From the NCBI RefSeq assembly GCF_001719045.1, contig NZ_CP015423.1, positions 434,001-498,000 on the forward strand: a stretch of DNA of 64,000 bases. The letters run 5' to 3'. The notes below the pieces were generated by a model. That model ran no database searches. It had not been told where the DNA came from and was given only the letters and a program-made list of their open reading frames with translations. Both the position numbers and the translations under genes were made by a program. Shown one piece after another: positions 1 through 64,000 of the stretch. The DNA comes from Paenibacillus polymyxa (GTDB lineage Bacteria; Bacillota; Bacilli; Paenibacillales; Paenibacillaceae). Every line of letters starts with the position of its first letter. The stretch's first letter is position 1.

Positions 1-653
1 TGCTGTGCGAAAACACCGGGAAGACGGACACTGTGAACACGGAACCCTTGATAGTACCCCCCCCGTGATCCTTCTAACGTTTCTTCCTCTTCCGGGTTAC
101 CCTGTCGTAGCTCTTCACGCTGTTCGGCGATCAGCTCTGCGGTCTTAATGGCTGTGCCCGATGGCGCGTCCAATTTTTGGTCACCGTGATATTCGATGAT
201 TTCCAGATGTGGGAAGTATTTCGCTGCCTGAGCCGCAAACCGCATCATCAAAATGACTCCAATCGAAAAGTTCGGCGCGATCAGACCACCAATTTGCTGC
301 TCACGACACTGCTTGTCCAGTTCATTAATCTGTTCGGGGGTAAACCCTGTCGTTCCGATAACGGGACGTACTCCATACTTGATAGCAAGCGCTGTATGTG
401 CGTACGCAAAACGCGGCCCCGTAAAATCGACCATGACATCCGCTCGACTATCCAGTAAAGCCTGCTCCACGTCCTCCACAATAGCGATACCCGCTTCCGG
501 TAATCCGACGAGAAGGCCGGCATCACTGCCGGCATGTGTTCTGTTCACTGCGGCCACAAGCTGTAGTTCCTCATCCTGAAGAACCAATTTGACAACTTCA
601 CGGCCCATACGCCCTGCTGCTCCTACAACAGCCACTTTTATTGGTTCTGACAT
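1..653 (-). CDS. dapB: 4-hydroxy-tetrahydrodipicolinate reductase, C-terminus cut by window edge
   Basis: NAD(P)H-dependent reductase of the diaminopimelate/lysine pathway, cytoplasmic; its product feeds peptidoglycan and, in spore formers, dipicolinate. About 217 codons are present and the last ~50 residues lie beyond the left edge. Visible motifs: N-terminal nucleotide-binding loop VVGAAGRMG (about residues 8-16), a GTTGF stretch, APNFSIG, and the catalytic-loop signature HGDQKLDAPSGTA. The ATG at 651-653 gives the usual DapB N-terminus. It is last in a ypjD-TPR-dapB minus-strand unit, 31 bases after the TPR gene; B. subtilis also has ypjD directly before dapB. A run of eight C (57-64, eight G in the coding sense) encodes Arg-Gly-Gly and stays in frame. 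Confidence 0.95.
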   Translation of the reverse strand, partial: MSEPIKVAVVGAAGRMGREVVKLVLQDEELQLVAAVNRTHAGSDAGLLVGLPEAGIAIVEDVEQALLDSRADVMVDFTGPRFAYAHTALAIKYGVRPVIGTTGFTPEQINELDKQCREQQIGGLIAPNFSIGVILMMRFAAQAAKYFPHLEIIEYHGDQKLDAPSGTAIKTAELIAEQREELRQGNPEEEETLEGSRGGYYQGFRVHSVRLPGVFAQ

Positions 654-684
654 ATCCCTACAACTCCTTATGCATCCATTTGTG

Positions 685-1203
685 TTAGATCTGTTCATTC
701 ATCTGCTGGCATAACTTCTTCATGAGGTTGGCAAGCTGCACATTGTGAGGAAACAGTGCAGCCGCCTCGCGAGCAGCCTGCACAGCTAGCTTATACTCAT
801 TCAATTCATCATAAATCAATGCGAGCAGCAAAAAAGCATCCCCACATAACGGATCGAGGGCTATTGCTCGTTCCAGTAGCAAAATCGCATCCTGACGCAC
901 CTGTGGCGTAGCTCTGTCGACATCCAGCATTTTTCTGGCCTTCTCCGTATGCTGCCTGGCTTCCTGCGCATGCAGATGGAGAACATATTCATCCTGCTGT
1001 GGAGCGAGACGAACCGCATGCTCTGCATATGCGAGAGCCTGCTCCAAACGACCACTACGAGCATAGGTAACCGAGCACCGGAAATAATGCTCCGCATGAT
1101 CAGGCTGGGCTGAAATTGCTTTTTCAAACCATTCCACGGCCTGCTCAAAATCGTTCTGCAAAATGCACTGATAAGCTTTCTGAACGTATTCCTCCGCCTT
1201 CAT
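685..1203 (-). CDS. tetratricopeptide-repeat protein
   Basis: A soluble protein of 172 residues made of helical TPR-like repeats, for example YQCILQNDFEQAVEWFEKAI followed by a unit containing HAEHYFRCSVTYARSGRLEQ, then a third near the C-terminus (residues ~110-160). TPR proteins are protein-binding scaffolds; no enzymatic motif is seen and the partner is unknown. I chose the ATG at 1201-1203 because GGAGGTG lies 8 bases upstream; an in-frame start 15 codons earlier has no such site. It lies between the MazG-like gene and dapB, 31 bases from dapB, so it is probably co-transcribed with them. No equivalent is known to me at this place in B. subtilis. Confidence 0.8.
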   Translation of the reverse strand: MKAEEYVQKAYQCILQNDFEQAVEWFEKAISAQPDHAEHYFRCSVTYARSGRLEQALAYAEHAVRLAPQQDEYVLHLHAQEARQHTEKARKMLDVDRATPQVRQDAILLLERAIALDPLCGDAFLLLALIYDELNEYKLAVQAAREAAALFPHNVQLANLMKKLCQQMNEQI

Positions 1204-1253
1204 GACACTGCACCTCCGGGTAACCGGTTTGGTACAGCATATGTACAAAACGC

Positions 1254-1583
1254 CTAATCGGTGTCCTTTTTGGTCCAGCGATTCGCGTCACGCGTGTTAA
1301 ATTTTTGCATGACCTTATCATGAGCCTCGGTCAAATTTATACCTAGCGAGTTCGCAAAGCAAACTGTGATGAACAAAATGTCTCCCAGCTCCAGCTCAAT
1401 CGAATTGTCCGCCTCATCCATTTTTTTCGGTTTCTCGCCAAAGGAGTGATTGACTTCCCTCGCGAGTTCCCCGACTTCCTCAGACATCCGAGCCAACATC
1501 GCCAAAGGGCTAAAATACCCTTCCTTAAATTGAGATATATACTGGTCTACCTCACGTTGAATTTCATCTAATGATTTTTCCAT
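1254..1583 (-). CDS. ypjD: MazG-like nucleotide pyrophosphohydrolase (YpjD family)
   Basis: 109 residues, about the size of B. subtilis YpjD. Proteins of this all-alpha NTP-pyrophosphohydrolase family hydrolyse (d)NTPs to NMPs and are thought to clean damaged nucleotides. The metal-binding pattern is visible: SEEVGELAREV (EExxE) near residue 33 and ELELGDILFI (ExxxD) near 66. The ATG at 1581-1583 is preferred over an upstream in-frame one because a GGGGGG tract lies about 12 bases upstream and the protein then matches family length. It is first in the ypjD-TPR-dapB unit and is divergent from the YitT-family gene, with 214 bases between them. Confidence 0.85.
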   Translation of the reverse strand: MEKSLDEIQREVDQYISQFKEGYFSPLAMLARMSEEVGELAREVNHSFGEKPKKMDEADNSIELELGDILFITVCFANSLGINLTEAHDKVMQKFNTRDANRWTKKDTD

Positions 1584-1797
1584 GAAACACGCAATCCCCC
1601 CATGTGCAGGTTTATTCATATGTTATCGTAAAGCACATTTTAAAACAAATTTTTTTTAATTGTGTACTTATGATCCCAACTTACAGTCATCAGTCTTTTA
1701 AAGATAGCGTAAAAAGGTATACTACATATAAGGAGCTGCGATTTAGCAAAATCAGCATGAAGTCGTTCTTCCTTAAACTGCTACTGCGAGGGATCAT

Positions 1798-2667
1798 ATG
1801 AAGATATCCAAGTCCATGGAACAGCTTAAACTGATTTTACCCATTGTGCTCGGGACCGCCATCTATGCATTCGGTCTGCTTTATTTTATAATACCCAGTA
1901 AACTGATGGAAGGTGGTATTACAGGGATCACCCTGCTGCTCAATTATGCTTTTTCGATTTCACCCTCTCTCTCCACATTGCTGCTGAACATTCCTTTATT
2001 TTTAATTGGGTGGAAAATGCTTGGGGGCAAGCAAATTCTATATACAGGGGTAGGTATCGGGTCGCTCACTTTTTTTCTGTGGTTGTATGAAAAAATGATT
2101 CATTTCGGATGGATGGGAACATTTCAAACTGAACACGATTTTATACTTTCTTCATTATATGCGGGGGTTACGCTTGGGGCCGGATTAGGTATTGTGTTCC
2201 GCTTTGGCGGCACCACGGGCGGCTCGGATATAATCGCTCGTATTCTAAACCGGAAGTTTGGCTGGAGTATGGGAAGGATTCTGCTGGTCATTGATATTGT
2301 CATTATCGGTGCTTCACTACTTTACATACCAAAAGAAAAAATTCTATATACATTAGTCGCCGTGTTCATCGCGTCCAAAATTATTGATTTTATACAAGAA
2401 GGGGCCTATTCTGCCAAAGCCTTTATGATTATCAGCGACCACACGATGGACATTGCGGATATTATTATTAGGGACATGGATCGTGGAGTTACTATTATTC
2501 CGGCTGTAGGTGCATTTTCCAAGCAGGCCAAGCATGTTGCCTATTGTGTCGTGCCTCGTCAGGAAATACGACGTTTGCACCAAATTGTTAAATCGGTTGA
2601 TCCACGGGCGTTTATTATCATACAGGATGTGCATGATGTACATGGAGAGGGGTTCAAAGAGGAATAG
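1798..2667 (+). CDS. YitT-family membrane protein (DUF161/DUF2179)
   Basis: 289 residues with five or six hydrophobic segments in the first ~175 residues, then a soluble C-terminal domain (about 205-289) with IIRDMDRGVTIIPAVGAFS and YCVVPRQEIRRL, the DUF2179 signature seen in YitT, YpjC and similar proteins. GGTTGGSDI in the middle is also typical. The family is abundant in Firmicutes and its function is not settled. GAGGGA sits four bases before the ATG. It is on the opposite strand from its neighbours; B. subtilis has the related ypjC here. A short GC hairpin (2667-2682) follows the stop without a T-run. Confidence 0.85.
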   Translation: MKISKSMEQLKLILPIVLGTAIYAFGLLYFIIPSKLMEGGITGITLLLNYAFSISPSLSTLLLNIPLFLIGWKMLGGKQILYTGVGIGSLTFFLWLYEKMIHFGWMGTFQTEHDFILSSLYAGVTLGAGLGIVFRFGGTTGGSDIIARILNRKFGWSMGRILLVIDIVIIGASLLYIPKEKILYTLVAVFIASKIIDFIQEGAYSAKAFMIISDHTMDIADIIIRDMDRGVTIIPAVGAFSKQAKHVAYCVVPRQEIRRLHQIVKSVDPRAFIIIQDVHDVHGEGFKEE

Positions 2668-2744
2668 CCCGGAAATCCGGGCGATGGGCTAACCTATATG
2701 GATGGCTCAGCAGCCAACGACACGAATATTCGAATTTTGCATCG

Positions 2745-3590
2745 TTATCCAGAGAAACCAGCTCGATATTTACGATAACCTGCATAGGCCAGCGCCAGCA
2801 GAACAATCATGCCGATTGCCAATTCTGCCCGGCGCTCACTTTCACGCGGGATAAATGGCGCCAGGGCAGTGGCGTCTTTTTCACGTCCAAACAAGGCATT
2901 AAACGTCGGATTTCCCTGATCCAACGCCCCTCTAATCGCTGAGGCATCTGCATTTTGCTGATCCCCCAATCCTTTGACGTAGGAAATCCATGAATCAGCC
3001 CGGACAACTTCACTTGTTCTGCCATGAATCAATGCTGCTGTACGGATCGTCTCATAGTGGTCCTCCAGCACCGCGGCTCCAGCTTTGAAACCCTTCATGT
3101 TGCCTTTAGCAAACTGGCTGTTCAAGCCACTAACATCTTCTTTTAAAATCTTATAATACTGCTGCCATAAGGGCTGACGCGGATGTGCAAGCGCATCTGT
3201 CGCAAGTCGTAAATTGGCCGCAGCCTTCACCCATTCATCCGGTGATGCTTGGACGGACTGTGTAGCTTGCTGCACCTCAAGGATGCTGCCGGACAAAGCA
3301 TGAATGGCCTCTACAGATAACGCTGCCTGCACCTGTCCAGTGCCAAACCATCGACTCACTTCGGCTACATCCGCGCGCGCTTTTTCAATGTTCCCGTCCA
3401 TCACATCTCGGTACAGTATCGCAGCTGCATGATCCAGTTCCTCAATCTCTTTTGTATTTCCTACGGGTTTTGACTGATCACGCGCTTCTACCACACCTGG
3501 AGGGACGCAGACGGACAGCAGCAGGACCATAGATAAAACAACACTCGAAACAATACGTATCATAATTGGAAACGCCTGACCCCTAATCAT
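2745..3590 (-). CDS. ypjB: sporulation protein YpjB
   Basis: 281 residues: an N-terminal signal sequence (about 8-35, hydrophobic run ending near VVEARD), a mostly helical extracytoplasmic domain, and one C-terminal membrane segment (about 254-271, LAIGMIVLLALAYAGYRKYR) with a short basic tail. This matches the YpjB sporulation family in layout and in place (next to ypjA). The molecular role is unknown. GGAGGG lies 7-8 bases before the ATG at 3588-3590. It is downstream of ypjA with a decayed acetyltransferase gene between them. Confidence 0.8.
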   Translation of the reverse strand: MIRGQAFPIMIRIVSSVVLSMVLLLSVCVPPGVVEARDQSKPVGNTKEIEELDHAAAILYRDVMDGNIEKARADVAEVSRWFGTGQVQAALSVEAIHALSGSILEVQQATQSVQASPDEWVKAAANLRLATDALAHPRQPLWQQYYKILKEDVSGLNSQFAKGNMKGFKAGAAVLEDHYETIRTAALIHGRTSEVVRADSWISYVKGLGDQQNADASAIRGALDQGNPTFNALFGREKDATALAPFIPRESERRAELAIGMIVLLALAYAGYRKYRAGFSG

Positions 3591-3608
3591 GGGACATCCC
3601 TCCTCACC

Positions 3609-4154
3609 TTACTGTATGGCAAGGTTACCGAGACTAGAACTTGCTTTAAGACAAATGGTATCCCCCTCAAAATCTGCAACCACAATCGTGTCATATTGAG
3701 GTATATACATAAAATTATCTTTAAAAAAAGAGATGCATAGAATAAGACCAGCCATTCACTATTTTCCGCAGCAAAAAGTGAATACGGATTTAATCTAGCA
3801 CTTTTATTTTTCAGTAACTTTAAATCCGACTGCTCTTCCAGATTCAATTTCTCAACTTTAATGTCCAAGTGGTTTATGATTACTTTCCGGTTCAATTGAT
3901 ATTCTTGTGCTGAAACAAACCCGAATTTAGTGTAAAAATTCTTCACACTATCATTGCGAACAAATACATAGCATCACAGTTGCCCTGCCGTACGTAAGGG
4001 ATATATTTATCATTCCAAAAGCCCAATTGATACCAAGCTTCAAAATCAAAACCAAAACTTTGTTTGGCTAAATGATTAAAGTTCTTTCTTATTTTATGAT
4101 AATCACGGTTCCTTTTTTAAATATATATTCTTTTTGGTTTATAACAATGTTCAT
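3609..4154 (-). pseudogene. GNAT acetyltransferase remnant with internal deletion and frameshifts
   Basis: Pieces of one protein lie in different frames. From the ATG at 4152-4154 it begins MNIVINQKEYIFKKG and hits a stop. A second frame resumes with FNHLAKQSFGFDFEAWYQLG and NDKYIPY, the usual start of a GNAT family of about 280 residues. It then jumps to CDAMYVFVRNDSVKNFYTKF, the end of the acetyl-CoA domain, so the central ~100 residues are missing. It continues NRKVIINHLDIKVEKLNLEE up to FYASLFL, shifts frame again and ends YIPQYDTIVVADFEGDT...LAIQ before a TAA at 3609-3611. An intact-looking frame of 119 residues (3587-3946) is only part of this. It sits two bases after ypjA in the same direction. 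Confidence 0.8.
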
Positions 4155-4156
4155 CT

Positions 4157-4801
4157 CTATTTCTCCACTTCCACTCCCACTCGATTGCGCGCAAACATGG
4201 CAAGCCATGCCGCTATAATACTGACAAGGGTCAGCATATAGGTAAAAGCACGCACTTGTGGTACATCATCCGTTAGCGTCTTTGGAAGATACGGATATAT
4301 ACCAAATGTATAATCCATCGTATCATTTAACAATGTCCAGAGTGCGGCTAGGCATAAAGCAGTCCATTTGCAGGTGAAAAAACGCACGAACAGCAGTGCT
4401 TCGACCGCCATTGCCGTGTGAGATGCCACCAGCATCCAATCCTGCCATATCATATGTCCCCCCTGCGCAACTCCCCAAAAAATAATAGCTGAAGCCCAGA
4501 TGCCATATTTTACACTCGTGACAACAGCCAATGCCTCGATGATCTGGCGAATGACCTTCAAGCTATTGAGACGCGGAGAATAGAGCAAAAATGCTATAGA
4601 GATCGTAAAAAACAGACTCGCCGTCGGACTATCAGGCACAAATACAATCTGCCACATTGGGTGATAATTTAGTGTATATTCCAACTGCCCCCCATACCAT
4701 ATGTACCCATACACCGTTCCAACCAGATTACACCAGAACAGCAGCCACAAAAAAGGCCGGCTCGTCAAGAACGACCGGCTCCACAAATAAGATAACGACA
4801 C
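4157..4801 (-). CDS. ypjA: DUF1405 membrane protein YpjA
   Basis: About 214 residues with six predicted membrane segments; the first (FLWLLFWCNLVGTVYGYIWY) and the conserved DWMLVASHTAMAVEALLF and LWTLLNDTMDYTFGIYPYLP match the DUF1405/YpjA family, whose function is unknown. Start: the ATG at 4808-4810 directly abuts GGAGG and could not use it, whereas GTG at 4799-4801 is nine bases away and gives an N-terminus of family length. In B. subtilis ypjA follows qcrABC; those genes are not in this window. It is followed by the GNAT remnant and then ypjB. Confidence 0.8.
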   Translation of the reverse strand: MSLSYLWSRSFLTSRPFLWLLFWCNLVGTVYGYIWYGGQLEYTLNYHPMWQIVFVPDSPTASLFFTISIAFLLYSPRLNSLKVIRQIIEALAVVTSVKYGIWASAIIFWGVAQGGHMIWQDWMLVASHTAMAVEALLFVRFFTCKWTALCLAALWTLLNDTMDYTFGIYPYLPKTLTDDVPQVRAFTYMLTLVSIIAAWLAMFARNRVGVEVEK

Positions 4802-4880
4802 GTCCTTCATCCTCCGTTCATACGACAGTTGCCTTGTACAGGTCCCATCCTACAAAGACTATATCATATCCAAGCGTATC

Positions 4881-4912
4881 AAAAAAACCTGACCGCCGCT
4901 ACAGTCAGGTTT
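4881..4912 (-). terminator. rho-independent terminator after the IDEAL-domain gene
   Basis: Minus-strand stem AAACCTGAC / GTCAGGTTT with a 10-base loop, followed by a run of T (4881-4887). It lies 60 bases past the stop of the IDEAL gene and separates that unit from ypjA. Confidence 0.8.
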
Positions 4913-4974
4913 GATGATTATAATCTTGAACTAAAGATTCGTCTGAAATCCAACTCAGGATTCCTAAGATTGTT

Positions 4975-5154
4975 CTAACTCATTGCTTTCAGCTCATCCG
5001 TAAGATGACGAAAAGCTACTTCATCTCCGGAGGCTAGCGCCTCATCAATATCCTTGTAGAGTTTTTCACTCCGGTGTTTACGTAATGCCTCGTCCAAAAC
5101 CATTTCAGCAGACAGGCCCAACATTACTTCATAAGTAACCTTCATTTTATCCAT
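4975..5154 (-). CDS. small IDEAL-domain protein
   Basis: 59 residues. The C-terminal half, LYKDIDEALASGDEVAFRHL, contains the IDEAL sequence that names this Firmicute domain, also found at the end of YpiB and ComK-related proteins. It is a small helical module, probably for protein contacts; no catalytic motif is seen. The ATG at 5152-5154 has GGAGGTG seven bases upstream; a longer in-frame reading would overlap the preceding gene and has no binding site. It follows the gamma-carbonic-anhydrase gene by 22 bases and a terminator comes after it. Confidence 0.8.
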   Translation of the reverse strand: MDKMKVTYEVMLGLSAEMVLDEALRKHRSEKLYKDIDEALASGDEVAFRHLTDELKAMS

Positions 5155-5176
5155 AGGATGCACCTCCAACATGAGT

Positions 5177-5686
5177 TTAAGAGATCCTATATTCTTTTCC
5201 TTTCGCCACATAGCTGAGTGCCGTTCGTGACATCCGCTGCAAATCTGCATCTGTCAATTCGCGCACCACTTTGGCAGGTGTACCGAGAGAAAGAGTATAG
5301 GGTGGTATTTTGGTATTTTCCGTAACGACCGACCCTGCTCCTATTAAAGCATATTCACCAAGCTCCGCTCCGTTGAGTACAATGGCCCCCATACCGATTA
5401 AAGTGCCTTTGCCTACCGTACAACCGTGGATTATTGCAGCATGACCTACCGAAATATCATCCGCCAGCAACAGGGGCTGATCCGTGTTCACATGTCCCAC
5501 GACACCGTCCTGAATATTGCAGCGTTCACCGATGATGATAGGCGCCATATCTCCGCGCAGTACGGCATTAAACCATACAGAGGAATCTTGACCGATCGTT
5601 ACTTTTCCGACAATTTTTGCTCCTTCTGCCATATAGACAGATGAATGGAGCTGTGGCATGTTTCCGTTATAGTGAATCAGCAACAA
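5177..5686 (-). CDS. gamma-carbonic anhydrase family protein (hexapeptide repeat)
   Basis: About 169 residues forming a left-handed beta-helix of hexapeptide repeats (IVGKVTIGQDSSVWFNAVLR and onwards). The metal-binding set is visible: RGD(M), a His in VVGHVN, and two in VGHAAIIHGC, as in YtoA, PaaY and the archaeal gamma-class enzyme. Family members are trimeric, Zn/Fe-dependent; true carbonic anhydrase activity is proven for few. A GTG at 5690-5692 overlaps its own GAGAGG site, so TTG at 5684-5686, six bases from it, is the better start. The IDEAL gene follows in the same direction. Confidence 0.85.
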   Translation of the reverse strand: MLLIHYNGNMPQLHSSVYMAEGAKIVGKVTIGQDSSVWFNAVLRGDMAPIIIGERCNIQDGVVGHVNTDQPLLLADDISVGHAAIIHGCTVGKGTLIGMGAIVLNGAELGEYALIGAGSVVTENTKIPPYTLSLGTPAKVVRELTDADLQRMSRTALSYVAKGKEYRIS

Positions 5687-5735
5687 CTTCACCCTCTCAT
5701 TTTGGGTGAAATTCTATCAACATGTGTGCTGCTTG

Positions 5736-6845
5736 TCAATGGAGCCGTATACCCGAGTCGTTCCGACCAATGCGGCACTCTCCCGCCAACTTCAGCCCCC
5801 AGGCCGTCATCTGTACAGATGGTCCCGTCGAATGTTCACCCTGACGAAGCATACCCAAGTGAAGCATCATTCGTATAATCCTCTGATCAAAGACCGAACG
5901 GGGCGTATCATAGTAAAACGGTCGAATCAGTGGGCCAATATGTACAAAAAGCGACTCTGAGGACGTCCAGGGCCTGGCACATTCTCCAATCCAGTAGACT
6001 AGAGACAGCAAATTAGGAACGGCTCCTTTATACAATCTTAACCAAAACCTGAATAGCTGTATCATTTCTTCCTCAATTGTATGCTCCTGATGCGCTTCTC
6101 CCTTTGCCGTCAGCACAACTTGGTCCCCTTTCTCCTCAATGTACTTGGAGTGACGGGCATAATCATATAGTAGTGCCATTCGGTCTGGATAAAACTTAAA
6201 AGAGGAGCCATACCCGAAACGCCATCCTCCCTTACCCAAAAGCGGCTCCGCAATGTGCAAATGTTCCATCAGCTGCTGCTGATTGCGACGATACCAAGCT
6301 CCCTCGGGATTTAGCGGAACCTCATGCTGCCCCATGTATTGAAGGAAAAGCCGTAAATCCTCTGCCAGCAGATGCCCTTCATCCCGGTACGACGACGGTT
6401 CGCTTACCCGGGTCATTCCGTTTTGGAAGTCATATACCATAACACGTCGAAAGCGCTCCTTCATATCCAACGGAATTTGGAACAAATACCTCGTATTGTG
6501 CGTCGAACCGTTGAACAACCAGCCACTAGAACGCAGACGGGTCACAATATCCCTTGGCCGCTCACCAGGATTCTCGTCCTCCTCAACAGACTGTTTGGCT
6601 ATTGCAATCAATTCCTCCATGCTGAAATACGGTCGGTCATCGAACAGCAACGCGTTCAAAAACCTTACCTCTGACAACCTCAGCTCCTTGACCTGCGTCT
6701 CAAAAAAACTACTGCTGCCGAGCTTCGTCAAAATCCCCTGGATCAACTCATGTTTGGAATTAGGTTTACAGTCACAATCGTAATACACCGCGATTCTGTT
6801 CAAATGCACAATATCCGCAAATGTCAGCATATCCGCCAGATTCAT
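5736..6845 (-). CDS. conserved protein with helicase-associated winged-helix-like domain, function unknown
   Basis: 369 residues, soluble, no signal or membrane segment. The N-terminal part (MLTFADIVHLNRIAVYYDC and SKHELIQGIL) resembles the DNA-binding N-terminal domain of XPB/Ssl2-like helicase-associated proteins: find-the-site helices followed by beta strands. The C-terminal region has SVFDQRIIRMMLHLGMLRQG, which looks like a winged helix, and VQMTAWGLKLA. No ATPase motif exists, so it is not a helicase. I recognise it as a type common in Paenibacillus but not a named family; a role in nucleic-acid binding is inference. It is monocistronic, flanked by a terminator on its upstream side. Confidence 0.6.
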   Translation of the reverse strand: MNLADMLTFADIVHLNRIAVYYDCDCKPNSKHELIQGILTKLGSSSFFETQVKELRLSEVRFLNALLFDDRPYFSMEELIAIAKQSVEEDENPGERPRDIVTRLRSSGWLFNGSTHNTRYLFQIPLDMKERFRRVMVYDFQNGMTRVSEPSSYRDEGHLLAEDLRLFLQYMGQHEVPLNPEGAWYRRNQQQLMEHLHIAEPLLGKGGWRFGYGSSFKFYPDRMALLYDYARHSKYIEEKGDQVVLTAKGEAHQEHTIEEEMIQLFRFWLRLYKGAVPNLLSLVYWIGECARPWTSSESLFVHIGPLIRPFYYDTPRSVFDQRIIRMMLHLGMLRQGEHSTGPSVQMTAWGLKLAGECRIGRNDSGIRLH

Positions 6846-6960
6846 TGTTCCATCGCCTCGTCACTGGACTGTCATCCGGAATTGATTCTTACCTGTTGTA
6901 CCCACAGCTTTGACGGATTGTTCAGACTCTAAACCTCTTTTTTTGCAAAGGTATAATTAA

Positions 6961-7009
6961 AAAACAAAAAGACCACGACTCCTACGATAAGTAGAAGCCT
7001 TGGTCTTTT
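6961..7009 (-). terminator. rho-independent terminator after the histidine phosphatase
   Basis: Long minus-strand hairpin: outer arms AAAGACCA / TGGTCTTT with inner pairing CTAC / GTAG, then TTGTTTTTT. It begins two bases after the phosphatase stop. Confidence 0.85.
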
Positions 7010-7010
7010 A

Positions 7011-7613
7011 CTAACTTTTTGAGTTACAGTCACTTTTCTCTTGCAAATGCTTCGTGCAATTATACAAAAGTGGTGCCCAATCCATATCCTCACGCTGGAG
7101 TACACTAAGTGACAAATTGCCGATTCGTTCCGTGAATTTTTCCTGATACAGAGCCTTATACAAATTAGCCAAAAAACCGCCGTGGGAAACGACCAGCAGA
7201 TTCTTGTCCCGATTTTCCGTCCAAATGGCTTCCATAAAAGCTAGCCCGCGAAGCTGAAGATCCGCATCGCTTTCCTGCCCTAGATCCAGCAGATGCCAGT
7301 CGACTCCCCACTTCTCTTCACGCTCGGCCTGGGTCATGCCCTCGACCTGACCATAAGCACGTTCTCTTAGCCGATCATCAGGCTCTAACAACGGGAGATG
7401 CAGAGCAGAAGCAATAATCTCCCCAGTCTCTTTCGCTCTGGAGAGACTACTTGTAATAAGCCCGTCCCAATGATAAGGTTCTTCCTTTAATCGTTCTGCC
7501 AGCAAGCGTGCCTGCCGACGCCCTTCCTCATTCAAGGGAATATCACTGTGACCCTGGATTTTCCCTACCGCATTCCAATCCGTCAATCCATGTCTGATCA
7601 AGCCAATAAGCAT
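7011..7613 (-). CDS. histidine phosphatase (phosphoglycerate-mutase-like)
   Basis: 200 residues. The RHG signature (IGLIRHGLTDWN, residues 3-14) carries the catalytic His; ITSSLSRAKETGEII supplies the phosphate-pocket Arg, RERAYGQVEGM the acid, and VVSHGGFL (about 142-149) the second His. This is the cofactor-independent-of-2,3-BPG phosphatase branch like B. subtilis PhoE/YhfR rather than glycolytic GpmA, judged from length. The substrate cannot be told from sequence. GGAGGAAACGACACG precedes the ATG. A terminator follows directly; the anti-sigma gene is 70 bases upstream. Confidence 0.85.
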   Translation of the reverse strand: MLIGLIRHGLTDWNAVGKIQGHSDIPLNEEGRRQARLLAERLKEEPYHWDGLITSSLSRAKETGEIIASALHLPLLEPDDRLRERAYGQVEGMTQAEREEKWGVDWHLLDLGQESDADLQLRGLAFMEAIWTENRDKNLLVVSHGGFLANLYKALYQEKFTERIGNLSLSVLQREDMDWAPLLYNCTKHLQEKSDCNSKS

Positions 7614-7683
7614 CGTGTCGTTTCCTCCGCTGTTTTGTTATTCAGGCATTGTTATGAATTCATATTGGAGCCCAGCTGTCCTG

Positions 7684-8310
7684 CTAATTTCTGACCCTTC
7701 TCGCCCGATGGATCCAGCCCAGAGAAAATAAAGCAAGCGCAAGTGCCAATACAGACAACAACATCCAGTATTGCGGATAAGTAGGAACAATGCTAGCAAC
7801 CAGCGGGTCCATAATGCCACTATTCACATCTTTAATGTGGTATTGATATTGTGGAGATGTACTTGTAGTTTTCAACAGGCCTGTCGGTAAAATACCTGTG
7901 TCCATGACAGGAGCTGCTTGAGGGGGATTTTCCTGAGAGGAGCTTCCGTTCCAGTTCAAAAACAAGAAGCTACATAAAAATACGGCCAAGAAGCCGGCGA
8001 TCCATACAGACATATACTTACGGGCTGCTGGGTTCACACGCGCACGTCGATGCTCGCCCGGAACAAGCCACGGTGATTCTTCATAAATTCGATCCATGAC
8101 TCTGCGATTCATTGCCTCTAGCTTTTCATCTGTTATTTCAAAGGAAATATCACGAATATCGGACCGATTTTCTTTTGACAAATTCCACTCTTTTTCTTCC
8201 GAACCATGCTCCCACCCAGCAGACGAGCTTTTGGCCCGTCTGCGCTCCGAGTCTTGTTTCGATACATTTTTGCCTGTAGCGAACAAATCCTCAGTGTCCC
8301 TGGATTTCAT
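7684..8310 (-). CDS. membrane anti-sigma factor (inferred)
   Basis: 208 residues: a charged cytoplasmic N-terminal part (1-100) with helical stretch ITDEKLEAMNRRVMDRIYEE, a membrane segment (about 102-118, VWIAGFLAVFLCSFLFL), an outer region, and a second membrane segment (about 183-200) with a basic tail. It has no zinc-binding HxxxCxxC motif. The call rests on context: its start overlaps the ECF sigma gene stop by four bases (ATGA), the usual sign of translational coupling between a sigma factor and its antagonist. The sequence itself is not one I recognise. Confidence 0.65.
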   Translation of the reverse strand: MKSRDTEDLFATGKNVSKQDSERRRAKSSSAGWEHGSEEKEWNLSKENRSDIRDISFEITDEKLEAMNRRVMDRIYEESPWLVPGEHRRARVNPAARKYMSVWIAGFLAVFLCSFLFLNWNGSSSQENPPQAAPVMDTGILPTGLLKTTSTSPQYQYHIKDVNSGIMDPLVASIVPTYPQYWMLLSVLALALALFSLGWIHRARRVRN

Positions 8311-8903
8311 TGGCTGCTCATCCCTTCGTTTTCCTCATAGAGAGGCTCAAAAAAATAAGGCTCCAACTGCGTCTTCACACTGGATCTTGCCCGGAAAAGC
8401 AATGACTTCACCGCACTGACCGTCTGTCCTAAAATAGTCGCAATCTCCTGATAATCCAATTGCTCATATTCACGCAAAATCAGCGCAGATCGCTGCTTCT
8501 CAGGCAATCTATTGATCGCTTCACGAACCATCTCTACCTTCTCACCGCGAAGGACGGCCTGCTCCGGAATGACATCCGATGGAGCTACCGGTACATAACC
8601 GCTCTCCTCCAATGGAACCTGACCGCTACGGTGCTTGCGAAGCTCACTTAGCACCGTATTGCGTGCAATCGTATATAACCAAGTGGAAAACGATGCGTCT
8701 ACCTCGCGAAAAGAGTGTAGGCTCCGATACGCTTTATAAAACGTTTCTGAGCACAAGTCCTCAGCAATCATTTCCAGGTTCGAACTTTTCAGCATATGAT
8801 AAACAAAAGCTAAAATTTTACGTTGGTGCCGCCTCATTAATTCTGAATAAACCTCAACATTACCTTGTTTGATTTCCTGAATCATCTGGGAATCTGTCAT
8901 CAT
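8307..8903 (-). CDS. ECF-type RNA polymerase sigma factor
   Basis: 198 residues with the two conserved halves of ECF sigma factors: region 2 (VYSELMRRHQRKILAFVYHM ... AEDLCSETFYKAYRSLHSF ... FSTWLYTIARN) and region 4 (INRLPEKQRSALILREYEQL ... YQEIATILGQTVSAVKSLLF). It resembles the SigW/SigX group that answers to envelope stress; which one cannot be said. The ATG at 8901-8903 has GGAGGG ten bases upstream; a possible start nine codons earlier has none. The anti-sigma gene is translationally coupled downstream, and a candidate ECF-type promoter lies 60-85 bases upstream. Confidence 0.9.
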   Translation of the reverse strand: MMTDSQMIQEIKQGNVEVYSELMRRHQRKILAFVYHMLKSSNLEMIAEDLCSETFYKAYRSLHSFREVDASFSTWLYTIARNTVLSELRKHRSGQVPLEESGYVPVAPSDVIPEQAVLRGEKVEMVREAINRLPEKQRSALILREYEQLDYQEIATILGQTVSAVKSLLFRARSSVKTQLEPYFFEPLYEENEGMSSQ

Positions 8904-8960
8904 CCGAGTGAGACCCTCCTCGCCCATACATGTGCTGTTTTCCCGTTCGATTCTGTCTAT

Positions 8961-8988
8961 ATATACCGAACAGGTCAAAAAAAGTTGC
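8961..8988 (-). promoter_or_regulatory. candidate autoregulated ECF promoter
   Basis: Minus strand GCAAC (8984-8988) as -35, 15 bases, then CGGTATA. ECF promoters commonly have AAC in the -35 and CGT(A) in the -10. Position 60 bases before the sigma gene suits self-activation. Confidence 0.45.
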
Positions 8989-9318
8989 GCCCTCTGCGCA
9001 AATGGATGAAACAGCATCATGGAACATTTGTTATTTTCTTACCCTATGTAGTGCCAACATTAACGGTGCTATCCCCAACAATATTCAACATCCAAAATGG
9101 ACTTACCCATTGTACCACAAAATGTCCGTCAGTAAAAAAGTCCAAAATCCCCACGATTTCTATCAATGCCTCCCTAACGCTGGCACCTGATTCATTTATA
9201 CAGCTTTTCAGGGGATTTTAAATTTTTTCAAGATTAAATGACAACCCCATTGAAAATGTTCTATTCAAATACATCAATAAGGAAAAAAACACAAAAAGAA
9301 AACGCTTCAAAAAAATTA

Positions 9319-9347
9319 TTGACAAAATGAAAACGTATACATATAAT
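9319..9347 (+). promoter_or_regulatory. consensus sigma-A promoter for a small RNA
   Basis: TTGACA (9319-9324), a 17-base spacer and TATAAT (9342-9347): a perfect match in both boxes and spacing. No coding sequence follows; a terminator lies about 65 bases past the expected start. Confidence 0.85.
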
Positions 9348-9353
9348 AAAAGT

Positions 9354-9443
9354 ACAGTATGGTTTCTCTCCACTCCTATCCTACTCAGCTACTTCACTAA
9401 AAGTAGCTACCACCCGGGGCTTTACCCGGGTGGTCTTTTTTTG
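9354..9443 (+). ncRNA. candidate small RNA of about 85-90 nt
   Basis: The stretch runs from the expected start of the perfect promoter at 9319-9347 to a strong intrinsic terminator. The predicted RNA has a single-stranded pyrimidine-rich 5' part (TCTCTCCACTCCTATCC), a first hairpin AGCTACTT / AAGTAGCT (9387-9408), then the terminator hairpin. A C/U-rich unpaired region followed by two hairpins is the usual layout of base-pairing regulatory RNAs, since CCTCC-like runs can cover ribosome binding sites. The longest overlapping reading frame (from 9327) has no ribosome binding site. I do not recognise a known RNA family. Confidence 0.65.
9410..9441 (+). terminator. strong rho-independent terminator of the small RNA
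   Basis: CCACCCGGG (9410-9418), a six-base loop, CCCGGGTGG (9425-9433), then TCTTTTTTT. Confidence 0.9.
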
Positions 9444-9497
9444 TTTTCTTTAATAATAATTAGTGAGAAGGATTGTCTCATTTGTTCTTCAAATAAC

Positions 9498-9530
9498 AAA
9501 AAAGCGGGCGAAAGTTTCTTCACCCGCTTT
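9498..9530 (-). terminator. rho-independent terminator of the trp-hisC-tyrA operon
   Basis: Minus strand AAAGCGGGTGAA / TTCGCCCGCTTT followed by TTTG. It lies about 230 bases past the tyrA stop, beyond the palindromic repeat, and is the first terminator downstream of that operon. Confidence 0.75.
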
Positions 9531-9581
9531 AAAACTTTTCCTATTATTTCACTCCCAGAAAGCATAGTACTTTTAAGGCGA

Positions 9582-9722
9582 TCCGTAGCGCAGCGATCCA
9601 TTTGAATCTAGAGAAGCGTAGCGTTCGCCTTTGCAGGGGGGATTCTTACCTTTAGATAATTTAAAAAGTCCAGAGAATCCCCCTGCAACAGCGATCGTAA
9701 GATCAAATGGATCGCGGAGCGG
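9582..9722. repeat. long imperfect palindrome (MITE- or REP-like element)
   Basis: Two nested pairs of arms: outer CGATCCATTTGAATCT (9594-9609) against AGATCAAATGGATCG (9700-9714), extended outward by CCGTAGCGCAG / CGGAGCGG; inner GCAGGGGGGATTCT (9633-9645) against AGAATCCCCCTGC (9674-9686). The whole ~140 bases could fold into one hairpin in RNA or DNA. It lies between tyrA and its terminator and codes for nothing. The paired arms with indels look like a mobile non-autonomous palindromic element; only one copy is in this window. Confidence 0.75.
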
Positions 9723-9760
9723 TGTACCTCCTTAACGAACACTCATACTTTCTCCACCCT

Positions 9761-10849
9761 TCACACCACCACTTTATACCCCATCGAATCCAGCAGAGTC
9801 TTGGCACGCTCCCAATCCTGCTCTTGACGGAAGGAAAGCCGCATGATGCCTGGGACATCCTCCCGGCTTTCAATGATTTGCATATTGCTCAGATTAATGC
9901 TGTGATTCCCCAGTTCCATAGCAATTCGCCCGATAATCCCTGGGGTATCCGGTACATCAATATACAGATCAAACGTGGAGACGATGACTCCTTTGCGACG
10001 CTCTGGCAGTTCACTGCGGAAGTGCCCAGCTGTCAAAAACTCGTCAGCGATTCCCTCACCGTCTTGTATTCTCAGTAAATGGGTAAAACGCTCAATCTGT
10101 CCGTTCCATTCTTCCAACAGGCCTAGTAAAACTTCACGATTGCTCAGTAAGATGTCCCGCCACACAACCGGATCACTAGAGGCTATCCGTGTAATATCAC
10201 GGAACCCGCCCGCAGCCAATGTACGGTACAACGGATTTTCATCATTGTGCTTTCGCACCTGATTCACCAGCGCCGCTGCAATAATGTGCGGAAGATGGCT
10301 AATCGCACCGACAATATCATCATGCATATCAGGTTGGACACGCACAACATGAGCACTAGTATATTTTAATAAACGTTCCAGTGAACTGTATGCTTCCTCA
10401 GGCACACCCTCTGCCGGGGAAAGCACATAATATGCGTTTTCAAATAACAATGCGGAAGCAGCCTTTACACCGGAACGCTCCGAACCGGCCATCGGATGAC
10501 CACCGATAAAGTAAGCGTTGCGCAAAGAAATTTCTGATGCTTTTTTGGCAATTGCCGATTTCGTGCTGCCTACATCAGTAATAATACAACCCGTTTTAAG
10601 CGGTAGCTTGCTTAACAGTTCGAGATAATGTTCCAATAAGCCCACAGGTACGCATAAAAAAATAAAATCGGCATCCTCTGCCGCTTCTTCAACCGAAAGA
10701 GTCGCGGTGTCCACGACACCACGGCTTAACATCGGTTCCATCAGTTCAGGGAGATGGGCATGGCCGACAACAGTAATATCCGGCTTCCCTTTAAAACAAA
10801 GTGCGAGGGACCCACCAATCAGTCCCACGCCGAAAATGGCAATCTTCAT
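9761..10849 (-). CDS. tyrA: prephenate dehydrogenase
   Basis: 362 residues; oxidises prephenate to 4-hydroxyphenylpyruvate with NAD for tyrosine synthesis. N-terminal Rossmann fold IAIFGVGLIGGS (GxGxxG), GGHPMAGSERSG near residue 120 and the conserved IVGAISHLPHIIAAALV near 185. Residues ~290-362 (STFDLYIDVPDTPGIIGRIA) form an ACT domain, probably the tyrosine feedback site. The ATG at 10847-10849 follows a TTG; both are in frame and the ribosome site (GGGA) is weak. It is last in the trpEDCFBA-hisC-tyrA run, as in B. subtilis, but aroE (EPSP synthase), which follows in B. subtilis, is absent here. Confidence 0.95.
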   Translation of the reverse strand: MKIAIFGVGLIGGSLALCFKGKPDITVVGHAHLPELMEPMLSRGVVDTATLSVEEAAEDADFIFLCVPVGLLEHYLELLSKLPLKTGCIITDVGSTKSAIAKKASEISLRNAYFIGGHPMAGSERSGVKAASALLFENAYYVLSPAEGVPEEAYSSLERLLKYTSAHVVRVQPDMHDDIVGAISHLPHIIAAALVNQVRKHNDENPLYRTLAAGGFRDITRIASSDPVVWRDILLSNREVLLGLLEEWNGQIERFTHLLRIQDGEGIADEFLTAGHFRSELPERRKGVIVSTFDLYIDVPDTPGIIGRIAMELGNHSINLSNMQIIESREDVPGIMRLSFRQEQDWERAKTLLDSMGYKVVV

Positions 10850-10875
10850 CAATTATCAAATCCCATCTGCGGAAA

Positions 10876-11979
10876 TTATAGGCGTACTTTCGCCGCTTCC
10901 GCCCCCAGGACCTGTTCCAGCACACGAATAAACAACTCATTTTGCGGCTGTGATCCAACCGACACCCTAATATATGTCGGATATTTATGATGACCTGCGC
11001 GAATAATCACACCTTTACGAAGCAACTCCTGGAATACCTCACCGGATGGACGACGTACATCCAGCATAATAAAATTACCATGTGCCGGGAAAGACTCCAG
11101 CCCCAGACGCTTGAGCTCATTTTGCAAATAAGCTCTGCCCTCTGCATTACGATCCCGGCATTCTTGAACAAATTCCTGATCTTCCAAGGCAGCAATGGCC
11201 GCAGCCTGCGCTACCCGTGATGTATTAAACGGTTCACGAACCTGATTTATCAAGCGAATGATTGACTCGGCTCCCATACCATAACCAATGCGCAGCGAAG
11301 CAAGCCCATAGATTTTGGAGAAGGTGCGTAGTACAACCAGGTTTTCGTACGCTGGCAACAAACGAATGCCGTCGGGATACGAACGATCCGTCACAAACTC
11401 GGCGTAGGCTTCATCCAGAACAACCATGATGTGCTTTGGTACTTGGTCCAAAAACGCAATTAGCTCTGCTTCAGGTACAATCGTGCCCGTCGGGTTATTT
11501 GGATTACAGATCCAAATAATTTTTGTACGGTCATTGATGTGAGACAGCATAGCATCCAAATCATGTACACCGTCACGCAAAGGCACCTCAACTGCAACCG
11601 CTCCCTCAATTTCCACATTACTTTTGTATACGGAAAATGTCTGATCGGCCATAATGCTTTCTTCCCCGGGAAGGAGGAAAGCACGCGTAATCAACGCAAT
11701 TATTTCGTCAGATCCGCAGCCATAGATAAACTGTTCCTCTTTTAAACCCGTCCGTTTAGCTAGTGCCTGTGTCAAAGCTACCGCACTTCCGTCAGGATAC
11801 ACACTAATGTTAGCAAACTCCTGCTGAATGGCCTGCAACACTTTGGGAGAGCTACCATACGGATTCTCATTCGAAGCGAGCTTGATGACTTCATCGAGTC
11901 CCAGCTCACGTTTTACGTCTTCAATCGGTTTACCGGGCTGATATACTGGCAAATGTACAATATGCGGTTTAGGTTGCAT
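10876..11979 (-). CDS. hisC: histidinol-phosphate / aromatic aminotransferase
   Basis: 367 residues, PLP-dependent class I/II fold. The Schiff-base lysine is K222 in RTFSKIYGLASLRIGYG; WICNPNNPTGT (about 157-167) and VLDEAYAEF (about 187) are the cofactor contacts; SNENPYGSSP is the N-terminal family mark. In B. subtilis the enzyme encoded at this locus serves both histidine and Tyr/Phe synthesis, which explains its place between trpA and tyrA; the same dual role is inferred here. GGAGG lies eight bases before the ATG at 11977-11979; an earlier in-frame start would overlap that site. Confidence 0.93.
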   Translation of the reverse strand: MQPKPHIVHLPVYQPGKPIEDVKRELGLDEVIKLASNENPYGSSPKVLQAIQQEFANISVYPDGSAVALTQALAKRTGLKEEQFIYGCGSDEIIALITRAFLLPGEESIMADQTFSVYKSNVEIEGAVAVEVPLRDGVHDLDAMLSHINDRTKIIWICNPNNPTGTIVPEAELIAFLDQVPKHIMVVLDEAYAEFVTDRSYPDGIRLLPAYENLVVLRTFSKIYGLASLRIGYGMGAESIIRLINQVREPFNTSRVAQAAAIAALEDQEFVQECRDRNAEGRAYLQNELKRLGLESFPAHGNFIMLDVRRPSGEVFQELLRKGVIIRAGHHKYPTYIRVSVGSQPQNELFIRVLEQVLGAEAAKVRL

Positions 11980-12033
11980 GCCCCTACCTCCTCTATCCAA
12001 TCAGAACATATTTATTACTTTCTATTTTGACAG

Positions 12034-12840
12034 TTACTGCTTTAATTGTGCCACAAAATTATGAATTTGCAAAAGACCTTCTTGCCTGCGCGCAGAATCA
12101 TTCAGCAATGGAATGGCCTCCTCCACCTGACGTACAATTGCACTGCCGACCACAACTCCATCGCAAATGTTTGAAAACCGGGCTACCTGCTCTTGAGTAG
12201 AGATCCCGAAGCCAACCGCTACCGGAATATCTGTATGCCGTTTGACCTGCGCGATAAAGTCCTCTATACCTTCAAAAAAGGAAGCTCTTTCCCCAGTTAC
12301 ACCCAGCGAAGATACACAGTATACAAATCCACGGGCCTGACGGACAATTCGTTCGATCCGCTGTTCAGAAGTTGGAGCCACCAGAGGAATCAGATGCACA
12401 CCCACCTCTGCGGCCCGTCCTCCCAGCTCCTCCGCTTCCTCAAGCGGAAGGTCCGGAATAATCAGACCGCTGATACCGTGCTCCTGCAAGCCTGCAAAGA
12501 AAGCATCCATACCCATCTGTAATACAGGGTTATAATACGTGAACAGAATAAAAGGCAGACTTGAACCTGCCGCTCTGGCCAGAGAAGCTGTCTCCATGCA
12601 CGTGCGAATGGAAATTTGCCGTTTCAGTGCACGCTCAGACGCGCGCTGAATTACAGGACCGTCAGCCAGCGGGTCGGAATAGGGTACACCCAGTTCCAAT
12701 ATGTCAGCTCCGGCCGACTCTAACAGCCGAATGATCTCTATTGTAGTATCCACATCCGGGTCGCCTACCGTCAGAAAAGGAATTAATGCCGTTTTGCCTT
12801 CATTTTTAAGGCGACCAAACGCCTGATCAATTAAATTCAT
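12034..12840 (-). CDS. trpA: tryptophan synthase alpha chain
   Basis: 268 residues, TIM barrel that cleaves indole-3-glycerol phosphate to indole, which passes to TrpB. The catalytic pair falls exactly where expected: Glu49 and Asp60 in [24 protein letters not shown] (loop 6) and VAVGFGIS, with the phosphate-binding region, follow. The start overlaps the trpB stop by four bases, so the two are translationally coupled. The 54-base gap to hisC holds its binding site only. Confidence 0.97.
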
Positions 12841-14033
12841 GACGGATTTCCTCCCAAATACTTGATAATGGAGTCCACATCTTTATCCCCGCGTCCAGAC
12901 AAACAAATAACGATAATATCATCTGCCGTCAACGTAGGTGCCAGCTTGACGACCTGCGCAACTGCATGTGCCGACTCTAATGCAGGAAGTATTCCTTCGG
13001 TACGGCAGAGGAGCTGAAGTGCATCCAGCGCTTCCTGATCCGTGATCGGAACATATTTGGCCCGCTCAATATCTTTCAGGTATGAATGCTCCGGTCCAAC
13101 ACCTGGATAATCTAATCCAGCCGAGATGGAATGCGCAGGTTGCACTTGTCCATACTCATCCTGAAGCAGATAACTCATAGAGCCTTGGAAGACCCCTTGT
13201 GTTCCCTTGGTCATCGTAGCTGCATGGAATTCCGTTTCGACACCTTTTCCAGCGGCCTCCACGCCAATCAATGCGACACCCTGATCCTCAATAAAAGGAT
13301 AAAACATGCCGATGGCATTGCTTCCGCCACCGATCGCTGCCACGATGACATCCGGAAGTCTGCCTTCCTTCTCTAGGATCTGGCGACGTGTTTCATCACC
13401 AATCACACGTTGGAAGTCCCGCACCATCATCGGATACGGGTGCGGGCCGACAGCTGAACCCAAAATATAGAACGTATCATGGACATGGCTGACCCAGTAA
13501 CGCAAAGCTTCATTCCCGGCATCCTTAAGTGTACGTGTACCTGATGTCACCGGAATGACCTCTGCACCCAAAAGCTGCATCCGAAAGACGTTCAGCTGCT
13601 GGCGCACAGTATCCTCTTCGCCCATAAACACCTTGCATTCCAATCCGAGCAACGCAGCCACAGTCGCTGTCGCGACACCATGCTGTCCTGCGCCTGTTTC
13701 AGCAATGACCTTCTGTTTCCCCATACGCTTCGCCAGCAATCCCTGAGCTAATGCATTATTGATTTTGTGGGCACCGGTATGATTTAAATCTTCGCGCTTC
13801 AAGTAAATTTTAGCTCCGCCCAAATGCTGACTCAGACGCTCCGCATAATAAAGCGGCGTTTCCCGACCAGAATAGTCCTTAAGGAGCCCGTTCAACTCTG
13901 CTTTAAACTCGGGATCATCCGCGTACTTACGGTAGGATTCCTCCAATTCAATCAGTGCGTTCATCAACGTTTCCGGTACAAAACGTCCTCCAAATGTTCC
14001 AAAACGTCCGTTGTTATCAGGTAATTGTGTCAT
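12837..14033 (-). CDS. trpB: tryptophan synthase beta chain
   Basis: 398 residues; PLP enzyme that joins indole with serine to give tryptophan. Lys90 in [15 protein letters not shown] binds [13 protein letters not shown] and the phosphate loop [11 protein letters not shown] follow; SGRGDKD near the C-terminus is the family end mark. Overlaps both trpF (four bases) and trpA (four bases). Confidence 0.97.
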
Positions 14034-14701
14034 GCCTGCTTCACCCTTTCTACGAATGCTGTGATTTTTGCAATGTCCTTGACTCCGTTCGTCTCTACAC
14101 CGCTGGATACATCCAGCCCATGGGGATGATACTCATGAACCAGCTTTTCCGCATTATCGGCAGTCAACCCGCCGGCTACAAACAAAGGAATTCCATGTTG
14201 ATGGGTCCAAGCCTGATAGGCAGGAATTCGATCCCACGCAAACGTTTTTCCGGAGCCGCCGCCATACAGGGGATCGTATGTATCCAGCAATAAAGCGTCA
14301 ATTGTCCCGACATAGGCATCCAATTCGTCCGCCGAGCGTTCTGTTTGTCCTTGACTGTCCACAGACCATGCCTTGAATACCTGTATACCAAAATGCTCCC
14401 TAATTTCCCGACAGCGCCGCGGACTCTCCTGTCCATGCAGCTGTATGACATCCAAGGGTGCTTTCTCCATCACATCATTTAACAGTGCATCACCAGGGTT
14501 CACAAATACACCCACGCTGCGCGGTCTGCTGCCTGAGGTCCATTCATCTAATACGCGAAGCAGCTTTCCAGCCTGTACGCCGTCAATCCGGCGCTTACTG
14601 TCAGCAAACACAAAACCTATATAATCGACCGGTAAGTTTACCATAGATTTTAGCACTTCAACGCTTTGAAGTCCACAAATTTTTACGCCCGTTTTGTTCA
14701 T
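14030..14701 (-). CDS. trpF: phosphoribosylanthranilate isomerase
   Basis: 223 residues, a TIM barrel that isomerises PRA to Cd[13 protein letters not shown] holds the catalytic Cys near residue 9; VGVFVNP, IQLHGQE and [20 protein letters not shown] carry the catalytic Asp and phosphate loop; [10 protein letters not shown] and GLDVSSGVE finish the barrel. Overlaps trpC and trpB by four bases each. It is a separate gene, not fused to trpC as in enterics. Confidence 0.96.
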
Positions 14702-15492
14702 GCTTTAACCCCGTCCATCAATTCGGCTACAGCCTGTCCTACATCTTCCTTGCGCATCAGATGCTCCCCCACCAAGATACCGTGTGCACCTACCGAATGC
14801 AGATAATTAACATCTTCCGGTCCCGCAATTCCGCTCTCACTGATGAACGTAACCCCTTTAGGAATTAGTGAGATCAGCTCCTCTGTCGTCTGGAGACGAG
14901 TCTCGAATGTCCGCAGATTTCGGTTATTTACGCCAATTAAGGTTGCTGTCCCCAGCTCCAGCACTGCTTTAAGCTCCTCACTGTCATGCACCTCTACCAA
15001 CGCGTCCAGCCCGAGGTCCTTGGCAATCTGTAAAAAAGACCCTAATACACGGGGTTCCAGGATAGCGGCAATCAATAGCACCGCATCCGCTCCCAGCAGA
15101 CGAGCTTCATATATTTGCCGTTCATCAATGATAAAATCCTTTCGCAGCAGCGGAATCTTCACCTGATCGCGAATTTGCTGTAAATATTCAGGGCTCCCCT
15201 GAAAATACGTCACATCTGTCAGTACAGAAATGCAATCCGCTCCTGCTCCCTCATATGCACGTGCAATGTCCACCGGATGGAAATCCGGTCGAATCAACCC
15301 TTTGGATGGGGAAGCCTTCTTCACCTCAGCAATCAGTCCGAGCGGACGATTGCGTCTGCTCGCGATCGCATTTTCGAATCCTCTCGTCGCAGGTAAATCA
15401 GCAATTAATCGTTCAGCTTTACTTATTTGAAAATGCTCCTTAAGCTGCTCCACTTCTTGTCGCTTCGTCACCACAATTTTGTCAAGATACAT
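14698..15492 (-). CDS. trpC: indole-3-glycerol-phosphate synthase
   Basis: 264 residues, TIM barrel. IAEVKKASPSKG (about 53-64) has the catalytic lysine, PLLRKDFII the second, GVNNRNLRTFE and FISESGI the phosphate and substrate contacts. The start lies 11 bases inside the end of trpD, and its stop overlaps trpF by four bases. Confidence 0.96.
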   Translation of the reverse strand: MYLDKIVVTKRQEVEQLKEHFQISKAERLIADLPATRGFENAIASRRNRPLGLIAEVKKASPSKGLIRPDFHPVDIARAYEGAGADCISVLTDVTYFQGSPEYLQQIRDQVKIPLLRKDFIIDERQIYEARLLGADAVLLIAAILEPRVLGSFLQIAKDLGLDALVEVHDSEELKAVLELGTATLIGVNNRNLRTFETRLQTTEELISLIPKGVTFISESGIAGPEDVNYLHSVGAHGILVGEHLMRKEDVGQAVAELMDGVKA

Positions 15493-16528
15493 ATTGATAT
15501 TCCCCCGTTGCCTGTATTAATTGATCCAGCTTGGAAATTGCCAGTCCTGAGTCAATGGCTTCTGCCGCTCGTGCTACTCCGTCCGTCAAGGTAGTCGCTG
15601 CACCTGATACATAAATGCACGCTCCTGCATTCGCTAACACAACATCCCGATAAGCCCCATGCTCTCCGTTTAAAATTCGTCGTATGATATCTGCGTTAAC
15701 CTGTGCGTCGCCGCCCAGCACTTGATCAAGAGAATGCGTCTGCAAGCCCAGATCCGACGGATGAAGCTCGAACGTGTGAACCTTGCCGTCCTTCAGTTCG
15801 GATACTCGTGTCGCAGCTGAAATACTAATTTCATCTAGCCCATCCAGACTACTGACAACCATGGCCCGTTTGGAGCCGAGCTGGTTCAATACCTCGGCAA
15901 TGACTTCCGTTTTGTTGGCGTCATAAATGCCCAAAAGCTGCCGATCCGCACCAGCCGGATTCGTCAAAGGACCTAGCATATTGAATACCGTCCGCACACC
16001 CAGCTCGCGGCGCGGCGCGGCGGCATGCTTCATAGACGGATGATACAGCTGTGCGAATAAAAAGCAGATGCCGATTCGGTCCAGACATGACCTAGCCTGA
16101 TCACTCGTCAAATGAATGTTGACTCCCAATGCCTCCAGGACATCAGCGCTCCCGGCACGGCCACTTGCAGAACGATTGCCATGCTTTGCTACCCGTACAG
16201 ACACCGAAGCTGCGATGATCGCGGATATCGTGGAAATATTAAACTTGTGAATCCCCGAACCTCCGGTTCCACATGTGTCCAGCAGACGACCGCTGCCTTC
16301 TTCAGCTTGCACTGGACTAGCGTAGCTACGCATAGCCTCGGCAAAACCAGTGATTTCATCTACCGTTTCCCCTTTGAGGCGAAGAGCCGTCAGCAGCCCG
16401 CCAATTTGCGCCTGTGTAGCACTTCCACTCATAATCTGTTCCATTACGCTACGGGCCTCCGTACGCGAAAGGTGCTGTCCCTCAATGATCCGGCTTAACC
16501 CCACTTGCATCATGTCATGTCGTTCCAT
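15482..16528 (-). CDS. trpD: anthranilate phosphoribosyltransferase
   Basis: 348 residues; transfers phosphoribose from PRPP to anthranilate. LLDTCGTGGSGIHKFNISTI is the PRPP-binding signature; KHGNRSASGRAGSADVLEALG and VRTVFNMLGPLTNPA are the other conserved blocks. GGAGGAGACGACA precedes the ATG. It follows trpE by 34 bases; there is no trpG in the operon, so the glutamine amidotransferase subunit must come from elsewhere (pabA/trpG in the folate locus of Bacillus). Confidence 0.96.
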   Translation of the reverse strand: MERHDMMQVGLSRIIEGQHLSRTEARSVMEQIMSGSATQAQIGGLLTALRLKGETVDEITGFAEAMRSYASPVQAEEGSGRLLDTCGTGGSGIHKFNISTISAIIAASVSVRVAKHGNRSASGRAGSADVLEALGVNIHLTSDQARSCLDRIGICFLFAQLYHPSMKHAAAPRRELGVRTVFNMLGPLTNPAGADRQLLGIYDANKTEVIAEVLNQLGSKRAMVVSSLDGLDEISISAATRVSELKDGKVHTFELHPSDLGLQTHSLDQVLGGDAQVNADIIRRILNGEHGAYRDVVLANAGACIYVSGAATTLTDGVARAAEAIDSGLAISKLDQLIQATGEYQYVS

Positions 16529-16562
16529 TGTCGTCTCCTCCTCAAAATCAGATTTTTGTGTG

Positions 16563-18113
16563 TTACGGAGTGTACAAATAATCCTGGTTGATGACGCTGT
16601 TATAGGGCTGTGTCGTTGCCGGGAACATCACTTCTGCCGTACGGATTGCCTTCAGCAATGCCTTCGCTTTGTTCACCGTCTCCTGATACTCGCTTTCCGG
16701 AACCGAGTCCCACACAATTCCAGCGCCTGCCTGGACATAGGCCCGGTTCTTTTTAAACACAATCGTGCGAATCGTAATGCAAGCGTCCATATTGCCTGAG
16801 AAGCCTAAATATCCAATCGCCCCTGCATAGGGTCCGCGTGCTTCCCGCTCCAACTCAGCAATAATCTCCATGGCTCGTAGCTTCGGAGCCCCCGATACGG
16901 TGCCGGCTGGCAGACAAGACAGGAAAGCATCGAAGAAATCTTTGTCCTCCCGTAGCTCACCTGACACATTGGATACAATGTGCATGACATGGGAATAGCG
17001 TTCAATCTCCATGAACGTATCGCATTTGACTGTGCCAAACTGTGATACACGGCCCAAATCATTTCTTCCCAAATCGACCAGCATCAGATGTTCTGCACGT
17101 TCTTTTTCATCGTTTAACAGTTCTTCAGCAAGTGCCACATCTTCTGTCTCCGTTACCCCACGCGGTCTCGTTCCTGCAATAGGACGGGTTTCTACCCGGC
17201 CGTTTTCCACCTTGACGAGTGCCTCAGGCGAAGTGCCTACGATGATCTCGTCATCCATTTTCAAATAATACATATATGGCGACGGGTTCATCGTGCGCAG
17301 CACGCGGTATACCTGTAAAGGTGAAGCCTCTGTATCAATGTGAAAACGCTGGGATAGTACAACCTGAAAAATATCACCGGAGCGGATATACTCCTTCGCC
17401 TGCTCTACATTTGATATAAACTGTTCCTTCGTCACATTGGATTGGATCTCACCCAGTTCCACATCATCAGGAATGGAGGCTGATCCTAATCGCTCAGGCA
17501 GAGACTGCTTGCGCAAATACTGTGCCGTTTCCTCCAACTTGCGTTCCACGTCAGCATAAGCAGCACGAATGTCCTCATCGCGGAACCCTTCGCCTACATG
17601 AACATTGCCGACCAGCAAAATTTGCTGCTTCACATGATCAAAAACAATGACTTGATCGCAGAACATAAAACGAATATCATCCATATTCAAATCATCTACC
17701 AAATGCTCTGGTAGCTTTTCATAATATTGAAGCAGGTCATATCCAAAAAATCCGATAGCCCCGCCTGTAAATGGAGGCATTTCTTTCAGTTTCGGACTAC
17801 GGTATTTACGAAGCAATGCTTTGAGCGCTTCAATCGGCTTGTCGTTTAATATTTGCCGTTTACCGTGTTGTTCCAATATCAAACGTCCTTTTTTACCCGA
17901 GACCATTAGAAACGGATCTGTACCGATGAATGAATGTCGCGCCCACTGTTCGCCTCCCTCTACACTCTCTAGCAGAAAGGCACGGTCCCGCTCGGCATAC
18001 CGACGGAAAATCCGAATCGGCGTCTCCATATCAGCCAGCACTTTTTTGTACACAGGAATCAGGTTAAATTCATTCGCCATCGTTATCACTTGCTCCACAT
18101 GCGGCGTTAACAT
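16563..18113 (-). CDS. trpE: anthranilate synthase component I
   Basis: 516 residues; commits chorismate to tryptophan. The N-terminal region contains the Trp feedback motif LLES(VEGG) near residue 50; the C-terminal chorismate-binding domain has YIRSGDIFQVVLSQRF, SPEALVKVENG, RPIAGTRPRG and LPAGTVSGAPKLRAMEII. AAGGAAGTGA precedes the ATG. It is the first gene after the TRAP-controlled leader; the attenuator ends about 45 bases before the start codon. Confidence 0.97.
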   Translation of the reverse strand: MLTPHVEQVITMANEFNLIPVYKKVLADMETPIRIFRRYAERDRAFLLESVEGGEQWARHSFIGTDPFLMVSGKKGRLILEQHGKRQILNDKPIEALKALLRKYRSPKLKEMPPFTGGAIGFFGYDLLQYYEKLPEHLVDDLNMDDIRFMFCDQVIVFDHVKQQILLVGNVHVGEGFRDEDIRAAYADVERKLEETAQYLRKQSLPERLGSASIPDDVELGEIQSNVTKEQFISNVEQAKEYIRSGDIFQVVLSQRFHIDTEASPLQVYRVLRTMNPSPYMYYLKMDDEIIVGTSPEALVKVENGRVETRPIAGTRPRGVTETEDVALAEELLNDEKERAEHLMLVDLGRNDLGRVSQFGTVKCDTFMEIERYSHVMHIVSNVSGELREDKDFFDAFLSCLPAGTVSGAPKLRAMEIIAELEREARGPYAGAIGYLGFSGNMDACITIRTIVFKKNRAYVQAGAGIVWDSVPESEYQETVNKAKALLKAIRTAEVMFPATTQPYNSVINQDYLYTP

Positions 18114-18159
18114 GAGATCACTTCCTTTCCAAATTGGCGCAGAACCATAGGAGAGAATA

Positions 18160-18190
18160 TAAAAAAGCCTCTACCGGTAAGGTAGAGGCT
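18160..18190 (-). terminator. trp operon attenuator
   Basis: Minus strand AGCCTCTACC (18190 down to 18181), loop TTACC, GGTAGAGGCT (18175 to 18166), then TTTTTT. A perfect ten-pair intrinsic terminator inside the leader, 47 bases before trpE. Its 5' arm can also pair with TTAAGTAGAG inside the TRAP site (nine pairs, one bulge), an alternative antiterminator. Confidence 0.9.
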
Positions 18191-18375
18191 GTCAGTTATT
18201 GAAATTATAAGAATGCTCCATATGTAAATGACTACAGCAAATAGATAAGTATACACTCATCCCTTTTGTATAAACACGCAGGTTGCTTCAAATAAGCTTC
18301 TCTGTAGAAGAATATCTCTTCATAGACAAAAGCTTACCTGCTACCGCCGGTCTCTGTAATCTCATATGGAATTGG

Positions 18376-18440
18376 CTAAGGCTGCACTCTTCTCATCTCA
18401 ACTCTGTCTCTGGCTAACTCTACTCTACTTAACTCTGCTA
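18376..18440 (-). promoter_or_regulatory. TRAP (MtrB) RNA-binding site in the trp leader
   Basis: On the transcribed (minus) strand I count eleven GAG or TAG triplets in 65 bases, in the order TAG, GAG, TAG, TAG, TAG, GAG, GAG, GAG, GAG, GAG, TAG, mostly two or three bases apart, with one AAG and one CAG filling the wider gaps. B. subtilis TRAP, an 11-subunit ring, binds eleven such repeats. The Trp-bound ring would hide the GTAGAG segment and let the attenuator form. Confidence 0.9.
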
Positions 18441-18445
18441 CACAC

Positions 18446-18475
18446 ACTATATCTCATGGAATGTTACTTTGGCAA
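18446..18475 (-). promoter_or_regulatory. trp operon promoter
   Basis: Minus strand TTGCCA (18475-18470), 18-base spacer, TATAGT (18451-18446). It follows the aroH stop by about 25 bases, so the trp genes have their own promoter inside the supra-operon. Transcription would begin near 18440, at the first TRAP triplet. Confidence 0.65.
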
Positions 18476-18498
18476 CCATCAACTTTAAAAACGGGCAC

Positions 18499-18873
18499 TT
18501 ATTTCCCTTGGGAAGCCAGATCCGGTCTTAACGCCTGTGCTCCGTTCAAATATACATGTTTAATTTCCCGCTGGGATTTATCGGTGTTCACCTGTACCAT
18601 CAAACGGATGCACTTGGGTAAACTGCCTGCCACAGGAATTTCTAATGCACACATGAGCGGAACCATATCCCAGCCATCAAGCTGACGAATGGCCTTGGCT
18701 GGAAAGGCAGTATCCAGGTCATGGGTCACCGTAATCCATACGTTACTAATATCCTCCGGCTGAATTTCATTGTAGGATACAATTTCCTCCAATAGTTGGC
18801 ATGTTGCTTCCAAAATTTCGTTTTCTTCATTATTCACTACGGTCGTCGCGCCACGAATTCCCCGATTGTACAT
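18499..18873 (-). CDS. aroH: chorismate mutase, AroH type
   Basis: 124 residues, the trimeric monofunctional AroH class of B. subtilis, converting chorismate to prephenate for Phe and Tyr. MYNRGIRGATTVVNNEENEI carries Arg7; VTHDLDTAFPAKAIR and CIRLMVQVNTD supply the remaining active-site residues. It starts two bases after the aroB stop. The trp promoter and leader follow directly. Confidence 0.96.
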   Translation of the reverse strand: MYNRGIRGATTVVNNEENEILEATCQLLEEIVSYNEIQPEDISNVWITVTHDLDTAFPAKAIRQLDGWDMVPLMCALEIPVAGSLPKCIRLMVQVNTDKSQREIKHVYLNGAQALRPDLASQGK

Positions 18874-18875
18874 CG

Positions 18876-19970
18876 TTACGCCCCCTCTTTTAACTGTTCA
18901 ATAACTTGTCGGATGTAAGAGACGGAAATATCCTTCACAACCTCCACGTGCCCGATGCTACGTGGGACGACAAAAGTAATGCTGCCTTCTTTGAACTTTT
19001 TGTCATGCATCATCGCGTCCAGCAGTCGATCTGTATCGAGATGTGACGGAAGGGAGGTCGGTAGCCGTAGCGAAGACAACATCTCCTTCGTTTCATCTAC
19101 CAAAGAAGGATCTGCCCCCAGCTTCACGCCCAAAAGTGCGGAGCCGACCATACCAATAGAAATGGCTTCCCCGTGTAAAAACTCACCGTATCCCGCAATG
19201 GCTTCAATCGCATGACCAATCGTATGACCTAGGTTTAGAATAGCGCGCAAATCATTTTCTCGTTCATCGCGCGACACCACTTCGGCTTTTACGGAACATC
19301 CCTTTTCCAGACCGTACTCCAGAGCTGTCGCATCCAGCGCAAGTAAATCAGTCGCATGGTCACGGCACCACTGGGCGAAATCAGCATCCCAGATCAAGCC
19401 ATGCTTGATCATTTCAGCAAGCCCCGCAGATACCTCACGAGGAGGTAGTGTTGACAACGTATCTACGTCATACAACACAAGTTCCGGTTGATGGAAGGCT
19501 CCTATCATATTTTTCGCCAAAGGATGATTGATGCCAACCTTACCGCCCACGCTACTGTCATGGGCAAGGATCGTAGTGGGGATCTGTACAAACTTGACAC
19601 CTCTCATATAAGAAGCCGCCACAAATCCAGCCAAATCGCCCACCACACCACCACCAAGTGCAATAACGGCTGAATTGCGATCCAAGCCGCCCTCAGTGGC
19701 TGCTGTTATGACCTGCTCAAATACAGCAAGCGACTTGGAGGTTTCACCTGGCTTAACGACAAAGGACACTGTCTTGTAGCCAGATGCCTGAAGATTGCTC
19801 TCCAATGTTGCCAAGTAGAATCCCGCTACATTTTCGTCAGAAACAATCAACAACGGGCTTTTTTGCGCAATTCCTCGTTCCTTCAACAACTCTCCGGCTC
19901 GATGTAAAAGCCCTCGTCCGATATGAATAGGATAAGAACGTTCCCCAAGCTGTACCGTCAGCGTACTCAT
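18876..19970 (-). CDS. aroB: 3-dehydroquinate synthase
   Basis: 364 residues, second step of the shikimate pathway, NAD- and Zn/Co-dependent. IALGGGVVGDLAGFVAASYM binds NAD; GLAEMIKHGLIWD, LNLGHTIGHAIEA and the preceding KVGINH give the metal and substrate ligands. The ATG at 19968-19970 lies one base past the aroC stop and gives family length; a longer in-frame reading would lie inside aroC. No quinate dehydrogenase or aroE neighbour. Confidence 0.96.
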   Translation of the reverse strand: MSTLTVQLGERSYPIHIGRGLLHRAGELLKERGIAQKSPLLIVSDENVAGFYLATLESNLQASGYKTVSFVVKPGETSKSLAVFEQVITAATEGGLDRNSAVIALGGGVVGDLAGFVAASYMRGVKFVQIPTTILAHDSSVGGKVGINHPLAKNMIGAFHQPELVLYDVDTLSTLPPREVSAGLAEMIKHGLIWDADFAQWCRDHATDLLALDATALEYGLEKGCSVKAEVVSRDERENDLRAILNLGHTIGHAIEAIAGYGEFLHGEAISIGMVGSALLGVKLGADPSLVDETKEMLSSLRLPTSLPSHLDTDRLLDAMMHDKKFKEGSITFVVPRSIGHVEVVKDISVSYIRQVIEQLKEGA

Positions 19971-19971
19971 C

Positions 19972-21141
19972 TTAGTACCGCCCCAGTTGTTCTTCGTAGG
20001 ATGCAATATTCGCACGAATCTCTTCAATCGAATCCCCGCCGAATTTTTCTAGCAAAGCTTTCGCAATCTCCCAAGCTACCACATGCTCCATAACTACGCT
20101 AGCCGCGGGTACTGCACATGCATCCGAACGCTCAACCTGTGCAGTGAACGCTTCCTTTGTATCAATGTCGACGCTTTGCAGAGGCTTGTAGAGTGTAGGA
20201 ATCGGCTTCATTACGCCACGAACCACAACTGGCATTCCATTCGTCATACCACCCTCAAAACCACCCAAACGATTGGTACGACGGTGATACCCACGTTCCT
20301 CATCATATAGGATCTCGTCATGCACCTGTGAACCGCGCAATTCTCCTGCTTCAAAGCCAATGCCGATTTCCACGCCTTTAAATGCATTAATCGACATGAC
20401 GCCTTGTGCGATACGTGCATCCAGCTTCCGATCATACTGTACATGACTGCCCAGACCAATCGGAACACCTTCTACAATACATTCCACTACCCCACCGACT
20501 GAATCACCTTCTTGCTTGATCAGATCAATATATGCTTCCATTTTCTTTTCGGTTTCTGGATCGGTTACTCTCACCGAGGAGGCTTCTGTCACGGCAATCA
20601 GCTCATCAATCGGCAGATCACGGTAAGGAGCTTCGATTTCCCCAATGCGGATGACCTGACCTGCCACCTTGATTCCGAACTCAGCCAGCAATTGACGGGC
20701 CAAACCGCCGCATGCCACACGAATTGCTGTTTCGCGTGCACTGGAGCGCTCCAGCACGTTACGAAGATCCTTCAGGTTGTATTTCATTCCGCCATTCAAA
20801 TCCGCATGACCCGGACGTGGTCGGTGAACCCGACGTTTTTCTTCATCACTGCCTTCAATAGGCTCAATATTCATAATGTTCTGCCAGTGCTTCCAATCGT
20901 TATTTTCCACAACCAGCGCAATCGGTGCACCCGTGGTATAGCCGTGACGTACGCCTCCGGCAATTTTCGCCGTATCTTTTTCAATCTGCATACGCCGACC
21001 CCGTCCATATCCTTTCTGACGACGGTGCAGCTGAAAATTCAATTCCTCAAAATCCAATTTTAAATTGCTCGGCATACCCTCTACAATGGCAGTTAGCTGG
21101 GGACCATGCGTTTCCCCCGCGGTTAAATAACGTAAACTCAT
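19972..21141 (-). CDS. aroC: chorismate synthase
   Basis: 389 residues (called aroF in B. subtilis); FMN-dependent elimination of EPSP to chorismate, the branch-point metabolite. [63 protein letters not shown] and the [15 protein letters not shown] block are all present. GGGGGA precedes the ATG. First gene of the aroC-aroB-aroH unit; it has a consensus promoter 60-90 bases upstream and a terminator before that. Confidence 0.97.
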
Positions 21142-21200
21142 GACGCGTTCCCCCTTTAAACTGTTAAACTGTGCATCGCTAAAATCTTTAACTGTGCTTC

Positions 21201-21229
21201 ATTATAGTATACGCACCTTTCTTTGACAA
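21201..21229 (-). promoter_or_regulatory. sigma-A promoter of aroC-aroB-aroH
   Basis: Minus strand TTGTCA (21229-21224), 17-base spacer, TATAAT (21206-21201); five of six and six of six matches. Confidence 0.85.
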
Positions 21230-21253
21230 GAAAAGCCACGTGTATGCAGATAA

Positions 21254-21293
21254 ACAAAAACACGCCTCTTAGCCAAAGGAGCTAAAGGACGTG
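21254..21293 (-). terminator. terminator after cheR
   Basis: Minus strand CACGTCCTTTAGC / GCTAAGAGGCGTG (G-U pairs allowed) followed by TTTTTGTTT. It separates the hepT-ndk-cheR side from aroC, which has its own promoter just downstream. Confidence 0.8.
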
Positions 21294-21370
21294 CTTTGCT
21301 GATAAGCCAACCATTAATTACTCAAAGATATAAATAAGTTCCTACAAAACTTTGGATGATATATGCAGGC

Positions 21371-22171
21371 TTATGCTTTTTTGCGATAAAAAAAGGTTTC
21401 CGTCGATTCCAGACCATATTGGTTAGGAGAAAAGATTTGCTCTGTGCTACCGACAAATAACACACCGCCGGGACGAAGACTGGCTGCAAACTTTTGATAC
21501 AACGTATGTTTGGCCTCTTCTGTAAAATAAATCATTACATTTCGACAGATAATGAGATCATAGCCATCCTCAAACCGATCCAGCAGCAAGTTTTGCTTTT
21601 GAAATTTCACGGCTTGTTTCAAACGGTCATCAATTCGATACATCGCACCATCCGGCTTGAAATATTTGCTAGCTACCTGCTCAGGTACATCCTTGAGCGA
21701 ACGCTCCAAATATTTACCTTCCTTGGCTTTTGCCAATGCACCATCATCAATGTCGGAAGCTGTAATGGAGCAATTTCCTAAAATCCCTTTACCGTCGAGA
21801 ACCATAGCCAGGCTATAAGGCTCTTCACCAGTCGAGCAGGCCGCACTCCACAGCTTAAGCTTCTGCTTTCCTACAAGCAGTTGTGGCAAGATTGTATCCC
21901 GCAGCACTTCCCACCGATTGGGATTTCGCCAAAATTCCGAAACATTGATCGTCATCCGATCCAGAAATTCATAGAATAGAGGTTTTTCCTTCATCATGGC
22001 ATCATAAAAAGAAACAAAACTGGGAAACCCGTTTTTGTTGCGAAGCGTAGTTAACCGCCTTTTCATCTGTGCTTCTTTGTATTGTGCAAGATCAATACCT
22101 GTGCTGTCCTTGATTTTGCGGATAAACGCTGTGTAATCGGGGTCCGTCTGACCCAGTTCCATATCCGTCAT
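21371..22171 (-). CDS. cheR: chemotaxis protein methyltransferase
   Basis: 266 residues; methylates glutamates of chemoreceptors using SAM. An N-terminal helical domain (about 10-75) precedes a SAM-binding domain with FWRNPNRWEVL, LWSAACSTGEEPYSLAM, YDLIICRNVMIYFTEE and GGVLFVGSTEQI. AAGGATGG lies six bases before the second ATG (22169-22171); the first ATG, six codons earlier, has no site. Its place between ndk and the aro genes is the same as in B. subtilis, far from other chemotaxis genes. Confidence 0.93.
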   Translation of the reverse strand: MTDMELGQTDPDYTAFIRKIKDSTGIDLAQYKEAQMKRRLTTLRNKNGFPSFVSFYDAMMKEKPLFYEFLDRMTINVSEFWRNPNRWEVLRDTILPQLLVGKQKLKLWSAACSTGEEPYSLAMVLDGKGILGNCSITASDIDDGALAKAKEGKYLERSLKDVPEQVASKYFKPDGAMYRIDDRLKQAVKFQKQNLLLDRFEDGYDLIICRNVMIYFTEEAKHTLYQKFAASLRPGGVLFVGSTEQIFSPNQYGLESTETFFYRKKA

Positions 22172-22201
22172 GCTACCATCCTTCTTCATACGTAATTAAA
22201 C

Positions 22202-22645
22202 TTATACCCAGGTCGCCACACTTTTTTCATACCGAACGGATTCTTCCGGCAGGAAAAAATTTGCAATCTCGCGCTCTGCGCTCTCCGGTGAATCTGAACC
22301 ATGAATGAGGTTAAACGGTGTATGTGCTGCAAAGTCTCCACGAATTGTGCCCGGAAGAGCTTCGGTTACTTGTGTTTTACCAATCAACAAGCGGGAGAGC
22401 GTAACGATGTTATCCCCTTCCCATACCATAGCAAACACAGGGCCTGATGTGATAAAGCCTACAAGCTCTTCAAAAAAAGGCTTGCCCACATGCTCTGCAT
22501 AATGCCGTTCTGCCTGTTCTCTTGATACTTGCACAAGCTTGCCAGCTGCCATTTTGAAGCCTTTGTCTTCCAGACGACTGATGATACGTCCAATCAGTCC
22601 ACGTTGTACACCATCCGGTTTAACCATCAAAAAAGTACGATCCAT
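22202..22645 (-). CDS. ndk: nucleoside diphosphate kinase
   Basis: 147 residues; transfers gamma-phosphate between NTPs and NDPs through phospho-His115 in [31 protein letters not shown] and VWEGDNIV are the other standard blocks. 31 bases separate its stop from cheR; hepT lies upstream with 110 bases between. Confidence 0.97.
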
Positions 22646-22755
22646 CGGCTCACTCCCAATCCAATCTAATGTATTTATACAGTACTAAACTGTATTGTAA
22701 CAGAAAGCTTGGAAACGGTTAAAGTATTTTGTCACAGCAAACCCAAAACACAACT

Positions 22756-23730
22756 TTAGTAGGAGCGGCGTGTTACAAAATGAGCAATATCGCGTAGCGT
22801 CTTTTTTGTTTTGACATCCGGTAGTAAGTCCAGCGCGTTTAGCGCTTTATTAATATATCGGTCGGCGAGAATTTCAGCTTTAGCGATTCCTTCACTTTTT
22901 TTGATCATATCCACCGCTTTGCGTGCATCTCCTTGCCCATCCCCATCCTGAATGCGGCGGATTTCAGCCAGTAGATCTGCACGCAGCTCAGGCTGTTCGA
23001 GCGCATAAATCACTGGAAGCGTAATATTCCCCTGTCTCATATCGCTGCCCGGCGGCTTGCCAATCTTTTTTTCCGTGCCACACAGATCGAGCAGATCATC
23101 CTGAATTTGAAAAGCCATACCTACGTTATAGCCATAGCTGTACAGCAGGGAATTGATACTTTCCCGTGCCCCTGCAGCCATAGCTCCCAACTGGCAGCTA
23201 ACCGCAATCAACAATGCTGTTTTGCGCCGTATGCGAAGCAAATAATTACGCACACTCTGATCCACATTAAAAAAATCACGAATCTGTTCCATTTCACCAA
23301 TGGACATCTGCACCAGCGCTTTAGACAGTACCCGGTGAATGTCGGGATTCGGCAGTCCAGCAGCAATAGACAGCGCACGTGCATATATGTAGTCTCCGGT
23401 GTACATAGCCACCCGATTGTCCCATTTGGACTTCACGGTGGGTTGACCGCGTCTCATTTCCGCATCGTCAATCACATCGTCGTGAACGAGAGAGGCAGAA
23501 TGAATCAGTTCTAGAGGTACCGCTATACGCTTGAGCTTGTCCAGATCATATTCTCCAAACTTGCCTCCCAGCAATACAAATACGGGACGCAAACGCTTGC
23601 CCCCTGCTTTAAGCAGATGAAGCGACGTATCATTAATCAACGGCTCCGTACTGTCGATACTGCGGTACAACTCTTCTTCTATAAAGTTCATATCCTTCTT
23701 TAATAAACCAAACAAATCCAATCGTTTCAT
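22756..23730 (-). CDS. hepT: heptaprenyl diphosphate synthase component II
   Basis: 324 residues; trans-prenyltransferase catalytic subunit that makes the C35 side chain of menaquinone-7. KAGGKRLRPVFVLL, the first Asp-rich motif DDVIDDAEMRRG (84 on) and the second, FQIQDDLLDLCG, are clear. It works with HepS, encoded 3 kb upstream. The start overlaps the mqnA stop by four bases. Confidence 0.93.
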   Translation of the reverse strand: MKRLDLFGLLKKDMNFIEEELYRSIDSTEPLINDTSLHLLKAGGKRLRPVFVLLGGKFGEYDLDKLKRIAVPLELIHSASLVHDDVIDDAEMRRGQPTVKSKWDNRVAMYTGDYIYARALSIAAGLPNPDIHRVLSKALVQMSIGEMEQIRDFFNVDQSVRNYLLRIRRKTALLIAVSCQLGAMAAGARESINSLLYSYGYNVGMAFQIQDDLLDLCGTEKKIGKPPGSDMRQGNITLPVIYALEQPELRADLLAEIRRIQDGDGQGDARKAVDMIKKSEGIAKAEILADRYINKALNALDLLPDVKTKKTLRDIAHFVTRRSY

Positions 23731-24593
23731 TCTTTCACCCGTGTCAGCGTATTGTCACTCCAGAGAAGCGGCTTCACTCGTCGGTCAAGCAGCCCCAGTT
23801 CATGCGCATACTGAAAATAAAGCTCTAAACCTTGTTGTTGCTTCTCTCCAAAATCATAACACAGATTAGTAAAGTAGCGCTCCCAATAATCTCGCAGACC
23901 TCCAATTTCCTCGCATGCTTCAGAAATAACAGGCGTCAGGTCCGACAGACTACGCTGCTTGCTTGCGCGGAACGCACTCGCAATTTCAGCCACTGCGGCA
24001 GGATTCTGAGCAGCAACAGCACGTCGTACTGCCCATACAGCAAAAGTCATACTGTAGCCCGTCCAGCGCTTCCACTCTTCTCCGAGGTCCGTAACATACA
24101 GATCTTCACTTCGCCAAGATGCCTTAATTGCGTGATCTCCAATCAATAGCCCTGCATCTGCCTGTTCCAGCATCAAGTCAAGATCCGGTTCACAGTCAAA
24201 ATAGGAAGGTTGACCTTCCCATGCCTTTTGCATCAAAATTTTCAACAAATTCACGGATGTAGCAGACGTATTCGTAAGTGCAATGGTTCCGTTTTTGATT
24301 TCGTCCAGCGGCTTGCGTGAAAATAGTAAAATGGATTGCACAGGACCATCTGCACTGACGGATAAATCTGGCAACAATAGCATTTCCTCAGCACCCGATG
24401 CATACGCAAAGGAGGACATCGCACTAATATCCAAACTCCCATTCAGCATACCTTGATTCAATTCAGCCGGAACTTTAGAAACCATCTCCGCCGAATGGAG
24501 AAGCTCAGAAGGATTAAAAAAATGAAAAATAGGCCAAGCGTTTGTATATTTAATTTTTCCGATTGTGATTGTCTTGGTGTCCGGTGTCGGCAT
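23727..24593 (-). CDS. mqnA: chorismate dehydratase (futalosine menaquinone pathway)
   Basis: 288 residues, a periplasmic-binding-protein-like fold acting in the cytoplasm. IGKIKYTNAWPIFHFF and VSKVPAELNQGMLNGSLDIS, ISAMSSFAYA, SRKPLDEIKNGTIALTNTSA are the MqnA family marks. It turns chorismate into 3-enolpyruvylbenzoate, the first futalosine-route step. GGGGGGATTCCG precedes the ATG, which lies 44 bases inside the end of ubiX. Lying in one operon with ubiX, mqnP, menG and both hep genes, it points to menaquinone made by the futalosine route rather than by MenFDHCEB; mqnB, C, D and E are not in the window. Confidence 0.88.
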   Translation of the reverse strand: MPTPDTKTITIGKIKYTNAWPIFHFFNPSELLHSAEMVSKVPAELNQGMLNGSLDISAMSSFAYASGAEEMLLLPDLSVSADGPVQSILLFSRKPLDEIKNGTIALTNTSATSVNLLKILMQKAWEGQPSYFDCEPDLDLMLEQADAGLLIGDHAIKASWRSEDLYVTDLGEEWKRWTGYSMTFAVWAVRRAVAAQNPAAVAEIASAFRASKQRSLSDLTPVISEACEEIGGLRDYWERYFTNLCYDFGEKQQQGLELYFQYAHELGLLDRRVKPLLWSDNTLTRVKE

Positions 24594-25209
24594 CGGAATC
24601 CCCCCATCTCGTAAACAGTTGATGTTCTATACGCAAGCTGTCCAATACTTTGCCTACGAGGAACAGCACAATATCATCCAGCGTCTTCGGATGAAAGTAA
24701 AAAGCCGGCATAGCCGGAATCATTTTGACGCCGAGTCTCGCAAGCTTAAGCATGTTTTCCAAATGAATGGCATGTAGAGGTGTCTCACGAGGCACAAGGA
24801 TCAGCGGACGACCTTCCTTCATCATCACGTCCGCTGCCCTCGCCATGAGATTATCGGACGAACCGTGTGCTACTGCTGACAACGTCCCCATCGAGCATGG
24901 CATGATAATCATCGCATCCACCAAATAAGAGCCGCTCGCAATCGAAGCTCCAATATCTGTGAACGGATGGTATACAAGAGAACCGGGACGGCCTCCGAAT
25001 TGTTCATTCAAAGCCCCTTCCCGGTCAGTCACATTCCAGCCCAACTCCTCTTTCAACACCCGCCAGCCAGCATTGGAAACGATCAGGTGAACTGTGTATT
25101 GCAAGTCCAGCAGAGTCTCTACCAGTCGCACACCATAAATGCTTCCGCTCGCGCCTGTAATGCCAATAACGATTCGTTTGCCTTGATGTCCGCTCACCTG
25201 ATTATTCAT
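24550..25209 (-). CDS. ubiX: UbiX-family flavin prenyltransferase
   Basis: 219 residues; makes prenylated FMN from dimethylallyl phosphate and FMN, the cofactor of UbiD-type decarboxylases. VIGITGASGSIYGVRLVE (FMN loop), PCSMGTLSAVAHGSSDNLMA and LVPRETPLHAIHLENMLKLA are diagnostic. In futalosine organisms a UbiX/UbiD pair decarboxylates the prenylated naphthoate, so this gene fits the cluster; no ubiD lies in the window. Its ATG overlaps the mqnP stop (TAATG). Confidence 0.9.
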   Translation of the reverse strand: MNNQVSGHQGKRIVIGITGASGSIYGVRLVETLLDLQYTVHLIVSNAGWRVLKEELGWNVTDREGALNEQFGGRPGSLVYHPFTDIGASIASGSYLVDAMIIMPCSMGTLSAVAHGSSDNLMARAADVMMKEGRPLILVPRETPLHAIHLENMLKLARLGVKMIPAMPAFYFHPKTLDDIVLFLVGKVLDSLRIEHQLFTRWGDSDADTGHQDNHNRKN

Positions 25210-26081
25210 TAGTATTGACGCACCACCAAATCAATCAGTGTAAAGGCAAATACGACAGTGCTAAGTACACCGTTCATAGTAAAGAATGCCGTCTGCAATC
25301 GACTCAAATCTTTTGGAGATACGATATAGTGTTCATAAAATAAAATAATGTACGAAATAATCATGCCCGCCAGATACCACCAGCTTAAATCTGCAATAAA
25401 GAACAATACAATAAATCCGATCGCCGTAATGACGTGGAATGCCCGAGCGATGTTCAGCGCACCTGCTACACCAAAACGGGCAGGAATAGAATAAACTCCT
25501 TCGTTTTGGTCAAAATCTATATCCTGACAAGCATAAATTACATCAAATCCCGCCGTCCAAAATGCAATCGTGAGATATAGTACGATAGCGGTCAGATCTA
25601 TCTGTCCCGTTACTGCAACCCACGCGCCTAGTGGCGCCAAACCAATGGTCAGACCAAGTACAATATGGCAAAGCCAAGTGAAACGCTTGGTGTAAGAATA
25701 AAAAACGAGCATAAAAAAGGCCAGCGGAAACAGCTTGAACGCCAGCGGACTTAACTTGAATGATGCCCAGAATAACAACACCAAACTGACGATAATGAAA
25801 ATCACCACTTCGCTCGATTTGAGCAATCCCGCCGGGATAGCGCGTCCTGCTGTGCGCGGATTTTTCCCGTCAATCACCCGGTCAATCATACGATTGAAGC
25901 CAAAAGCCGCGCTACGTGCGCCTACCATAGCTAGCAGGATCCAGCCGATCTGCGGCCAGGAGGGAAGGTTGCCTGTCACGACAACAGACCCCAATACAGC
26001 CCCCATGAATGCAAATGGGAGCGCAAATAACGTATGTTCAATTTTAATCATTTCCAAAAAAATAGCAATTTTCTTAAACAT
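25209..26081 (-). CDS. mqnP: UbiA-type prenyltransferase (MqnP-like)
   Basis: 290 residues with eight or nine membrane segments. The first Asp motif, FNRMIDRVIDGKNPRTAGRA, and the second, YACQDIDFDQNEG, are those of 4-hydroxybenzoate-type UbiA enzymes rather than MenA, consistent with prenylation of 1,4-dihydroxy-6-naphthoate in the futalosine route. The ATG at 26079-26081 has AAGGAGAG seven bases upstream; it lies eight bases inside menG. Confidence 0.87.
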   Translation of the reverse strand: MFKKIAIFLEMIKIEHTLFALPFAFMGAVLGSVVVTGNLPSWPQIGWILLAMVGARSAAFGFNRMIDRVIDGKNPRTAGRAIPAGLLKSSEVVIFIIVSLVLLFWASFKLSPLAFKLFPLAFFMLVFYSYTKRFTWLCHIVLGLTIGLAPLGAWVAVTGQIDLTAIVLYLTIAFWTAGFDVIYACQDIDFDQNEGVYSIPARFGVAGALNIARAFHVITAIGFIVLFFIADLSWWYLAGMIISYIILFYEHYIVSPKDLSRLQTAFFTMNGVLSTVVFAFTLIDLVVRQY

Positions 26082-26811
26082 GCTGACTCTCCTTGATTCC
26101 AATGTGCAATGCCGCAATGCCTCCGGTGAGAGAATGAGCCTGGACATCCTTCAATCCGACTTCACGGAAGATGCCAGCCAACTCATCCCTTCCTGGAAAA
26201 AGCGCCAACGAATCAGGGAGCCATTTATACTGCTCATAACGTTTGGCGAACAATTTGCCGAGCATGGGCAAGATGTGTTGAAAATATGTGTAGTAAATCC
26301 CCTTGAACGGCTGCCAAGTAGGTTTGGACAATTCCAGACATACGACCTGCCCGCCAGGTTTGACGACTCGTTGCATCTCCTGTAACACTTGGCGCAGGTC
26401 AGGCACGTTGCGCAGACCGAAACCAATTGTCGCATAATCAAATGAATTATCTTCAAAAGGTAGTTCCATCGCGTTGCCCTGAACAAGCTTAATTTGCTTT
26501 TCACGGGATTCTGATGTAATCTTACGCTCGCCAACATTGAGCATGTTCTGACTAAAATCCAGTCCTACGATGTGACCACTTTCACTTGCACGCGCCATCG
26601 CAAGCGTCCAGTCACATGTGCCACAGCAGAGATCGATTGCCGTATCGCCGCGATGCATGTTCATTTTTTTCATCGTAAATTTCCGCCAAGCCTTATGTCT
26701 GCGAAAGCTCAGTATATCGTTCATCAAATCGTATTTACCTGCTATACTTTCAAACACGCCATGAACGAATTGTTCTTTCGGCTTGGTGTCGCTTGATCCC
26801 ATCACGTTCAC
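26074..26811 (-). CDS. menG: demethylmenaquinone methyltransferase (MenG/UbiE)
   Basis: 245 residues, SAM-dependent, last step of menaquinone synthesis. FESIAGKYDLMNDILSF, the SAM loop AIDLCCGTCDWTLAMA, YATIGFGLRNV and GGQVVCLELSKP match MenG of Bacillus. Starts with GTG at 26809-26811 right after the hepS stop; an ATG three codons later is an alternative. Confidence 0.95.
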   Translation of the reverse strand: MNVMGSSDTKPKEQFVHGVFESIAGKYDLMNDILSFRRHKAWRKFTMKKMNMHRGDTAIDLCCGTCDWTLAMARASESGHIVGLDFSQNMLNVGERKITSESREKQIKLVQGNAMELPFEDNSFDYATIGFGLRNVPDLRQVLQEMQRVVKPGGQVVCLELSKPTWQPFKGIYYTYFQHILPMLGKLFAKRYEQYKWLPDSLALFPGRDELAGIFREVGLKDVQAHSLTGGIAALHIGIKESQHV

Positions 26812-27681
26812 CTAACCTTCCCTCACAACTGGGTGCGGACTATTTAGCAGCTTCAGGAAAGGCTCAAGCATGCGTTCAAATTCCTCGATCCCCGTATTTT
26901 GATCATCTGACAGGATCTGTCGGATGTGTGTAACTGCCGTGCGAAGCTTGTCCAGTATCGCATCCTCGGCTTTGTATTTCAGAACCAGCTTACGCCATGC
27001 TTCAGTGTCAGTACCACTATCTGAAAGCAATGCCTGCTCGTTCCGGTCCCCGTTACCATAAATATGCCAGAACATATATCCGAAACGGGACTTGTCCGGT
27101 TCTGTCCGCTTCCCCCATTCCTCCATCAAGGTATCACAGAGGGCAAATTTGTTGAGAAGCTGCTTCCAAATTTCCTGATCCTGTTCTGCTACAAGTGAAG
27201 TGAATGATAAAAAAAGCTCCTTTTTGAAACGAACCATCTGAGTTAAATACTGAGTTGCATCCAATCGGAATTGCTTCATTCCCCAGTACAGACTCATTTT
27301 CCCTGCGTTCACTTCACATACAGCATCACTCAGCTTCGAAATGGCCGTGATGCGGCCTGCCAGTGCAAGCAGCTGATAAAAACGACTGCTAAAATAGTCC
27401 CCTGCTAACACTTTCAGCTGCCTGGAACGCATCTCCTCCGGGCTCCGTATACCGGATAAAGTATCAATCATATCATGCGTATCCAGCCCCATCTGCACAA
27501 GTGAGGTTACCAATGCGTACAGTTCGTCCTCACTGGCATGCAGCTCCTGCGCATTCCGGTTCAAAAACACAAACATCAAACGGGTACGGCTGTCAGGAAA
27601 AGCCGGCATTTCCGTATGTTGTTGAATCATGTCGTATTCCACATATTTCCTTGCTAATTGGGGTACGCGATACGGTTTCAT
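26812..27681 (-). CDS. hepS: heptaprenyl diphosphate synthase component I
   Basis: 289 residues, the non-catalytic helical subunit that sets chain length together with HepT. Conserved LVTSLVQMGLDTHDMID, RQLKVLAGDYFSSRFYQLLA and INAGKMSLYW-like (VNAGKMSLYWG) blocks are visible. GGAGG lies nine bases before the ATG at 27679-27681. First of the chain hepS-menG-mqnP-ubiX-mqnA-hepT, all overlapping or abutting, so probably one operon. Confidence 0.88.
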   Translation of the reverse strand: MKPYRVPQLARKYVEYDMIQQHTEMPAFPDSRTRLMFVFLNRNAQELHASEDELYALVTSLVQMGLDTHDMIDTLSGIRSPEEMRSRQLKVLAGDYFSSRFYQLLALAGRITAISKLSDAVCEVNAGKMSLYWGMKQFRLDATQYLTQMVRFKKELFLSFTSLVAEQDQEIWKQLLNKFALCDTLMEEWGKRTEPDKSRFGYMFWHIYGNGDRNEQALLSDSGTDTEAWRKLVLKYKAEDAILDKLRTAVTHIRQILSDDQNTGIEEFERMLEPFLKLLNSPHPVVREG

Positions 27682-27797
27682 CCTAAGCCTCCGAGACATG
27701 ACTTTCTGCTATACTCAAATAATTGCAATGCCTTATATTATATCACAATTTAAAATGATTCGCGACTAAAGTACTGTAGGTCCACCGGCAGAAATAT

Positions 27798-28349
27798 CTA
27801 ATCTGTATATACACCGTTAAACCTGTTTTGCCACATGGGCGTTACTGTAATGCGGAAACGGGATTTCAATTCCTCTGGCAATTCCGCGCCTTCCCGGCTT
27901 CTCAGCTGTTCCAATGCCTCGTTCGTCCACTCGTTCCGGCGTATATCTGATGCAAGCAGCAAATGCCGTTCTCCTGACCATTCGTCCTGCGTCACCACCC
28001 GAAGCAGCAATTGCCGTACATTCGTCGTTCCATAAAAGCTAAAAGCGGCAAGCTCCGCCATGTTTTGATAAATCTCTAGTGGGGCAGTTTCTTCCTTGGA
28101 CAGCTTGACATCCAGGGTCAGGACTGAATGTTCCCAGCTTGCGCTTGCAATCGGTGTGGTCAACGGCAGCTCGTTCAGCGTATCCACCAGATTGTCATCC
28201 GACAGCAACACCCGTTGCTGAGGCGAAATCGTCGCCTGTGTCTCACGAACTGCTGCGGTTCCTGAGTCCAGCACCTGTAAGGACGGCAGCAACACAGCTG
28301 CAGCGATGGTTATGAGAATGGAGCCACCGAATACAATCCAAGGTTTCAT
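27798..28349 (-). CDS. membrane-anchored protein of unknown function
   Basis: 183 residues. One N-terminal hydrophobic segment (about 4-24, WIVFGGSILITIAAAVLLPS) with a short cytoplasmic end makes a signal anchor; the rest is an extracytoplasmic domain of alternating strands and helices. I do not recognise a family. It lies between mtrB (98 bases away, with a terminator between) and hepS (116 bases), in the same direction. It could be first gene of the hepS operon; no link to menaquinone is visible in the sequence. Confidence 0.65.
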   Translation of the reverse strand: MKPWIVFGGSILITIAAAVLLPSLQVLDSGTAAVRETQATISPQQRVLLSDDNLVDTLNELPLTTPIASASWEHSVLTLDVKLSKEETAPLEIYQNMAELAAFSFYGTTNVRQLLLRVVTQDEWSGERHLLLASDIRRNEWTNEALEQLRSREGAELPEELKSRFRITVTPMWQNRFNGVYTD

Positions 28350-28421
28350 CAGAGCCTCCCCTGACCTCTACCTCATAATGTGGGTTTGCTACGGTAAAGG
28401 TCCTCACTCTCATTCTACAAC

Positions 28422-28444
28422 AAAAAAAAGCAGGCTATGCCTGC
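28422..28444 (-). terminator. terminator directly after mtrB
   Basis: Minus strand GCAGGC, loop ATA, GCCTGC, then TTTTTTTT; begins four bases past the mtrB stop. Confidence 0.85.
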
Positions 28445-28447
28445 ATT

Positions 28448-28678
28448 TTAATCCTCCGTATCTACTACCCCGTGCTTGGTCATCACAACGGCTTTGCCGC
28501 GAATTTTAATAGCAGAAGTATGATCCGTAAATTGGACGATCAGTACCTCGCCCTTGTCCAATTTTTCTGAATGATGCAAGCGTGTATCCTGACCTCTAGT
28601 CAGACCAAAAACCTGACATCCGTTGCTTTTCGCTTTAATTACGACGTACTCACTGCTACCCGTCACGTTATCTTCCAT
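28448..28678 (-). CDS. mtrB: trp RNA-binding attenuation protein TRAP
   Basis: 76 residues, aligning throughout with B. subtilis Mtr[41 protein letters not shown] and [17 protein letters not shown]. The RNA-contacting lysine of SEKLDKGEV and the Lys-x-Arg pair of AIKIRG are kept, as are the Thr/Ser residues that bind tryptophan. The 11-mer ring, loaded with Trp, wraps RNA with (G/U)AG repeats; such a site exists in the trp leader of this window. GGAGG precedes the ATG. In B. subtilis mtrA (folE) stands before it; here folE is missing. Confidence 0.96.
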
Positions 28679-28715
28679 GTCCTTTTCCTCCCTGAGAGCC
28701 GAAGCTATACTTTTT

Positions 28716-28744
28716 ATGATGGAGAATCAAGCTAGTTTTGTCAA
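28716..28744 (-). promoter_or_regulatory. probable mtrB promoter
   Basis: Minus strand TTGACA (28744-28739), 17 bases, CATCAT (28721-28716): perfect -35, four of six in the -10, about 40 bases before the mtrB start. Confidence 0.5.
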
Positions 28745-28835
28745 CTACATGCTTCCCGAGCTACCTGCAACAATTAGCGTGTCCCGAGCCATACTATCCG
28801 TGCAGTCCCATCCATTAAAGAAAGGAACGGATCTG

Positions 28836-29009
28836 ATGAAAAACTATCTTCCCGCCAATCTCAGCCCTGCCCAAATCGAACGGCTTCAACAGCTAGAGCA
28901 TGAATTTGCTGAGCTAACGGGTAAACCCCTGGTGCTGATCGCTTATGCCTCGCGAAACGCCAGAACAGCTTCCTCTTCTTCAGACCATAGCACATCTACC
29001 ACGAAGTAA
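28836..29009 (+). CDS. small conserved-looking protein, unknown
   Basis: 57 residues. MKNYLPANLSPAQIERLQQL, then EFAELTGKPLVLIAYA, then a Ser/Thr-rich tail. The LSPxQIERLQxLE...LTGKxLVLIAY pattern is one I associate with short Firmicute proteins of unknown role. AAAGGA lies nine bases before the ATG. It is divergent from mtrB and convergent with hbs, sharing the bidirectional terminator. Confidence 0.6.
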   Translation: MKNYLPANLSPAQIERLQQLEHEFAELTGKPLVLIAYASRNARTASSSSDHSTSTTK

Positions 29010-29022
29010 ACAGGGCAAAAAG

Positions 29023-29053
29023 AAAAGGCCGTGAATCAAATTCACGGTCTTTT
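29023..29053. terminator. bidirectional terminator between the small gene and hbs
   Basis: AAAAGGCCGTGAAT (29023-29036) pairs with ATTCACGGTCTTTT (29040-29053), with A-rich and T-rich ends so it can work on both strands. Confidence 0.85.
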
Positions 29054-29080
29054 CAGCGCATTGGGAATATGTAAGAAATC

Positions 29081-29353
29081 TTATTTAATTCCGTCTTTGA
29101 GCGCTTTACCCGGTTTAAATGCCGGAATTTTGCTCGCAGGGATTTCGATTTCTTCTCCTGTTTGCGGGTTACGTCCTTTACGTGCGGAACGTTCACGAAC
29201 CTCAAAGTTCCCAAAACCTACCAGTTGTACTTTATCTCCGCTTTGCAGCGCTCCAGAGATCGCCTCAAATACTGCATCGATTGCTTTGGTTACGTCCTTT
29301 TTGGACAATTCAGTGCTTTCAGAAACCTGATTGATCAAATCCGTTTTATTCAT
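29081..29353 (-). CDS. hbs: DNA-binding protein HU
   Basis: 90 residues, a histone-like DNA-bending dimer. [60 protein letters not shown] with the DNA-intercalating Pro in the RNPQTG loop. GGGAGGTG lies eight bases before the ATG at 29351-29353. The 247 bases upstream hold no gene I can support; they contain a 7-bp inverted repeat (TATCGGT / ACCGATA, about 29394-29413) whose role is unknown. Confidence 0.97.
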
Positions 29354-29600
29354 AATATTCACCTCCCAATTCAAGTGTAGTCCAGCATTAAGGTTATCGG
29401 TGTTAATGACCGATATGAGGTCGCCTGTATAAAATAACCCGGGCGGCGTACTGCCTTCCATAATGTTATCATCTGTTTCCGTTTCGTCGTTAAATATACA
29501 TAGAATATACCTAACCTCCGCAATATAGGCCGAAACTGGCGTTTTATGGCACCCTTCTTGCGTGGAACAAGGTTTATAGTAATACAGTCCACAGACAATT

Positions 29601-30587
29601 TCAAGTACGACGACGGTTTAACACGTAAAAAGTAACGGCCAGCGCAAGTACCAGCACTACTCCTTTGACAATATCATGGGCAAAATATTGCACATTCATC
29701 ATCGTTAGTCCATTAACCAACACACCGATCAATACCGCACCAATAAATGTACCAATGACATTGGGTTTACCAGCACCAAAGACCGAAAAACCGACGAATA
29801 CTGCAGCTACCGCCTCCATGAGCAAAGGGGAACCTGCGTCAATTTGGCCTGAGCCTACTCGCGAGGCATACAAAATTCCGGCAATCGCCGCAAATACGCC
29901 TGAAGCAACATAGGCCAGAGTACGGACTTTTTTTACCCGTATGCCCGACAGACGAGCAGCTTCCTCATTTCCACCCGTTACATACATTTGACGCCCATGC
30001 TTTGTATAGGTCAAGAAAACATGCACCGCCGCCACAGCCAGTAACAGTAAAATAACCGAAATCGGGATACCCAACCATTTACCTTGCCCCAGCAAAAGAA
30101 ATGCAGGAGATATCTCCCCCGGCGCCTTGCTGCCATCGGGAAACTGCATATGATTGTATATGGTATAGCCCTGAGCGTACGTTTTGTGAATCCCGCTTAC
30201 AATATACATGATTGCAAGGGTTGCAAGCAAATCAGGAATACGCAATTTAATGATCAATAATGAATTTAACAGTCCTACCAAAGCGCCGACAATCAGAGAC
30301 ACAATAATGACCACCGCAACAGGCTGCTCATACCAGACCATCAAAGAAGCTGAAACGACCGTTGTCAAAGATACTGTAGCTCCCACCGACAGGTCAAAAC
30401 CGTCCACGATAAGGGACAACGTCACACCAATGGCAACGAAAGTCACAATGGCAATAGATCCTATAATATCCATTAAATTATCATAAGTCCAGAAATAAGG
30501 TAATGTAGATGAAAAAAACGCCAATACACCTATAATGACAACTACGGCACCGTAACGAAATGAGACGTTTAACCATTTTTCCTTCAT
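29601..30587 (-). CDS. sugar-type ABC transporter permease
   Basis: 328 residues with eight to ten hydrophobic segments. [60 protein letters not shown] and [18 protein letters not shown] are marks of the RbsC/XylH (BPD_transp_2) family that imports ribose, xylose, autoinducer-2 and related sugars. It forms a dimer in the membrane with the two-domain ATPase encoded upstream (four-base overlap). The substrate is unknown. Confidence 0.9.
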
Positions 30588-32101
30588 GAATGCACCTCTT
30601 CACCGCCGCTGGCATACAACAGAAGCTGTTCCTGTTCCACTTCGCCCCGCGCAAATTCCTTTATAATTTTGCCATCATACATCACTGCAATCCGATCACC
30701 AATGCCAATCCCTTCAGCAAATTCACAGGTTAGATAGATGATTGCTTTTCCTTGCTCCGCCAACTGGCCAATGATACGGAAAATATCACTTTTTGCCCCT
30801 ATATCCACACCCTTGGTTGGCTCGTCAAAAACAAATACATCCGCTCCCGAATGCAGCCATTTCCCAATCGCAACTTTTTGCTGATTCCCGCCACTCAAAT
30901 ATTTAACATTCTGACGGAGCGATGGCGTCTTAATACCGAGAGAGGCAACAATCCCATTACCGTTATTTCGTTCTTTACGCCGACTGATGAAACCAAGGAC
31001 ACTCAGCTTCCCCAATAGCGGAAGGCTGAGGTTTCTTTCTACACTCTCCTCAATTAGCACCCCCTGCTTACGCCGCTCCTCGGGTATGGACACAATTCCT
31101 TGAGCTACCGCGTCCGCTGGCTCTCTCAATCGAATGGAGCGACCCTTAAAGGTCAGCTCTCCCTTATCCGGCTTGTCTGCTCCTGTAAGAAGTCGTGACA
31201 GCTCCGTCTTGCCTGCACCAACCAGACCCACAATAGAGAGAATTTCACCACGTCGGGCCTGTAAATCAACGCCGTGCACTCGTAATCCTTTGTGAAGCCC
31301 TTTTGCTTCCAATATCGTCTCACCAATCGGTACCTCTGTTTTTGGGAATTCCTCTTCAAATGTTTTCCCAAGCATATGCGTAACGATGTCGCCTACACTT
31401 AAATCAGAGGCAGGTCCCGTGAACACGCGCTCGCCATCACGCATCACCGTAACACGGTCACTGTGTTCGATAACCTCCGGCAATCGGTGTGTGATGAGAA
31501 TACATGCAACTCCCTCATCCTTGAGTGTATGGATTGTACGGAACAAACGTCGCGTTTCTTCCTCGCTGAGCGGCGCCGTAGGCTCATCAAAAATGATGGT
31601 ATTGGCTTGCTGTGTCAGAATACGTGCGATAAGTACAAGTTGTTTTTCTGCCAATGTCAGTTCAGACACATATCGTCGAACGTCAATATCTACCTCTAGA
31701 CGTGCTAATGCCTCACGCGCTCGTCTGCGCATAGCCCCCGGCGCAGCCCACCATCGACCATCAGGTGCAGACAAATCGTCCATTACAATGTTTTCAGCGA
31801 CGGTTAACTGAGGCACAAGCGCTGAATCAACCTCCTGATACACACAGTGGATTCCCGCCCTTTTGGCCTCCCACGGTGAACTAATGTTTAGTTCCTTGCC
31901 ACCAACTACGATAACTCCTTGATCGGAACGATACGCACCGGACAAAATCTTCATCAATGTGCTTTTCCCTGCCCCGTTGGCGCCCAGCAGAGCGTGAATT
32001 TCGCCACCCTGCACCGTAAAATCCACGGCTCGCAACGCATCTACACCAGCAAACTGTTTGCTGATTTTCTTCATCTCCAATGTATATACTTGTGAACTCA
32101 T
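30584..32101 (-). CDS. sugar-type ABC transporter ATP-binding protein (two ATPase domains)
   Basis: 505 residues, RbsA/MglA layout. Domain 1: Walker A LLGANGAGKST (40-48), Walker B TIIFDEPTAPL; Domain 2: degenerate P-loop IVGLVGAGKTEL, signature LSGGNQQKVAIGKWL and Walker B VFVFDEPTKGVD. The short spacer after the binding-protein gene carries a GC-rich hairpin. It overlaps the permease by four bases. Confidence 0.93.
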   Translation of the reverse strand: MSSQVYTLEMKKISKQFAGVDALRAVDFTVQGGEIHALLGANGAGKSTLMKILSGAYRSDQGVIVVGGKELNISSPWEAKRAGIHCVYQEVDSALVPQLTVAENIVMDDLSAPDGRWWAAPGAMRRRAREALARLEVDIDVRRYVSELTLAEKQLVLIARILTQQANTIIFDEPTAPLSEEETRRLFRTIHTLKDEGVACILITHRLPEVIEHSDRVTVMRDGERVFTGPASDLSVGDIVTHMLGKTFEEEFPKTEVPIGETILEAKGLHKGLRVHGVDLQARRGEILSIVGLVGAGKTELSRLLTGADKPDKGELTFKGRSIRLREPADAVAQGIVSIPEERRKQGVLIEESVERNLSLPLLGKLSVLGFISRRKERNNGNGIVASLGIKTPSLRQNVKYLSGGNQQKVAIGKWLHSGADVFVFDEPTKGVDIGAKSDIFRIIGQLAEQGKAIIYLTCEFAEGIGIGDRIAVMYDGKIIKEFARGEVEQEQLLLYASGGEEVHS

Positions 32102-32126
32102 GGTGCCCCCTCACGCCTGCTTATGA

Positions 32127-32152
32127 TAAAAGCGCGCCGAAGCGCGCCTTTT
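32127..32152 (-). terminator. intercistronic hairpin (partial terminator) before the ATPase gene
   Basis: Minus strand GCGCGC, tetraloop TTCG, GCGCGC, flanked by AAAA and TTTT. Placed between binding-protein and ATPase genes it would stabilise and enrich the upstream message, as often seen for binding-protein-dependent transporters. Confidence 0.65.
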
Positions 32153-32168
32153 GCATGATGCAAACATT

Positions 32169-33284
32169 TTATTTGGACGTTTCATATTCCTTCATCCAAT
32201 CCTTATATCCCTGCTCACTTTGACCCCATCCCTCCACATATTGGGACAGCTCGGATGTGGAAATTTGCTTATCTGGCAGCACTTCGCGTTGCACATATAC
32301 AGCCTTCAATACGACTTTCTCCTCCGGATTATCCCCATGCAGCTTCTGATATGCATAGCGCACTTGTACGCGCCCGATATCTGTTGGATCAACGGCTGCC
32401 GAGGCCACCCAAGGATTTTTCGGGTCCTGGATCATTTGCAAGTCCTCGTCGCTCATGTCAATGCCGTAGACCTTAATTTCCGTACGTCCCGCTTGTTGGA
32501 TCGCACGGGCTGCGCCTTTGGCAAATTCATCCCAAGCCGCCCAGACGGCTGTAATTTCGCCCTTAGGATATTGCTTTAATACAGCTTCCATTTTGGCTTG
32601 CGTATCTAATGCAGGATTCTGAGCCGAACCAAAAGTCGCGATTTCTTTAATATCCGGATTGGATTTCAAAAATGCATCATAAGCAACCTGACGACGTTCC
32701 ATCGGTGCAAATCCAGCAACCCATACTTTCACAATGTTACCTTTGCCGCCGATATCCTTTTTCATTTGCTCCAGCGTCAACTCAGCCATGCTTTGGTCAT
32801 CCTGTGAGAGCACTAGGGCACCCGGAACATTGACGGCAGCATCGAACACGATAACCGGAATATTGCGGGAAATTGCTTTTTTCAGCCCTGTCTCCAGCAA
32901 TGCATCACCGTGATCAGTCAAAATGACATCAAACTGCTGGTTAATCGCACTATCAAGCAGAGAAGCCATTTTAGCCTTATCGTTATCTGCCACAAACTTA
33001 GTCAGCGTACCGCCAAATTTCTTAACTTCCTCTTCCACGCCTTGAACATACTGTTGCGAAAATGTGCCCGTGTTAAACTCCATGATCAACGCAACCCGTT
33101 TACCCTTTAGATTTAAATTGTCCGTTTTTCCGTTTGTTGTATTCGATCCCGCAGTGCTTGTCCCTTGAGTGCCGCTCTCTGTTTTCGGCACGCCGCATGC
33201 AGTGACCAGCAAAACCAGCACCAGTAGCATGATAGCCCCTAGCCCTAGCTTTTTGTTTCTTTGGAGCTCTTTTTGGATATTCAT
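32169..33284 (-). CDS. sugar-type substrate-binding lipoprotein
   Basis: 371 residues. Lipoprotein signal with lipobox LLVTAC (Cys30), a Ser/Thr/Gly linker, then a periplasmic-binding type 1 fold: VALIMEFNTGTFSQQYVQGV, VILTDHGDALLETGLKKAI, IPVIVFDAAVN, AVWAAWDEFAKGAARAI and VYGIDMSDEDLQMIQ. Ligand unknown; the family includes ribose, xylose and AI-2 binders. GAGGGGG lies ten bases before the ATG at 33282-33284. First gene of the three-gene transporter operon. Confidence 0.9.
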   Translation of the reverse strand: MNIQKELQRNKKLGLGAIMLLVLVLLVTACGVPKTESGTQGTSTAGSNTTNGKTDNLNLKGKRVALIMEFNTGTFSQQYVQGVEEEVKKFGGTLTKFVADNDKAKMASLLDSAINQQFDVILTDHGDALLETGLKKAISRNIPVIVFDAAVNVPGALVLSQDDQSMAELTLEQMKKDIGGKGNIVKVWVAGFAPMERRQVAYDAFLKSNPDIKEIATFGSAQNPALDTQAKMEAVLKQYPKGEITAVWAAWDEFAKGAARAIQQAGRTEIKVYGIDMSDEDLQMIQDPKNPWVASAAVDPTDIGRVQVRYAYQKLHGDNPEEKVVLKAVYVQREVLPDKQISTSELSQYVEGWGQSEQGYKDWMKEYETSK

Positions 33285-33335
33285 GATTTCATTTCCCCCT
33301 CGTTCAATCCACAAAATGATTCAAATTTGATACTT

Positions 33336-33364
33336 AATATATCGCTTTAAACCAAGTATGTAAA
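33336..33364 (-). promoter_or_regulatory. promoter of the ABC transporter operon
   Basis: Minus strand TTTACA (33364-33359), 17-base spacer, TATATT (33341-33336). About 50 bases before the binding-protein start. Confidence 0.65.
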
Positions 33365-33404
33365 TAGGTTTTATGAAATATAGAAAAATTTCCGGTTTTA
33401 AAGC

Positions 33405-33453
33405 CAAAACACAACAAACAACCGCCCCCCGATTGAATACCGGAAAACGGTTG
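33405..33453 (-). terminator. probable terminator of the oxidoreductase gene
   Basis: Minus strand CAACCG / CGGTTG with an inner CCG / CGG pairing, followed by TTTGTTGTGTTTT. The stem is interrupted, so strength is uncertain. Confidence 0.45.
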
Positions 33454-33535
33454 CTGCTTAAATTTGAAATCAAGGCGGATCCTAGTCCGAAGATACAATT
33501 CTGTTTGTTTATTTTAAATATGAGAAAGCTCACAT

Positions 33536-34468
33536 CTAATTTATTTGGAGCACTGCTTTACCGGAGAACCTCCGATCTATCAGTTGTTGGGCAATAGTTC
33601 CAATTTCCTTCCAGGATGTCTCCACTTCGATCCTTGGTACTAACTGGCCTTTGGAAACAAATTCACCTAATAATTTCAGATCTTCCGCCGGCGAATAGCG
33701 ATTTATCTCCTCTCCTAAAAAGAAGCTATACAAGGTTCTACCACCTAAGCCCCTGATATTAATCGTTGCGTAAGGTGAGGACGAATGTCCCATGGATACA
33801 CATATTCCGTCTGGCACAAGCTGAGTCAGTAAGGCAGCTAGCGTATCACCACCTACTGAATCTATAATTAGATGATAAGGTCCAAATGCATCAACCGATG
33901 GAATCGCGGTATCTCCAACAATAACCTCATTAGCACCAGCCTCTTGAACAAGTAAGGCTTTTTCCGTTGTTCTGGCAACACCTACTGTAAAAGCTCCAGA
34001 TTGCGCGGCTAGCTGATGTGCAAAAATTCCAACTCCGCCAGTCGAGCCAGTAATCAACATTCGCTTACCGAGCAGCATTCCTCCTTTTCTAAGCGTATAG
34101 AGCGCTGACAGACCAGCTACTGGTAAAGTAGCCGCCTGGGCAAAGGTAATATCATCGGGAAATTCAGCCAGTAATGAAGTAGGAGCAGCAACCTGTTCGG
34201 CCCATGCTCCCATCAAGAGAAGGCCTACGACACGGCTTCCCTGTTTCGGACCCGTGCCATCTTTAGCCTGCTCAACGACGATCCCAGAAAAATCCCAGCC
34301 TGGTCTGATCTGTCCTCCATTATTTCTTGCATCTACAACTTCACCCCGATTAAGAGAGAAGGCTTGTACTTGAACGATCGCTTCCCAAGGCTGGGCCTGT
34401 GGGGCGGCAACTTCCTTTATCGCAAAATATCCTGAAGCAAACGGATCTGTTACAATTGCACGAACCAT
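33536..34468 (-). CDS. NADPH:quinone reductase-like MDR oxidoreductase
   Basis: 310 residues, zinc-free medium-chain dehydrogenase/reductase of the QOR branch. N-terminal GroES-like domain (FSLNRGEVVDAR, GWDFSGIVVE, QGSRVVGLL), hinge FAQAATLPVAGLSALYTL, Rossmann domain LITGSTGGVGIFAHQLAAQS, C-terminal strand SFFLGEEINR. No zinc-binding cysteines. GGAGGAG lies seven bases before the ATG at 34466-34468. Divergent from the MmyB-like regulator, which probably controls it. Confidence 0.88.
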   Translation of the reverse strand: MVRAIVTDPFASGYFAIKEVAAPQAQPWEAIVQVQAFSLNRGEVVDARNNGGQIRPGWDFSGIVVEQAKDGTGPKQGSRVVGLLLMGAWAEQVAAPTSLLAEFPDDITFAQAATLPVAGLSALYTLRKGGMLLGKRMLITGSTGGVGIFAHQLAAQSGAFTVGVARTTEKALLVQEAGANEVIVGDTAIPSVDAFGPYHLIIDSVGGDTLAALLTQLVPDGICVSMGHSSSPYATINIRGLGGRTLYSFFLGEEINRYSPAEDLKLLGEFVSKGQLVPRIEVETSWKEIGTIAQQLIDRRFSGKAVLQIN

Positions 34469-34530
34469 ATGATCTCCTCCATGTTTGTCATTGAGAACCC
34501 TTTGTAAATAGCTCCCCTTTTTCACAATGT

Positions 34531-34559
34531 AGTATACTGTAGGGAATCATGTGTACCAA
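34531..34559 (-). promoter_or_regulatory. promoter of the MDR oxidoreductase gene
   Basis: Minus strand TTGGTA (34559-34554), 17 bases, TATACT (34536-34531). A perfect inverted repeat touches its -35 box. Confidence 0.6.
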
Positions 34560-34573
34560 GTGTAGAACTACAC
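34560..34573. promoter_or_regulatory. candidate operator of the divergent MmyB-like regulator
   Basis: GTGTAG AA CTACAC, a perfect six-base inverted repeat, with a further GTGTA half site at about 34551-34555. It abuts the -35 box of the oxidoreductase promoter and lies 27 bases before the regulator's start, so binding could repress both. Confidence 0.55.
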
Positions 34574-34599
34574 CTCATTATGAAAAGGATTGAAAAGAG

Positions 34600-35511
34600 A
34601 TGACCATGCACAAGGATGAGGACTTCCAGCACAAAACATTAAAAATCGTATTGGGAGAGATTGAAGCTGTTCGTATGAAACGCCAGCGGGAATATACCGA
34701 GCAATCTCACCCGTTATTGAAACGATTTACTCAGCAGGAGCTTAATGATGAGGCCTGTCCTACATATAAAAATCTATTGGTTGGACGGTCTCGTCGAATA
34801 CCGGATCGGCAAACGATGATCCATATTGCTGAGTATCTGGAGTGCACTTCAGATGAGCGCAACGATCTTCTCCTCGCCGCCGATTATCTTCCGATCCATT
34901 ACGAATTGGAAGGACGGTCTCTGGAGCTGGCGCTGGAGCAAGCGCAGCAGATCATGAGTAATCTGCCTTTTCCGGCAATGATCGTCACTCATACCTTAGA
35001 TATTAAGGGGTTAAATGAGCCGTTTCGCCAGTTATTTGATATCCCCTATGATTCTTTTATGAATGGCAAGCTGAATAAAGTTGATTTTCATTTTAACTCC
35101 GATTTTTCCATTCGGCCCCGTTCCACCTTCGATACTGAGTCGTTCGAACAATGGGAGTCTCATGCTATTTATGGGATACAAGCTTTTAGAAGGAATAACA
35201 TGTTTTCCCGATACGACCATGGGTATAAAAAGTTAATTGACAGATTTCGAAAATACGACGACCTCAATAAATATTGGAATATGCAGCCAAAGGACTCAGC
35301 AAATGAAGTTGAGCAATCCAAAATCATTTTGGCCAGAATGGGAACCATGGCCGATTTTGTCCCTATTCGTTACAAGCAAATTCATCTTTCTGTAAGCAGC
35401 CACATGTATCCTGGAATTGAAGTGTACTTACCAATAGACGAACCTGCACGCAGAGTATTTGAATATTTGGGGTGTCCTGCAGAATGTCAGAACTTCGCGT
35501 TTAATGAATAG
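34600..35511 (+). CDS. MmyB-like transcriptional regulator (XRE HTH plus MLTR ligand domain)
   Basis: 303 residues. An N-terminal helix-turn-helix of the XRE type (about 10-95, with FTQQELNDEA, TYKNLLVGRSRRIPDRQTMI and IAEYLECTSDERNDLLLAAD) is followed by a PAS-like ligand-binding domain (about 110-295; LPFPAMIVTHTLDIKGLNEP and the HFNSDFSIRPR block). Regulators of this kind are usually next to a divergent dehydrogenase gene and sense a small or fatty ligand. A GGATTGAAAAGAG stretch precedes the ATG; a second ATG two codons on is also possible. Confidence 0.8.
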   Translation: MTMHKDEDFQHKTLKIVLGEIEAVRMKRQREYTEQSHPLLKRFTQQELNDEACPTYKNLLVGRSRRIPDRQTMIHIAEYLECTSDERNDLLLAADYLPIHYELEGRSLELALEQAQQIMSNLPFPAMIVTHTLDIKGLNEPFRQLFDIPYDSFMNGKLNKVDFHFNSDFSIRPRSTFDTESFEQWESHAIYGIQAFRRNNMFSRYDHGYKKLIDRFRKYDDLNKYWNMQPKDSANEVEQSKIILARMGTMADFVPIRYKQIHLSVSSHMYPGIEVYLPIDEPARRVFEYLGCPAECQNFAFNE

Positions 35512-35628
35512 CCAGTCAATGAGAAACGAAAGCTCAATAAAAATAGAGGTAGTCTAGGACTTTATTTTCTCGTCCATGGCTACCCCTGTCTGGTTTTGGA
35601 GGTCAGTCTAATATTTTGTTTTCTGCGA

Positions 35629-35657
35629 ACCGTAGAGAGCAAATTGCTCTCCACGGT
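35629..35657. repeat. near-perfect palindrome between convergent genes (possible terminator)
   Basis: ACCGTaGAGAGCAA (35629-35642) and TTGCTCTCcACGGT (35644-35657), one mismatch around a single central base. A T-rich ATTTCTCTT follows on the plus strand, so it may terminate the regulator gene; the minus side has no T-run. Confidence 0.5.
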
Positions 35658-35691
35658 ATTTCTCTTAAAGATTTTTTGGTGTGGCTTAGCC

Positions 35692-37170
35692 TTAAAGAAT
35701 AATAGCAATGAGACCGCCGGAGCCTTCATTAATGATACGACCCAGCGTTTCCTGCAGCTTATAGCGTGCATTGTCCGGCATCATGGCGATTTTACCCTGA
35801 ATGCCTTCCCGTACAATAGAATGCAGCGAACGTCCGAAAATGTCTGACTCCCAAATTTTGATTGGGTCATTCTCAAAATCCTGCATCAGATAGCGCATAA
35901 GCTCCTCACTTTGCTTCTCTGTTCCGATAATCGGAGCAAATTCCGATTCCACATCGACACGAATCATGTGTATGGAAGGTGCTGTTGCCTTGAGCCGCAC
36001 ACCAAACCTTGTACCCTGACGAATCAACTGTGGATCGTCTAGTGCCATCTCGGACAACGACGGCGCGGCAATACCATATCCCGTTGTCTTGACCATTTCC
36101 AGCGCCTCAGCGAAGCGGTCGTACTCCCGTTTGGCATGGGCAAAATCCTGCATCATTTGTAGCAAATGATCCTTGCCGCGAATCTCTACCCCGACGACTT
36201 CGACCAAAATCTGGTCGTACAGCTCATCGGGAGCATACAGATCAATTTCAGCTACGCCCTGCCCCATATTCATCCCGCTCAACCCGGCCCTGTCGATGAA
36301 TTCATATTCCATAAACTGGCCAACCACTCGATCTACATCACGTAGGCGTCGAATATCTTTAACCGTATCGCGAACGGAATTTTCATAATTGCTACGCAGC
36401 CAGTGCTCTTCGTTCAGTACCATGACCCAGCTCGGCAGGTTTACATTCACCTCATGCACCGGAAATTCATACAATACTTCACGAAGTACGCCTGTAACAT
36501 CATCTTCCGTCATAGTCGCCGCGCTGAGTGTCATGACGGGTATATCATACTTGGCAGCCAGCTCACTGCGAAGCTGGAGTGTTTCATCACTGCGCGGATG
36601 CGTGGAGTTGATAACCAAAACAAATGGTTTGCCAACTTCCTTCAACTCCTCAATGACGCGTTCCTCCGACTCTACATAAGAGCTGCGCGGGATTTCCGCA
36701 ATCGTGCCGTCTGTAGTGACTACCACACCGAGCGTCGAATGCTCCTGAATAACCTTGCGTGTACCAATTTCTGCCGCTTCCTGAAAAGGAATAGGTTCTT
36801 CGAACCATGGTGTGGAGATCATCCTCGGACCATTTTCATCCTCGTAACCTTTTGCTCCTTCTACTGCATATCCTACACAGTCAACCAGACGTACATTCAC
36901 ATCCAGTCCTTCCGTTACTTTGATCTGGACGGCATTATTCGGTACGAATTTAGGCTCCGTCGTCATGATCGTCTTGCCTGCCGCACTTTGCGGCAACTCG
37001 TCTACGGCGCGGGCACGGTCCGCCTCACTTGTAATGTTTGGCAGAACAATCGTCTCCATAAACCGCTTGATAAACGTTGATTTTCCTGTTCGGACTGCGC
37101 CAACGACCCCAAGATAAATGTCTCCTCCGGTGCGTTCGGCAATGTCTTTAAAAATGTCCACTTTCTCCAA
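35692..37170 (-). CDS. spoIVA: stage IV sporulation protein A (coat morphogenetic ATPase)
   Basis: 492 residues, the same length as B. subtilis SpoIVA and alike throughout. It polymerises on the outer forespore membrane using ATP and is the base layer of the coat. Walker A VVGAVRTGKST (22-32), VDCVGYAVEGAKGYEDENGP as the switch region, INSTHPRSDE, and the conserved C-terminus YKLQETLGRIINEGSGGLIA. The start is TTG at 37168-37170 with GGAGGGG seven bases upstream. It has its normal neighbour spoVIF side upstream but not hbs downstream. Confidence 0.97.
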   Translation of the reverse strand: MEKVDIFKDIAERTGGDIYLGVVGAVRTGKSTFIKRFMETIVLPNITSEADRARAVDELPQSAAGKTIMTTEPKFVPNNAVQIKVTEGLDVNVRLVDCVGYAVEGAKGYEDENGPRMISTPWFEEPIPFQEAAEIGTRKVIQEHSTLGVVVTTDGTIAEIPRSSYVESEERVIEELKEVGKPFVLVINSTHPRSDETLQLRSELAAKYDIPVMTLSAATMTEDDVTGVLREVLYEFPVHEVNVNLPSWVMVLNEEHWLRSNYENSVRDTVKDIRRLRDVDRVVGQFMEYEFIDRAGLSGMNMGQGVAEIDLYAPDELYDQILVEVVGVEIRGKDHLLQMMQDFAHAKREYDRFAEALEMVKTTGYGIAAPSLSEMALDDPQLIRQGTRFGVRLKATAPSIHMIRVDVESEFAPIIGTEKQSEELMRYLMQDFENDPIKIWESDIFGRSLHSIVREGIQGKIAMMPDNARYKLQETLGRIINEGSGGLIAIIL

Positions 37171-37440
37171 TGAAATCCCCTCCTCAAAAGTCTCCGAAGG
37201 AAAAATGCTTAAAGAGCATCCGCTTCGTGTTCAACCAACTGCTTGATCCCAGATGCGGCAGAACAGCCTTTAAAATGCCCGGAAGTCGTCCGCCGCCGAG
37301 ATTCAGGAGACTGATGGAATCGGCGAAACGGCGTAAACTCGTACATGCATTTGGACTGATACCATCATATGTATCCCCTCCGTAAAATATGTTTAGTTTT
37401 TTGAAAAATAGATTACGACAGAGCGATCATTGCAGAAACG
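37171..37440 (-). other. spoIVA upstream region with an unstarted open frame and a short decoy ORF
   Basis: About 420 bases separate spoIVA from the ferredoxin gene. On the minus strand a strong GGAGGGG six bases before ATG-ATG (37366-37368) starts a frame of only 21 codons. In a different frame the strand stays open for about 75 codons and reads protein-like: YDGISPNACTSLRRFADSI, then LLNLGGGRLPGILKAVLPHL, then LNTKRMLFKHFSFGDF, but it has no ATG, GTG or TTG start. The plus strand is also open here (71 codons). It may be a decayed or frameshifted small gene in front of spoIVA, or a leader; I cannot decide. Confidence 0.4.
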
Positions 37441-37514
37441 ATATTTTACGTTTGGGTCCACTCACCTAATATATGCGGGGCAAGGCTCTCCCATGACTTT
37501 GTCGCTAGACTAAA

Positions 37515-37571
37515 TAAAAAAAGGATGTTTCTCCTGACTGTTTAGAGTCGTCGGAAACCATCCTTTTTTTA
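37515..37571 (-). terminator. terminator of the ferredoxin gene
   Basis: Minus strand AAAGGATGGTTTC ... GAAACATCCTTTTTTT with an inner GACT / AGTC stem. Because both ends are A/T-rich it may act on both strands. Confidence 0.8.
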
Positions 37572-37591
37572 TTCTCCTGACATAATCGGCA

Positions 37592-37942
37592 TTACCACAG
37601 TTCATCATCCATCGCCTGACGCTCCAGTTGCCGCCTGATAGCCGCCTTGAGCTTATCCTCCGGTATGGTTACCTCCATATCGCCTTGGACACGGGCCTGG
37701 CAGGATAAGCGTATTCCTTCATCCAGTAAAGGTCCCAGCTTCCGCTGCTCTGCATCGCTGGGTTGACCTGCGAATTCAGCCCATTCTGGAGATATTTGTA
37801 CCTTACACATCAGACAGGCTGCTTTTCCGTCACAACGAGTGGGAATATATACACCCGCTTTACGAGCAGCCTGAAGCAATGACGTACCCTGACCGACCTG
37901 TACGCGCCTGCCTGACGGCTTGAACGTAATCTGCACATTCAT
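37592..37942 (-). CDS. 2Fe-2S ferredoxin
   Basis: 116 residues of plant/vertebrate-type beta-grasp fold. The cluster ligands are visible: RCDGKAACLMC (Cys-x5-Cys-x2-Cys) and a fourth Cys in LSCQA about 30 residues on. YIPTRCDG and GIRLSCQARV are typical. An electron carrier whose partner is unknown. GGGAGGACC precedes the ATG at 37940-37942. It follows the nucleotidyltransferase-like gene by 39 bases and has its own terminator. Confidence 0.85.
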   Translation of the reverse strand: MNVQITFKPSGRRVQVGQGTSLLQAARKAGVYIPTRCDGKAACLMCKVQISPEWAEFAGQPSDAEQRKLGPLLDEGIRLSCQARVQGDMEVTIPEDKLKAAIRRQLERQAMDDELW

Positions 37943-37981
37943 GGATGGTCCTCCCGTCGTCTTTCTCCTAATACACACAGC

Positions 37982-38632
37982 TTATACTTCATTGCCCTTC
38001 TGGATGACAGAGTGCAACTCTGGCCAAGGCAGAAGTTCTGCAAGCTTGTCCAATTGCTCCTCATTCCAAATATTACTGACTAGTAACTGCTTCAGTACAA
38101 TTATATGACGTCGCGGGTCGCGCTTCATGACATCGGCAATCGCTTTGTACCGGTCGGGTCGATTTCGCAATATATTGAATAAAAGTTCATGACTGAGCGG
38201 CATCAGACGCAGTGAAGCACTCCCCAGCTCAAGCTGAACACCAGTCGACCAAAGTAGTCGCTCGATCTCTAAGCGGTATAACGCTCCGCCACATAATACC
38301 TCAAATCCTCCCACCAACTCGACTGGAAATCCCTCCAGATCATAGTGGCTCAGCAATGAAACGTAAGAGCCGCTACGGTCAACCTGCTGTCGATCTATAC
38401 TCATACCCAGGGGGTGTGAATGAAGCTGCTTTGCGGCATGAATATCCGCATAAATATCAATGTCCCGAGGCAGGCGATCCAGTTCAACTTCTTGCACAAG
38501 TAGTGAACAGCTCCCGCCCAGCATCCACGGAACCGACACTGTTGACCAGCTCTCAGCCAAACTACTCAGCGCAACTGCCAGATTGTGAGGAAGCCTGTCT
38601 ACTAACACTGATGATATTGCCTCCTTCAACAT
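37982..38632 (-). CDS. nucleotidyltransferase-like protein, unknown substrate
   Basis: 216 residues. WMLGGSCSLLVQEVELDRLP followed by RDIDIYAD is the nucleotidyltransferase-fold pattern GG(S)...DxD; a second half carries FPVELVGGFEVLCG and a C-terminal helical part. It resembles the 'aminoglycoside nucleotidyltransferase-like / AbiEii' fold, but the substrate and activity are not known. GGAGGCAATA precedes the ATG at 38630-38632; a longer in-frame reading runs through the spoVIF terminator and is rejected. Confidence 0.6.
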   Translation of the reverse strand: MLKEAISSVLVDRLPHNLAVALSSLAESWSTVSVPWMLGGSCSLLVQEVELDRLPRDIDIYADIHAAKQLHSHPLGMSIDRQQVDRSGSYVSLLSHYDLEGFPVELVGGFEVLCGGALYRLEIERLLWSTGVQLELGSASLRLMPLSHELLFNILRNRPDRYKAIADVMKRDPRRHIIVLKQLLVSNIWNEEQLDKLAELLPWPELHSVIQKGNEV

Positions 38633-38747
38633 TATTGCCTCCTTTTCCGTCTTTCCTTCCGTTTCCTGATGGGCATCATTATAACATGTTCGACAGGGCA
38701 GTTCGATATTTTGTGTACTGAAAAAGAGGTTACCTACTCCAAAATAC

Positions 38748-38779
38748 AAAAAAAACCGCGAACCTTCCCGGTTCACGGT
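38748..38779 (-). terminator. terminator of spoVIF
   Basis: Minus strand ACCGTGAACC, loop GGGAA, GGTTCGCGGT, then TTTTTTT. Confidence 0.88.
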
Positions 38780-38810
38780 GAATAATACTAACTGGCGTGC
38801 GGCCAGCGGT

Positions 38811-39086
38811 CTATTTTTTCATCATCATTTTCATCAACGCTTCCATATTGGAAGGATTCATTCCGCTCTTTTTGACGGCACCAACAATATCCCTTACTGT
38901 ATCTTCCGACACCGGAATGTTGGCCATCGCAGACACCTGCTTGATAAGCTGACGCAGTTGCGCTTCGCTTTGAAGCGTGTCCGCCTTTACCGTGCCTGCC
39001 AGCTTTTTCACTGCATTTTCGGATATGTTTTTGCCGCCTTTTTTGTTAATGGCCTTCAATGCATCTTTCGGAAAGTTTTTATTCAC
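38811..39086 (-). CDS. spoVIF: stage VI sporulation protein F
   Basis: 91 residues. The C-terminal LRQLIKQVSAMANIPVSEDT is the conserved helix pair of SpoVIF (B. subtilis YjcC), which helps coat maturation late in sporulation. The start is GTG at 39084-39086 with GGAGGGG five bases upstream. Ends with a Met/Lys-rich tail (MKMMMKK). Between gpsA and spoIVA, with its own terminator. Confidence 0.8.
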   Translation of the reverse strand: MNKNFPKDALKAINKKGGKNISENAVKKLAGTVKADTLQSEAQLRQLIKQVSAMANIPVSEDTVRDIVGAVKKSGMNPSNMEALMKMMMKK

Positions 39087-39179
39087 AATCTCCCCTCCTC
39101 CGCCATTGCTCAACTCAGTCTATGAGTGGCGGAGACAAAAGGTGATTAAGCGTACATAAGACATGCCAAACGCCTAACT

Positions 39180-39228
39180 AAAAAAGGCTATCTCATTATA
39201 GAAAAAATCTACCATGAGACAGCCTTTA
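39180..39228 (-). terminator. terminator of der-plsY-gpsA
   Basis: Minus strand AAAGGCTGTCTCAT / ATGAGATAGCCTTT with a long loop, then TTTAG. Starts 25 bases after the gpsA stop. Confidence 0.85.
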
Positions 39229-39252
39229 TATTATTAAAGCTCATCCGAGCCC

Positions 39253-40293
39253 TTAAGAATGCCATTGCTCCCAAGTTTGAAGTGGCATGACTTCCATCTC
39301 AGTCTTAGGATCGCGACCCATCAGCGCCTCAACGGCCTTACGGACGTCACGTCCTTCAAACAGTACTCCATACAGCACCTCTGTAATAGGCATCTGAACA
39401 CCTAATTTTTGAGAGATGGCGTATGCCGCTTTTGTCGTTCGAATACCTTCTACGACCATGCCCATAGATTCCAGCACAGCATCAAGCTGTTGGCCCTGTC
39501 CCAACAGTGACCCTGCACGCCAGTTGCGACTGTGACGACTCGTTGCAGTGACCACTAGATCACCAATACCAGCCAGGCCGGCAAAGGTTAGTGGGTTAGC
39601 GCCCATCTCAACTCCGGCACGGGTAATTTCAGCCAATCCACGGGTCAATAAAGCCGCTTTGGCATTATCACCGAAACCAAGTCCATCTGACATTCCCGCA
39701 CCCAATGCGATAATGTTTTTTAGCGCCCCGGACAGTTCCACGCCGAGCAAATCACGGTTTGTATAGACGCGGAAATAGGAGTTCATGAACAGCCCCTGTG
39801 CGGCTTGCGCAGCCTTCTCATTGGAGGAAGCTACAACGACCGTTGTAGGACATTTCCTCACCACTTCTTCCGCATGACTCGGACCAGACAGCACAGCAAT
39901 ATCACCCTCAGCGACTTCCAGTTCTTCCGAGATCACCGTGGACATACGTTTAAGCGTTTCAGTTTCAAAACCTTTAATGGCATGCACTACCAGCATATCC
40001 TTGCTAAAATGAGCTTTCAGACTACGTGCTACCTGACGAGCAGCAGCCGAAGGAGATACGATAATCACTGCTTTAGCACCAGATACCGCAGTCTGCATAT
40101 CAGTTGTAGCTGAAATGCGGTCAGACAAAATGGAGCCTGGTAAATAATGCTCATTCGTATGCTTCTCATTGATTTCAGCTGCTTGCTGCTCGTTTCTCGT
40201 CCAGACAGAGACATCGTTGTTATTGGCCGCAAGAACGGAAGCCAGGGCTGTCCCCCAACTCCCCGCGACCAGCACAGCTATTTTCTCAGACAA
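39253..40293 (-). CDS. gpsA: glycerol-3-phosphate dehydrogenase [NAD(P)+]
   Basis: 346 residues; reduces DHAP to sn-glycerol-3-phosphate for phospholipids. KIAVLVAGSWGTALASVLAA, VSPSAAARQVARSL, VLSGPSHAEEV, VELSGALKNIIALGAGMSDG (catalytic Lys) and GLAGIGDLVVTATS. The first glycine of the usual GAGSWG nucleotide loop is Val here. TTG at 40291-40293 is the start, with GGAGGAG eight bases upstream, eight bases inside plsY. Upstream in-frame codons would lie within plsY. Confidence 0.94.
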   Translation of the reverse strand: MSEKIAVLVAGSWGTALASVLAANNNDVSVWTRNEQQAAEINEKHTNEHYLPGSILSDRISATTDMQTAVSGAKAVIIVSPSAAARQVARSLKAHFSKDMLVVHAIKGFETETLKRMSTVISEELEVAEGDIAVLSGPSHAEEVVRKCPTTVVVASSNEKAAQAAQGLFMNSYFRVYTNRDLLGVELSGALKNIIALGAGMSDGLGFGDNAKAALLTRGLAEITRAGVEMGANPLTFAGLAGIGDLVVTATSRHSRNWRAGSLLGQGQQLDAVLESMGMVVEGIRTTKAAYAISQKLGVQMPITEVLYGVLFEGRDVRKAVEALMGRDPKTEMEVMPLQTWEQWHS

Positions 40294-40894
40294 GACGATC
40301 TCCTCCTTTGGAGCCAAGCTTGTTCTCATTCCCACGTACCAGCTTGACTATGTTGGTACGGTGTCTCCACACAGCGAACAGACAAATGATTAGAGCCGTC
40401 CAGAATAACGGCCATGCATAACCAAGAACGAGTAATATCCAGGGAGTCAAAATGACAAATATGAGCGATCCCAAGGATACGTAACGCGTCATTACGATTG
40501 CAAGTATCGCAATGATTCCGGCATATAGTGCGGGCAGTAAGGCAAGCGATGCCAATACACCAATAGCAGTCGCAATACCTTTTCCTCCACGGAAGTGAAA
40601 ATATATCGGCCAGTTATGGCCCGCAATCGCTGCAATGCCGCACAAACCCGATACCCAGGATGATTCTCCACCTAACCAGTGCCCTATTAGCACTGCAATA
40701 ACCCCTTTAAGTACGTCCAGCAGCAGTACCAGAATAGCTGGGCCTTTTCCAAGCACACGCAGCGTATTCGTCGCACCGGCATTGCCGCTTCCATGCTGGC
40801 GAATGTCGATTCCTTTTAATTTTCCATACAGCAAACTAAAGCTGACAGAGCCAAGCAAGTAACTGAGTACGATGGCAACGATTTGTAAAATCAA
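40286..40894 (-). CDS. plsY: acyl-phosphate:glycerol-3-phosphate acyltransferase
   Basis: 202 residues, five to seven membrane segments. SYLLGSVSFSLLYGKLKGID, RQHGSGNAGATNTLRVLGK, GHNWPIYFHFRGGKGIATAIG are PlsY motifs 1-3. It makes lysophosphatidate from the G3P that GpsA supplies; the two genes overlap by eight bases. Confidence 0.96.
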   Translation of the reverse strand: MILQIVAIVLSYLLGSVSFSLLYGKLKGIDIRQHGSGNAGATNTLRVLGKGPAILVLLLDVLKGVIAVLIGHWLGGESSWVSGLCGIAAIAGHNWPIYFHFRGGKGIATAIGVLASLALLPALYAGIIAILAIVMTRYVSLGSLIFVILTPWILLVLGYAWPLFWTALIICLFAVWRHRTNIVKLVRGNENKLGSKGGDRLV

Positions 40895-40905
40895 CCTATT
40901 CGCTC

Positions 40906-42228
40906 CTAACTTTCGTCAGACTTGCGCCGTGTAAAGATACGAATTGGAGTTCCTTCAAAATTGAAGGCGGCGCGAATTTTGTTCTCCAGATAACGCTCAT
41001 ACGAGAAGTGCATTATTTCTGGATCGTTTACGAATACAACCATCGTAGGCGGCTTAACAGCAACCTGGGTCACATAGTTAATACGCAGACGACGTCCCTT
41101 GTCTGTTGGTGGAGGATTGATGGCAACCGCGTCGGAAATTACATCATTCAGCAAATGTGTCTGAATACGCAATACATGCTGCTGTGCCACATGCTGTACA
41201 ACAGGAAGCAGCTTTTGCAGGCGTTGCTTCGTTTTTGCAGACAAGAACACAATCGGAGCATATGTCATAAACAGAAAGTGATCGCGAATTTTCGTTTCAA
41301 ACTGGTGCATCGTTTTATCGTCCTTGTCCACGACATCCCATTTGTTAACGACAAACAGCGACGCTTTACCCGCTTCATAAGCATAGCCAGCAATGTGCTT
41401 ATCCTGCTCAATAATGCCTTCCTCGCCGTTAATAACGACCAGTACAACATCTGCACGCTCAATGGCACGCATGGCACGCATTACACTATATTTTTCGGTC
41501 GTTTCATATACTTTGCCACGTTTACGCATACCTGCCGTATCAATCAGCACATACTTTTGACCGTCTTTTTCAAAAGGTGTATCAATTGCATCACGCGTCG
41601 TGCCCGCAATGTCACTAACGATAACCCGTTCTTCTCCCAGAATGGCGTTAACCAGTGAAGATTTACCTACATTTGGGCGGCCGATCAAGGCAACACGAAT
41701 AACGTCTTCATCATAGTGATCTTCTTCCAGCTCAGGCAAATTGGACGTAATGGCATCTAGCAGGTCGCCTATCCCTGTGCCATGACTACCAGAAACAGCA
41801 ATTGGATCACCAAATCCATAAGAATAAAACTCATAAATCAGATCGGCGCGACTGAGGTTGTCCACCTTGTTGACAGCTACGATGATCGGTTTACCCGAAC
41901 GATATAACATTTGAGCTACCTCTTCATCTGACTGTGTAATTCCTGCTTTCGCATCACTCATGAATACAATTACATCTGCTTCTTCTATTGCAAGTTCGGC
42001 CTGCATACGGATGGATTTTAAAATGACATCCTCACCATCAATCTCAATGCCGCCGGTGTCAATAATACTGAAGGATTTACCATTCCACTCCGATATACCG
42101 TATATACGGTCACGAGTGATTCCGGGTTTATCTTCCACGATGGACAAACGATCCCCGATAATCCGATTAAAAATAGTGGACTTACCCACATTCGGACGAC
42201 CAACGATAGCCACAACGGGTCTTGCCAT
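40906..42228 (-). CDS. der: ribosome-assembly GTPase Der (EngA)
   Basis: 440 residues with tandem GTPase domains and a KH-like C-terminus, needed for 50S assembly. First P-loop [17 protein letters not shown] (about 8-24) with DKPGITRDR and DTGG; second [18 protein letters not shown] with [14 protein letters not shown] and DTAGMRKR. C-terminal [13 protein letters not shown] and RIFTRRK. GGAGGAG lies seven bases before the ATG at 42226-42228. Confidence 0.97.
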
Positions 42229-42299
42229 AAATTCACTCCTCCTGTCAATTCTTCCGCTATCATCATAGCAAAAAACATACCTATTGGCGATATGGTCAC

Positions 42300-42335
42300 G
42301 TAACAACAATCGGCGAACCCTCTGGGTCCGCCGAT
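42300..42335 (-). terminator. terminator of rpsA
   Basis: Minus strand ATCGGCGGACCC, loop AGA, GGGTTCGCCGAT, then TGTTGTTA. The stem is strong but the T-run is weak. Confidence 0.65.
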
Positions 42336-42375
42336 GGTGTACGTTATGCTTATTATAAAATGTATTGATTTAAAC

Positions 42376-43602
42376 TCATTTGAATTTGTTCAGCTTATCG
42401 CCAAAACGCTCGCCGAGCGTAATGCTCAGACCGGAATTATTGAGGGAAACGTTAGGATTATTCAGTTCCTCACGAGGTGCACGAGATGCACGTGGTGCTC
42501 TTTCTGCTTTAGGAGCAGCTTCAGGAGCTTCCTCAGTTTCTTTAATGCTCAGGCTAACACGTTTTTCGGAAGGATTCATCTCAAGAATTTTAACTTTCAC
42601 TTCTTGTCCTTCTTCCAGAACTTCTTGTGGAGTTCCAATGTGTTTGTGGGAAATTTGGGAAATATGAACCAAACCTTCCACGCCAGGAGCGATTTCAACG
42701 AATGCACCGAAGTTAACCAGACGTTTTACAACACCTGTTACGATGTCATTGTTGTTGAATTGTCCAGCAGCCGATTCCCAAGGACCAGGCTGTGCAGCTT
42801 TCATGCTCAGGCTGATTTTCCCTTTTTCAGGATCTACTTTCAAGACTTTCACTTTCACTTGATCTCCTTCAGAAACTGCATCAGAAGGCTTATCGACATG
42901 AGTCCAAGCAATTTCAGATACGTGAACCAGACCGTCCACGCCGCCAACATCTACGAAAGCACCGAACTGAGTAAGACGTTGAACCGTACCTACGATTTCT
43001 TGGCCTTCTTTCAGCTCAGCCATTACTTTAAGCTTGTTGGCTTCGAATTCTGCTTCCAGAACGTCTTTTTGAGAAAGGATCACTTTGTTATTTTCACGAT
43101 CCAGTTCTTTTACAACAACACGCAATGTGCGGCCTTTGTAATCACTGAAATCTTCAACGAAGTGGCGTTCTACCATGGATGCAGGGATGAATCCGCGCAG
43201 ACCCACGTCTACTACGATGCCGCCTTTAACGACATCATTCACAACAACTTCAAATACTTCTTTGCTTTCGAACAGTTGCTCCAACTTTTCCCAAGCATTT
43301 TCACTGTCGATTGCACGTTTGGACAGAACAAGTTTTTCCTTGCCATCGTCAATGCTGATAATTCTAGCTTCAACCTCTTGGCCTACTTGTACTGCTTCTT
43401 CTGCGTTATCCAAACCAGAAGACAACTCGCGAATTGGAATAACTCCATCGTATTTATATCCAATGCTTACTACCGCTTGGTTATCTTCCAATTTCACGAT
43501 TGTACCCTTAACGGTGTCACCTTTTTTCAGGGAGACGATTTGATCGAGCTCGTCTTGATTTGCCGCTTCAGCAGCTTCTTGATTTTTAATTTCTTCCGAC
43601 AT
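42376..43602 (-). CDS. rpsA: 30S ribosomal protein S1 homologue (YpfD)
   Basis: 408 residues with four S1 (OB-fold) RNA-binding repeats, seen as GDTVKGTIVKLEDNQAVVSI, GGIVVDVGLRGFIPASMVE, GTVQRLTQFGAFVDVGGVDG and GVVKRLVNFGAFVEIAPGVE, then an Ala/Glu/Arg-rich tail. Four repeats rather than six is typical of Firmicute S1 homologues. A promoter lies 35-60 bases upstream. Confidence 0.95.
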   Translation of the reverse strand: MSEEIKNQEAAEAANQDELDQIVSLKKGDTVKGTIVKLEDNQAVVSIGYKYDGVIPIRELSSGLDNAEEAVQVGQEVEARIISIDDGKEKLVLSKRAIDSENAWEKLEQLFESKEVFEVVVNDVVKGGIVVDVGLRGFIPASMVERHFVEDFSDYKGRTLRVVVKELDRENNKVILSQKDVLEAEFEANKLKVMAELKEGQEIVGTVQRLTQFGAFVDVGGVDGLVHVSEIAWTHVDKPSDAVSEGDQVKVKVLKVDPEKGKISLSMKAAQPGPWESAAGQFNNNDIVTGVVKRLVNFGAFVEIAPGVEGLVHISQISHKHIGTPQEVLEEGQEVKVKILEMNPSEKRVSLSIKETEEAPEAAPKAERAPRASRAPREELNNPNVSLNNSGLSITLGERFGDKLNKFK

Positions 43603-43635
43603 GTCAATACCCTCCTCAATTCAAAAAAAACCATT

Positions 43636-43664
43636 TATTTAAACCTGCGCATGGCAGAGTTCAA
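43636..43664 (-). promoter_or_regulatory. rpsA promoter
   Basis: Minus strand TTGAAC (43664-43659), 17-base spacer, TAAATA (43641-43636). Confidence 0.55.
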
Positions 43665-43722
43665 AACATAAATAAACTTTTGTTCTAGTTTTCCGAGCTT
43701 AGACACAATTCATGCAAGCCTT

Positions 43723-44316
43723 TCAGTTATTCGTAGGCTTACCCGTTTCCTTCATCGTGCGAATACGAGACATAATTGCTTCTGTTGCAAGTTCAAGCGG
43801 ATCTCCTTCGATATCGGCACCCTTTTGGTAAGCGTCCAAATTGACAGGTTTACCGTATAACACTTTCGTTTTACGGAAAAGCTTGTAATCACCAATAATG
43901 GCGACCGGAACGGCAGCCGCTCCACTGCGTAGCGCAAAGCTTGCAGCACCTTTTTTACCGATTCCCCCAGCTCCTCTGGAGCCTTCGGGAAAGATCCCCA
44001 TAACCTTACCATCACGCAAAATGTTCAATGCCAGCTTAATGGATTCCTTACTTACACCACCGCGTTTGACTGGAAAAGCTCCCAGTTTCCCAATTAGTGG
44101 ACCCAGTACAGGAACATTAAACAGCTCGGCTTTTGCCATAAAGTGAACCTTTCGCTTCAGCAAAATACCGACTGTAGGAGGGTCAAGATTACTAATATGA
44201 TTAGAACACAACAGCACTCCACCCTCAGCAGGAACATTTTCCCTGCCTACCGCCTCAAGTCTAAACAGAACGCGGTAAATGAGACGCAAAATACTGGCGC
44301 ATACAGTATATATCAT
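43723..44316 (-). CDS. plsC: 1-acyl-sn-glycerol-3-phosphate acyltransferase
   Basis: 197 residues. The HX4D motif is SNHISNLDPP, the second motif IFPEGSRG, both catalytic or substrate-binding in PlsC-type enzymes; an N-terminal amphipathic/membrane stretch precedes them. It makes phosphatidate from lysophosphatidate, so plsY, gpsA and plsC lie within 5 kb. GGAGAGA lies eight bases before the ATG at 44314-44316, which overlaps the cmk stop by four bases. Confidence 0.92.
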   Translation of the reverse strand: MIYTVCASILRLIYRVLFRLEAVGRENVPAEGGVLLCSNHISNLDPPTVGILLKRKVHFMAKAELFNVPVLGPLIGKLGAFPVKRGGVSKESIKLALNILRDGKVMGIFPEGSRGAGGIGKKGAASFALRSGAAAVPVAIIGDYKLFRKTKVLYGKPVNLDAYQKGADIEGDPLELATEAIMSRIRTMKETGKPTNN

Positions 44317-45020
44317 TGGCTGATCTCTCCATCCTTCTCCGTTAAGCAATAAGATACGATCGTATCAACGACATCCTGAATGCCCATTTGAGTCGTATCG
44401 AGCACGATGGCGTCCTCACTGCAACGAAGCGGGGATACCTCCCTCTCCTCGTCAAGCTTGTCACGTGCCGCAATGTCACGTTCTAGCTGCTCCAGAGTGA
44501 TATCATCAGTTTCGCTCAGTTCTTTAAAACGGCGAGAGGCACGTTCCTGAACACTTGCGGTCATGAACACCTTGACTTCCGCATCGGGAAGTACAGTTGT
44601 TCCAATATCACGACCATCCATAACGACACCCTTGCGCGCAGCCATTTCACGCTGGTTTTCAGTCAAACGTGTACGTAAACCGGCAATACTTGAATACTGT
44701 GACACGTTGCTAGTCACTTCCATCGAACGGATCACAGTGGTTACATCTTCCCCGTTACAATAAACCTTTTGGCCTGTGGGGTCCGGTACTAATTCAATCA
44801 CCAGCTCAGGTACATGTTGAAGCACTTTTTGTACATTTTCTGCAGGAATTTCCTTACGCATCATGTACCACGTTGCTGCTCGGTACATGGCTCCGGTATC
44901 TACATATACATAAGAAAGTGCTTTCGCCACCAGGCGGGCCACTGTACTTTTCCCTGCACCAGCAGGTCCATCAATGGCTACATTTATTTTGTTACTTGAA
45001 GATACATGTTGCCTTGCCAA
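44313..45020 (-). CDS. cmk: cytidylate kinase
   Basis: 235 residues; phosphorylates CMP and dCMP. VAIDGPAGAGKSTVARLVAK (P-loop 18-25), YVDTGAMYRA, MDGRDIGTTVLPDAEVK and the CMP-specific insert. The start is TTG at 45018-45020, nine bases from GGAGG. A complete promoter followed by a terminator hairpin sits between the ypfA stop and this start, so expression may be set by attenuation. It is coupled to plsC downstream. Confidence 0.95.
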   Translation of the reverse strand: MARQHVSSSNKINVAIDGPAGAGKSTVARLVAKALSYVYVDTGAMYRAATWYMMRKEIPAENVQKVLQHVPELVIELVPDPTGQKVYCNGEDVTTVIRSMEVTSNVSQYSSIAGLRTRLTENQREMAARKGVVMDGRDIGTTVLPDAEVKVFMTASVQERASRRFKELSETDDITLEQLERDIAARDKLDEEREVSPLRCSEDAIVLDTTQMGIQDVVDTIVSYCLTEKDGEISQ

Positions 45021-45047
45021 CAGGGAATTCCTCCTAACCTAACCTCA

Positions 45048-45070
45048 AGAAAAAAGCAGGCATTGCCTGC
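45048..45070 (-). terminator. terminator hairpin in the cmk leader
   Basis: Minus strand GCAGGCAATGCCTGC (six pairs, small loop) followed by TTTTTTC, about 30 bases before the cmk start and about 15 bases after the expected transcription start of the adjacent promoter. It also would end ypfA transcripts. Confidence 0.75.
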
Positions 45071-45079
45071 GACGTGAAA

Positions 45080-45108
45080 ATTATACCACACATTTATAGG
45101 CGATGCAA
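45080..45108 (-). promoter_or_regulatory. cmk promoter
   Basis: Minus strand TTGCAT (45108-45103), 17-base spacer, TATAAT (45085-45080). Confidence 0.8.
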
Positions 45109-45149
45109 AATAAGCGACAGGTTTACTAAAAAAGAAAAATTTCGGATGA

Positions 45150-45821
45150 TTAAGATTTTCCCCGGAATTCCAGCTGTCTTTCAAAGCAATATTTAATCAG
45201 TTTTTGGCGCTCCTGATCAGCGATTTCCTCATATTTCAGCATAATGAGTTTGCGACCGTTTTCCATCTGCTGAATGCGCACAATTTCAGATTGGAACGGA
45301 ACATGCTCCTGAGTACCGTTTTTATATGGAACTAAAATCCAGCAAGACAATGATTCTCCTTCTTCAAGATGATGAGTTCCCTGGGTGTGAAAAGAAACAC
45401 CCCCGCCTCCTACATCATGTGTCTCTGCTACAAATCTGGACTCGTTCGCACCATGCTTTACTGCAATTTCCAAGTTGGCCTTAACCCGAAGAAAGTTGCG
45501 GCGCTGAATTTTGCTGATGCTGTCTGGAGCAGGTTTGTGGATACGAACCATCCGGAGGATATCCTCTTTAAAACCCGTAACGTGGGTATTAAAATAATTT
45601 TTAATCCCACCCTCGCTCATAAAAAATATAGACAGTTCTTCCCCTAGAAACAATTTTTTCAAATGCCCACTTGTTTGTGACATAGGAATTTCAATTAAAA
45701 AGTTCTGTGGCTCCTCTTCTGCAATACGAGACTTAAATTCAAAAATCTCGTCCTTATGGTCAGTACCAGCCACTTGTATGTATAACACATCATTAATTTT
45801 GGGAAACAAATGATCCACCAT
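45150..45821 (-). CDS. ypfA: PilZ-domain flagellar brake protein YpfA (YcgR-like)
   Basis: 223 residues: an N-terminal YcgR-N-like beta domain (about 1-98) and a C-terminal PilZ domain. The c-di-GMP arginine motif is RRNFLR (107-112); the second motif, normally DxSxxG, reads DVGGGG (136-141), Gly replacing Ser. In B. subtilis YpfA (DgrA) slows flagella when c-di-GMP is high. The ATG at 45819-45821 lies directly after AAGG, and the next codon is GTG; the exact start is unclear. Its place before cmk is as in B. subtilis. Confidence 0.87.
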   Translation of the reverse strand: MVDHLFPKINDVLYIQVAGTDHKDEIFEFKSRIAEEEPQNFLIEIPMSQTSGHLKKLFLGEELSIFFMSEGGIKNYFNTHVTGFKEDILRMVRIHKPAPDSISKIQRRNFLRVKANLEIAVKHGANESRFVAETHDVGGGGVSFHTQGTHHLEEGESLSCWILVPYKNGTQEHVPFQSEIVRIQQMENGRKLIMLKYEEIADQERQKLIKYCFERQLEFRGKS

Positions 45822-45852
45822 CCTTGTCCATTAAAAGCTCTAATTAAGGTAT

Positions 45853-45881
45853 ATAATACCACGACTTTGTGCCTATATTAA
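45853..45881 (-). promoter_or_regulatory. ypfA promoter
   Basis: Minus strand TTAATA (45881-45876), 17 bases, TATTAT (45858-45853), about 30 bases before ypfA. Confidence 0.5.
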
Positions 45882-45913
45882 GCATTATATTTGTTCGATC
45901 TATGACTAAAGCA

Positions 45914-45941
45914 CAAAAAACCTCCTTCATGAAGGAGGTTT
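45914..45941 (-). terminator. terminator of ypeB
   Basis: Minus strand AAACCTCCTTC / GAAGGAGGTTT followed by TTTT. The stop of ypeB is 34 bases before it. Confidence 0.85.
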
Positions 45942-45974
45942 AGAGTGACTATTGATTCATTTTCATGTAATCAA

Positions 45975-47360
45975 CTACGCATTACTTGCAGTAACCTGAG
46001 GTTCATCTGAATCTTTAACCTCTTCAATCGTTTCTTCCATCCCCGTATTGGCGTTAATATATATCCGGTAAACGGAACCATTGATTTTACCACCAAATTC
46101 ATAACACAGAACTTCATTCGAAAGTTCATTTTCAATTAAAGCTTTACGGTGGTAAGTTTCACGAAACTCAGGATTCAATTTTGCTCGTGCTGCATTCAAA
46201 TTCAATTTCGCTTGCGGAATGCGGCGGAGATGACTATGCTCATACACATAATCACTGGATTGAAAACCGATCACTTGTCCGTTATCAAGGCCTGATCTGA
46301 CTGTGATTTTTTCTGGATAGATAATCACGTCCCCTTGTTGGCTCGCAAATGTAATATTAGCTAAATTCCCGCTCTCATCATACGCAACTGGCTTCATTCC
46401 TTTGTAACCTTTTTGTTCAAGGTATTCACTAGCATAGCGAATCGCTTCATTACGTGTTGCTTTTTTAGGACCTACAGCTCTCATGTCATGATAAGAAATA
46501 AGCTTGCCGCCTTTTTTCGTAAAATCCATACTGGCCACGGGTTGCTTCTTATTTAGCAGGGTAGCTGTATAAGATGCCCATTCCGTTCCTTTACCGTTTT
46601 CGTTCACACGGATCTGACTTTCCGGTTTTCCTGTAAATTCAGCGGCATTTCGTTTAATTTGTTCTGCATTCACTGCCGGGAGACTCAATTTTTTCACAGA
46701 GCGTTTATCATAGATGCTGGCTACAGACGGTCCCCAATCCAGCTCCTTGTAGTTTTCCACCTTTTTGTCCACGGTTTTAAAGCCATCAATAATGGTGTTG
46801 TCCTTCGGACCAGTTTGCGAACCTGCCGCCATATCTACATCCATCCATCGCAAATTTTTGCTAAGGACCTTTTGCTGCACTTCCTGCATGTTTTTCGAAA
46901 TTTCTTTGGAATTGTTATATAACGTTTTCAGGTTCGAAATTTCTTTCTCGTTTAATGGTTCGTGGTCCAGATCACGGACAGCGGTCTGATACGAAAACGC
47001 GGATAGATGTGACAGTAAATCCTTGGCATGATTAAAAGGCATTACATTCAGAGGCAACTGATTAACCTCATTTTGGGCCTCACTTGCAATCCTCCACACG
47101 TTCATCAAACATTTGCGGTGCATCGCGTGTGAAGTATTATGGACAGCAACCGCGTTCCCGAGTTGAGAATGCAGCTGATCCATATGAAACGACAAATCGT
47201 GAAACGCACGCTGGTATTGATTTTCCGCTTTTATCGACATGCTATTTGCCTGAAGAGACACCTCTTTTCTCATCTGGCTTTGCTGATAACCCCACACAAA
47301 TGCTCCTATCATCATCAGGGTAACCACCGGGAACAATACGGCACTAAGTCGCTTATACAT
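45975..47360 (-). CDS. ypeB: germination protein YpeB
   Basis: 461 residues: an N-terminal signal anchor (about 7-25, LSAVLFPVVTLMMIGAFVWG), a helical middle domain, and three PepSY-like repeats (for example MRAVGPKKATRNEAIRYASE; RRIPQAKLNLNAARAKLNPE) ending with YRIYINANTGMEETIEEVKD. YpeB stabilises the cortex hydrolase SleB in spores. In Bacillus sleB is immediately upstream; here it is replaced by a small zinc-ribbon gene and prsW, so SleB must be elsewhere. A sigma-G-like promoter lies 35-65 bases upstream. Confidence 0.92.
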   Translation of the reverse strand: MYKRLSAVLFPVVTLMMIGAFVWGYQQSQMRKEVSLQANSMSIKAENQYQRAFHDLSFHMDQLHSQLGNAVAVHNTSHAMHRKCLMNVWRIASEAQNEVNQLPLNVMPFNHAKDLLSHLSAFSYQTAVRDLDHEPLNEKEISNLKTLYNNSKEISKNMQEVQQKVLSKNLRWMDVDMAAGSQTGPKDNTIIDGFKTVDKKVENYKELDWGPSVASIYDKRSVKKLSLPAVNAEQIKRNAAEFTGKPESQIRVNENGKGTEWASYTATLLNKKQPVASMDFTKKGGKLISYHDMRAVGPKKATRNEAIRYASEYLEQKGYKGMKPVAYDESGNLANITFASQQGDVIIYPEKITVRSGLDNGQVIGFQSSDYVYEHSHLRRIPQAKLNLNAARAKLNPEFRETYHRKALIENELSNEVLCYEFGGKINGSVYRIYINANTGMEETIEEVKDSDEPQVTASNA

Positions 47361-47394
47361 ATTGGGAGTCTCCTTTCTTCAAGTACACTACCGA

Positions 47395-47425
47395 TAGTGT
47401 GACAAGAAGAATGCTCTCTTATGCA
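47395..47425 (-). promoter_or_regulatory. sigma-G-like forespore promoter of ypeB
   Basis: Minus strand TGCATA (47425-47420), 18-base spacer, CACACTA (47401-47395), close to the forespore consensus TGMATA / CATACTA. YpeB in B. subtilis is under sigma-G. Confidence 0.5.
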
Positions 47426-47571
47426 TGGTTTTCCATGACTTCAACAATAAACTCACAGTTATCGCAAATGCAGCGTTTAAAGCCGGTCTGAATCTGTCCT
47501 TGCTCTATACGTCCTCTCAGCACAAAACGTTCCCCACATCTTTTACAATGAATTCTTACTTTTATACGCAA
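47419..47571 (-). CDS. 50-residue zinc-ribbon protein
   Basis: Reads LRIKVRIHCKRCGERFVLRG, then RIEQGQIQTGFKRCICDNCE, then FIVEVMENHA. Two CxxC pairs (HCKRC and ICDNC) 25 residues apart make a zinc ribbon. The start is TTG at 47569-47571 with GAGGTG eight bases upstream. It lies 55 bases after prsW and 58 before ypeB, in the same direction. No family name is known to me; a nucleic-acid or protein-binding role is a guess from the fold. It is easily missed because it is short and starts with TTG. Confidence 0.75.
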   Translation of the reverse strand: MRIKVRIHCKRCGERFVLRGRIEQGQIQTGFKRCICDNCEFIVEVMENHA

Positions 47572-47625
47572 AAAAAAGACACCTCTTTCTCTAACAGGTT
47601 TGTCAGATCAGTGTGCCCCATTTTG

Positions 47626-48321
47626 TTACATGTTAACCTTTTCTTCCCGTTTTAACAAACGAAAAGGAGAACGGTTATTAGCTCGACTGATCTTCGCCAT
47701 TCCTCCATACCATAGAAATGCCATAAGTGGAATGATAAACCAGATCCAGTCATGCGAAAATTTCGTTAAAATCAAATCGTATACTCCGTGCCAGAACCAT
47801 GGAAGCACCAATGACAGCAGCAACATGTATTTGCTCCTCAAGCCCTCTAAAAACTTGGCCTTCCCCATGTAGTAGCCCATCATTACACCAAACATCGCAT
47901 GACCTGATACCGGTAGCAATGATCTCATCAGCATCATGCTAATCGAAGCATGGCCCGCCCACGCATATAACAGATTTTCAACTGTTGCAAATCCGAGTGA
48001 GACTGCGGCCGCATACAAAATACCGTCATAAGGCTCGTCGAACTCGGTATGATTATAGATGATGTGATACAACAGAAACCATTTAAAAAACTCTTCCACT
48101 CCCGCTGAAATGCCGAACACCTGGATTAACGTGTGATCCCCTAGCCAAAGCAGCAGCCCGCGTTGAAAAATCATGACAGGAAGAACCACCAAAAAGCCGA
48201 GCAAAAACACTTTAATAACCATGTGCAGTGGCTCCGAATCATACCTGTCCTTCAAGTAAAAATACATCAATAAGGCGAGACCCGGCGCTGTGGCTGCCGC
48301 TAAAACCGAAAACAGAAGCAC
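47626..48321 (-). CDS. prsW: PrsW-family intramembrane metalloprotease
   Basis: 231 residues with seven or eight membrane segments. The active-site motifs are GVEEFFKWFL (EExxK), SLGFATVENLLYA (E) and SGHAMFGVMMGYYMG (His). In B. subtilis PrsW makes the first cut in anti-sigma factor RsiW. An ECF sigma/anti-sigma pair lies elsewhere in this window (7684-8903), though a link is only a guess. GTG start with GGAGGG eight bases upstream. Confidence 0.93.
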   Translation of the reverse strand: MLLFSVLAAATAPGLALLMYFYLKDRYDSEPLHMVIKVFLLGFLVVLPVMIFQRGLLLWLGDHTLIQVFGISAGVEEFFKWFLLYHIIYNHTEFDEPYDGILYAAAVSLGFATVENLLYAWAGHASISMMLMRSLLPVSGHAMFGVMMGYYMGKAKFLEGLRSKYMLLLSLVLPWFWHGVYDLILTKFSHDWIWFIIPLMAFLWYGGMAKISRANNRSPFRLLKREEKVNM

Positions 48322-48335
48322 CGATCATCCCTCCA

Positions 48336-48373
48336 TAAAAATGAGTCGGCCCTGCTTTTAGCGCAGAGCCGAC
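48336..48373 (-). terminator. terminator of mecA
   Basis: Minus strand GTCGGCTCTGC / GCAGGGCCGAC with an eight-base loop, then TCATTTTTA. Confidence 0.75.
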
Positions 48374-48407
48374 AAATTCACTTCGATATCACTTTCGATA
48401 AAACGAA

Positions 48408-49022
48408 TCAAGAACGGCTGTCAAAATGAGTGCAGATGACAGCAACTGCCTGCTCAGGAATGACCAGCTTGCCGTACTCTTCCAACATAGCTGGTGTAAC
48501 GGATGAGCCTTCTCCAAATTCAGCAAGAACCGCAATTAAAGCCGCAAGCTTGGACTCCTCTACTTCTTCTGGTTCCAAGTGCAGAATCCATTTTCCTCTA
48601 TAATGATACAGCTTACCTGCTTCCGTAGTGTTACTACGAAGCATATGAGCCGCTTCTATGAGTACTTCGAAATCGCTAAACGCGTAAACGATGGAATCGC
48701 TATGCTCCAGCGTGACTTCCATTTCGTAGACTTCCTCTGGAAGCTCCTCATCGGGACCCGAACCATACTGTTGATGGTCGTATTTTCCCCGGGTGACGAT
48801 AACAACCATTCCTTGAGCAGGAAGCGCAAAGACTTCGACAGCTAACGGTCCCGTGGCGTCGAAGCCCAGTTCGCTGTATGCCTGATCCATCATTTCGGTA
48901 AACAGCTCATGAACTCTTGGAATTTCTTGCCACATATCGTCTTTTTGAATACCGCGTTCGCTCAAATCGTCAAAGGTAAGGAAAATCCGTATCTTGTCCT
49001 GACTTAATCTTTCTATTTTCAT
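48408..49022 (-). CDS. mecA: adaptor protein MecA/YpbH
   Basis: 204 residues. MKIERLSQDKIRIFLTFDDL at the N-terminus binds targets; an acidic linker follows (GPDEELPEEV); the C-terminal half (FSDFEVLIEAAHML onward to the end, with GKWILHLEP) binds ClpC. MecA/YpbH adaptors deliver ComK and other proteins to ClpCP. The place beside prsW fits YpbH. A polyfunctional role in competence and sporulation is known for the family; which paralogue this is cannot be told. Confidence 0.88.
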   Translation of the reverse strand: MKIERLSQDKIRIFLTFDDLSERGIQKDDMWQEIPRVHELFTEMMDQAYSELGFDATGPLAVEVFALPAQGMVVIVTRGKYDHQQYGSGPDEELPEEVYEMEVTLEHSDSIVYAFSDFEVLIEAAHMLRSNTTEAGKLYHYRGKWILHLEPEEVEESKLAALIAVLAEFGEGSSVTPAMLEEYGKLVIPEQAVAVICTHFDSRS

Positions 49023-49150
49023 ACTGGACCCTCCTCCTGGCAGCCGAGTGTTATTAACAGATTATGATGCAATTATGATGCCTGTGATGAAAATGGTTCT
49101 ATGTAATCATGTTATCATTTTATAATCGTAAATGCACGCAATAAAAAGAT

Positions 49151-49202
49151 AAAAAAAAGAATCATTTGAACGGCTTTTACAAAAAAGCCGCAAAATGATT
49201 CG
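49151..49202 (-). terminator. terminator after the small membrane protein gene
   Basis: Minus strand GAATCATTT ... AAATGATTC outer stem with inner GCGGCTTTT / AAAAGCCG, then TTTTTTTTATC. It begins 18 bases after the stop. Confidence 0.88.
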
Positions 49203-49219
49203 GAATAAAGGTTTCTGGG

Positions 49220-49597
49220 TTACAATCCCGGTACGGCTGTATGAGTTTCTTTCAAAATTTGCTCGACCTCACGCTTAACATCGGGACTTGTTCTGATGAA
49301 GTCTTTAATCAACTTCATATTCTCTTCTTTGTTCTTGGCAGTATGGGCGTTATGAGCGGTTTTATCTGTTGGTGAATGATGGTCTTGATCCTTATGGGTG
49401 TCTTCTTTATTTAGCGTTATCTCGCCCATTCCGGGGAATGCCGCGTCCATCATTTTAGTACGGGCTTTCTGCACTAAATTGCCGCTTTTTTTTCCACCCA
49501 TGTCCATGGATAAGCCCAACATGTCGCGGTTGCGGGAGATCAAAGAGCTTGCTACAGCGCCCAAGACGATTCCCAGGAAAAATGAAGATGTTTTCAC
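49220..49597 (-). CDS. small membrane-anchored protein, unknown
   Basis: 125 residues. One N-terminal segment (about 4-18, SFFLGIVLGAVASSLIS), then a charged, His/Asp/Lys-rich linker (THKDQDHHSPTDKTAHNAHT) and a helical C-terminus (KLIKDFIRTSPDVKREVEQI). It looks like a YtxH-type membrane protein but with too little similarity for a name. GTG start at 49595-49597 with GGAGG eight bases upstream. Divergent from the deacetylase gene (94 bases). Confidence 0.65.
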   Translation of the reverse strand: MKTSSFFLGIVLGAVASSLISRNRDMLGLSMDMGGKKSGNLVQKARTKMMDAAFPGMGEITLNKEDTHKDQDHHSPTDKTAHNAHTAKNKEENMKLIKDFIRTSPDVKREVEQILKETHTAVPGL

Positions 49598-49691
49598 AAT
49601 TAGAACCTCCCTTTGTGGTAGAATCAAGCATAGTGTTCGTCAGTAGTGACAAACTCATACGGTATAAAATACAGGAAGGTGAGATGAAATA

Positions 49692-50618
49692 ATGGGTACA
49701 AAAACAGCAGCCATTTTGTTCACCGCATGTCTGCTGCTTAGTGCTTGCACTGCAACCAAGCCGGAATCTGCGGCAACAAGCAAACAGCAGGATTCGGTAG
49801 CGTCTGACTCAAGTAACAGCGCCAAAGATCAGAGCAGCGTCTCTTCCCCAAAAAGCAGCAGTAAGCAAGCAGGCAGTGATGATCATAACTCAGCGGGTAA
49901 AACCAATGCACAAAATGATAAAACCAGCGAAAGCAACGAAACAGGAGCTGCGACATCTGCAACTACCAATAACAAAATGTATCACTTGAACAAAGCCTAC
50001 AATGTAATTCCTAACCAACAAGGCACCGAAAAAAAAGTCGTGTTACTGACCTTTGATGATGGTCCTAAGGAAGCAGCCATGATCAACAAAATCATAGATG
50101 TACTCGATAAACACAAAGCGAAAGCGATTTTCTTCGTAAACGGTTACCGTGTAAAAGAGCATCCTGAGTTGCTTAAGCTTATCCATGACCGTGGACAGCC
50201 CATCGGCAACCATAGCTGGGATCACATCGTGCTGAAGAATAAATCTGAGCCTGAGGTCAAAAAACAGATTGAATCGGTACAAAAAGTTGTTAAGGACATT
50301 ACAGGACAAGCCCCCGTATTCTTCCGTCCCCCTCATGGTGCCGGCGGAGACGTAGGTCGCAAGGTCGCTAAGGAAAACGGTCTCCTATACATGACATGGT
50401 CCGTCGGTTCTCTGGACTGGACAATGAAAAAGAATCAGCCTAATAAAACGGAGGCACTTCTCAAAAACGTAACGGAACAACTTCATCCAGGCAGCAATAT
50501 TTTGATGCATGAACTGCCATGGACAGCTGAGGCTCTGGACAGTCTATTGACACGCCTCGAGCAAAAGGGTTACCAATTTGTTGATCCTCAAAGCATTGAG
50601 GTTCCTGCTAGCAAATAG
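49692..50618 (+). CDS. polysaccharide deacetylase lipoprotein
   Basis: 308 residues. Lipobox LLLSAC (Cys19), a ~75-residue Ser/Lys/Asn-rich low-complexity spacer, then a NodB domain: TFDDGP (120-125) with the catalytic Asp, metal-binding GNHSWDH, FFRPPHGAGG, and HELPWTAEALDSLL at the end. Such enzymes deacetylate peptidoglycan or other wall glycans; which one is not clear. GGTGAG precedes the ATG. A terminator follows. Confidence 0.87.
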   Translation: MGTKTAAILFTACLLLSACTATKPESAATSKQQDSVASDSSNSAKDQSSVSSPKSSSKQAGSDDHNSAGKTNAQNDKTSESNETGAATSATTNNKMYHLNKAYNVIPNQQGTEKKVVLLTFDDGPKEAAMINKIIDVLDKHKAKAIFFVNGYRVKEHPELLKLIHDRGQPIGNHSWDHIVLKNKSEPEVKKQIESVQKVVKDITGQAPVFFRPPHGAGGDVGRKVAKENGLLYMTWSVGSLDWTMKKNQPNKTEALLKNVTEQLHPGSNILMHELPWTAEALDSLLTRLEQKGYQFVDPQSIEVPASK

Positions 50619-50659
50619 ACACTTGCGTATACTCAGTCTTAACTGTAGATGATGCAATA

Positions 50660-50705
50660 AAGGCCTCCACTCTCCGCTATTCATGCGGAGACGGAGGCCT
50701 TTTTA
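50660..50705 (+). terminator. terminator of the deacetylase gene
   Basis: AAGGCCTCC ... GGAGGCCTT with inner CTCCGC / GCGGAG, then TTTTA. Because the 5' side is preceded by A it may also serve the convergent gene at 50724-51065. Confidence 0.88.
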
Positions 50706-50723
50706 CCGTATCATTTTGCGCCT

Positions 50724-51065
50724 TTACCAAAGCATTTCACTGATGGGTGGTGCACCCTTGATGCCCCACCACAGTAACGCTGCAGTAATCAGCACAAAAA
50801 GGGTACTCAAAAAATTTAAAAACCACTTACTTACCCGAATACGGCGGGACGGAAACATTTCCGCCCGCGTTCGGTACTCACTGGCAGGAGTGTCATCCTC
50901 CATCGTCACAGCAACTTCTGGTACAGCGGCAACGTGAGCCAATTCTGGCACGGGCCGTGAAGCACGGGAGCGAACTGGTTTAGATTTTGACCTGTCCTCC
51001 TCCTTGCCTTTGCGACCATTTCGACGGCTACCATAGGTCTGCACTCTGCTAAGTTCCTGATTCAT
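50724..51065 (-). CDS. small membrane protein with basic N-terminus, unknown
   Basis: 113 residues: a positively charged, Arg/Lys-rich N-terminal region (RSKSKPVRSRASR), a disordered middle, and one membrane segment (about 83-101, FLNFLSTLFVLITAALLWWG) near the C-terminus. It overlaps the CPBP gene by four bases. In B. subtilis ypbE, which carries a LysM domain outside the membrane, takes this place after ypbD; this gene lacks LysM and could be a cut-down counterpart, but similarity is too low to name it. Confidence 0.6.
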   Translation of the reverse strand: MNQELSRVQTYGSRRNGRKGKEEDRSKSKPVRSRASRPVPELAHVAAVPEVAVTMEDDTPASEYRTRAEMFPSRRIRVSKWFLNFLSTLFVLITAALLWWGIKGAPPISEMLW

Positions 51066-51649
51066 TCTTCATACCTCCGAAAACGTAACGCTAAGCCAGA
51101 TATAAGGTCAATCACAAAATGACAAATGATCGGTGCCCACAGACTACCGGTCTGCACATATATGTAGCCCAATCCATAACTGCTAAGAAAAACCCAGCCA
51201 GTGGGAATCCAATGCCGTAAATATCGGATATGAATCACCGCAAACAAAATGCTTGTCCAATAAGGACCAAAGCTGTACTGAATCGCACCTCTGAACAAGA
51301 GTTCCTCACAGATAGAGACGATAGCTGCTATACAAATAATATGCCACACCGGACGATTTTGAAACAGCATTTGGTTAATACCACCGTCATCCATAGCATC
51401 CTCAGGCATAATCCGGGATAGCAACAGATCCACAAGTAACATAGCGGCGGCCAATCCCAATCCCCACCATAAGACGTGCAGAGTGTTCGGCAATGCAAAT
51501 AGTTCTAACACATTTCTTTTCTGAAAAAATATCCAGATTGCGCCAATCAGCAGGGTCAGCCCCTGAGTTAGATACAAATTGTAAAGCAGCAAGCGGTCGT
51601 TTAATTCATGAATTTGCGCTCTTTTCCATTTCACTTTAAGCTTTTTCAT
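51062..51649 (-). CDS. CPBP-family intramembrane metalloprotease (YpbD-like)
   Basis: 195 residues, six hydrophobic segments. The CAAX/CPBP motifs are SICEELLFRGAI (EExxR), SILFAVIHIRYL (FxxxH) and WAPIICHFVIDLISG (HxxxD/N). B. subtilis YpbD is at the same place. Substrate unknown. It overlaps the downstream small membrane gene. Confidence 0.87.
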   Translation of the reverse strand: MKKLKVKWKRAQIHELNDRLLLYNLYLTQGLTLLIGAIWIFFQKRNVLELFALPNTLHVLWWGLGLAAAMLLVDLLLSRIMPEDAMDDGGINQMLFQNRPVWHIICIAAIVSICEELLFRGAIQYSFGPYWTSILFAVIHIRYLRHWIPTGWVFLSSYGLGYIYVQTGSLWAPIICHFVIDLISGLALRFRRYEE

Positions 51650-51769
51650 AGTTAGTTAGTCCTCTGCATAGTCTTCTTTAGCATCATAGCCAAAAAGTCG
51701 GGCGGATTCAAGAAGACTTAAATCTTAATTTTCCGAATTCTGTAGCTATATATCTAGACGGCTATCCAC

Positions 51770-51801
51770 ACATGTCGCATGTCCTATTGACATGCCCATG
51801 T
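51770..51801. repeat. inverted repeat overlapping the serA promoter
   Basis: ACATGTCGCATGTC (51770-51783) and GACATGCCCATGT (51789-51801), complementary except for one position. The right arm covers the -35 box TTGACA (51787-51792), so a protein bound here would block initiation. Confidence 0.5.
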
Positions 51802-51816
51802 AAGCCATGATACATT
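51787..51816 (+). promoter_or_regulatory. serA T-box leader promoter
   Basis: TTGACA (51787-51792), 18-base spacer, TACATT (51811-51816). Start expected near 51823, just ahead of the T-box stem I. The 120 bases before this, back to 51650, hold no other feature I can support. Confidence 0.6.
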
Positions 51817-51824
51817 ATGAAAAA

Positions 51825-52118
51825 ATTATTATCGACAACAACAATGATGGAGAAAAGGTATTGATTTCGTCCTCAGAGAACCGGTGCTTGGGTGGAAGCC
51901 GGTGACGAAGTAACTACTTTCAGCGCTCCTGAGTTATTGCACCGAGGTCTGTGGAATACTTCCCGGCATTAGATGCAATCGGCAGAAAACCGTTATCCTT
52001 TCGGTCATTTTATGACCGCTGAAGGCAGTCCATTGCGAAATGGCTGCGAATTAGGGTGGTACCACGATAACTCTCGTCCCTTACTATGGAGATAGTATGT
52101 GATTCGGGGGTTTTTTTG
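51825..52118 (+). promoter_or_regulatory. T-box riboswitch, probably tRNA-Ser specific
   Basis: Stem I: lower helix with a GA motif (GATGGAG / CTCCTGAG), specifier region CTTTCAGCGCTCC, AGAGA bulge and distal hairpin ACCGGTGC/GCCGGT. The T-box sequence TTAGGGTGGTACCACG is at 52051-52066 within the antiterminator. The terminator follows (CTCTCG with CGGGGG, inner TTACTAT / ATAGTA, then TTTTTTT to 52118). AGC, a serine codon followed by G, fits the specifier position and the downstream gene. The 227 bases between the terminator and serA hold nothing else I recognise. Confidence 0.92.
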
Positions 52119-52345
52119 ATGCCCGAAAACCGCAAAGCGCCTCCGCGTAAGACTTTTGATCGTCAGTTTGGTGCATAATACTATTTTATCCCTTTTCTGC
52201 GTCAATGCGTTATCACACTAGTATTTTACACCGCTCACCTGTACTTTTAGAAGCATTTCAAGTTTTTTCATGTTCTTTATGGAATGTATTTCAGTTTGAA
52301 GTACATCCTGTCCATAAAAGAAGTTAACTTTGAGGAGGAAACCAA

Positions 52346-53938
52346 ATGTTTAAAGTGTTAGTATCCGATCCGATCAGTGACCTGGGCATCCAGCAGCTGA
52401 TGGATGCAGACGATGTCACGGTGGACAAGAACACAGGTCTCAGCGAGGATGAATTGGTTCAAATTATTGGTGACTATGACGCATTACTCGTTCGAAGCCA
52501 AACTCGGGTTACCGAACGCATCATGACGGCAGGTAAGAACCTCAAGGTTGTAGGGCGAGCTGGGGTCGGAGTGGACAACATCGACCTCGAAGCAGCAACA
52601 CAACGCGGGATTATCGTTATTAACGCTCCTGACGGCAACACGATTACGACTTGTGAGCACACTTTTGCGATGATGATGGCTCTAGCACGTCATATTCCAC
52701 AGGCATATGCCAAAACCATTGGCGGTACATGGGATCGTAAAACATTCCTCGGTGTCGAACTGCGTAACAAAACACTTGGAGTCCTCGGCATGGGACGTAT
52801 CGGCAGTGAGGTGGCTAAACGTGCTAAAGCATTTGGCATGAGCATCCTCGGCTATGATCCATTTCTAACGGAAGAACGCGCTGAGAAGCTGGGCATTAAG
52901 CTGGCGAGCGTGGACGAAATTATCCGCAACGCAGATTTTATGACCGTACACACACCATTAACACCGGAAACGAAACATATGATTGCTCGTCCACAGTTTG
53001 AAGTGATGAAAAAAGGAATGCGCATCATCAACTGTGCCCGGGGTGGAGTTATCGATGAAATGGCTCTTGTTGAAGCCATTGATGAAGGTATCGTTGCCGG
53101 TGCAGCCTTTGACGTATTCGAGTCAGAGCCGCCAGCACAGGATCACCCATTCCTGAGTCATCCGAAAATTATCGTCACACCACATCTGGGTGCCTCGACT
53201 GTCGAAGCTCAGGAAAATGTAGCTATCGATGTGTCCGAGCAAGTGCTGCATATTTTGCGTGATGAGCCTTTTAAAAATGCGGTCAACATGCCTCCAGTAC
53301 CATCCAACGTCATGACGCAATTGCAGCCATATTTCTCGCTTGGAGAAAAGCTGGGCAGCTTTGCCGCTCAGATCACGAATCAGGCTGTACGTGAAATTCA
53401 GGTAGATTACGCTGGCGATTTGTCCTCTGTGGATACACAGCCGCTGACACGGTATATTTTGAAAGGTGTTCTTAGCCGTCATCTGGGCAGCGATGTGAAC
53501 ATTGTAAACTCTGTACATCTGGCCAAAACACGTGACATCCATCTTGTCGTATCTCAGGCGCCCGCCACCAAGGGTTTTACCAACCTGATTACCGTTACAC
53601 TCAAGACGCAGAGCGGCGAAGAGCAACGTGTATCTGGCACCCTGCTGGCAGGCTATGGCGAACGTATTGTTCGGTTGAACCAGTTCCCGGTAGATGTGGC
53701 ACCGGAAGCTCATTTCCTGCTCATCTCCCACAATGATAAACCAGGCATTATCGGTCGTGTCGGCACCTTGCTTGGCGAGAACGGCGTCAATATCGCTTCC
53801 ATGCAAGTAGGGCGTAAAATTGTCGGCGGTGAAGCCATCATGATCCTGACCGTTGATAAAGCTGTACCAAAAGACGTGCTGATTCAACTCGTTGGTTTGC
53901 CAGAACTAAATACTGCCCAAGAAGTAGTGTTAAATTAG
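52346..53938 (+). CDS. serA: D-3-phosphoglycerate dehydrogenase
   Basis: 530 residues; first step of serine synthesis. Catalytic and NAD-binding domain with GRAGVGVDNID, GVLGMGRIGSEVAKRA (GxGxxG 148-153), NCARGGVIDE and VTPHLGAST (catalytic His), an intervening domain (about 330-450) and a C-terminal ACT domain (about 456-530, HNDKPGIIGRVGTLLGENGV) for serine control. GAGGAGG seven bases before the ATG. Controlled by the T-box leader, matching its product. Single-gene unit with its own terminator. Confidence 0.97.
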   Translation: MFKVLVSDPISDLGIQQLMDADDVTVDKNTGLSEDELVQIIGDYDALLVRSQTRVTERIMTAGKNLKVVGRAGVGVDNIDLEAATQRGIIVINAPDGNTITTCEHTFAMMMALARHIPQAYAKTIGGTWDRKTFLGVELRNKTLGVLGMGRIGSEVAKRAKAFGMSILGYDPFLTEERAEKLGIKLASVDEIIRNADFMTVHTPLTPETKHMIARPQFEVMKKGMRIINCARGGVIDEMALVEAIDEGIVAGAAFDVFESEPPAQDHPFLSHPKIIVTPHLGASTVEAQENVAIDVSEQVLHILRDEPFKNAVNMPPVPSNVMTQLQPYFSLGEKLGSFAAQITNQAVREIQVDYAGDLSSVDTQPLTRYILKGVLSRHLGSDVNIVNSVHLAKTRDIHLVVSQAPATKGFTNLITVTLKTQSGEEQRVSGTLLAGYGERIVRLNQFPVDVAPEAHFLLISHNDKPGIIGRVGTLLGENGVNIASMQVGRKIVGGEAIMILTVDKAVPKDVLIQLVGLPELNTAQEVVLN

Positions 53939-53979
53939 TTCCAGACAATATTGAGAAGTCCATGGTTTTATAATAAAGA

Positions 53980-54010
53980 GAGGCGCCTGGCTACCCAGGC
54001 GTCTTTTTCT
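53980..54010 (+). terminator. terminator of serA
   Basis: GGCGCCTGG / CCAGGCGTC around CTA, then TTTTTCTC. Confidence 0.85.
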
Positions 54011-54094
54011 CTTATACCGTTATCTGTCATGAGAGCAATCATCATGCATGAAACAGGATGTTCCACGTTGAACAAGATAAATGTTGATTTTTCA

Positions 54095-54121
54095 ACAAAA
54101 AGCACCCTCTTCCGAGGATGC
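54095..54121 (-). terminator. terminator of resD-resE
   Basis: Minus strand GCATCCTC, loop GGAA, GAGGGTGC, then TTTTTG. The stop of resE is 39 bases before it. Confidence 0.8.
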
Positions 54122-54160
54122 CTGCAAACCGGGGTATATCAGCTGGGGCTTATAATTCTG

Positions 54161-55603
54161 TTACAGACCCAGCTTTGTTTTGTTGGAGATCGGCAGCAAA
54201 ATAGTAAATTCCGTCCCTTCCCCCAATACGCTTGTAGCAGAGACAGAGCCTCCGTGAGCCTCTACAATGTTCTTTACAATAGCAAGCCCCAAACCAGTCC
54301 CTTTATCCTCACCACGTACTCTGGCCTTATCTGCCTTGTAGAAGCGGTCGAAAATATAAGGTAGATCCTCGCTGGCAATGCCTACACCTTCATCCTTAAT
54401 CCGAATACGGATTAACTCATGCCGTTCTCCCAAAATTCGATCCGCCGCAATAGTAACCTTTTTCCCGCCGGGTGTATGTCTGAATGCATTATCCAGCAAG
54501 TTGGTCAATACCTGCTCCAGTCGGTCTTCATCTGCCTCAGGCAGCAGTAAACGTTGGCCTTGCTCATGGTAATCGAGTGTCATTCCCTGTTCCTTTGAAC
54601 GTACCGTAAATTTACGGTGAACACGCTCGATCAGCTCATTCACATCCACTTCCTGTCGGTGCATGTCTGTATGACCAGCCTCCATTCGGGCCAGATCAAG
54701 CAGATCCTTGACTAACCTTCCCATGCGTAATGATTCATCATGGATGACCTGTACCAGCTCCTCGGATTCTTCAGGGGAACCCGCCATACCATCCAGCAAC
54801 GCCTCACTGTAGCCCTGCATCATAGATAAAGGTGTACGGATTTCATGAGATACGTTGGCCACAAAATCGCTCCGCATCTTCTCCAGCTTCACTTCTTCCG
54901 TAATATCTCTAAGCACAGCTACTGCACCGCGGATTGCATTATCCGTATACAGAGGAGCCATCTGCACCGACCAGGAGCCCTTCTTGACATGGATATAGTC
55001 TCCGACATCCTCTCCCCTGTCCATAACAGTATGGAACAGAGACTGCAAAGGCTCAGGTACAGAAGCTCCAAACTCCTCCAGATCACGCTCCTGCCACTCC
55101 AGCTTTTTCCAGATATCCAACAGACTTTGTGCCGGCGGATTCGTCAAGATGATTTGTCCGCTTCTGTCGAAGGTGATTACGGCATCAGACATGCTTCGCA
55201 GTACGCTGGATAAATGGTTTTTTTCCTCATTCAGACTGCGGATCGTTGCTTCCAGTTCCGTAGACATATGATTAAAAGTTTTCGCCAGTTCTCCAATTTC
55301 GTCACTGGTCACCAGCGAAAGCCGAGTATCATACCTTCCCTCACGAATCGCATTCGCCGCCTGAATCAACAGCTGCATAGGCTGTGTGATTTTAGTAAAA
55401 AGGAATAAGGCAAAAAAGGTCGTCAATAAAAATCCGACAATGCATGTATAGGTGAACAAATGCTTGATTTCCGTCGATTCATACGCCGCAAAATTTCTGT
55501 TGATGTACGGCAATAAAAAAAGCCCTAGAAAAATAAGCACAGAGCCTACAAGACAAATGATGGTGATCCACAGCTTGCCTACCAGCGATCTCCAGAAGTT
55601 CAC
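54161..55603 (-). CDS. resE: sensor histidine kinase ResE-like
   Basis: 480 residues. Two membrane segments (about 10-32 and 51-69) enclose only ~18 external residues; then HAMP (about 70-122), PAS (about 128-235), HisKA with SHEIRTPL (His253) and HATPase with NLLDNAFRH, DEGVGIA (404-410) and GTGLGL (435-440). B. subtilis ResE has a large external domain of over 100 residues; its loss here means the signal must be read by the PAS or HAMP. Its stop/start overlaps are close: resD ends one base before this gene's start. Confidence 0.85.
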   Translation of the reverse strand: MNFWRSLVGKLWITIICLVGSVLIFLGLFLLPYINRNFAAYESTEIKHLFTYTCIVGFLLTTFFALFLFTKITQPMQLLIQAANAIREGRYDTRLSLVTSDEIGELAKTFNHMSTELEATIRSLNEEKNHLSSVLRSMSDAVITFDRSGQIILTNPPAQSLLDIWKKLEWQERDLEEFGASVPEPLQSLFHTVMDRGEDVGDYIHVKKGSWSVQMAPLYTDNAIRGAVAVLRDITEEVKLEKMRSDFVANVSHEIRTPLSMMQGYSEALLDGMAGSPEESEELVQVIHDESLRMGRLVKDLLDLARMEAGHTDMHRQEVDVNELIERVHRKFTVRSKEQGMTLDYHEQGQRLLLPEADEDRLEQVLTNLLDNAFRHTPGGKKVTIAADRILGERHELIRIRIKDEGVGIASEDLPYIFDRFYKADKARVRGEDKGTGLGLAIVKNIVEAHGGSVSATSVLGEGTEFTILLPISNKTKLGL

Positions 55604-55604
55604 G

Positions 55605-56321
55605 TTATTTTGGAACCTCCAGCTTATAACCTACGCCCCACACGGTCGTAATCATAGCCGCTGCCTCTGGCGATACCTTATTCAGCTTTTCACGAAGCCG
55701 TTTCACATGCGTATCCACAGTGCGCAGATCACCAAAAAATTCGTAATTCCAAACGTCTTTCAGCAGTTCCTCACGCGAGAAGACTTTATCTGGCGACACC
55801 GCCAAATAGTGCAACAGCTCGTACTCTTTAGGCGTGAGACTGATTTCAATCCCGCCCGCAGTTACCCGGTGCGCATCATGCTCAATGATAAGATTCGGAA
55901 AAACAATACTATTGCTTGGTACCGCCTCTTTCGTTAAAAAGGCAGTTTCCGACGAACGGCGTAAAATCGCCTTCACCCGGTAAATGACTTCTCGCGGGCT
56001 AAAGGGCTTAACCACATAATCATCGGCTCCGACTTCAAAGCCTTGTACACGGTTCACTTCCTCACCTTTGGCAGTGAGCATAATTACAGGTGTAGACTTA
56101 GTCTGACGCAGCCGTGTACACACCTCAATCCCATCCATCCCCGGAAGCATTACATCCAGTAAAATAATGCTGTAATCGCTTGCAGTCGCTTTTTGGAGGG
56201 CAATCTCACCATCCTCAGCTTCGTCAATTGCATATCCTTCTTTTTCCAGATACATCCGCAGAAGGCGGCGAATGCGTTCTTCATCATCTACAATTAATAT
56301 GCGGTTGCTTTGTTCTGACAT
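55605..56321 (-). CDS. resD: response regulator ResD-like
   Basis: 238 residues, OmpR/PhoB class. Receiver with VDDEERIRRLLRMYL, phosphoacceptor Asp56 (IILLDVMLPGMDG) and VIMLTAKGEE; winged-helix C-terminal domain with LTPKEYELLHYLAV, RTVDTHVKRLREKL and TVWGVGYKLEV. In B. subtilis ResDE turns on respiration and anaerobic genes; resABC, which precede resD there, are absent between rluB and resD here. Confidence 0.9.
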   Translation of the reverse strand: MSEQSNRILIVDDEERIRRLLRMYLEKEGYAIDEAEDGEIALQKATASDYSIILLDVMLPGMDGIEVCTRLRQTKSTPVIMLTAKGEEVNRVQGFEVGADDYVVKPFSPREVIYRVKAILRRSSETAFLTKEAVPSNSIVFPNLIIEHDAHRVTAGGIEISLTPKEYELLHYLAVSPDKVFSREELLKDVWNYEFFGDLRTVDTHVKRLREKLNKVSPEAAAMITTVWGVGYKLEVPK

Positions 56322-56357
56322 ATTCCCAGCCCCTTCGCTAAAAAAACCATTCTCTCT

Positions 56358-56385
56358 ATTTTACTATTTTCCCGTGCTTGGTCAA
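56358..56385 (-). promoter_or_regulatory. resD-resE promoter
   Basis: Minus strand TTGACC (56385-56380), 16-base spacer, TAAAAT (56363-56358), about 40 bases before resD. Confidence 0.6.
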
Positions 56386-56412
56386 ACTTTACTCTCATCC
56401 AATAGTCTCTTT

Positions 56413-56441
56413 ACACCAAAAAGGCCGGGGTTATGACCCCC
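56413..56441 (-). terminator. terminator overlapping the rluB stop
   Basis: Minus strand GGGGT / ACCCC around CAT, extended by GG/CC, then TTTTTGG. The stem includes the last codons of rluB. Confidence 0.6.
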
Positions 56442-57189
56442 GTCCTGTCCGTTTCTTTTTCGTGTTGTCTGATTTGGCAAGTTGAATGAGACGGTTGATT
56501 TCGTCCTTGGTTAAGGGTCTGGTCAGACCGCGCTTCAAGTTTTGTAGCAAAAGATCACCGAAGGCAATCCGCTTGAGTCTGATGACCGGGTGTGAAATGG
56601 CCTCAAACATCCGTCTTACCTGGCGATTTCTACCTTCATAAATGGTAATCTGGATCACAGACTCCTTACCATTCGGATCTACATCTTTATATTCTACCTC
56701 GGCTGGTGCAGTAATGCCATCTTCCAGCACGATTCCTTTTTTCAGCTTGTCCAGCTCAGTACCATGCGGAACGCCTTTGACAGTTGCCACATATGTCTTG
56801 GGCACATGATGCTTGGGATGGGTGAGCAGATTGGCGAACTCGCCATCATTGGTAAGCAACAGCAGTCCTTCGGTGTCGTAATCGAGACGTCCTACCGGAT
56901 ATACGCGTTCCTTAACGCCTTTCAGATAGTCTGACACGATTTTACGGCCTTCCGGATCGGAAGCACTCGTAATGACTCCTTTAGGTTTGTTCATCATCAG
57001 ATAGATTTTTTTCTCGGTTTTGATCGGGCGTCCCTTTACCGTAATCATATCTTGATCAGGGTCTGCCTTCGTTCCCAGTTCAGTTACGACAACCCCGTTC
57101 ACTTCCACGCTGCCCGCCTGAATAAGCTCCTCACATTTACGTCTGGAAGCTACACCAGCTTGGGCCAATATTTTCTGCAATCTTTCCAT
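56431..57189 (-). CDS. rluB: 23S rRNA pseudouridine synthase RluB
   Basis: 252 residues: an S4 domain at the N-terminus (LQKILAQAGVASRRKCEELI) and a pseudouridine synthase domain with VYPVGRLDYDTEGLLLLTND, whose Asp is catalytic, and IYEGRNRQVRRMFEAI. Matches the RsuA/RluB/RluE group; a modification of helix 89 is expected from the family. In B. subtilis rluB also lies next to spmB. Confidence 0.94.
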   Translation of the reverse strand: MERLQKILAQAGVASRRKCEELIQAGSVEVNGVVVTELGTKADPDQDMITVKGRPIKTEKKIYLMMNKPKGVITSASDPEGRKIVSDYLKGVKERVYPVGRLDYDTEGLLLLTNDGEFANLLTHPKHHVPKTYVATVKGVPHGTELDKLKKGIVLEDGITAPAEVEYKDVDPNGKESVIQITIYEGRNRQVRRMFEAISHPVIRLKRIAFGDLLLQNLKRGLTRPLTKDEINRLIQLAKSDNTKKKRTGRGS

Positions 57190-57267
57190 GTTCGCTAATT
57201 CACCTCATGCTAATGATACCCATCCATGAGCAAAATCACAACCCCCGTTCAAAAAACGATGCAGAAA

Positions 57268-57798
57268 TTAAAATACAAGCAGGCAAATGGCAATGGCTGC
57301 CACAAAACCAACCACATCTGAAAATAGTCCTACCTTCAAAGCATACCGTCCATTGCGGATACCTACCGCACCAAAATATACAGTTAGCACATATAGCGTC
57401 GTGTCTGTGCTGCCCTGAATCGTTGAGGCGATCCGACCGATCATGGAATCCGGGCCATAAGTGCGAATTAGATCCGTCGTGAACGCAAGTGAACCGGTGC
57501 CCGTCAATGGACGAAGCAAGCCTAAAGGCAGTACCTCACCGGGTACACCCCAGTGTTTAATCCATGGGGTTACCCAGGAGATCAAATAGTCTAAAGCGCC
57601 GGATGCTCGAAAAATGCTAATCGCCACCATCATGCCTACGAGATGAGGAATAATGCTGATGGCGGTAGAAAAGCCGTCTTTGGCTCCATCCACAAAAGAA
57701 TCGTAGACAGGTACCTTTTTAGCATATGCATATAAAGGAATAAAAGCGAGAATAACCGGAATGGCCCAAGTCGATACGAGGTTTATAAAATTAAGCAT
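57268..57798 (-). CDS. spmB: spore maturation protein B
   Basis: 176 residues, a nucleoside-recognition (Gate) domain membrane protein with five or six segments. VKVPVYDSFVDGAKDGFSTA-like start (KKVPVYDSFVDGAKDG), PLTGTGSLAFTTDLIRTYGP and IQGSTDTTLYVLTVYFGAVG are conserved. SpmA and SpmB are needed for spore-core dehydration. GAGGGAGG before the ATG at 57796-57798, seven bases after the spmA stop. Confidence 0.93.
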   Translation of the reverse strand: MLNFINLVSTWAIPVILAFIPLYAYAKKVPVYDSFVDGAKDGFSTAISIIPHLVGMMVAISIFRASGALDYLISWVTPWIKHWGVPGEVLPLGLLRPLTGTGSLAFTTDLIRTYGPDSMIGRIASTIQGSTDTTLYVLTVYFGAVGIRNGRYALKVGLFSDVVGFVAAIAICLLVF

Positions 57799-57805
57799 GC
57801 CTCCC

Positions 57806-58549
57806 TCATCCTTTCCAAGTGGTGTCCCTGCCCTTGGCAGCCGTGATTCCCGTTCGCGGAACGGCAGGTGAAGATACGGGCAGCGTCGTTGAAGAGGCAG
57901 CAGATGTTGGTGCTGATGAGATGAGTGGTGCCAAGGATGTCTGGGACGGCGGAATCGCTGGAGGACGGCGGCGCAATTCTCGACTACGGTACCAACGGTC
58001 CGCCGCAATTGCGGCAAAGGTGGCTATTGCGGTCGCTACCAGTGTCGTACCGACGATTTCTGCCGGATGTGCGGAATGAAAATTAAGCCGTATCGCGATC
58101 AACGTCGTAGGAATAAGCGTAATACTGGCCGTATTCAGGGCGAGCAGCGTACACATGGCTGGTGTGGCGGTTTGCTTATCTGGATTGAGCGTCTGCAACT
58201 CTTGCATAGCCTTGATTCCCATCGGTGTGGCTGCATTCCCCAGACCCAGCAAATTGGCGCTCATATTGGACAAAATGTAACCCATAGCGGGATGATTACG
58301 CGGAACATCAGGGAAGAGAAAGGCAACCAAAGGAGAAAGCAGCTTGGATATTTTCTGTAAGAGCCCACCATCTTCAGCCAGCCTCATCATGCCCATCCAA
58401 AACACCAGCACACTTATCAGTCCAAAGCACACTGTAACCCCCGTAGTTGCCCCGTCAAAAGCTGCTTTCGTCACCACCTCAATATTTCCCTGCGCGGCGG
58501 CAAATATAAATCCAATACAAATCAAAGCCACCCATATGAGATGAATCAT
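57806..58549 (-). CDS. spmA: spore maturation protein A with C-terminal extension
   Basis: 247 residues, longer than the ~196 of B. subtilis SpmA. The conserved Gate domain spans about 1-195 (GMMRLAEDGGLLQKISKLLS, SNMSANLLGLGNAATPMGIK, LALNTASITLIPTTLIAI). The extra ~45 residues are Pro/Ser/Ala/Thr-rich and end RDTTWKG. GGAGGAATCAGCC precedes the ATG at 58547-58549. Confidence 0.92.
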   Translation of the reverse strand: MIHLIWVALICIGFIFAAAQGNIEVVTKAAFDGATTGVTVCFGLISVLVFWMGMMRLAEDGGLLQKISKLLSPLVAFLFPDVPRNHPAMGYILSNMSANLLGLGNAATPMGIKAMQELQTLNPDKQTATPAMCTLLALNTASITLIPTTLIAIRLNFHSAHPAEIVGTTLVATAIATFAAIAADRWYRSRELRRRPPAIPPSQTSLAPLISSAPTSAASSTTLPVSSPAVPRTGITAAKGRDTTWKG

Positions 58550-58608
58550 GGCTGATTCCTCCTTTTCCCAATGATGTGACACGTCCCAGCTCTAATTTCC
58601 TGCTGGCC

Positions 58609-59871
58609 CTAGGCTCCAAACAAATTTTTTAGGATTTCGTTCCATCTGCTCGTCCAACCTTGTTGCTGAGTATTGTTCGCAGGATCTTGTGCAGTTGGAG
58701 CCTCTTGCTGTGGATGTACGGTACTTTGAGCAGGCAGCTTACTACCTTTTTCATACACAGGAACAGAACCGATAAGTTTACCTTCCAATAGGAATTCGAC
58801 CCGCCCTCGTAAGCCAAAAGATACGTCCGCTCTGTCTGCAGAAGCAGAATTTTTATACAACACCAGTCTTTTGTGCAACTGGGTCTTCTCACCATCATGT
58901 AAAGGATAGGCAAAGCTTGTACCTGTTAATAGTGGGTAACCATCGATAGGTTGCTGCTTGTCCGTAATCGGGATGAGCGGATAATATCGGAATCCGTAAT
59001 CAAGCATACGTGCATGATCGTTCCAATCGTCCCCGTCATTCAAGGTAACGGCAGCGAGCTGGCGACCGTCCCGTGTGGCAGAGCTGACCAGACAGCGAAA
59101 CGCTTTTTTGGTAAAGCCTGTTTTCACACCGTCAGCTCCCTCATACAGCCGCAGCATTTTGTTTTTGTTGTGCCATGAGTAGTCCCAAGAATCGTTGGGA
59201 TTCGGTGCTTTTTTCAGTTCTGTTTTTACGATACGGGCAAAAGTTGGATTATGCAGCGCATAAGCAGTTAGCCGGGCCATATCATTGGCTGAGGAATAAT
59301 GTCCCTCGGCATCCAGCCCGTGAGGATTAGCAAAATGTGTATGGCTTAGCCCAAGCTGAACCGCCTTGTCATTCATCAAATGGACAAATCCCTCTTCCGT
59401 CCCCCCCACATGCTCAGCAATGGCAGAAGCGGCATCATTACCAGAACGGAGCATTAAGCCGTACAGCATATTTTCCAGCGACATTTGTTCACCCATTTGC
59501 AGAAAAAGCGAGGACCCTTCTTTGGCATACGCGGTTGGACTCACCTTTACCCGGTCCTGCAAGCGTCCATGTTCAATGGCCACGATTGCAGTCATAATCT
59601 TGGTCAGGCTGGCAATACGTAGCTCCCGGTCACCCTCGGTAGAATAAATGATTCTTCCTGATGTGACATCAATTAAAGAAGCAGCCTGTGCATGGGTTCC
59701 TATTGCGGGCGGCGCTGCTTCTGTTTTTATCGCTCCCCGAACGGGCTGTGGACTCAGCAACGTAAGCGGCAATGAAAAAATAAGCAGAAGCACCAGCGGC
59801 AAAACAAATGCGCGTGCCTTATTCAAGAAATGGCTGTGGTCCGCGTGAATGTGTTGCTTTTTTTTAAACAT
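58609..59871 (-). CDS. dacB: D-alanyl-D-alanine carboxypeptidase (spore cortex, DacB-like)
   Basis: 420 residues, penicillin-binding protein of class C type 5. An N-terminal membrane segment (about 20-42) and then the active-site triad: SLTK (Ser88-Lys91), SGN (143-145) and KTG (250-252); a C-terminal beta-rich PBP5-C domain and a Gln/Ala/Pro-rich tail follow. In B. subtilis dacB-spmA-spmB is one sigma-E operon that adjusts cortex cross-linking; the order is the same here. GGAGGAATCCAA precedes the ATG at 59869-59871. Confidence 0.88.
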   Translation of the reverse strand: MFKKKQHIHADHSHFLNKARAFVLPLVLLLIFSLPLTLLSPQPVRGAIKTEAAPPAIGTHAQAASLIDVTSGRIIYSTEGDRELRIASLTKIMTAIVAIEHGRLQDRVKVSPTAYAKEGSSLFLQMGEQMSLENMLYGLMLRSGNDAASAIAEHVGGTEEGFVHLMNDKAVQLGLSHTHFANPHGLDAEGHYSSANDMARLTAYALHNPTFARIVKTELKKAPNPNDSWDYSWHNKNKMLRLYEGADGVKTGFTKKAFRCLVSSATRDGRQLAAVTLNDGDDWNDHARMLDYGFRYYPLIPITDKQQPIDGYPLLTGTSFAYPLHDGEKTQLHKRLVLYKNSASADRADVSFGLRGRVEFLLEGKLIGSVPVYEKGSKLPAQSTVHPQQEAPTAQDPANNTQQQGWTSRWNEILKNLFGA

Positions 59872-60088
59872 TTGGATTCCTCCGGTTTTGAGCAAGTCTT
59901 GTACCATTCTATGTCCAAGCTGTTCAAAGTATGTCCACCTTTATAACAGAAAATTCCTTTACGGGACAGCCATTAGCCGCTCTCTTTTTGCTCTCTTTTT
60001 GCTTTCTTTCTGCATAAACCAAGCAACTTGCCCTCCCGAGTACATATATATTAGTTACCAAAGTTAAATATGGATCGGGGGTTACATC

Positions 60089-60811
60089 ATGCTGCGTCTC
60101 CAGTTTGAAATGATTTTAAGATCGCGGATTGTAGAGTCCGCAGAAGCATTGCATCGAAGCGGTGTATCCTTTGCCACTTTTGCTACCGCACGTTGCAACC
60201 AGCAATTTTGGGATTTAACGGAAAAGGGTGGTTTTCAGATTAAAACAGGTGTCACTCCGGGAGAGGGGATCAGAGACATTTTTTTAAACGGTCATCAATA
60301 CGCTTTTGAATGTGCAACAGCTATGGTTATTGTGCTGTACAAAGGAGTGCTGGATTCCATTCTGGAAAGTGAGTTTAATCGGATTTTTGCAGGTATGCTG
60401 CTGTATGACTGGCATTATGACAGTGACCTCAGGCTCATACAGCAGCAAGGGAGTCATAAAGCAGCTCCTGGCGATATTCTGTATTTCAACAATCCAGATG
60501 TGTCATCTGAAACATTGGAATGGAAAGGAGAAAATGTAGTTAAGTTGAAGGAAGACTTGTTTTATGGACATGGGATTGGCATCTTGCCGGCGAAGGGTAT
60601 TATCGATTCCCTGAATCAACATCGTCGGCCGGAAGCCACGGTATCTGCTTATTTGACGAATGAAGTGGTCTATCCGGACTTCATCTACTTATCGCAGTTC
60701 GCTACCGAAGGAAATCGAAAAAATGAATTGTCGCTGCATACTTTGTATCACCAGGAATACAGTCACCGTATACATGCTGTCATTGGGGGAAGGCAGTATA
60801 TTCTGGGATAG
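60089..60811 (+). CDS. tgl: protein-glutamine gamma-glutamyltransferase (spore coat transglutaminase)
   Basis: 240 residues, like B. subtilis Tgl from its residue ~45 on. RRIVESAEALHRSGVSFATF-like start (RSRIVESAEALHRSGVSFAT), GIRDIFLNGHQYAFECATAM with catalytic Glu74 and Cys75, LLYDWHYDSD, YFNNPDVSSETLEWKGENVV, and YGHGIGILPAKGII. The B. subtilis N-terminal ~45 residues are missing; a stop in frame nine codons upstream shows this is not a wrong start. GGGGGTTACATC precedes the ATG. Tgl cross-links coat proteins such as GerQ. It is a lone gene, divergent from dacB. Confidence 0.85.
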   Translation: MLRLQFEMILRSRIVESAEALHRSGVSFATFATARCNQQFWDLTEKGGFQIKTGVTPGEGIRDIFLNGHQYAFECATAMVIVLYKGVLDSILESEFNRIFAGMLLYDWHYDSDLRLIQQQGSHKAAPGDILYFNNPDVSSETLEWKGENVVKLKEDLFYGHGIGILPAKGIIDSLNQHRRPEATVSAYLTNEVVYPDFIYLSQFATEGNRKNELSLHTLYHQEYSHRIHAVIGGRQYILG

Positions 60812-60830
60812 GGCCAAGTGTAAGCAGAAA

Positions 60831-60876
60831 AGAAGGTATTCCTTAGCCTATACTCGGCTTTGGGATACCTTCCGGA
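60831..60876. terminator. terminator between tgl and gerW (convergent)
   Basis: GAAGGTATTCC ... GGGATACCTTC with a long loop. On the minus strand TTCTTTTCTG follows, so gerW is better served. Confidence 0.65.
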
Positions 60877-60903
60877 GAGAACGCTTTTCATTTCCAATGA
60901 CTT

Positions 60904-61395
60904 TTACAAGTAAGCCGGTCCAGAATTACTTTGATCAATATTAATATCTACAGGTACCTGTGGGGGTGGAGTCTGCACGTTGTCGCCTGCATTCCGGAAG
61001 ATAGACTGAACCTTATCAATCAGGTATGGGGTGGAGTCAATGAGTTTCTCAATCAGATGCGTTTGGTTGTCCAATGGAACGATTTGTGCCCCCTGTTTGC
61101 CAACAACCAGAAAAGCAATGGGATGAATAGATACACCACCACCGCTACCGCCACCAAAAGGATGAACTTCCTTCCCGCTATGATTACCGGAAGCCGAGGA
61201 AGTATGAAGTGCCTCTTCGTCTACGTTAAAATCACTTCCCCCGGCAGCGAAACCAAATCCTACTTTACTGATTGGCAAAATAACGGAACCATCGGGTGTT
61301 TCCACCGCGTCTCCCACAATCGTATTCACGTCTACCATGGCTTTGATGTTTTCCATTGCGGTTTGCATGAGCCCTTGAATCGGGTGATCTGACAT
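60904..61395 (-). CDS. gerW: sporulation protein GerW (YtfJ)
   Basis: 163 residues. HPIQGLMQTAMENIKAMVDV, VGDAVETPDGSVILPISKVG, FGFAAGGSDF, a glycine-rich loop (FGGGSGGGVSI) and HPIAFLVVGKQGAQIVPLD are the YtfJ family marks. In B. subtilis it is forespore-expressed and needed for efficient germination. GGAGGAATTAATC precedes the ATG. It follows ytfI by 166 bases, which contain nothing I can name. Confidence 0.93.
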   Translation of the reverse strand: MSDHPIQGLMQTAMENIKAMVDVNTIVGDAVETPDGSVILPISKVGFGFAAGGSDFNVDEEALHTSSASGNHSGKEVHPFGGGSGGGVSIHPIAFLVVGKQGAQIVPLDNQTHLIEKLIDSTPYLIDKVQSIFRNAGDNVQTPPPQVPVDINIDQSNSGPAYL

Positions 61396-61561
61396 GATTA
61401 ATTCCTCCTCTGCTTATCTCAAGCGTAGATTGCCTTTTCTTTCGCTATTGTGCGCAAGGGTTCAAGGAAATATGTATGTCATCCGATTCGGTTATGTCTT
61501 AATCTGGAGGACACTGAAATCCCAAAGTTCAGAAAGATTAAGTTTCACCACACTTCATTGT

Positions 61562-62275
61562 TTATCTTTCATTGTTAGCTTGAAGATCTTCATTTTTTTT
61601 GAAAAAAACCCGCTTCCATGCCTCGGGTCCACCCGGAACGCGCCATATGCGGTAAGCTAAGATGAGCATGGAGAAAATTAAATAGCCGAGCGATACGTTT
61701 GCTTCACAGTTCAAAGTGGTGGTAAAACGCAAGCGATCCACCCAATACGGTACAACATACAGCTTAGGGGTACAATCCATGCGCACAAAGCTGGAAGCAA
61801 AACCGATCAAGGTCGTTTTTAATCCCCACAAAATACCGGTTGAGGTAGCTGTATAAGCCGCGTCAGCAAGACTAATGTTGGTGGACCACTCCATTTTGGA
61901 CATCGTCACATGTGCCAATGTATGTCGCAACCATCGATTGAAGGATTTCGTTCCCTTGAGCAAAACCCGTATATCATATATAAATTGCTTGATTTTTTCT
62001 GTATCAATATTACCGCTATCCACGGAAGCATCCGTTTTATGTATGTTTTTGTTGCGATCAAGCCGATAGAGAAGCCCTTTTTTCAAACCTGTTATGAGAA
62101 TGGCCGGAACATCGTAATTTATTTTAATCATCCCGTATAGAAATCTGATCTCTAGATGCGCCCGATCATCATTGTCATGTTTGGCAATATCCAGCTTCAA
62201 TCGAATACGAGAGAGCAGAATAGCCAGCACAAGTAATATAACGACGATGATGGCGATACTGATCCATTTCCACAC
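61562..62275 (-). CDS. ytfI: DUF2953 protein (YtfI)
   Basis: 237 residues. One N-terminal membrane segment (about 5-23, ISIAIIVVILLVLAILLSRI), an outer domain of strands (HLEIRFLYGMIKINYDV, KMEWSTNISLADAAYTATST, YVVPYWVDRLRFTTTLNC) and a C-terminal hydrophobic part. DUF2953 genes are regularly paired with gerW, as in B. subtilis ytfI-ytfJ. GTG start with GGGAGG nine bases upstream. Confidence 0.85.
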   Translation of the reverse strand: MWKWISIAIIVVILLVLAILLSRIRLKLDIAKHDNDDRAHLEIRFLYGMIKINYDVPAILITGLKKGLLYRLDRNKNIHKTDASVDSGNIDTEKIKQFIYDIRVLLKGTKSFNRWLRHTLAHVTMSKMEWSTNISLADAAYTATSTGILWGLKTTLIGFASSFVRMDCTPKLYVVPYWVDRLRFTTTLNCEANVSLGYLIFSMLILAYRIWRVPGGPEAWKRVFFKKNEDLQANNER

Positions 62276-62367
62276 TGGCGAGTCCTCCCTACCTTTTTGC
62301 TATAAATATCATGGCAAAAATAGTATGACCGTTCGCCGGAAAATCATGCATCTTAAAATACCAACAG

Positions 62368-62397
62368 CCAGCCCCTAACTACTTGAGGACTGGCTGT
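62368..62397 (-). terminator. terminator of scpA-scpB
   Basis: Minus strand ACAGCCAG / CTGGCTGT outer stem with a CC/GG step inside and a long loop, then TGGTATTTT. The T-run is imperfect. Confidence 0.6.
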
Positions 62398-62442
62398 CTA
62401 TTTGAAATTTTACATAAGTGAGCCGCAAGATCCGGATGAACT

Positions 62443-63054
62443 TTATGGGGATTCAAGATCCAGATCGTTGGCTGCAGGCTGGCTGCTCTCCAGACGCTCG
62501 AACAATAATTGAGTCTCTTCCTCCAAATTGTCCGAATCTTCGAACAACTCCGGTTGTGGTAGATCTGCCAAAGAGCCCAGACCGAAATAATCTAAAAATG
62601 ATTTCGTCGTTCCGTACAATATTGGCCGTCCGATGGCTTCAGCTCGACCTTTCTCTTCAATGAGCTCCTTGTTGACCAGTGTATGTATGGCCCGCTCGGA
62701 TTTGACACCCCGAATCTCTTCGATTTCAACTCTTGTAATGGGCTGGCGGTAGGCCACAATGGCCAGCGTCTCCAAAGCAGCTTGAGACAGTGAGGCACGT
62801 GCCGGAGAGTATGCGAGCTTTTCAAAGTAAGGTGCATGTTCGGATAAAGTTGCAAGCTGATAATGACCGGCAATACGGACAAGTTGCAGGCCTCTTCCTC
62901 CCTGCTCCATGTCCTGCTTCATATCTTCCAGGCACTGTTCAACCAGCTCTTGCTGCTGCTCTACAATGTCGGCGATCTGCTTGGTGGACAACCCTTCCTC
63001 TCCTGCTAGAAACAGCAGTCCCTCAATAATTGATTTCAGCTTCAGATAATCCAT
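62443..63054 (-). CDS. scpB: segregation and condensation protein B
   Basis: 203 residues, two winged-helix domains. LKSIIEGLLFLAGEEGLSTK, LATLSEHAPYFEKLAYSPAR and ALETLAIVAYRQPITRVEIE, IRGVKSERAIHTLVNKELIE are typical. With SMC and ScpA it forms the condensin that organises the chromosome. The ATG lies 32 bases inside the end of scpA. Confidence 0.96.
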   Translation of the reverse strand: MDYLKLKSIIEGLLFLAGEEGLSTKQIADIVEQQQELVEQCLEDMKQDMEQGGRGLQLVRIAGHYQLATLSEHAPYFEKLAYSPARASLSQAALETLAIVAYRQPITRVEIEEIRGVKSERAIHTLVNKELIEEKGRAEAIGRPILYGTTKSFLDYFGLGSLADLPQPELFEDSDNLEEETQLLFERLESSQPAANDLDLESP

Positions 63055-63817
63055 TAACCCGTAAATCCCCTCTCCACTCCATTACAATATCATCGAAAAG
63101 CTTCTCCTGATAACAGAAAATTTGTTTCATTTTCATCAGTTCAAGGATAGCCAAAAAGGTCACAACCACTTCATGCCGATACATATCCTCATGCATCAGC
63201 TTGGAGAACAGCAGCCGTCCTCCATTCCCCACCATCTCTAAAGCTCCGATAACTTGCCGGATACGGTCCTTGACTGAAATTTCGTCCCGATGAACACGAG
63301 TTACCGTCGTACGTCGTTCTGCTTTGCGCAAAGCACGCTGAAAGGCCGCGACCAAATCGCTTGCATGCAGCCCATGCACCGGATTTACGGGTTCAGTAGG
63401 CAGGAATGCGCTTAGATCTTCTGGCTCCTTGCCATAAATTAGACTCCGCTCCCACTCACGTTCACTTAGATGGCGAGCAATCCCTTTATATTTACGATAC
63501 TCCACCAGCTTGCGGACCAGTTCCTCACGTGGATCATAATCCTCTTCCTCATAAAAATCCAAATCGTCATATTCCATCACAGGTGGCTTGGGAAGCAACA
63601 ATTTACTCTTAATAGATAAGAGCGTCGCCGCCATCACCAGAAACTCGCTCGTAATGTCCAGTTCCAGCTCCTGCATACTGTGCAAAAAAGCCATATACTG
63701 ATCAGTAATATCGCTAATCGGGATATCCTGAATGTCGATCTCGGCTTTATCAATCAGATGCAACAGTAGATCCAGCGGACCCTCGAATGTTTCCAGCTTG
63801 TAATTTACGACTGTCAA
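63023..63817 (-). CDS. scpA: segregation and condensation protein A
   Basis: 264 residues, the kleisin that links SMC heads. N-terminal VNYKLETFEGPLDLLLHLID, ITDQYMAFLHSMQELELDIT, FLVMAATLLSIKSKLLLPK, an acidic linker (DDLDFYEEEDYD) and a C-terminal winged helix (VVTFLAILELMKMKQIFCYQ). TTG at 63815-63817, with GGGGGAAG seven bases upstream, gives the family N-terminus; a start 13 codons earlier has no site. Confidence 0.93.
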   Translation of the reverse strand: MTVVNYKLETFEGPLDLLLHLIDKAEIDIQDIPISDITDQYMAFLHSMQELELDITSEFLVMAATLLSIKSKLLLPKPPVMEYDDLDFYEEEDYDPREELVRKLVEYRKYKGIARHLSEREWERSLIYGKEPEDLSAFLPTEPVNPVHGLHASDLVAAFQRALRKAERRTTVTRVHRDEISVKDRIRQVIGALEMVGNGGRLLFSKLMHEDMYRHEVVVTFLAILELMKMKQIFCYQEKLFDDIVMEWRGDLRVNGLSEAEINY

Positions 63818-63881
63818 TGTGCTTCCCCCTGCCTTACTCCAATCATCATTCAACAATACCTTTCCCTATAGCACTTATGCT

Positions 63882-63974
63882 CTACGTTATCAATCCCTCT
63901 TTCTGTAGTATATACGTCATCGCCTTGCTTAACAATCCAATCCCTTTTTCACCTTGCAGTTTATAGCGTTCTAT
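63882..63974 (-). other. short open stretch upstream of scpA without a clear start
   Basis: Between two in-frame stops the minus strand reads IERYKLQGEKGIGLLSKAMT and YILQKEGLIT. It is protein-like but has no ATG or GTG near its beginning; a TTG with AAAGGG eight bases upstream would give a 17-residue peptide. It may be the end of a decayed gene. The last 26 bases of the window hold nothing I can name. Confidence 0.3.
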
Positions 63975-64000
63975 TCAGCTATTCCTATCATTAAAATTGC

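Follow-up and report, generated by a model that had tools for sequence, protein, structure and literature searches.

How is transcription of the tryptophan operon controlled in Paenibacillus polymyxa, and does that control follow the pattern known from Bacillus? The DNA analysed here, referred to as the window, is a 64,000-nt stretch (contig NZ_CP015423.1, positions 434,001 to 498,000) of a 5.76 Mb genome that has P. brasilensis and P. ottowii among its nearest named relatives. The initial annotation had proposed full Bacillus-style TRAP attenuation at this locus, from (G/U)AG triplets and an intrinsic terminator ahead of trpE and from an mtrB gene in the same window. Control of trpE by TRAP-dependent attenuation is well supported by comparison among sequences, and the tryptophan genes are probably switched off through TRAP by a change of folding that spans ~200 nt. 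The features are collected in Table 1, and the trp genes lie in the same neighbourhood as in B. subtilis. The predicted start of transcription, at ~18439, comes from a consensus promoter match; this match is weak by itself, because the pattern found once at the trp leader is found on average 1.3 times in shuffled sequences. A loose promoter pattern lies 5′ of the TRAP-type site in 158 of 167 leaders. Given the predicted start, the first UAG of the site may fall outside the transcript.

Table 1. Positions of the trp leader elements and associated genes, numbered from the first nucleotide of the window
Feature	Position	Strand	Basis or detail
mtrB, TRAP protein, 76 aa, ~10 kb upstream of the trp leader	28448..28678	-	PF02081, NF009724
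aroH (chorismate mutase type I), directly upstream of the trp promoter	18499..18873	-	family match
Predicted trp promoter, sigma-70-type: -35 TTGCCA (18475-18470), 18-nt spacer, -10 TATAGT (18451-18446)	18446..18475	-	consensus match
TRAP-type site, 13 triplets in register	18376..18440	-	11 (G/U)AG plus AAG18430 and CAG18384
Predicted antiterminator, 5′ strand: GTAG (18428-18425), GTAGAG (18423-18418), GTTGAGAT (18402-18395), AAGAGTGC (18391-18384)	18384..18428	-	inside the TRAP-type site
Spacer between the site and the pre-terminator segment	18225..18375	-	predicted mostly closed domain
Predicted antiterminator, 3′ strand: GCATTCTT (18216-18209), ATTTCAAT (18205-18198), CTCTAC (18187-18182), TTAC (18180-18177)	18177..18216	-	fold prediction
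Intrinsic terminator, AGCCTCTACC / GGTAGAGGCT (18190-18166) plus T-run	18161..18190	-	10 pairs
trpE Shine-Dalgarno region (GGAAAGGAAG)	18121..18130	-	predicted to be partly paired in a weak hairpin
trpE, first gene of the controlled operon	16563..18113	-	family match
trpD, next after trpE	15482-16528		
Aminotransferase gene, further on past trpD	10876-12000		
Prephenate dehydrogenase gene, further on past trpD	9761-10852		

Exactly eleven triplets had been counted in the leader. Eleven non-overlapping (G/U)AG triplets are indeed present between 18440 and 18376, but this count needs gaps of 5 and 8 nt, and 13 triplets are obtained in register: UAG18440, GAG18435, AAG18430, GAG18425, GAG18420, UAG18416 and GAG18410 at positions 1-7, followed by GAG18404, GAG18399, GAG18394, GAG18389, CAG18384 and UAG18378 at positions 8-13. 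One spacing in this register is 1 nt, and the others are the 2-3 nt expected of a TRAP site. The AAG and CAG positions seem to be part of the site, because P. ottowii (L065, with L039 identical in sequence) carries a chain of 13 triplets that are all (G/U)AG, spaced by 1-3 nt. The number of triplets is not fixed, since in an alignment of close relatives (L032-L042, L066-L068) the length of the site varies by gain or loss of 5-nt units, along with other small gaps. The site is beyond chance: its longest (G/U)AG chain at 2-3 nt spacing has 8 triplets and exceeds that in every shuffle, the maximum being 6 when the 316-nt region was dinucleotide-shuffled 5000 times (reached in 6 of the 5000) and 5, on either strand, when the whole window was shuffled 60 times. 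The longest chain on the + strand of the window is 3.

T-boxes and Trp leader peptides control trp genes elsewhere, and one of these might control the operon while the repeats are incidental; we regard this as very improbable. The repeats are conserved across the family. A T-box was looked for at the trp leader and gave no Rfam match at gathering score, and none of six small ORFs of at least 8 codons in the leader contains a Trp codon. The sole Rfam match in the window, a T-box leader (RF00230, 96.3 bits, 51835-52084), is upstream of an ORF at 52346-53938 whose sequence resembles that of a phosphoglycerate dehydrogenase gene (serA).

The regulator annotated in the window is confirmed as MtrB by PF02081 (132 bits) and by NF009724, an NCBIfam equivalog with a cut-off of 117 bits, at 130 bits; it is encoded by one copy in the genome, and it aligns with solved TRAP structures. 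According to the initial annotation, this protein keeps its RNA- and Trp-binding residues. That statement holds for T25, T30, E36, K37, D39, Q47, T49, S53, K56 and R58, all of which are also conserved in 53 of the 53 MtrB proteins that could be read from 56 mtrB loci tried, but not for F32, which is Leu. Residue 32 is Phe in the other 52 of these first 53 proteins. A second set of 14 proteins, taken from the polymyxa clade and its neighbours, has Leu at this position in 13 cases and Phe in one. Leu32 occurs in the window protein, the polymyxa clade and three further genomes. The RNA-contact residues, position 32 included, were taken from PMC3184956 (table and section 6). That paper names K15 and T72 in 'Paenibacillus sp.' and suggests a 12-mer. 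Both residues are present in the window protein (in our own numbering on the structure alignment), and because they match the 12-mer type, the TRAP ring here is possibly a 12-mer as well. Neither residue is general, with Lys15 in 26/53 and Thr72 in 16/53 of the MtrB proteins.

A view of TRAP outside Bacillus as a surprise is unsupported, because mtrB is widespread in genus, family and class: the gene was found in 60/60 genomes sampled from the genus, in 157/157 from the family (19 genera) and in 179/250 from the class. In one of the 60 (G035) it is in two pieces (L343), through a frame break or an assembly error, and the trp leader of that genome (L041) retains its repeat site. Earlier reviews in which Gutierrez-Preciado, Merino and Yanofsky compare trp regulation may already predict TRAP sites in Paenibacillaceae. 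A TRAP of Paenibacillus is discussed in PMC3184956, the only TRAP paper mentioning Paenibacillus among those listed by a search of open-access papers. Homologues of anti-TRAP, with 52-60% identity, are present in 3 of the 60 Paenibacillus genomes (L226, L227, L228), with no Rfam match at gathering score at these loci, and the genome of the window gave no anti-TRAP match.

The terminator proposed ahead of trpE is also present, with 10 pairs and a T-tail. It is the sole terminator-like site between 18000 and 18600 (shuffles give a mean of 0.3), its hairpin is strong (-17.4 kcal/mol), and it starts ~185 nt past the end of the TRAP-type site. To compare this layout among relatives, 182 sequences downstream of aroH (30 + 72 + 80) were collected, and a dense repeat site followed by a terminator was found in 167. 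Merging 12 exact duplicates left 155 distinct leaders, and 146 were kept after leaving out nine: L055 and L165, where the rule chose another hairpin; L156 and L157, with a distant hairpin of a different arm type; and L121, L122, L123, L126 and L129, which are outside the family. The start of the site precedes the start of the terminator by 145-513 nt (median 234.5) in the 146 family leaders, and by 75-97 nt in the five from outside the family, whose records are named Bacillaceae, Brevibacillus, Desulfovirgula and Desulfofundulus. The sequence of the spacer differs widely among clades. By the rule used, 15 of the 182 sequences had no site plus terminator; these include eight that are family members by label or name (L109, L118, L127, L168, L169, L208, L209 and L210), along with the truncated L178. 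Repeats are sparse at the Saccharibacillus loci (L109, L118, L127), and in genus g12, five of eight genomes fail the rule, two with sparse repeats and three with no terminator after the repeat cluster. Viewed by eye, the repeat region in leaders L141-L148 (genera g4 and g5) seems to be split, hairpin-like stretches separating groups of triplets. Leaders L033, L046 and L093 contain extra stretches with palindromic parts between the terminator and trpE; those of L046 and L093 look alike by eye and are perhaps MITE-like.

What could link a repeat site to a terminator so far downstream? Pairing of a segment within the site with the 5′ arm of the terminator had been put forward as the antiterminator. 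These 6 bp, GTAGAG/CTCTAC, exist, but the best predicted partner of the arm is the neighbouring GTAGAG copy at 18423-18418, within a predicted structure that extends well beyond 6 bp. When the pre-terminator transcript was folded, that is, the transcript up to the terminator loop, the 5′ arm of the terminator and the 45 nt before it were predicted to pair back to the TRAP-type site. The CTCTAC element, which is part of this arm, paired with GTAGAG of the site at P 0.97 (arm core 0.97-0.99), GTTGAGAT paired with ATTTCAAT at P 0.99, and AAGAGTGC paired with GCATTCTT at P 0.99; over all helices of the 5′ strand, predicted P was 0.86-0.99. Outside the site, the structure is extended by TCCATATG/CATATGGA (18370-18363 with 18224-18217, P 0.98), and a further helix is formed by GATTACAG/CTGTAGTC (P 0.99). 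The full-length equilibrium fold, on the other hand, favours the terminator: if the 3′ arm is forbidden, the median cost over 66 leaders is 9.2 kcal/mol (range 0.8-18.6), and in the window the cost is 10.6 kcal/mol. Since the terminator is favoured at equilibrium, readthrough needs a kinetic effect, given by the order of folding during transcription.

Over the 146 family leaders, the arm core was predicted to pair with the site at a mean P of 0.79, compared to 0.02 with the spacer and 0.05 with upstream sequence. Much of this pairing reflects pyrimidine-purine composition, because a permuted arm core still pairs with the site at 0.55, and in 17 of the 146 leaders arm-site pairing is 0.5 or less (e.g., 0.04 in L096). 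Pairing between the site and the pre-terminator segment exceeded the mean of three dinucleotide shuffles in 57 of the 73 leaders used for this comparison (73 of the 146; p 3e-8). Site and pre-terminator segment were found to co-evolve in predicted folds when pre-terminator segments were swapped among 66 cluster representatives sharing few 9-mers. Native pairing was greater than the mean of five chimeras in 56/66 clusters (p 1.8e-8), and for the arm alone in 46/66 (p 1.5e-5), p-values that are optimistic because the clusters are still related by descent. When a mid-spacer segment was swapped as a control, with 61 of the 66 representatives used, native pairing was greater than in chimeras in only 7/61, the native value being the lower. 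RNAalifold, applied to five clades, recovered a long-range helix joining the site to the pre-terminator segment in poly, amyl and g4 and, in part, in g2; the 18 leaders of the 'typhae' clade yielded no consensus structure. Within the polymyxa clade, one pair had a two-sided change, a count matched by 68 of 500 shuffles; variation in this clade is too small for such pair counts to be informative. Taken together, fold prediction and co-evolution support an antiterminator that would use nucleotides of the TRAP site and compete with the terminator.

These results bear on the possibility that the locus is truly of the Bacillus style, in which the short GTAGAG/CTCTAC pairing is all that counts, or TRAP by itself makes RNA polymerase stop near the site, and the distant hairpin is secondary. 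MtrB is conserved, and PMC3913778 reports that B. subtilis TRAP stops transcription even without the attenuator, both of which would suit such an arrangement. The same source describes a 203-nt leader in B. subtilis with a weak attenuator, from +108 to +133, that is efficient only with bound TRAP. Here, in contrast, a strong terminator begins ~185 nt past the end of the site, and the excess of pairing with the site is greater for the whole pre-terminator segment than for the arm alone, so that we consider the short-range alternative unlikely. The description of the locus as fully Bacillus-style is not well supported, given the distant strong terminator, the long-range predicted antiterminator and a promoter predicted to abut the site.

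The two arms of the terminator differ in how they vary. The 5′ arm core is CTCTAC in all 48 kept leaders of the window's own genus (g1), and in 50/53 kept named leaders. Of the 111 CTCTAC leaders, 14 have a 3′ arm other than GTAGAG; the change is always A to G, so that pairing is retained as a wobble, and 3 of 7 CTCTGC leaders likewise have an A-to-G wobble in the 3′ arm. A constant 5′ arm and a drifting 3′ arm fit a 5′ arm that has two partners. Counted by eye without a tree, there are ~8 independent changes in the 3′ arm (CTCTAC and CTCTGC arms combined), and the value of 1.5e-4 for 8/8 arm changes is a rough guide only. A wobble is present in 6/19 CTCCTGC leaders, where the side that changed is ambiguous because CCCCTGC and CTCCCGC arms also occur. 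Nor is the 5′ arm invariant throughout, because L175 (g14) has C-to-T wobbles in this arm. With kinship ignored, GTAGAG is present in 85/111 sites that go with a CTCTAC arm vs 12/35 others, and GCAGAG is not type-specific (88/111 vs 26/35). Nor does every genus have an exact complement of its arm, as no GCAGGAG is present in the sites of CTCCTGC leaders (0/19).

If the hairpin were instead a constitutive terminator for transcripts arriving from the aro genes, TRAP would act on translation or not at all. The equilibrium folds, which favour the terminator, and the weak hairpin predicted at the trpE Shine-Dalgarno region would be in keeping with this. Against it, the predicted promoter is upstream of the terminator, and trpE would therefore be nearly silent without antitermination; in the genus, the 3′ arm drifts and the 5′ arm does not; and native pairing with the site exceeds that of chimeras. 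We thus regard a constitutive terminator as quite unlikely. We consider it likely, with good confidence, that trpE is governed by a TRAP-controlled transcription attenuator with a long-range antiterminator.

For this attenuator, we infer tryptophan-dependent binding, its effect on termination and the timing of events as follows. When tryptophan is scarce, TRAP would be inactive, and the repeat-rich 5′ end would pair with the ~35-45 nt before the terminator and with its 5′ arm, so that the terminator hairpin could not form in time and the operon would be transcribed. With ample tryptophan, the TRAP ring would wind the repeats around itself shortly after their synthesis, leaving the pre-terminator segment without its partner; the spacer would fold internally, and transcription would stop at the terminator ~185 nt downstream of the site. 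TRAP of B. subtilis combines refolding of RNA with a more direct effect on termination. The gap of ~80-450 nt between site and terminator in the family would separate these two modes, and because the two elements are so far apart, only refolding should work there. The family would also provide many natural leaders for testing long-range co-transcriptional folding.

A likely new TRAP target gene was also found outside the trp locus. The genome of the window was scanned for five (G/U)AGNN units, and one exact cluster was found, at G000:C1:2652734-2652771. It is part of a run of eight consecutive units at G000:C1:2652729-2652771 (L214 1496-1538), which covers the Shine-Dalgarno region and the ATG of an uncharacterised 237-aa protein. 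Only the exact cluster was used, because with one mismatch the scan gave 9 matches, the trp leader included, vs 17 for the backwards pattern, and so was not above this control, which itself also picks up GAG runs. Neither Pfam nor NCBIfam gave a match to the protein at E 0.001. Many of its relatives are named SAM-dependent methyltransferase, and its AlphaFold model (pLDDT 81.6) is similar to class I methyltransferases, the TM score by query length reaching 0.50 among the 50 matches listed. When the 60 genomes of the genus were scanned for six exact units, matches were found in 40 genomes; the backwards control also matches many genomes, because GAG runs read alike in both directions. Grouped by position, the places matched were 30 methyltransferase starts (the match in G050 lies 5′ of a partial match), 8 trp leaders, 1 second anthranilate synthase (G045), 1 unexplained place between genes (G039) and 4 simple tandem repeats. 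The homologue is present in 48/60 genus genomes, and 30 of its starts were read (L229-L258): 27 contain a chain of 5 or more, and every one of the 30 has at least 7 triplets in 60 nt. In the class, it is present in 36/250 genomes, from which 20 starts were fetched (L314-L333). With a site defined as a chain of at least 4 and at least 8 triplets in 60 nt, starts in mtrB-bearing genomes had a site in 11/17 and none in 6/17, and of three starts in genomes in which mtrB was not detected, two had no site (G208 and G409, which are one family, the G409 copy having stops) and one did (G358).

The methyltransferase gene is thus possibly a new translational target of TRAP, a candidate proposed from its sequence. 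A search of open-access papers listed no title on a TRAP-controlled methyltransferase, and PMC11255114 names the trp operon, trpG, trpP and ycbK as TRAP targets. Control of trpG by TRAP was considered for the genome of the window, and no repeats were found in the 250 nt upstream. In G045, the second anthranilate synthase (PF00425, PF04715) follows a TRAP-type site with a chain of 7 (L263 1485-1628), and a small predicted hairpin includes its Shine-Dalgarno sequence. We lean slightly towards a broader reading, in which TRAP attenuation in Paenibacillaceae would be a pure long-range RNA switch that works on a canonical terminator and needs no direct action of TRAP on RNA polymerase, and in which TRAP, there and in other Bacilli, would also repress a SAM-dependent methyltransferase by covering its start codon, tying this enzyme family to tryptophan.

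Each of these elements can be compared with known TRAP systems. The methyltransferase start has in common with trpG, trpP and ycbK of B. subtilis (PMC11255114) a repeat site over the ribosome-binding region, and differs in that the target is an uncharacterised methyltransferase gene. The 12-subunit TRAP of Bacillus halodurans likewise has K15 and T72 (PMC3184956) and a surplus of triplets, but its leader layout is different, and F32 is replaced by Leu in the polymyxa clade. With the trp attenuator of B. subtilis, the locus shares a ring-shaped RNA-binding protein, (G/U)AG repeats 5′ of trpE and competing antiterminator and terminator structures. In B. subtilis a 5′ stem-loop precedes the site, whereas here there is no room for one if the predicted promoter is right, because the predicted -10 element ends at 18446 and the site starts at 18440; B. 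subtilis also forms a TRAP-dependent hairpin that hides the trpE Shine-Dalgarno sequence, and a weak hairpin involving this region is predicted here. Unlike in B. subtilis, the terminator does not directly follow the site and is strong, and the predicted antiterminator is long-range and closes around a folded domain. This long-range design is found in most of the family leaders read, and it differs from the known Bacillus layout.
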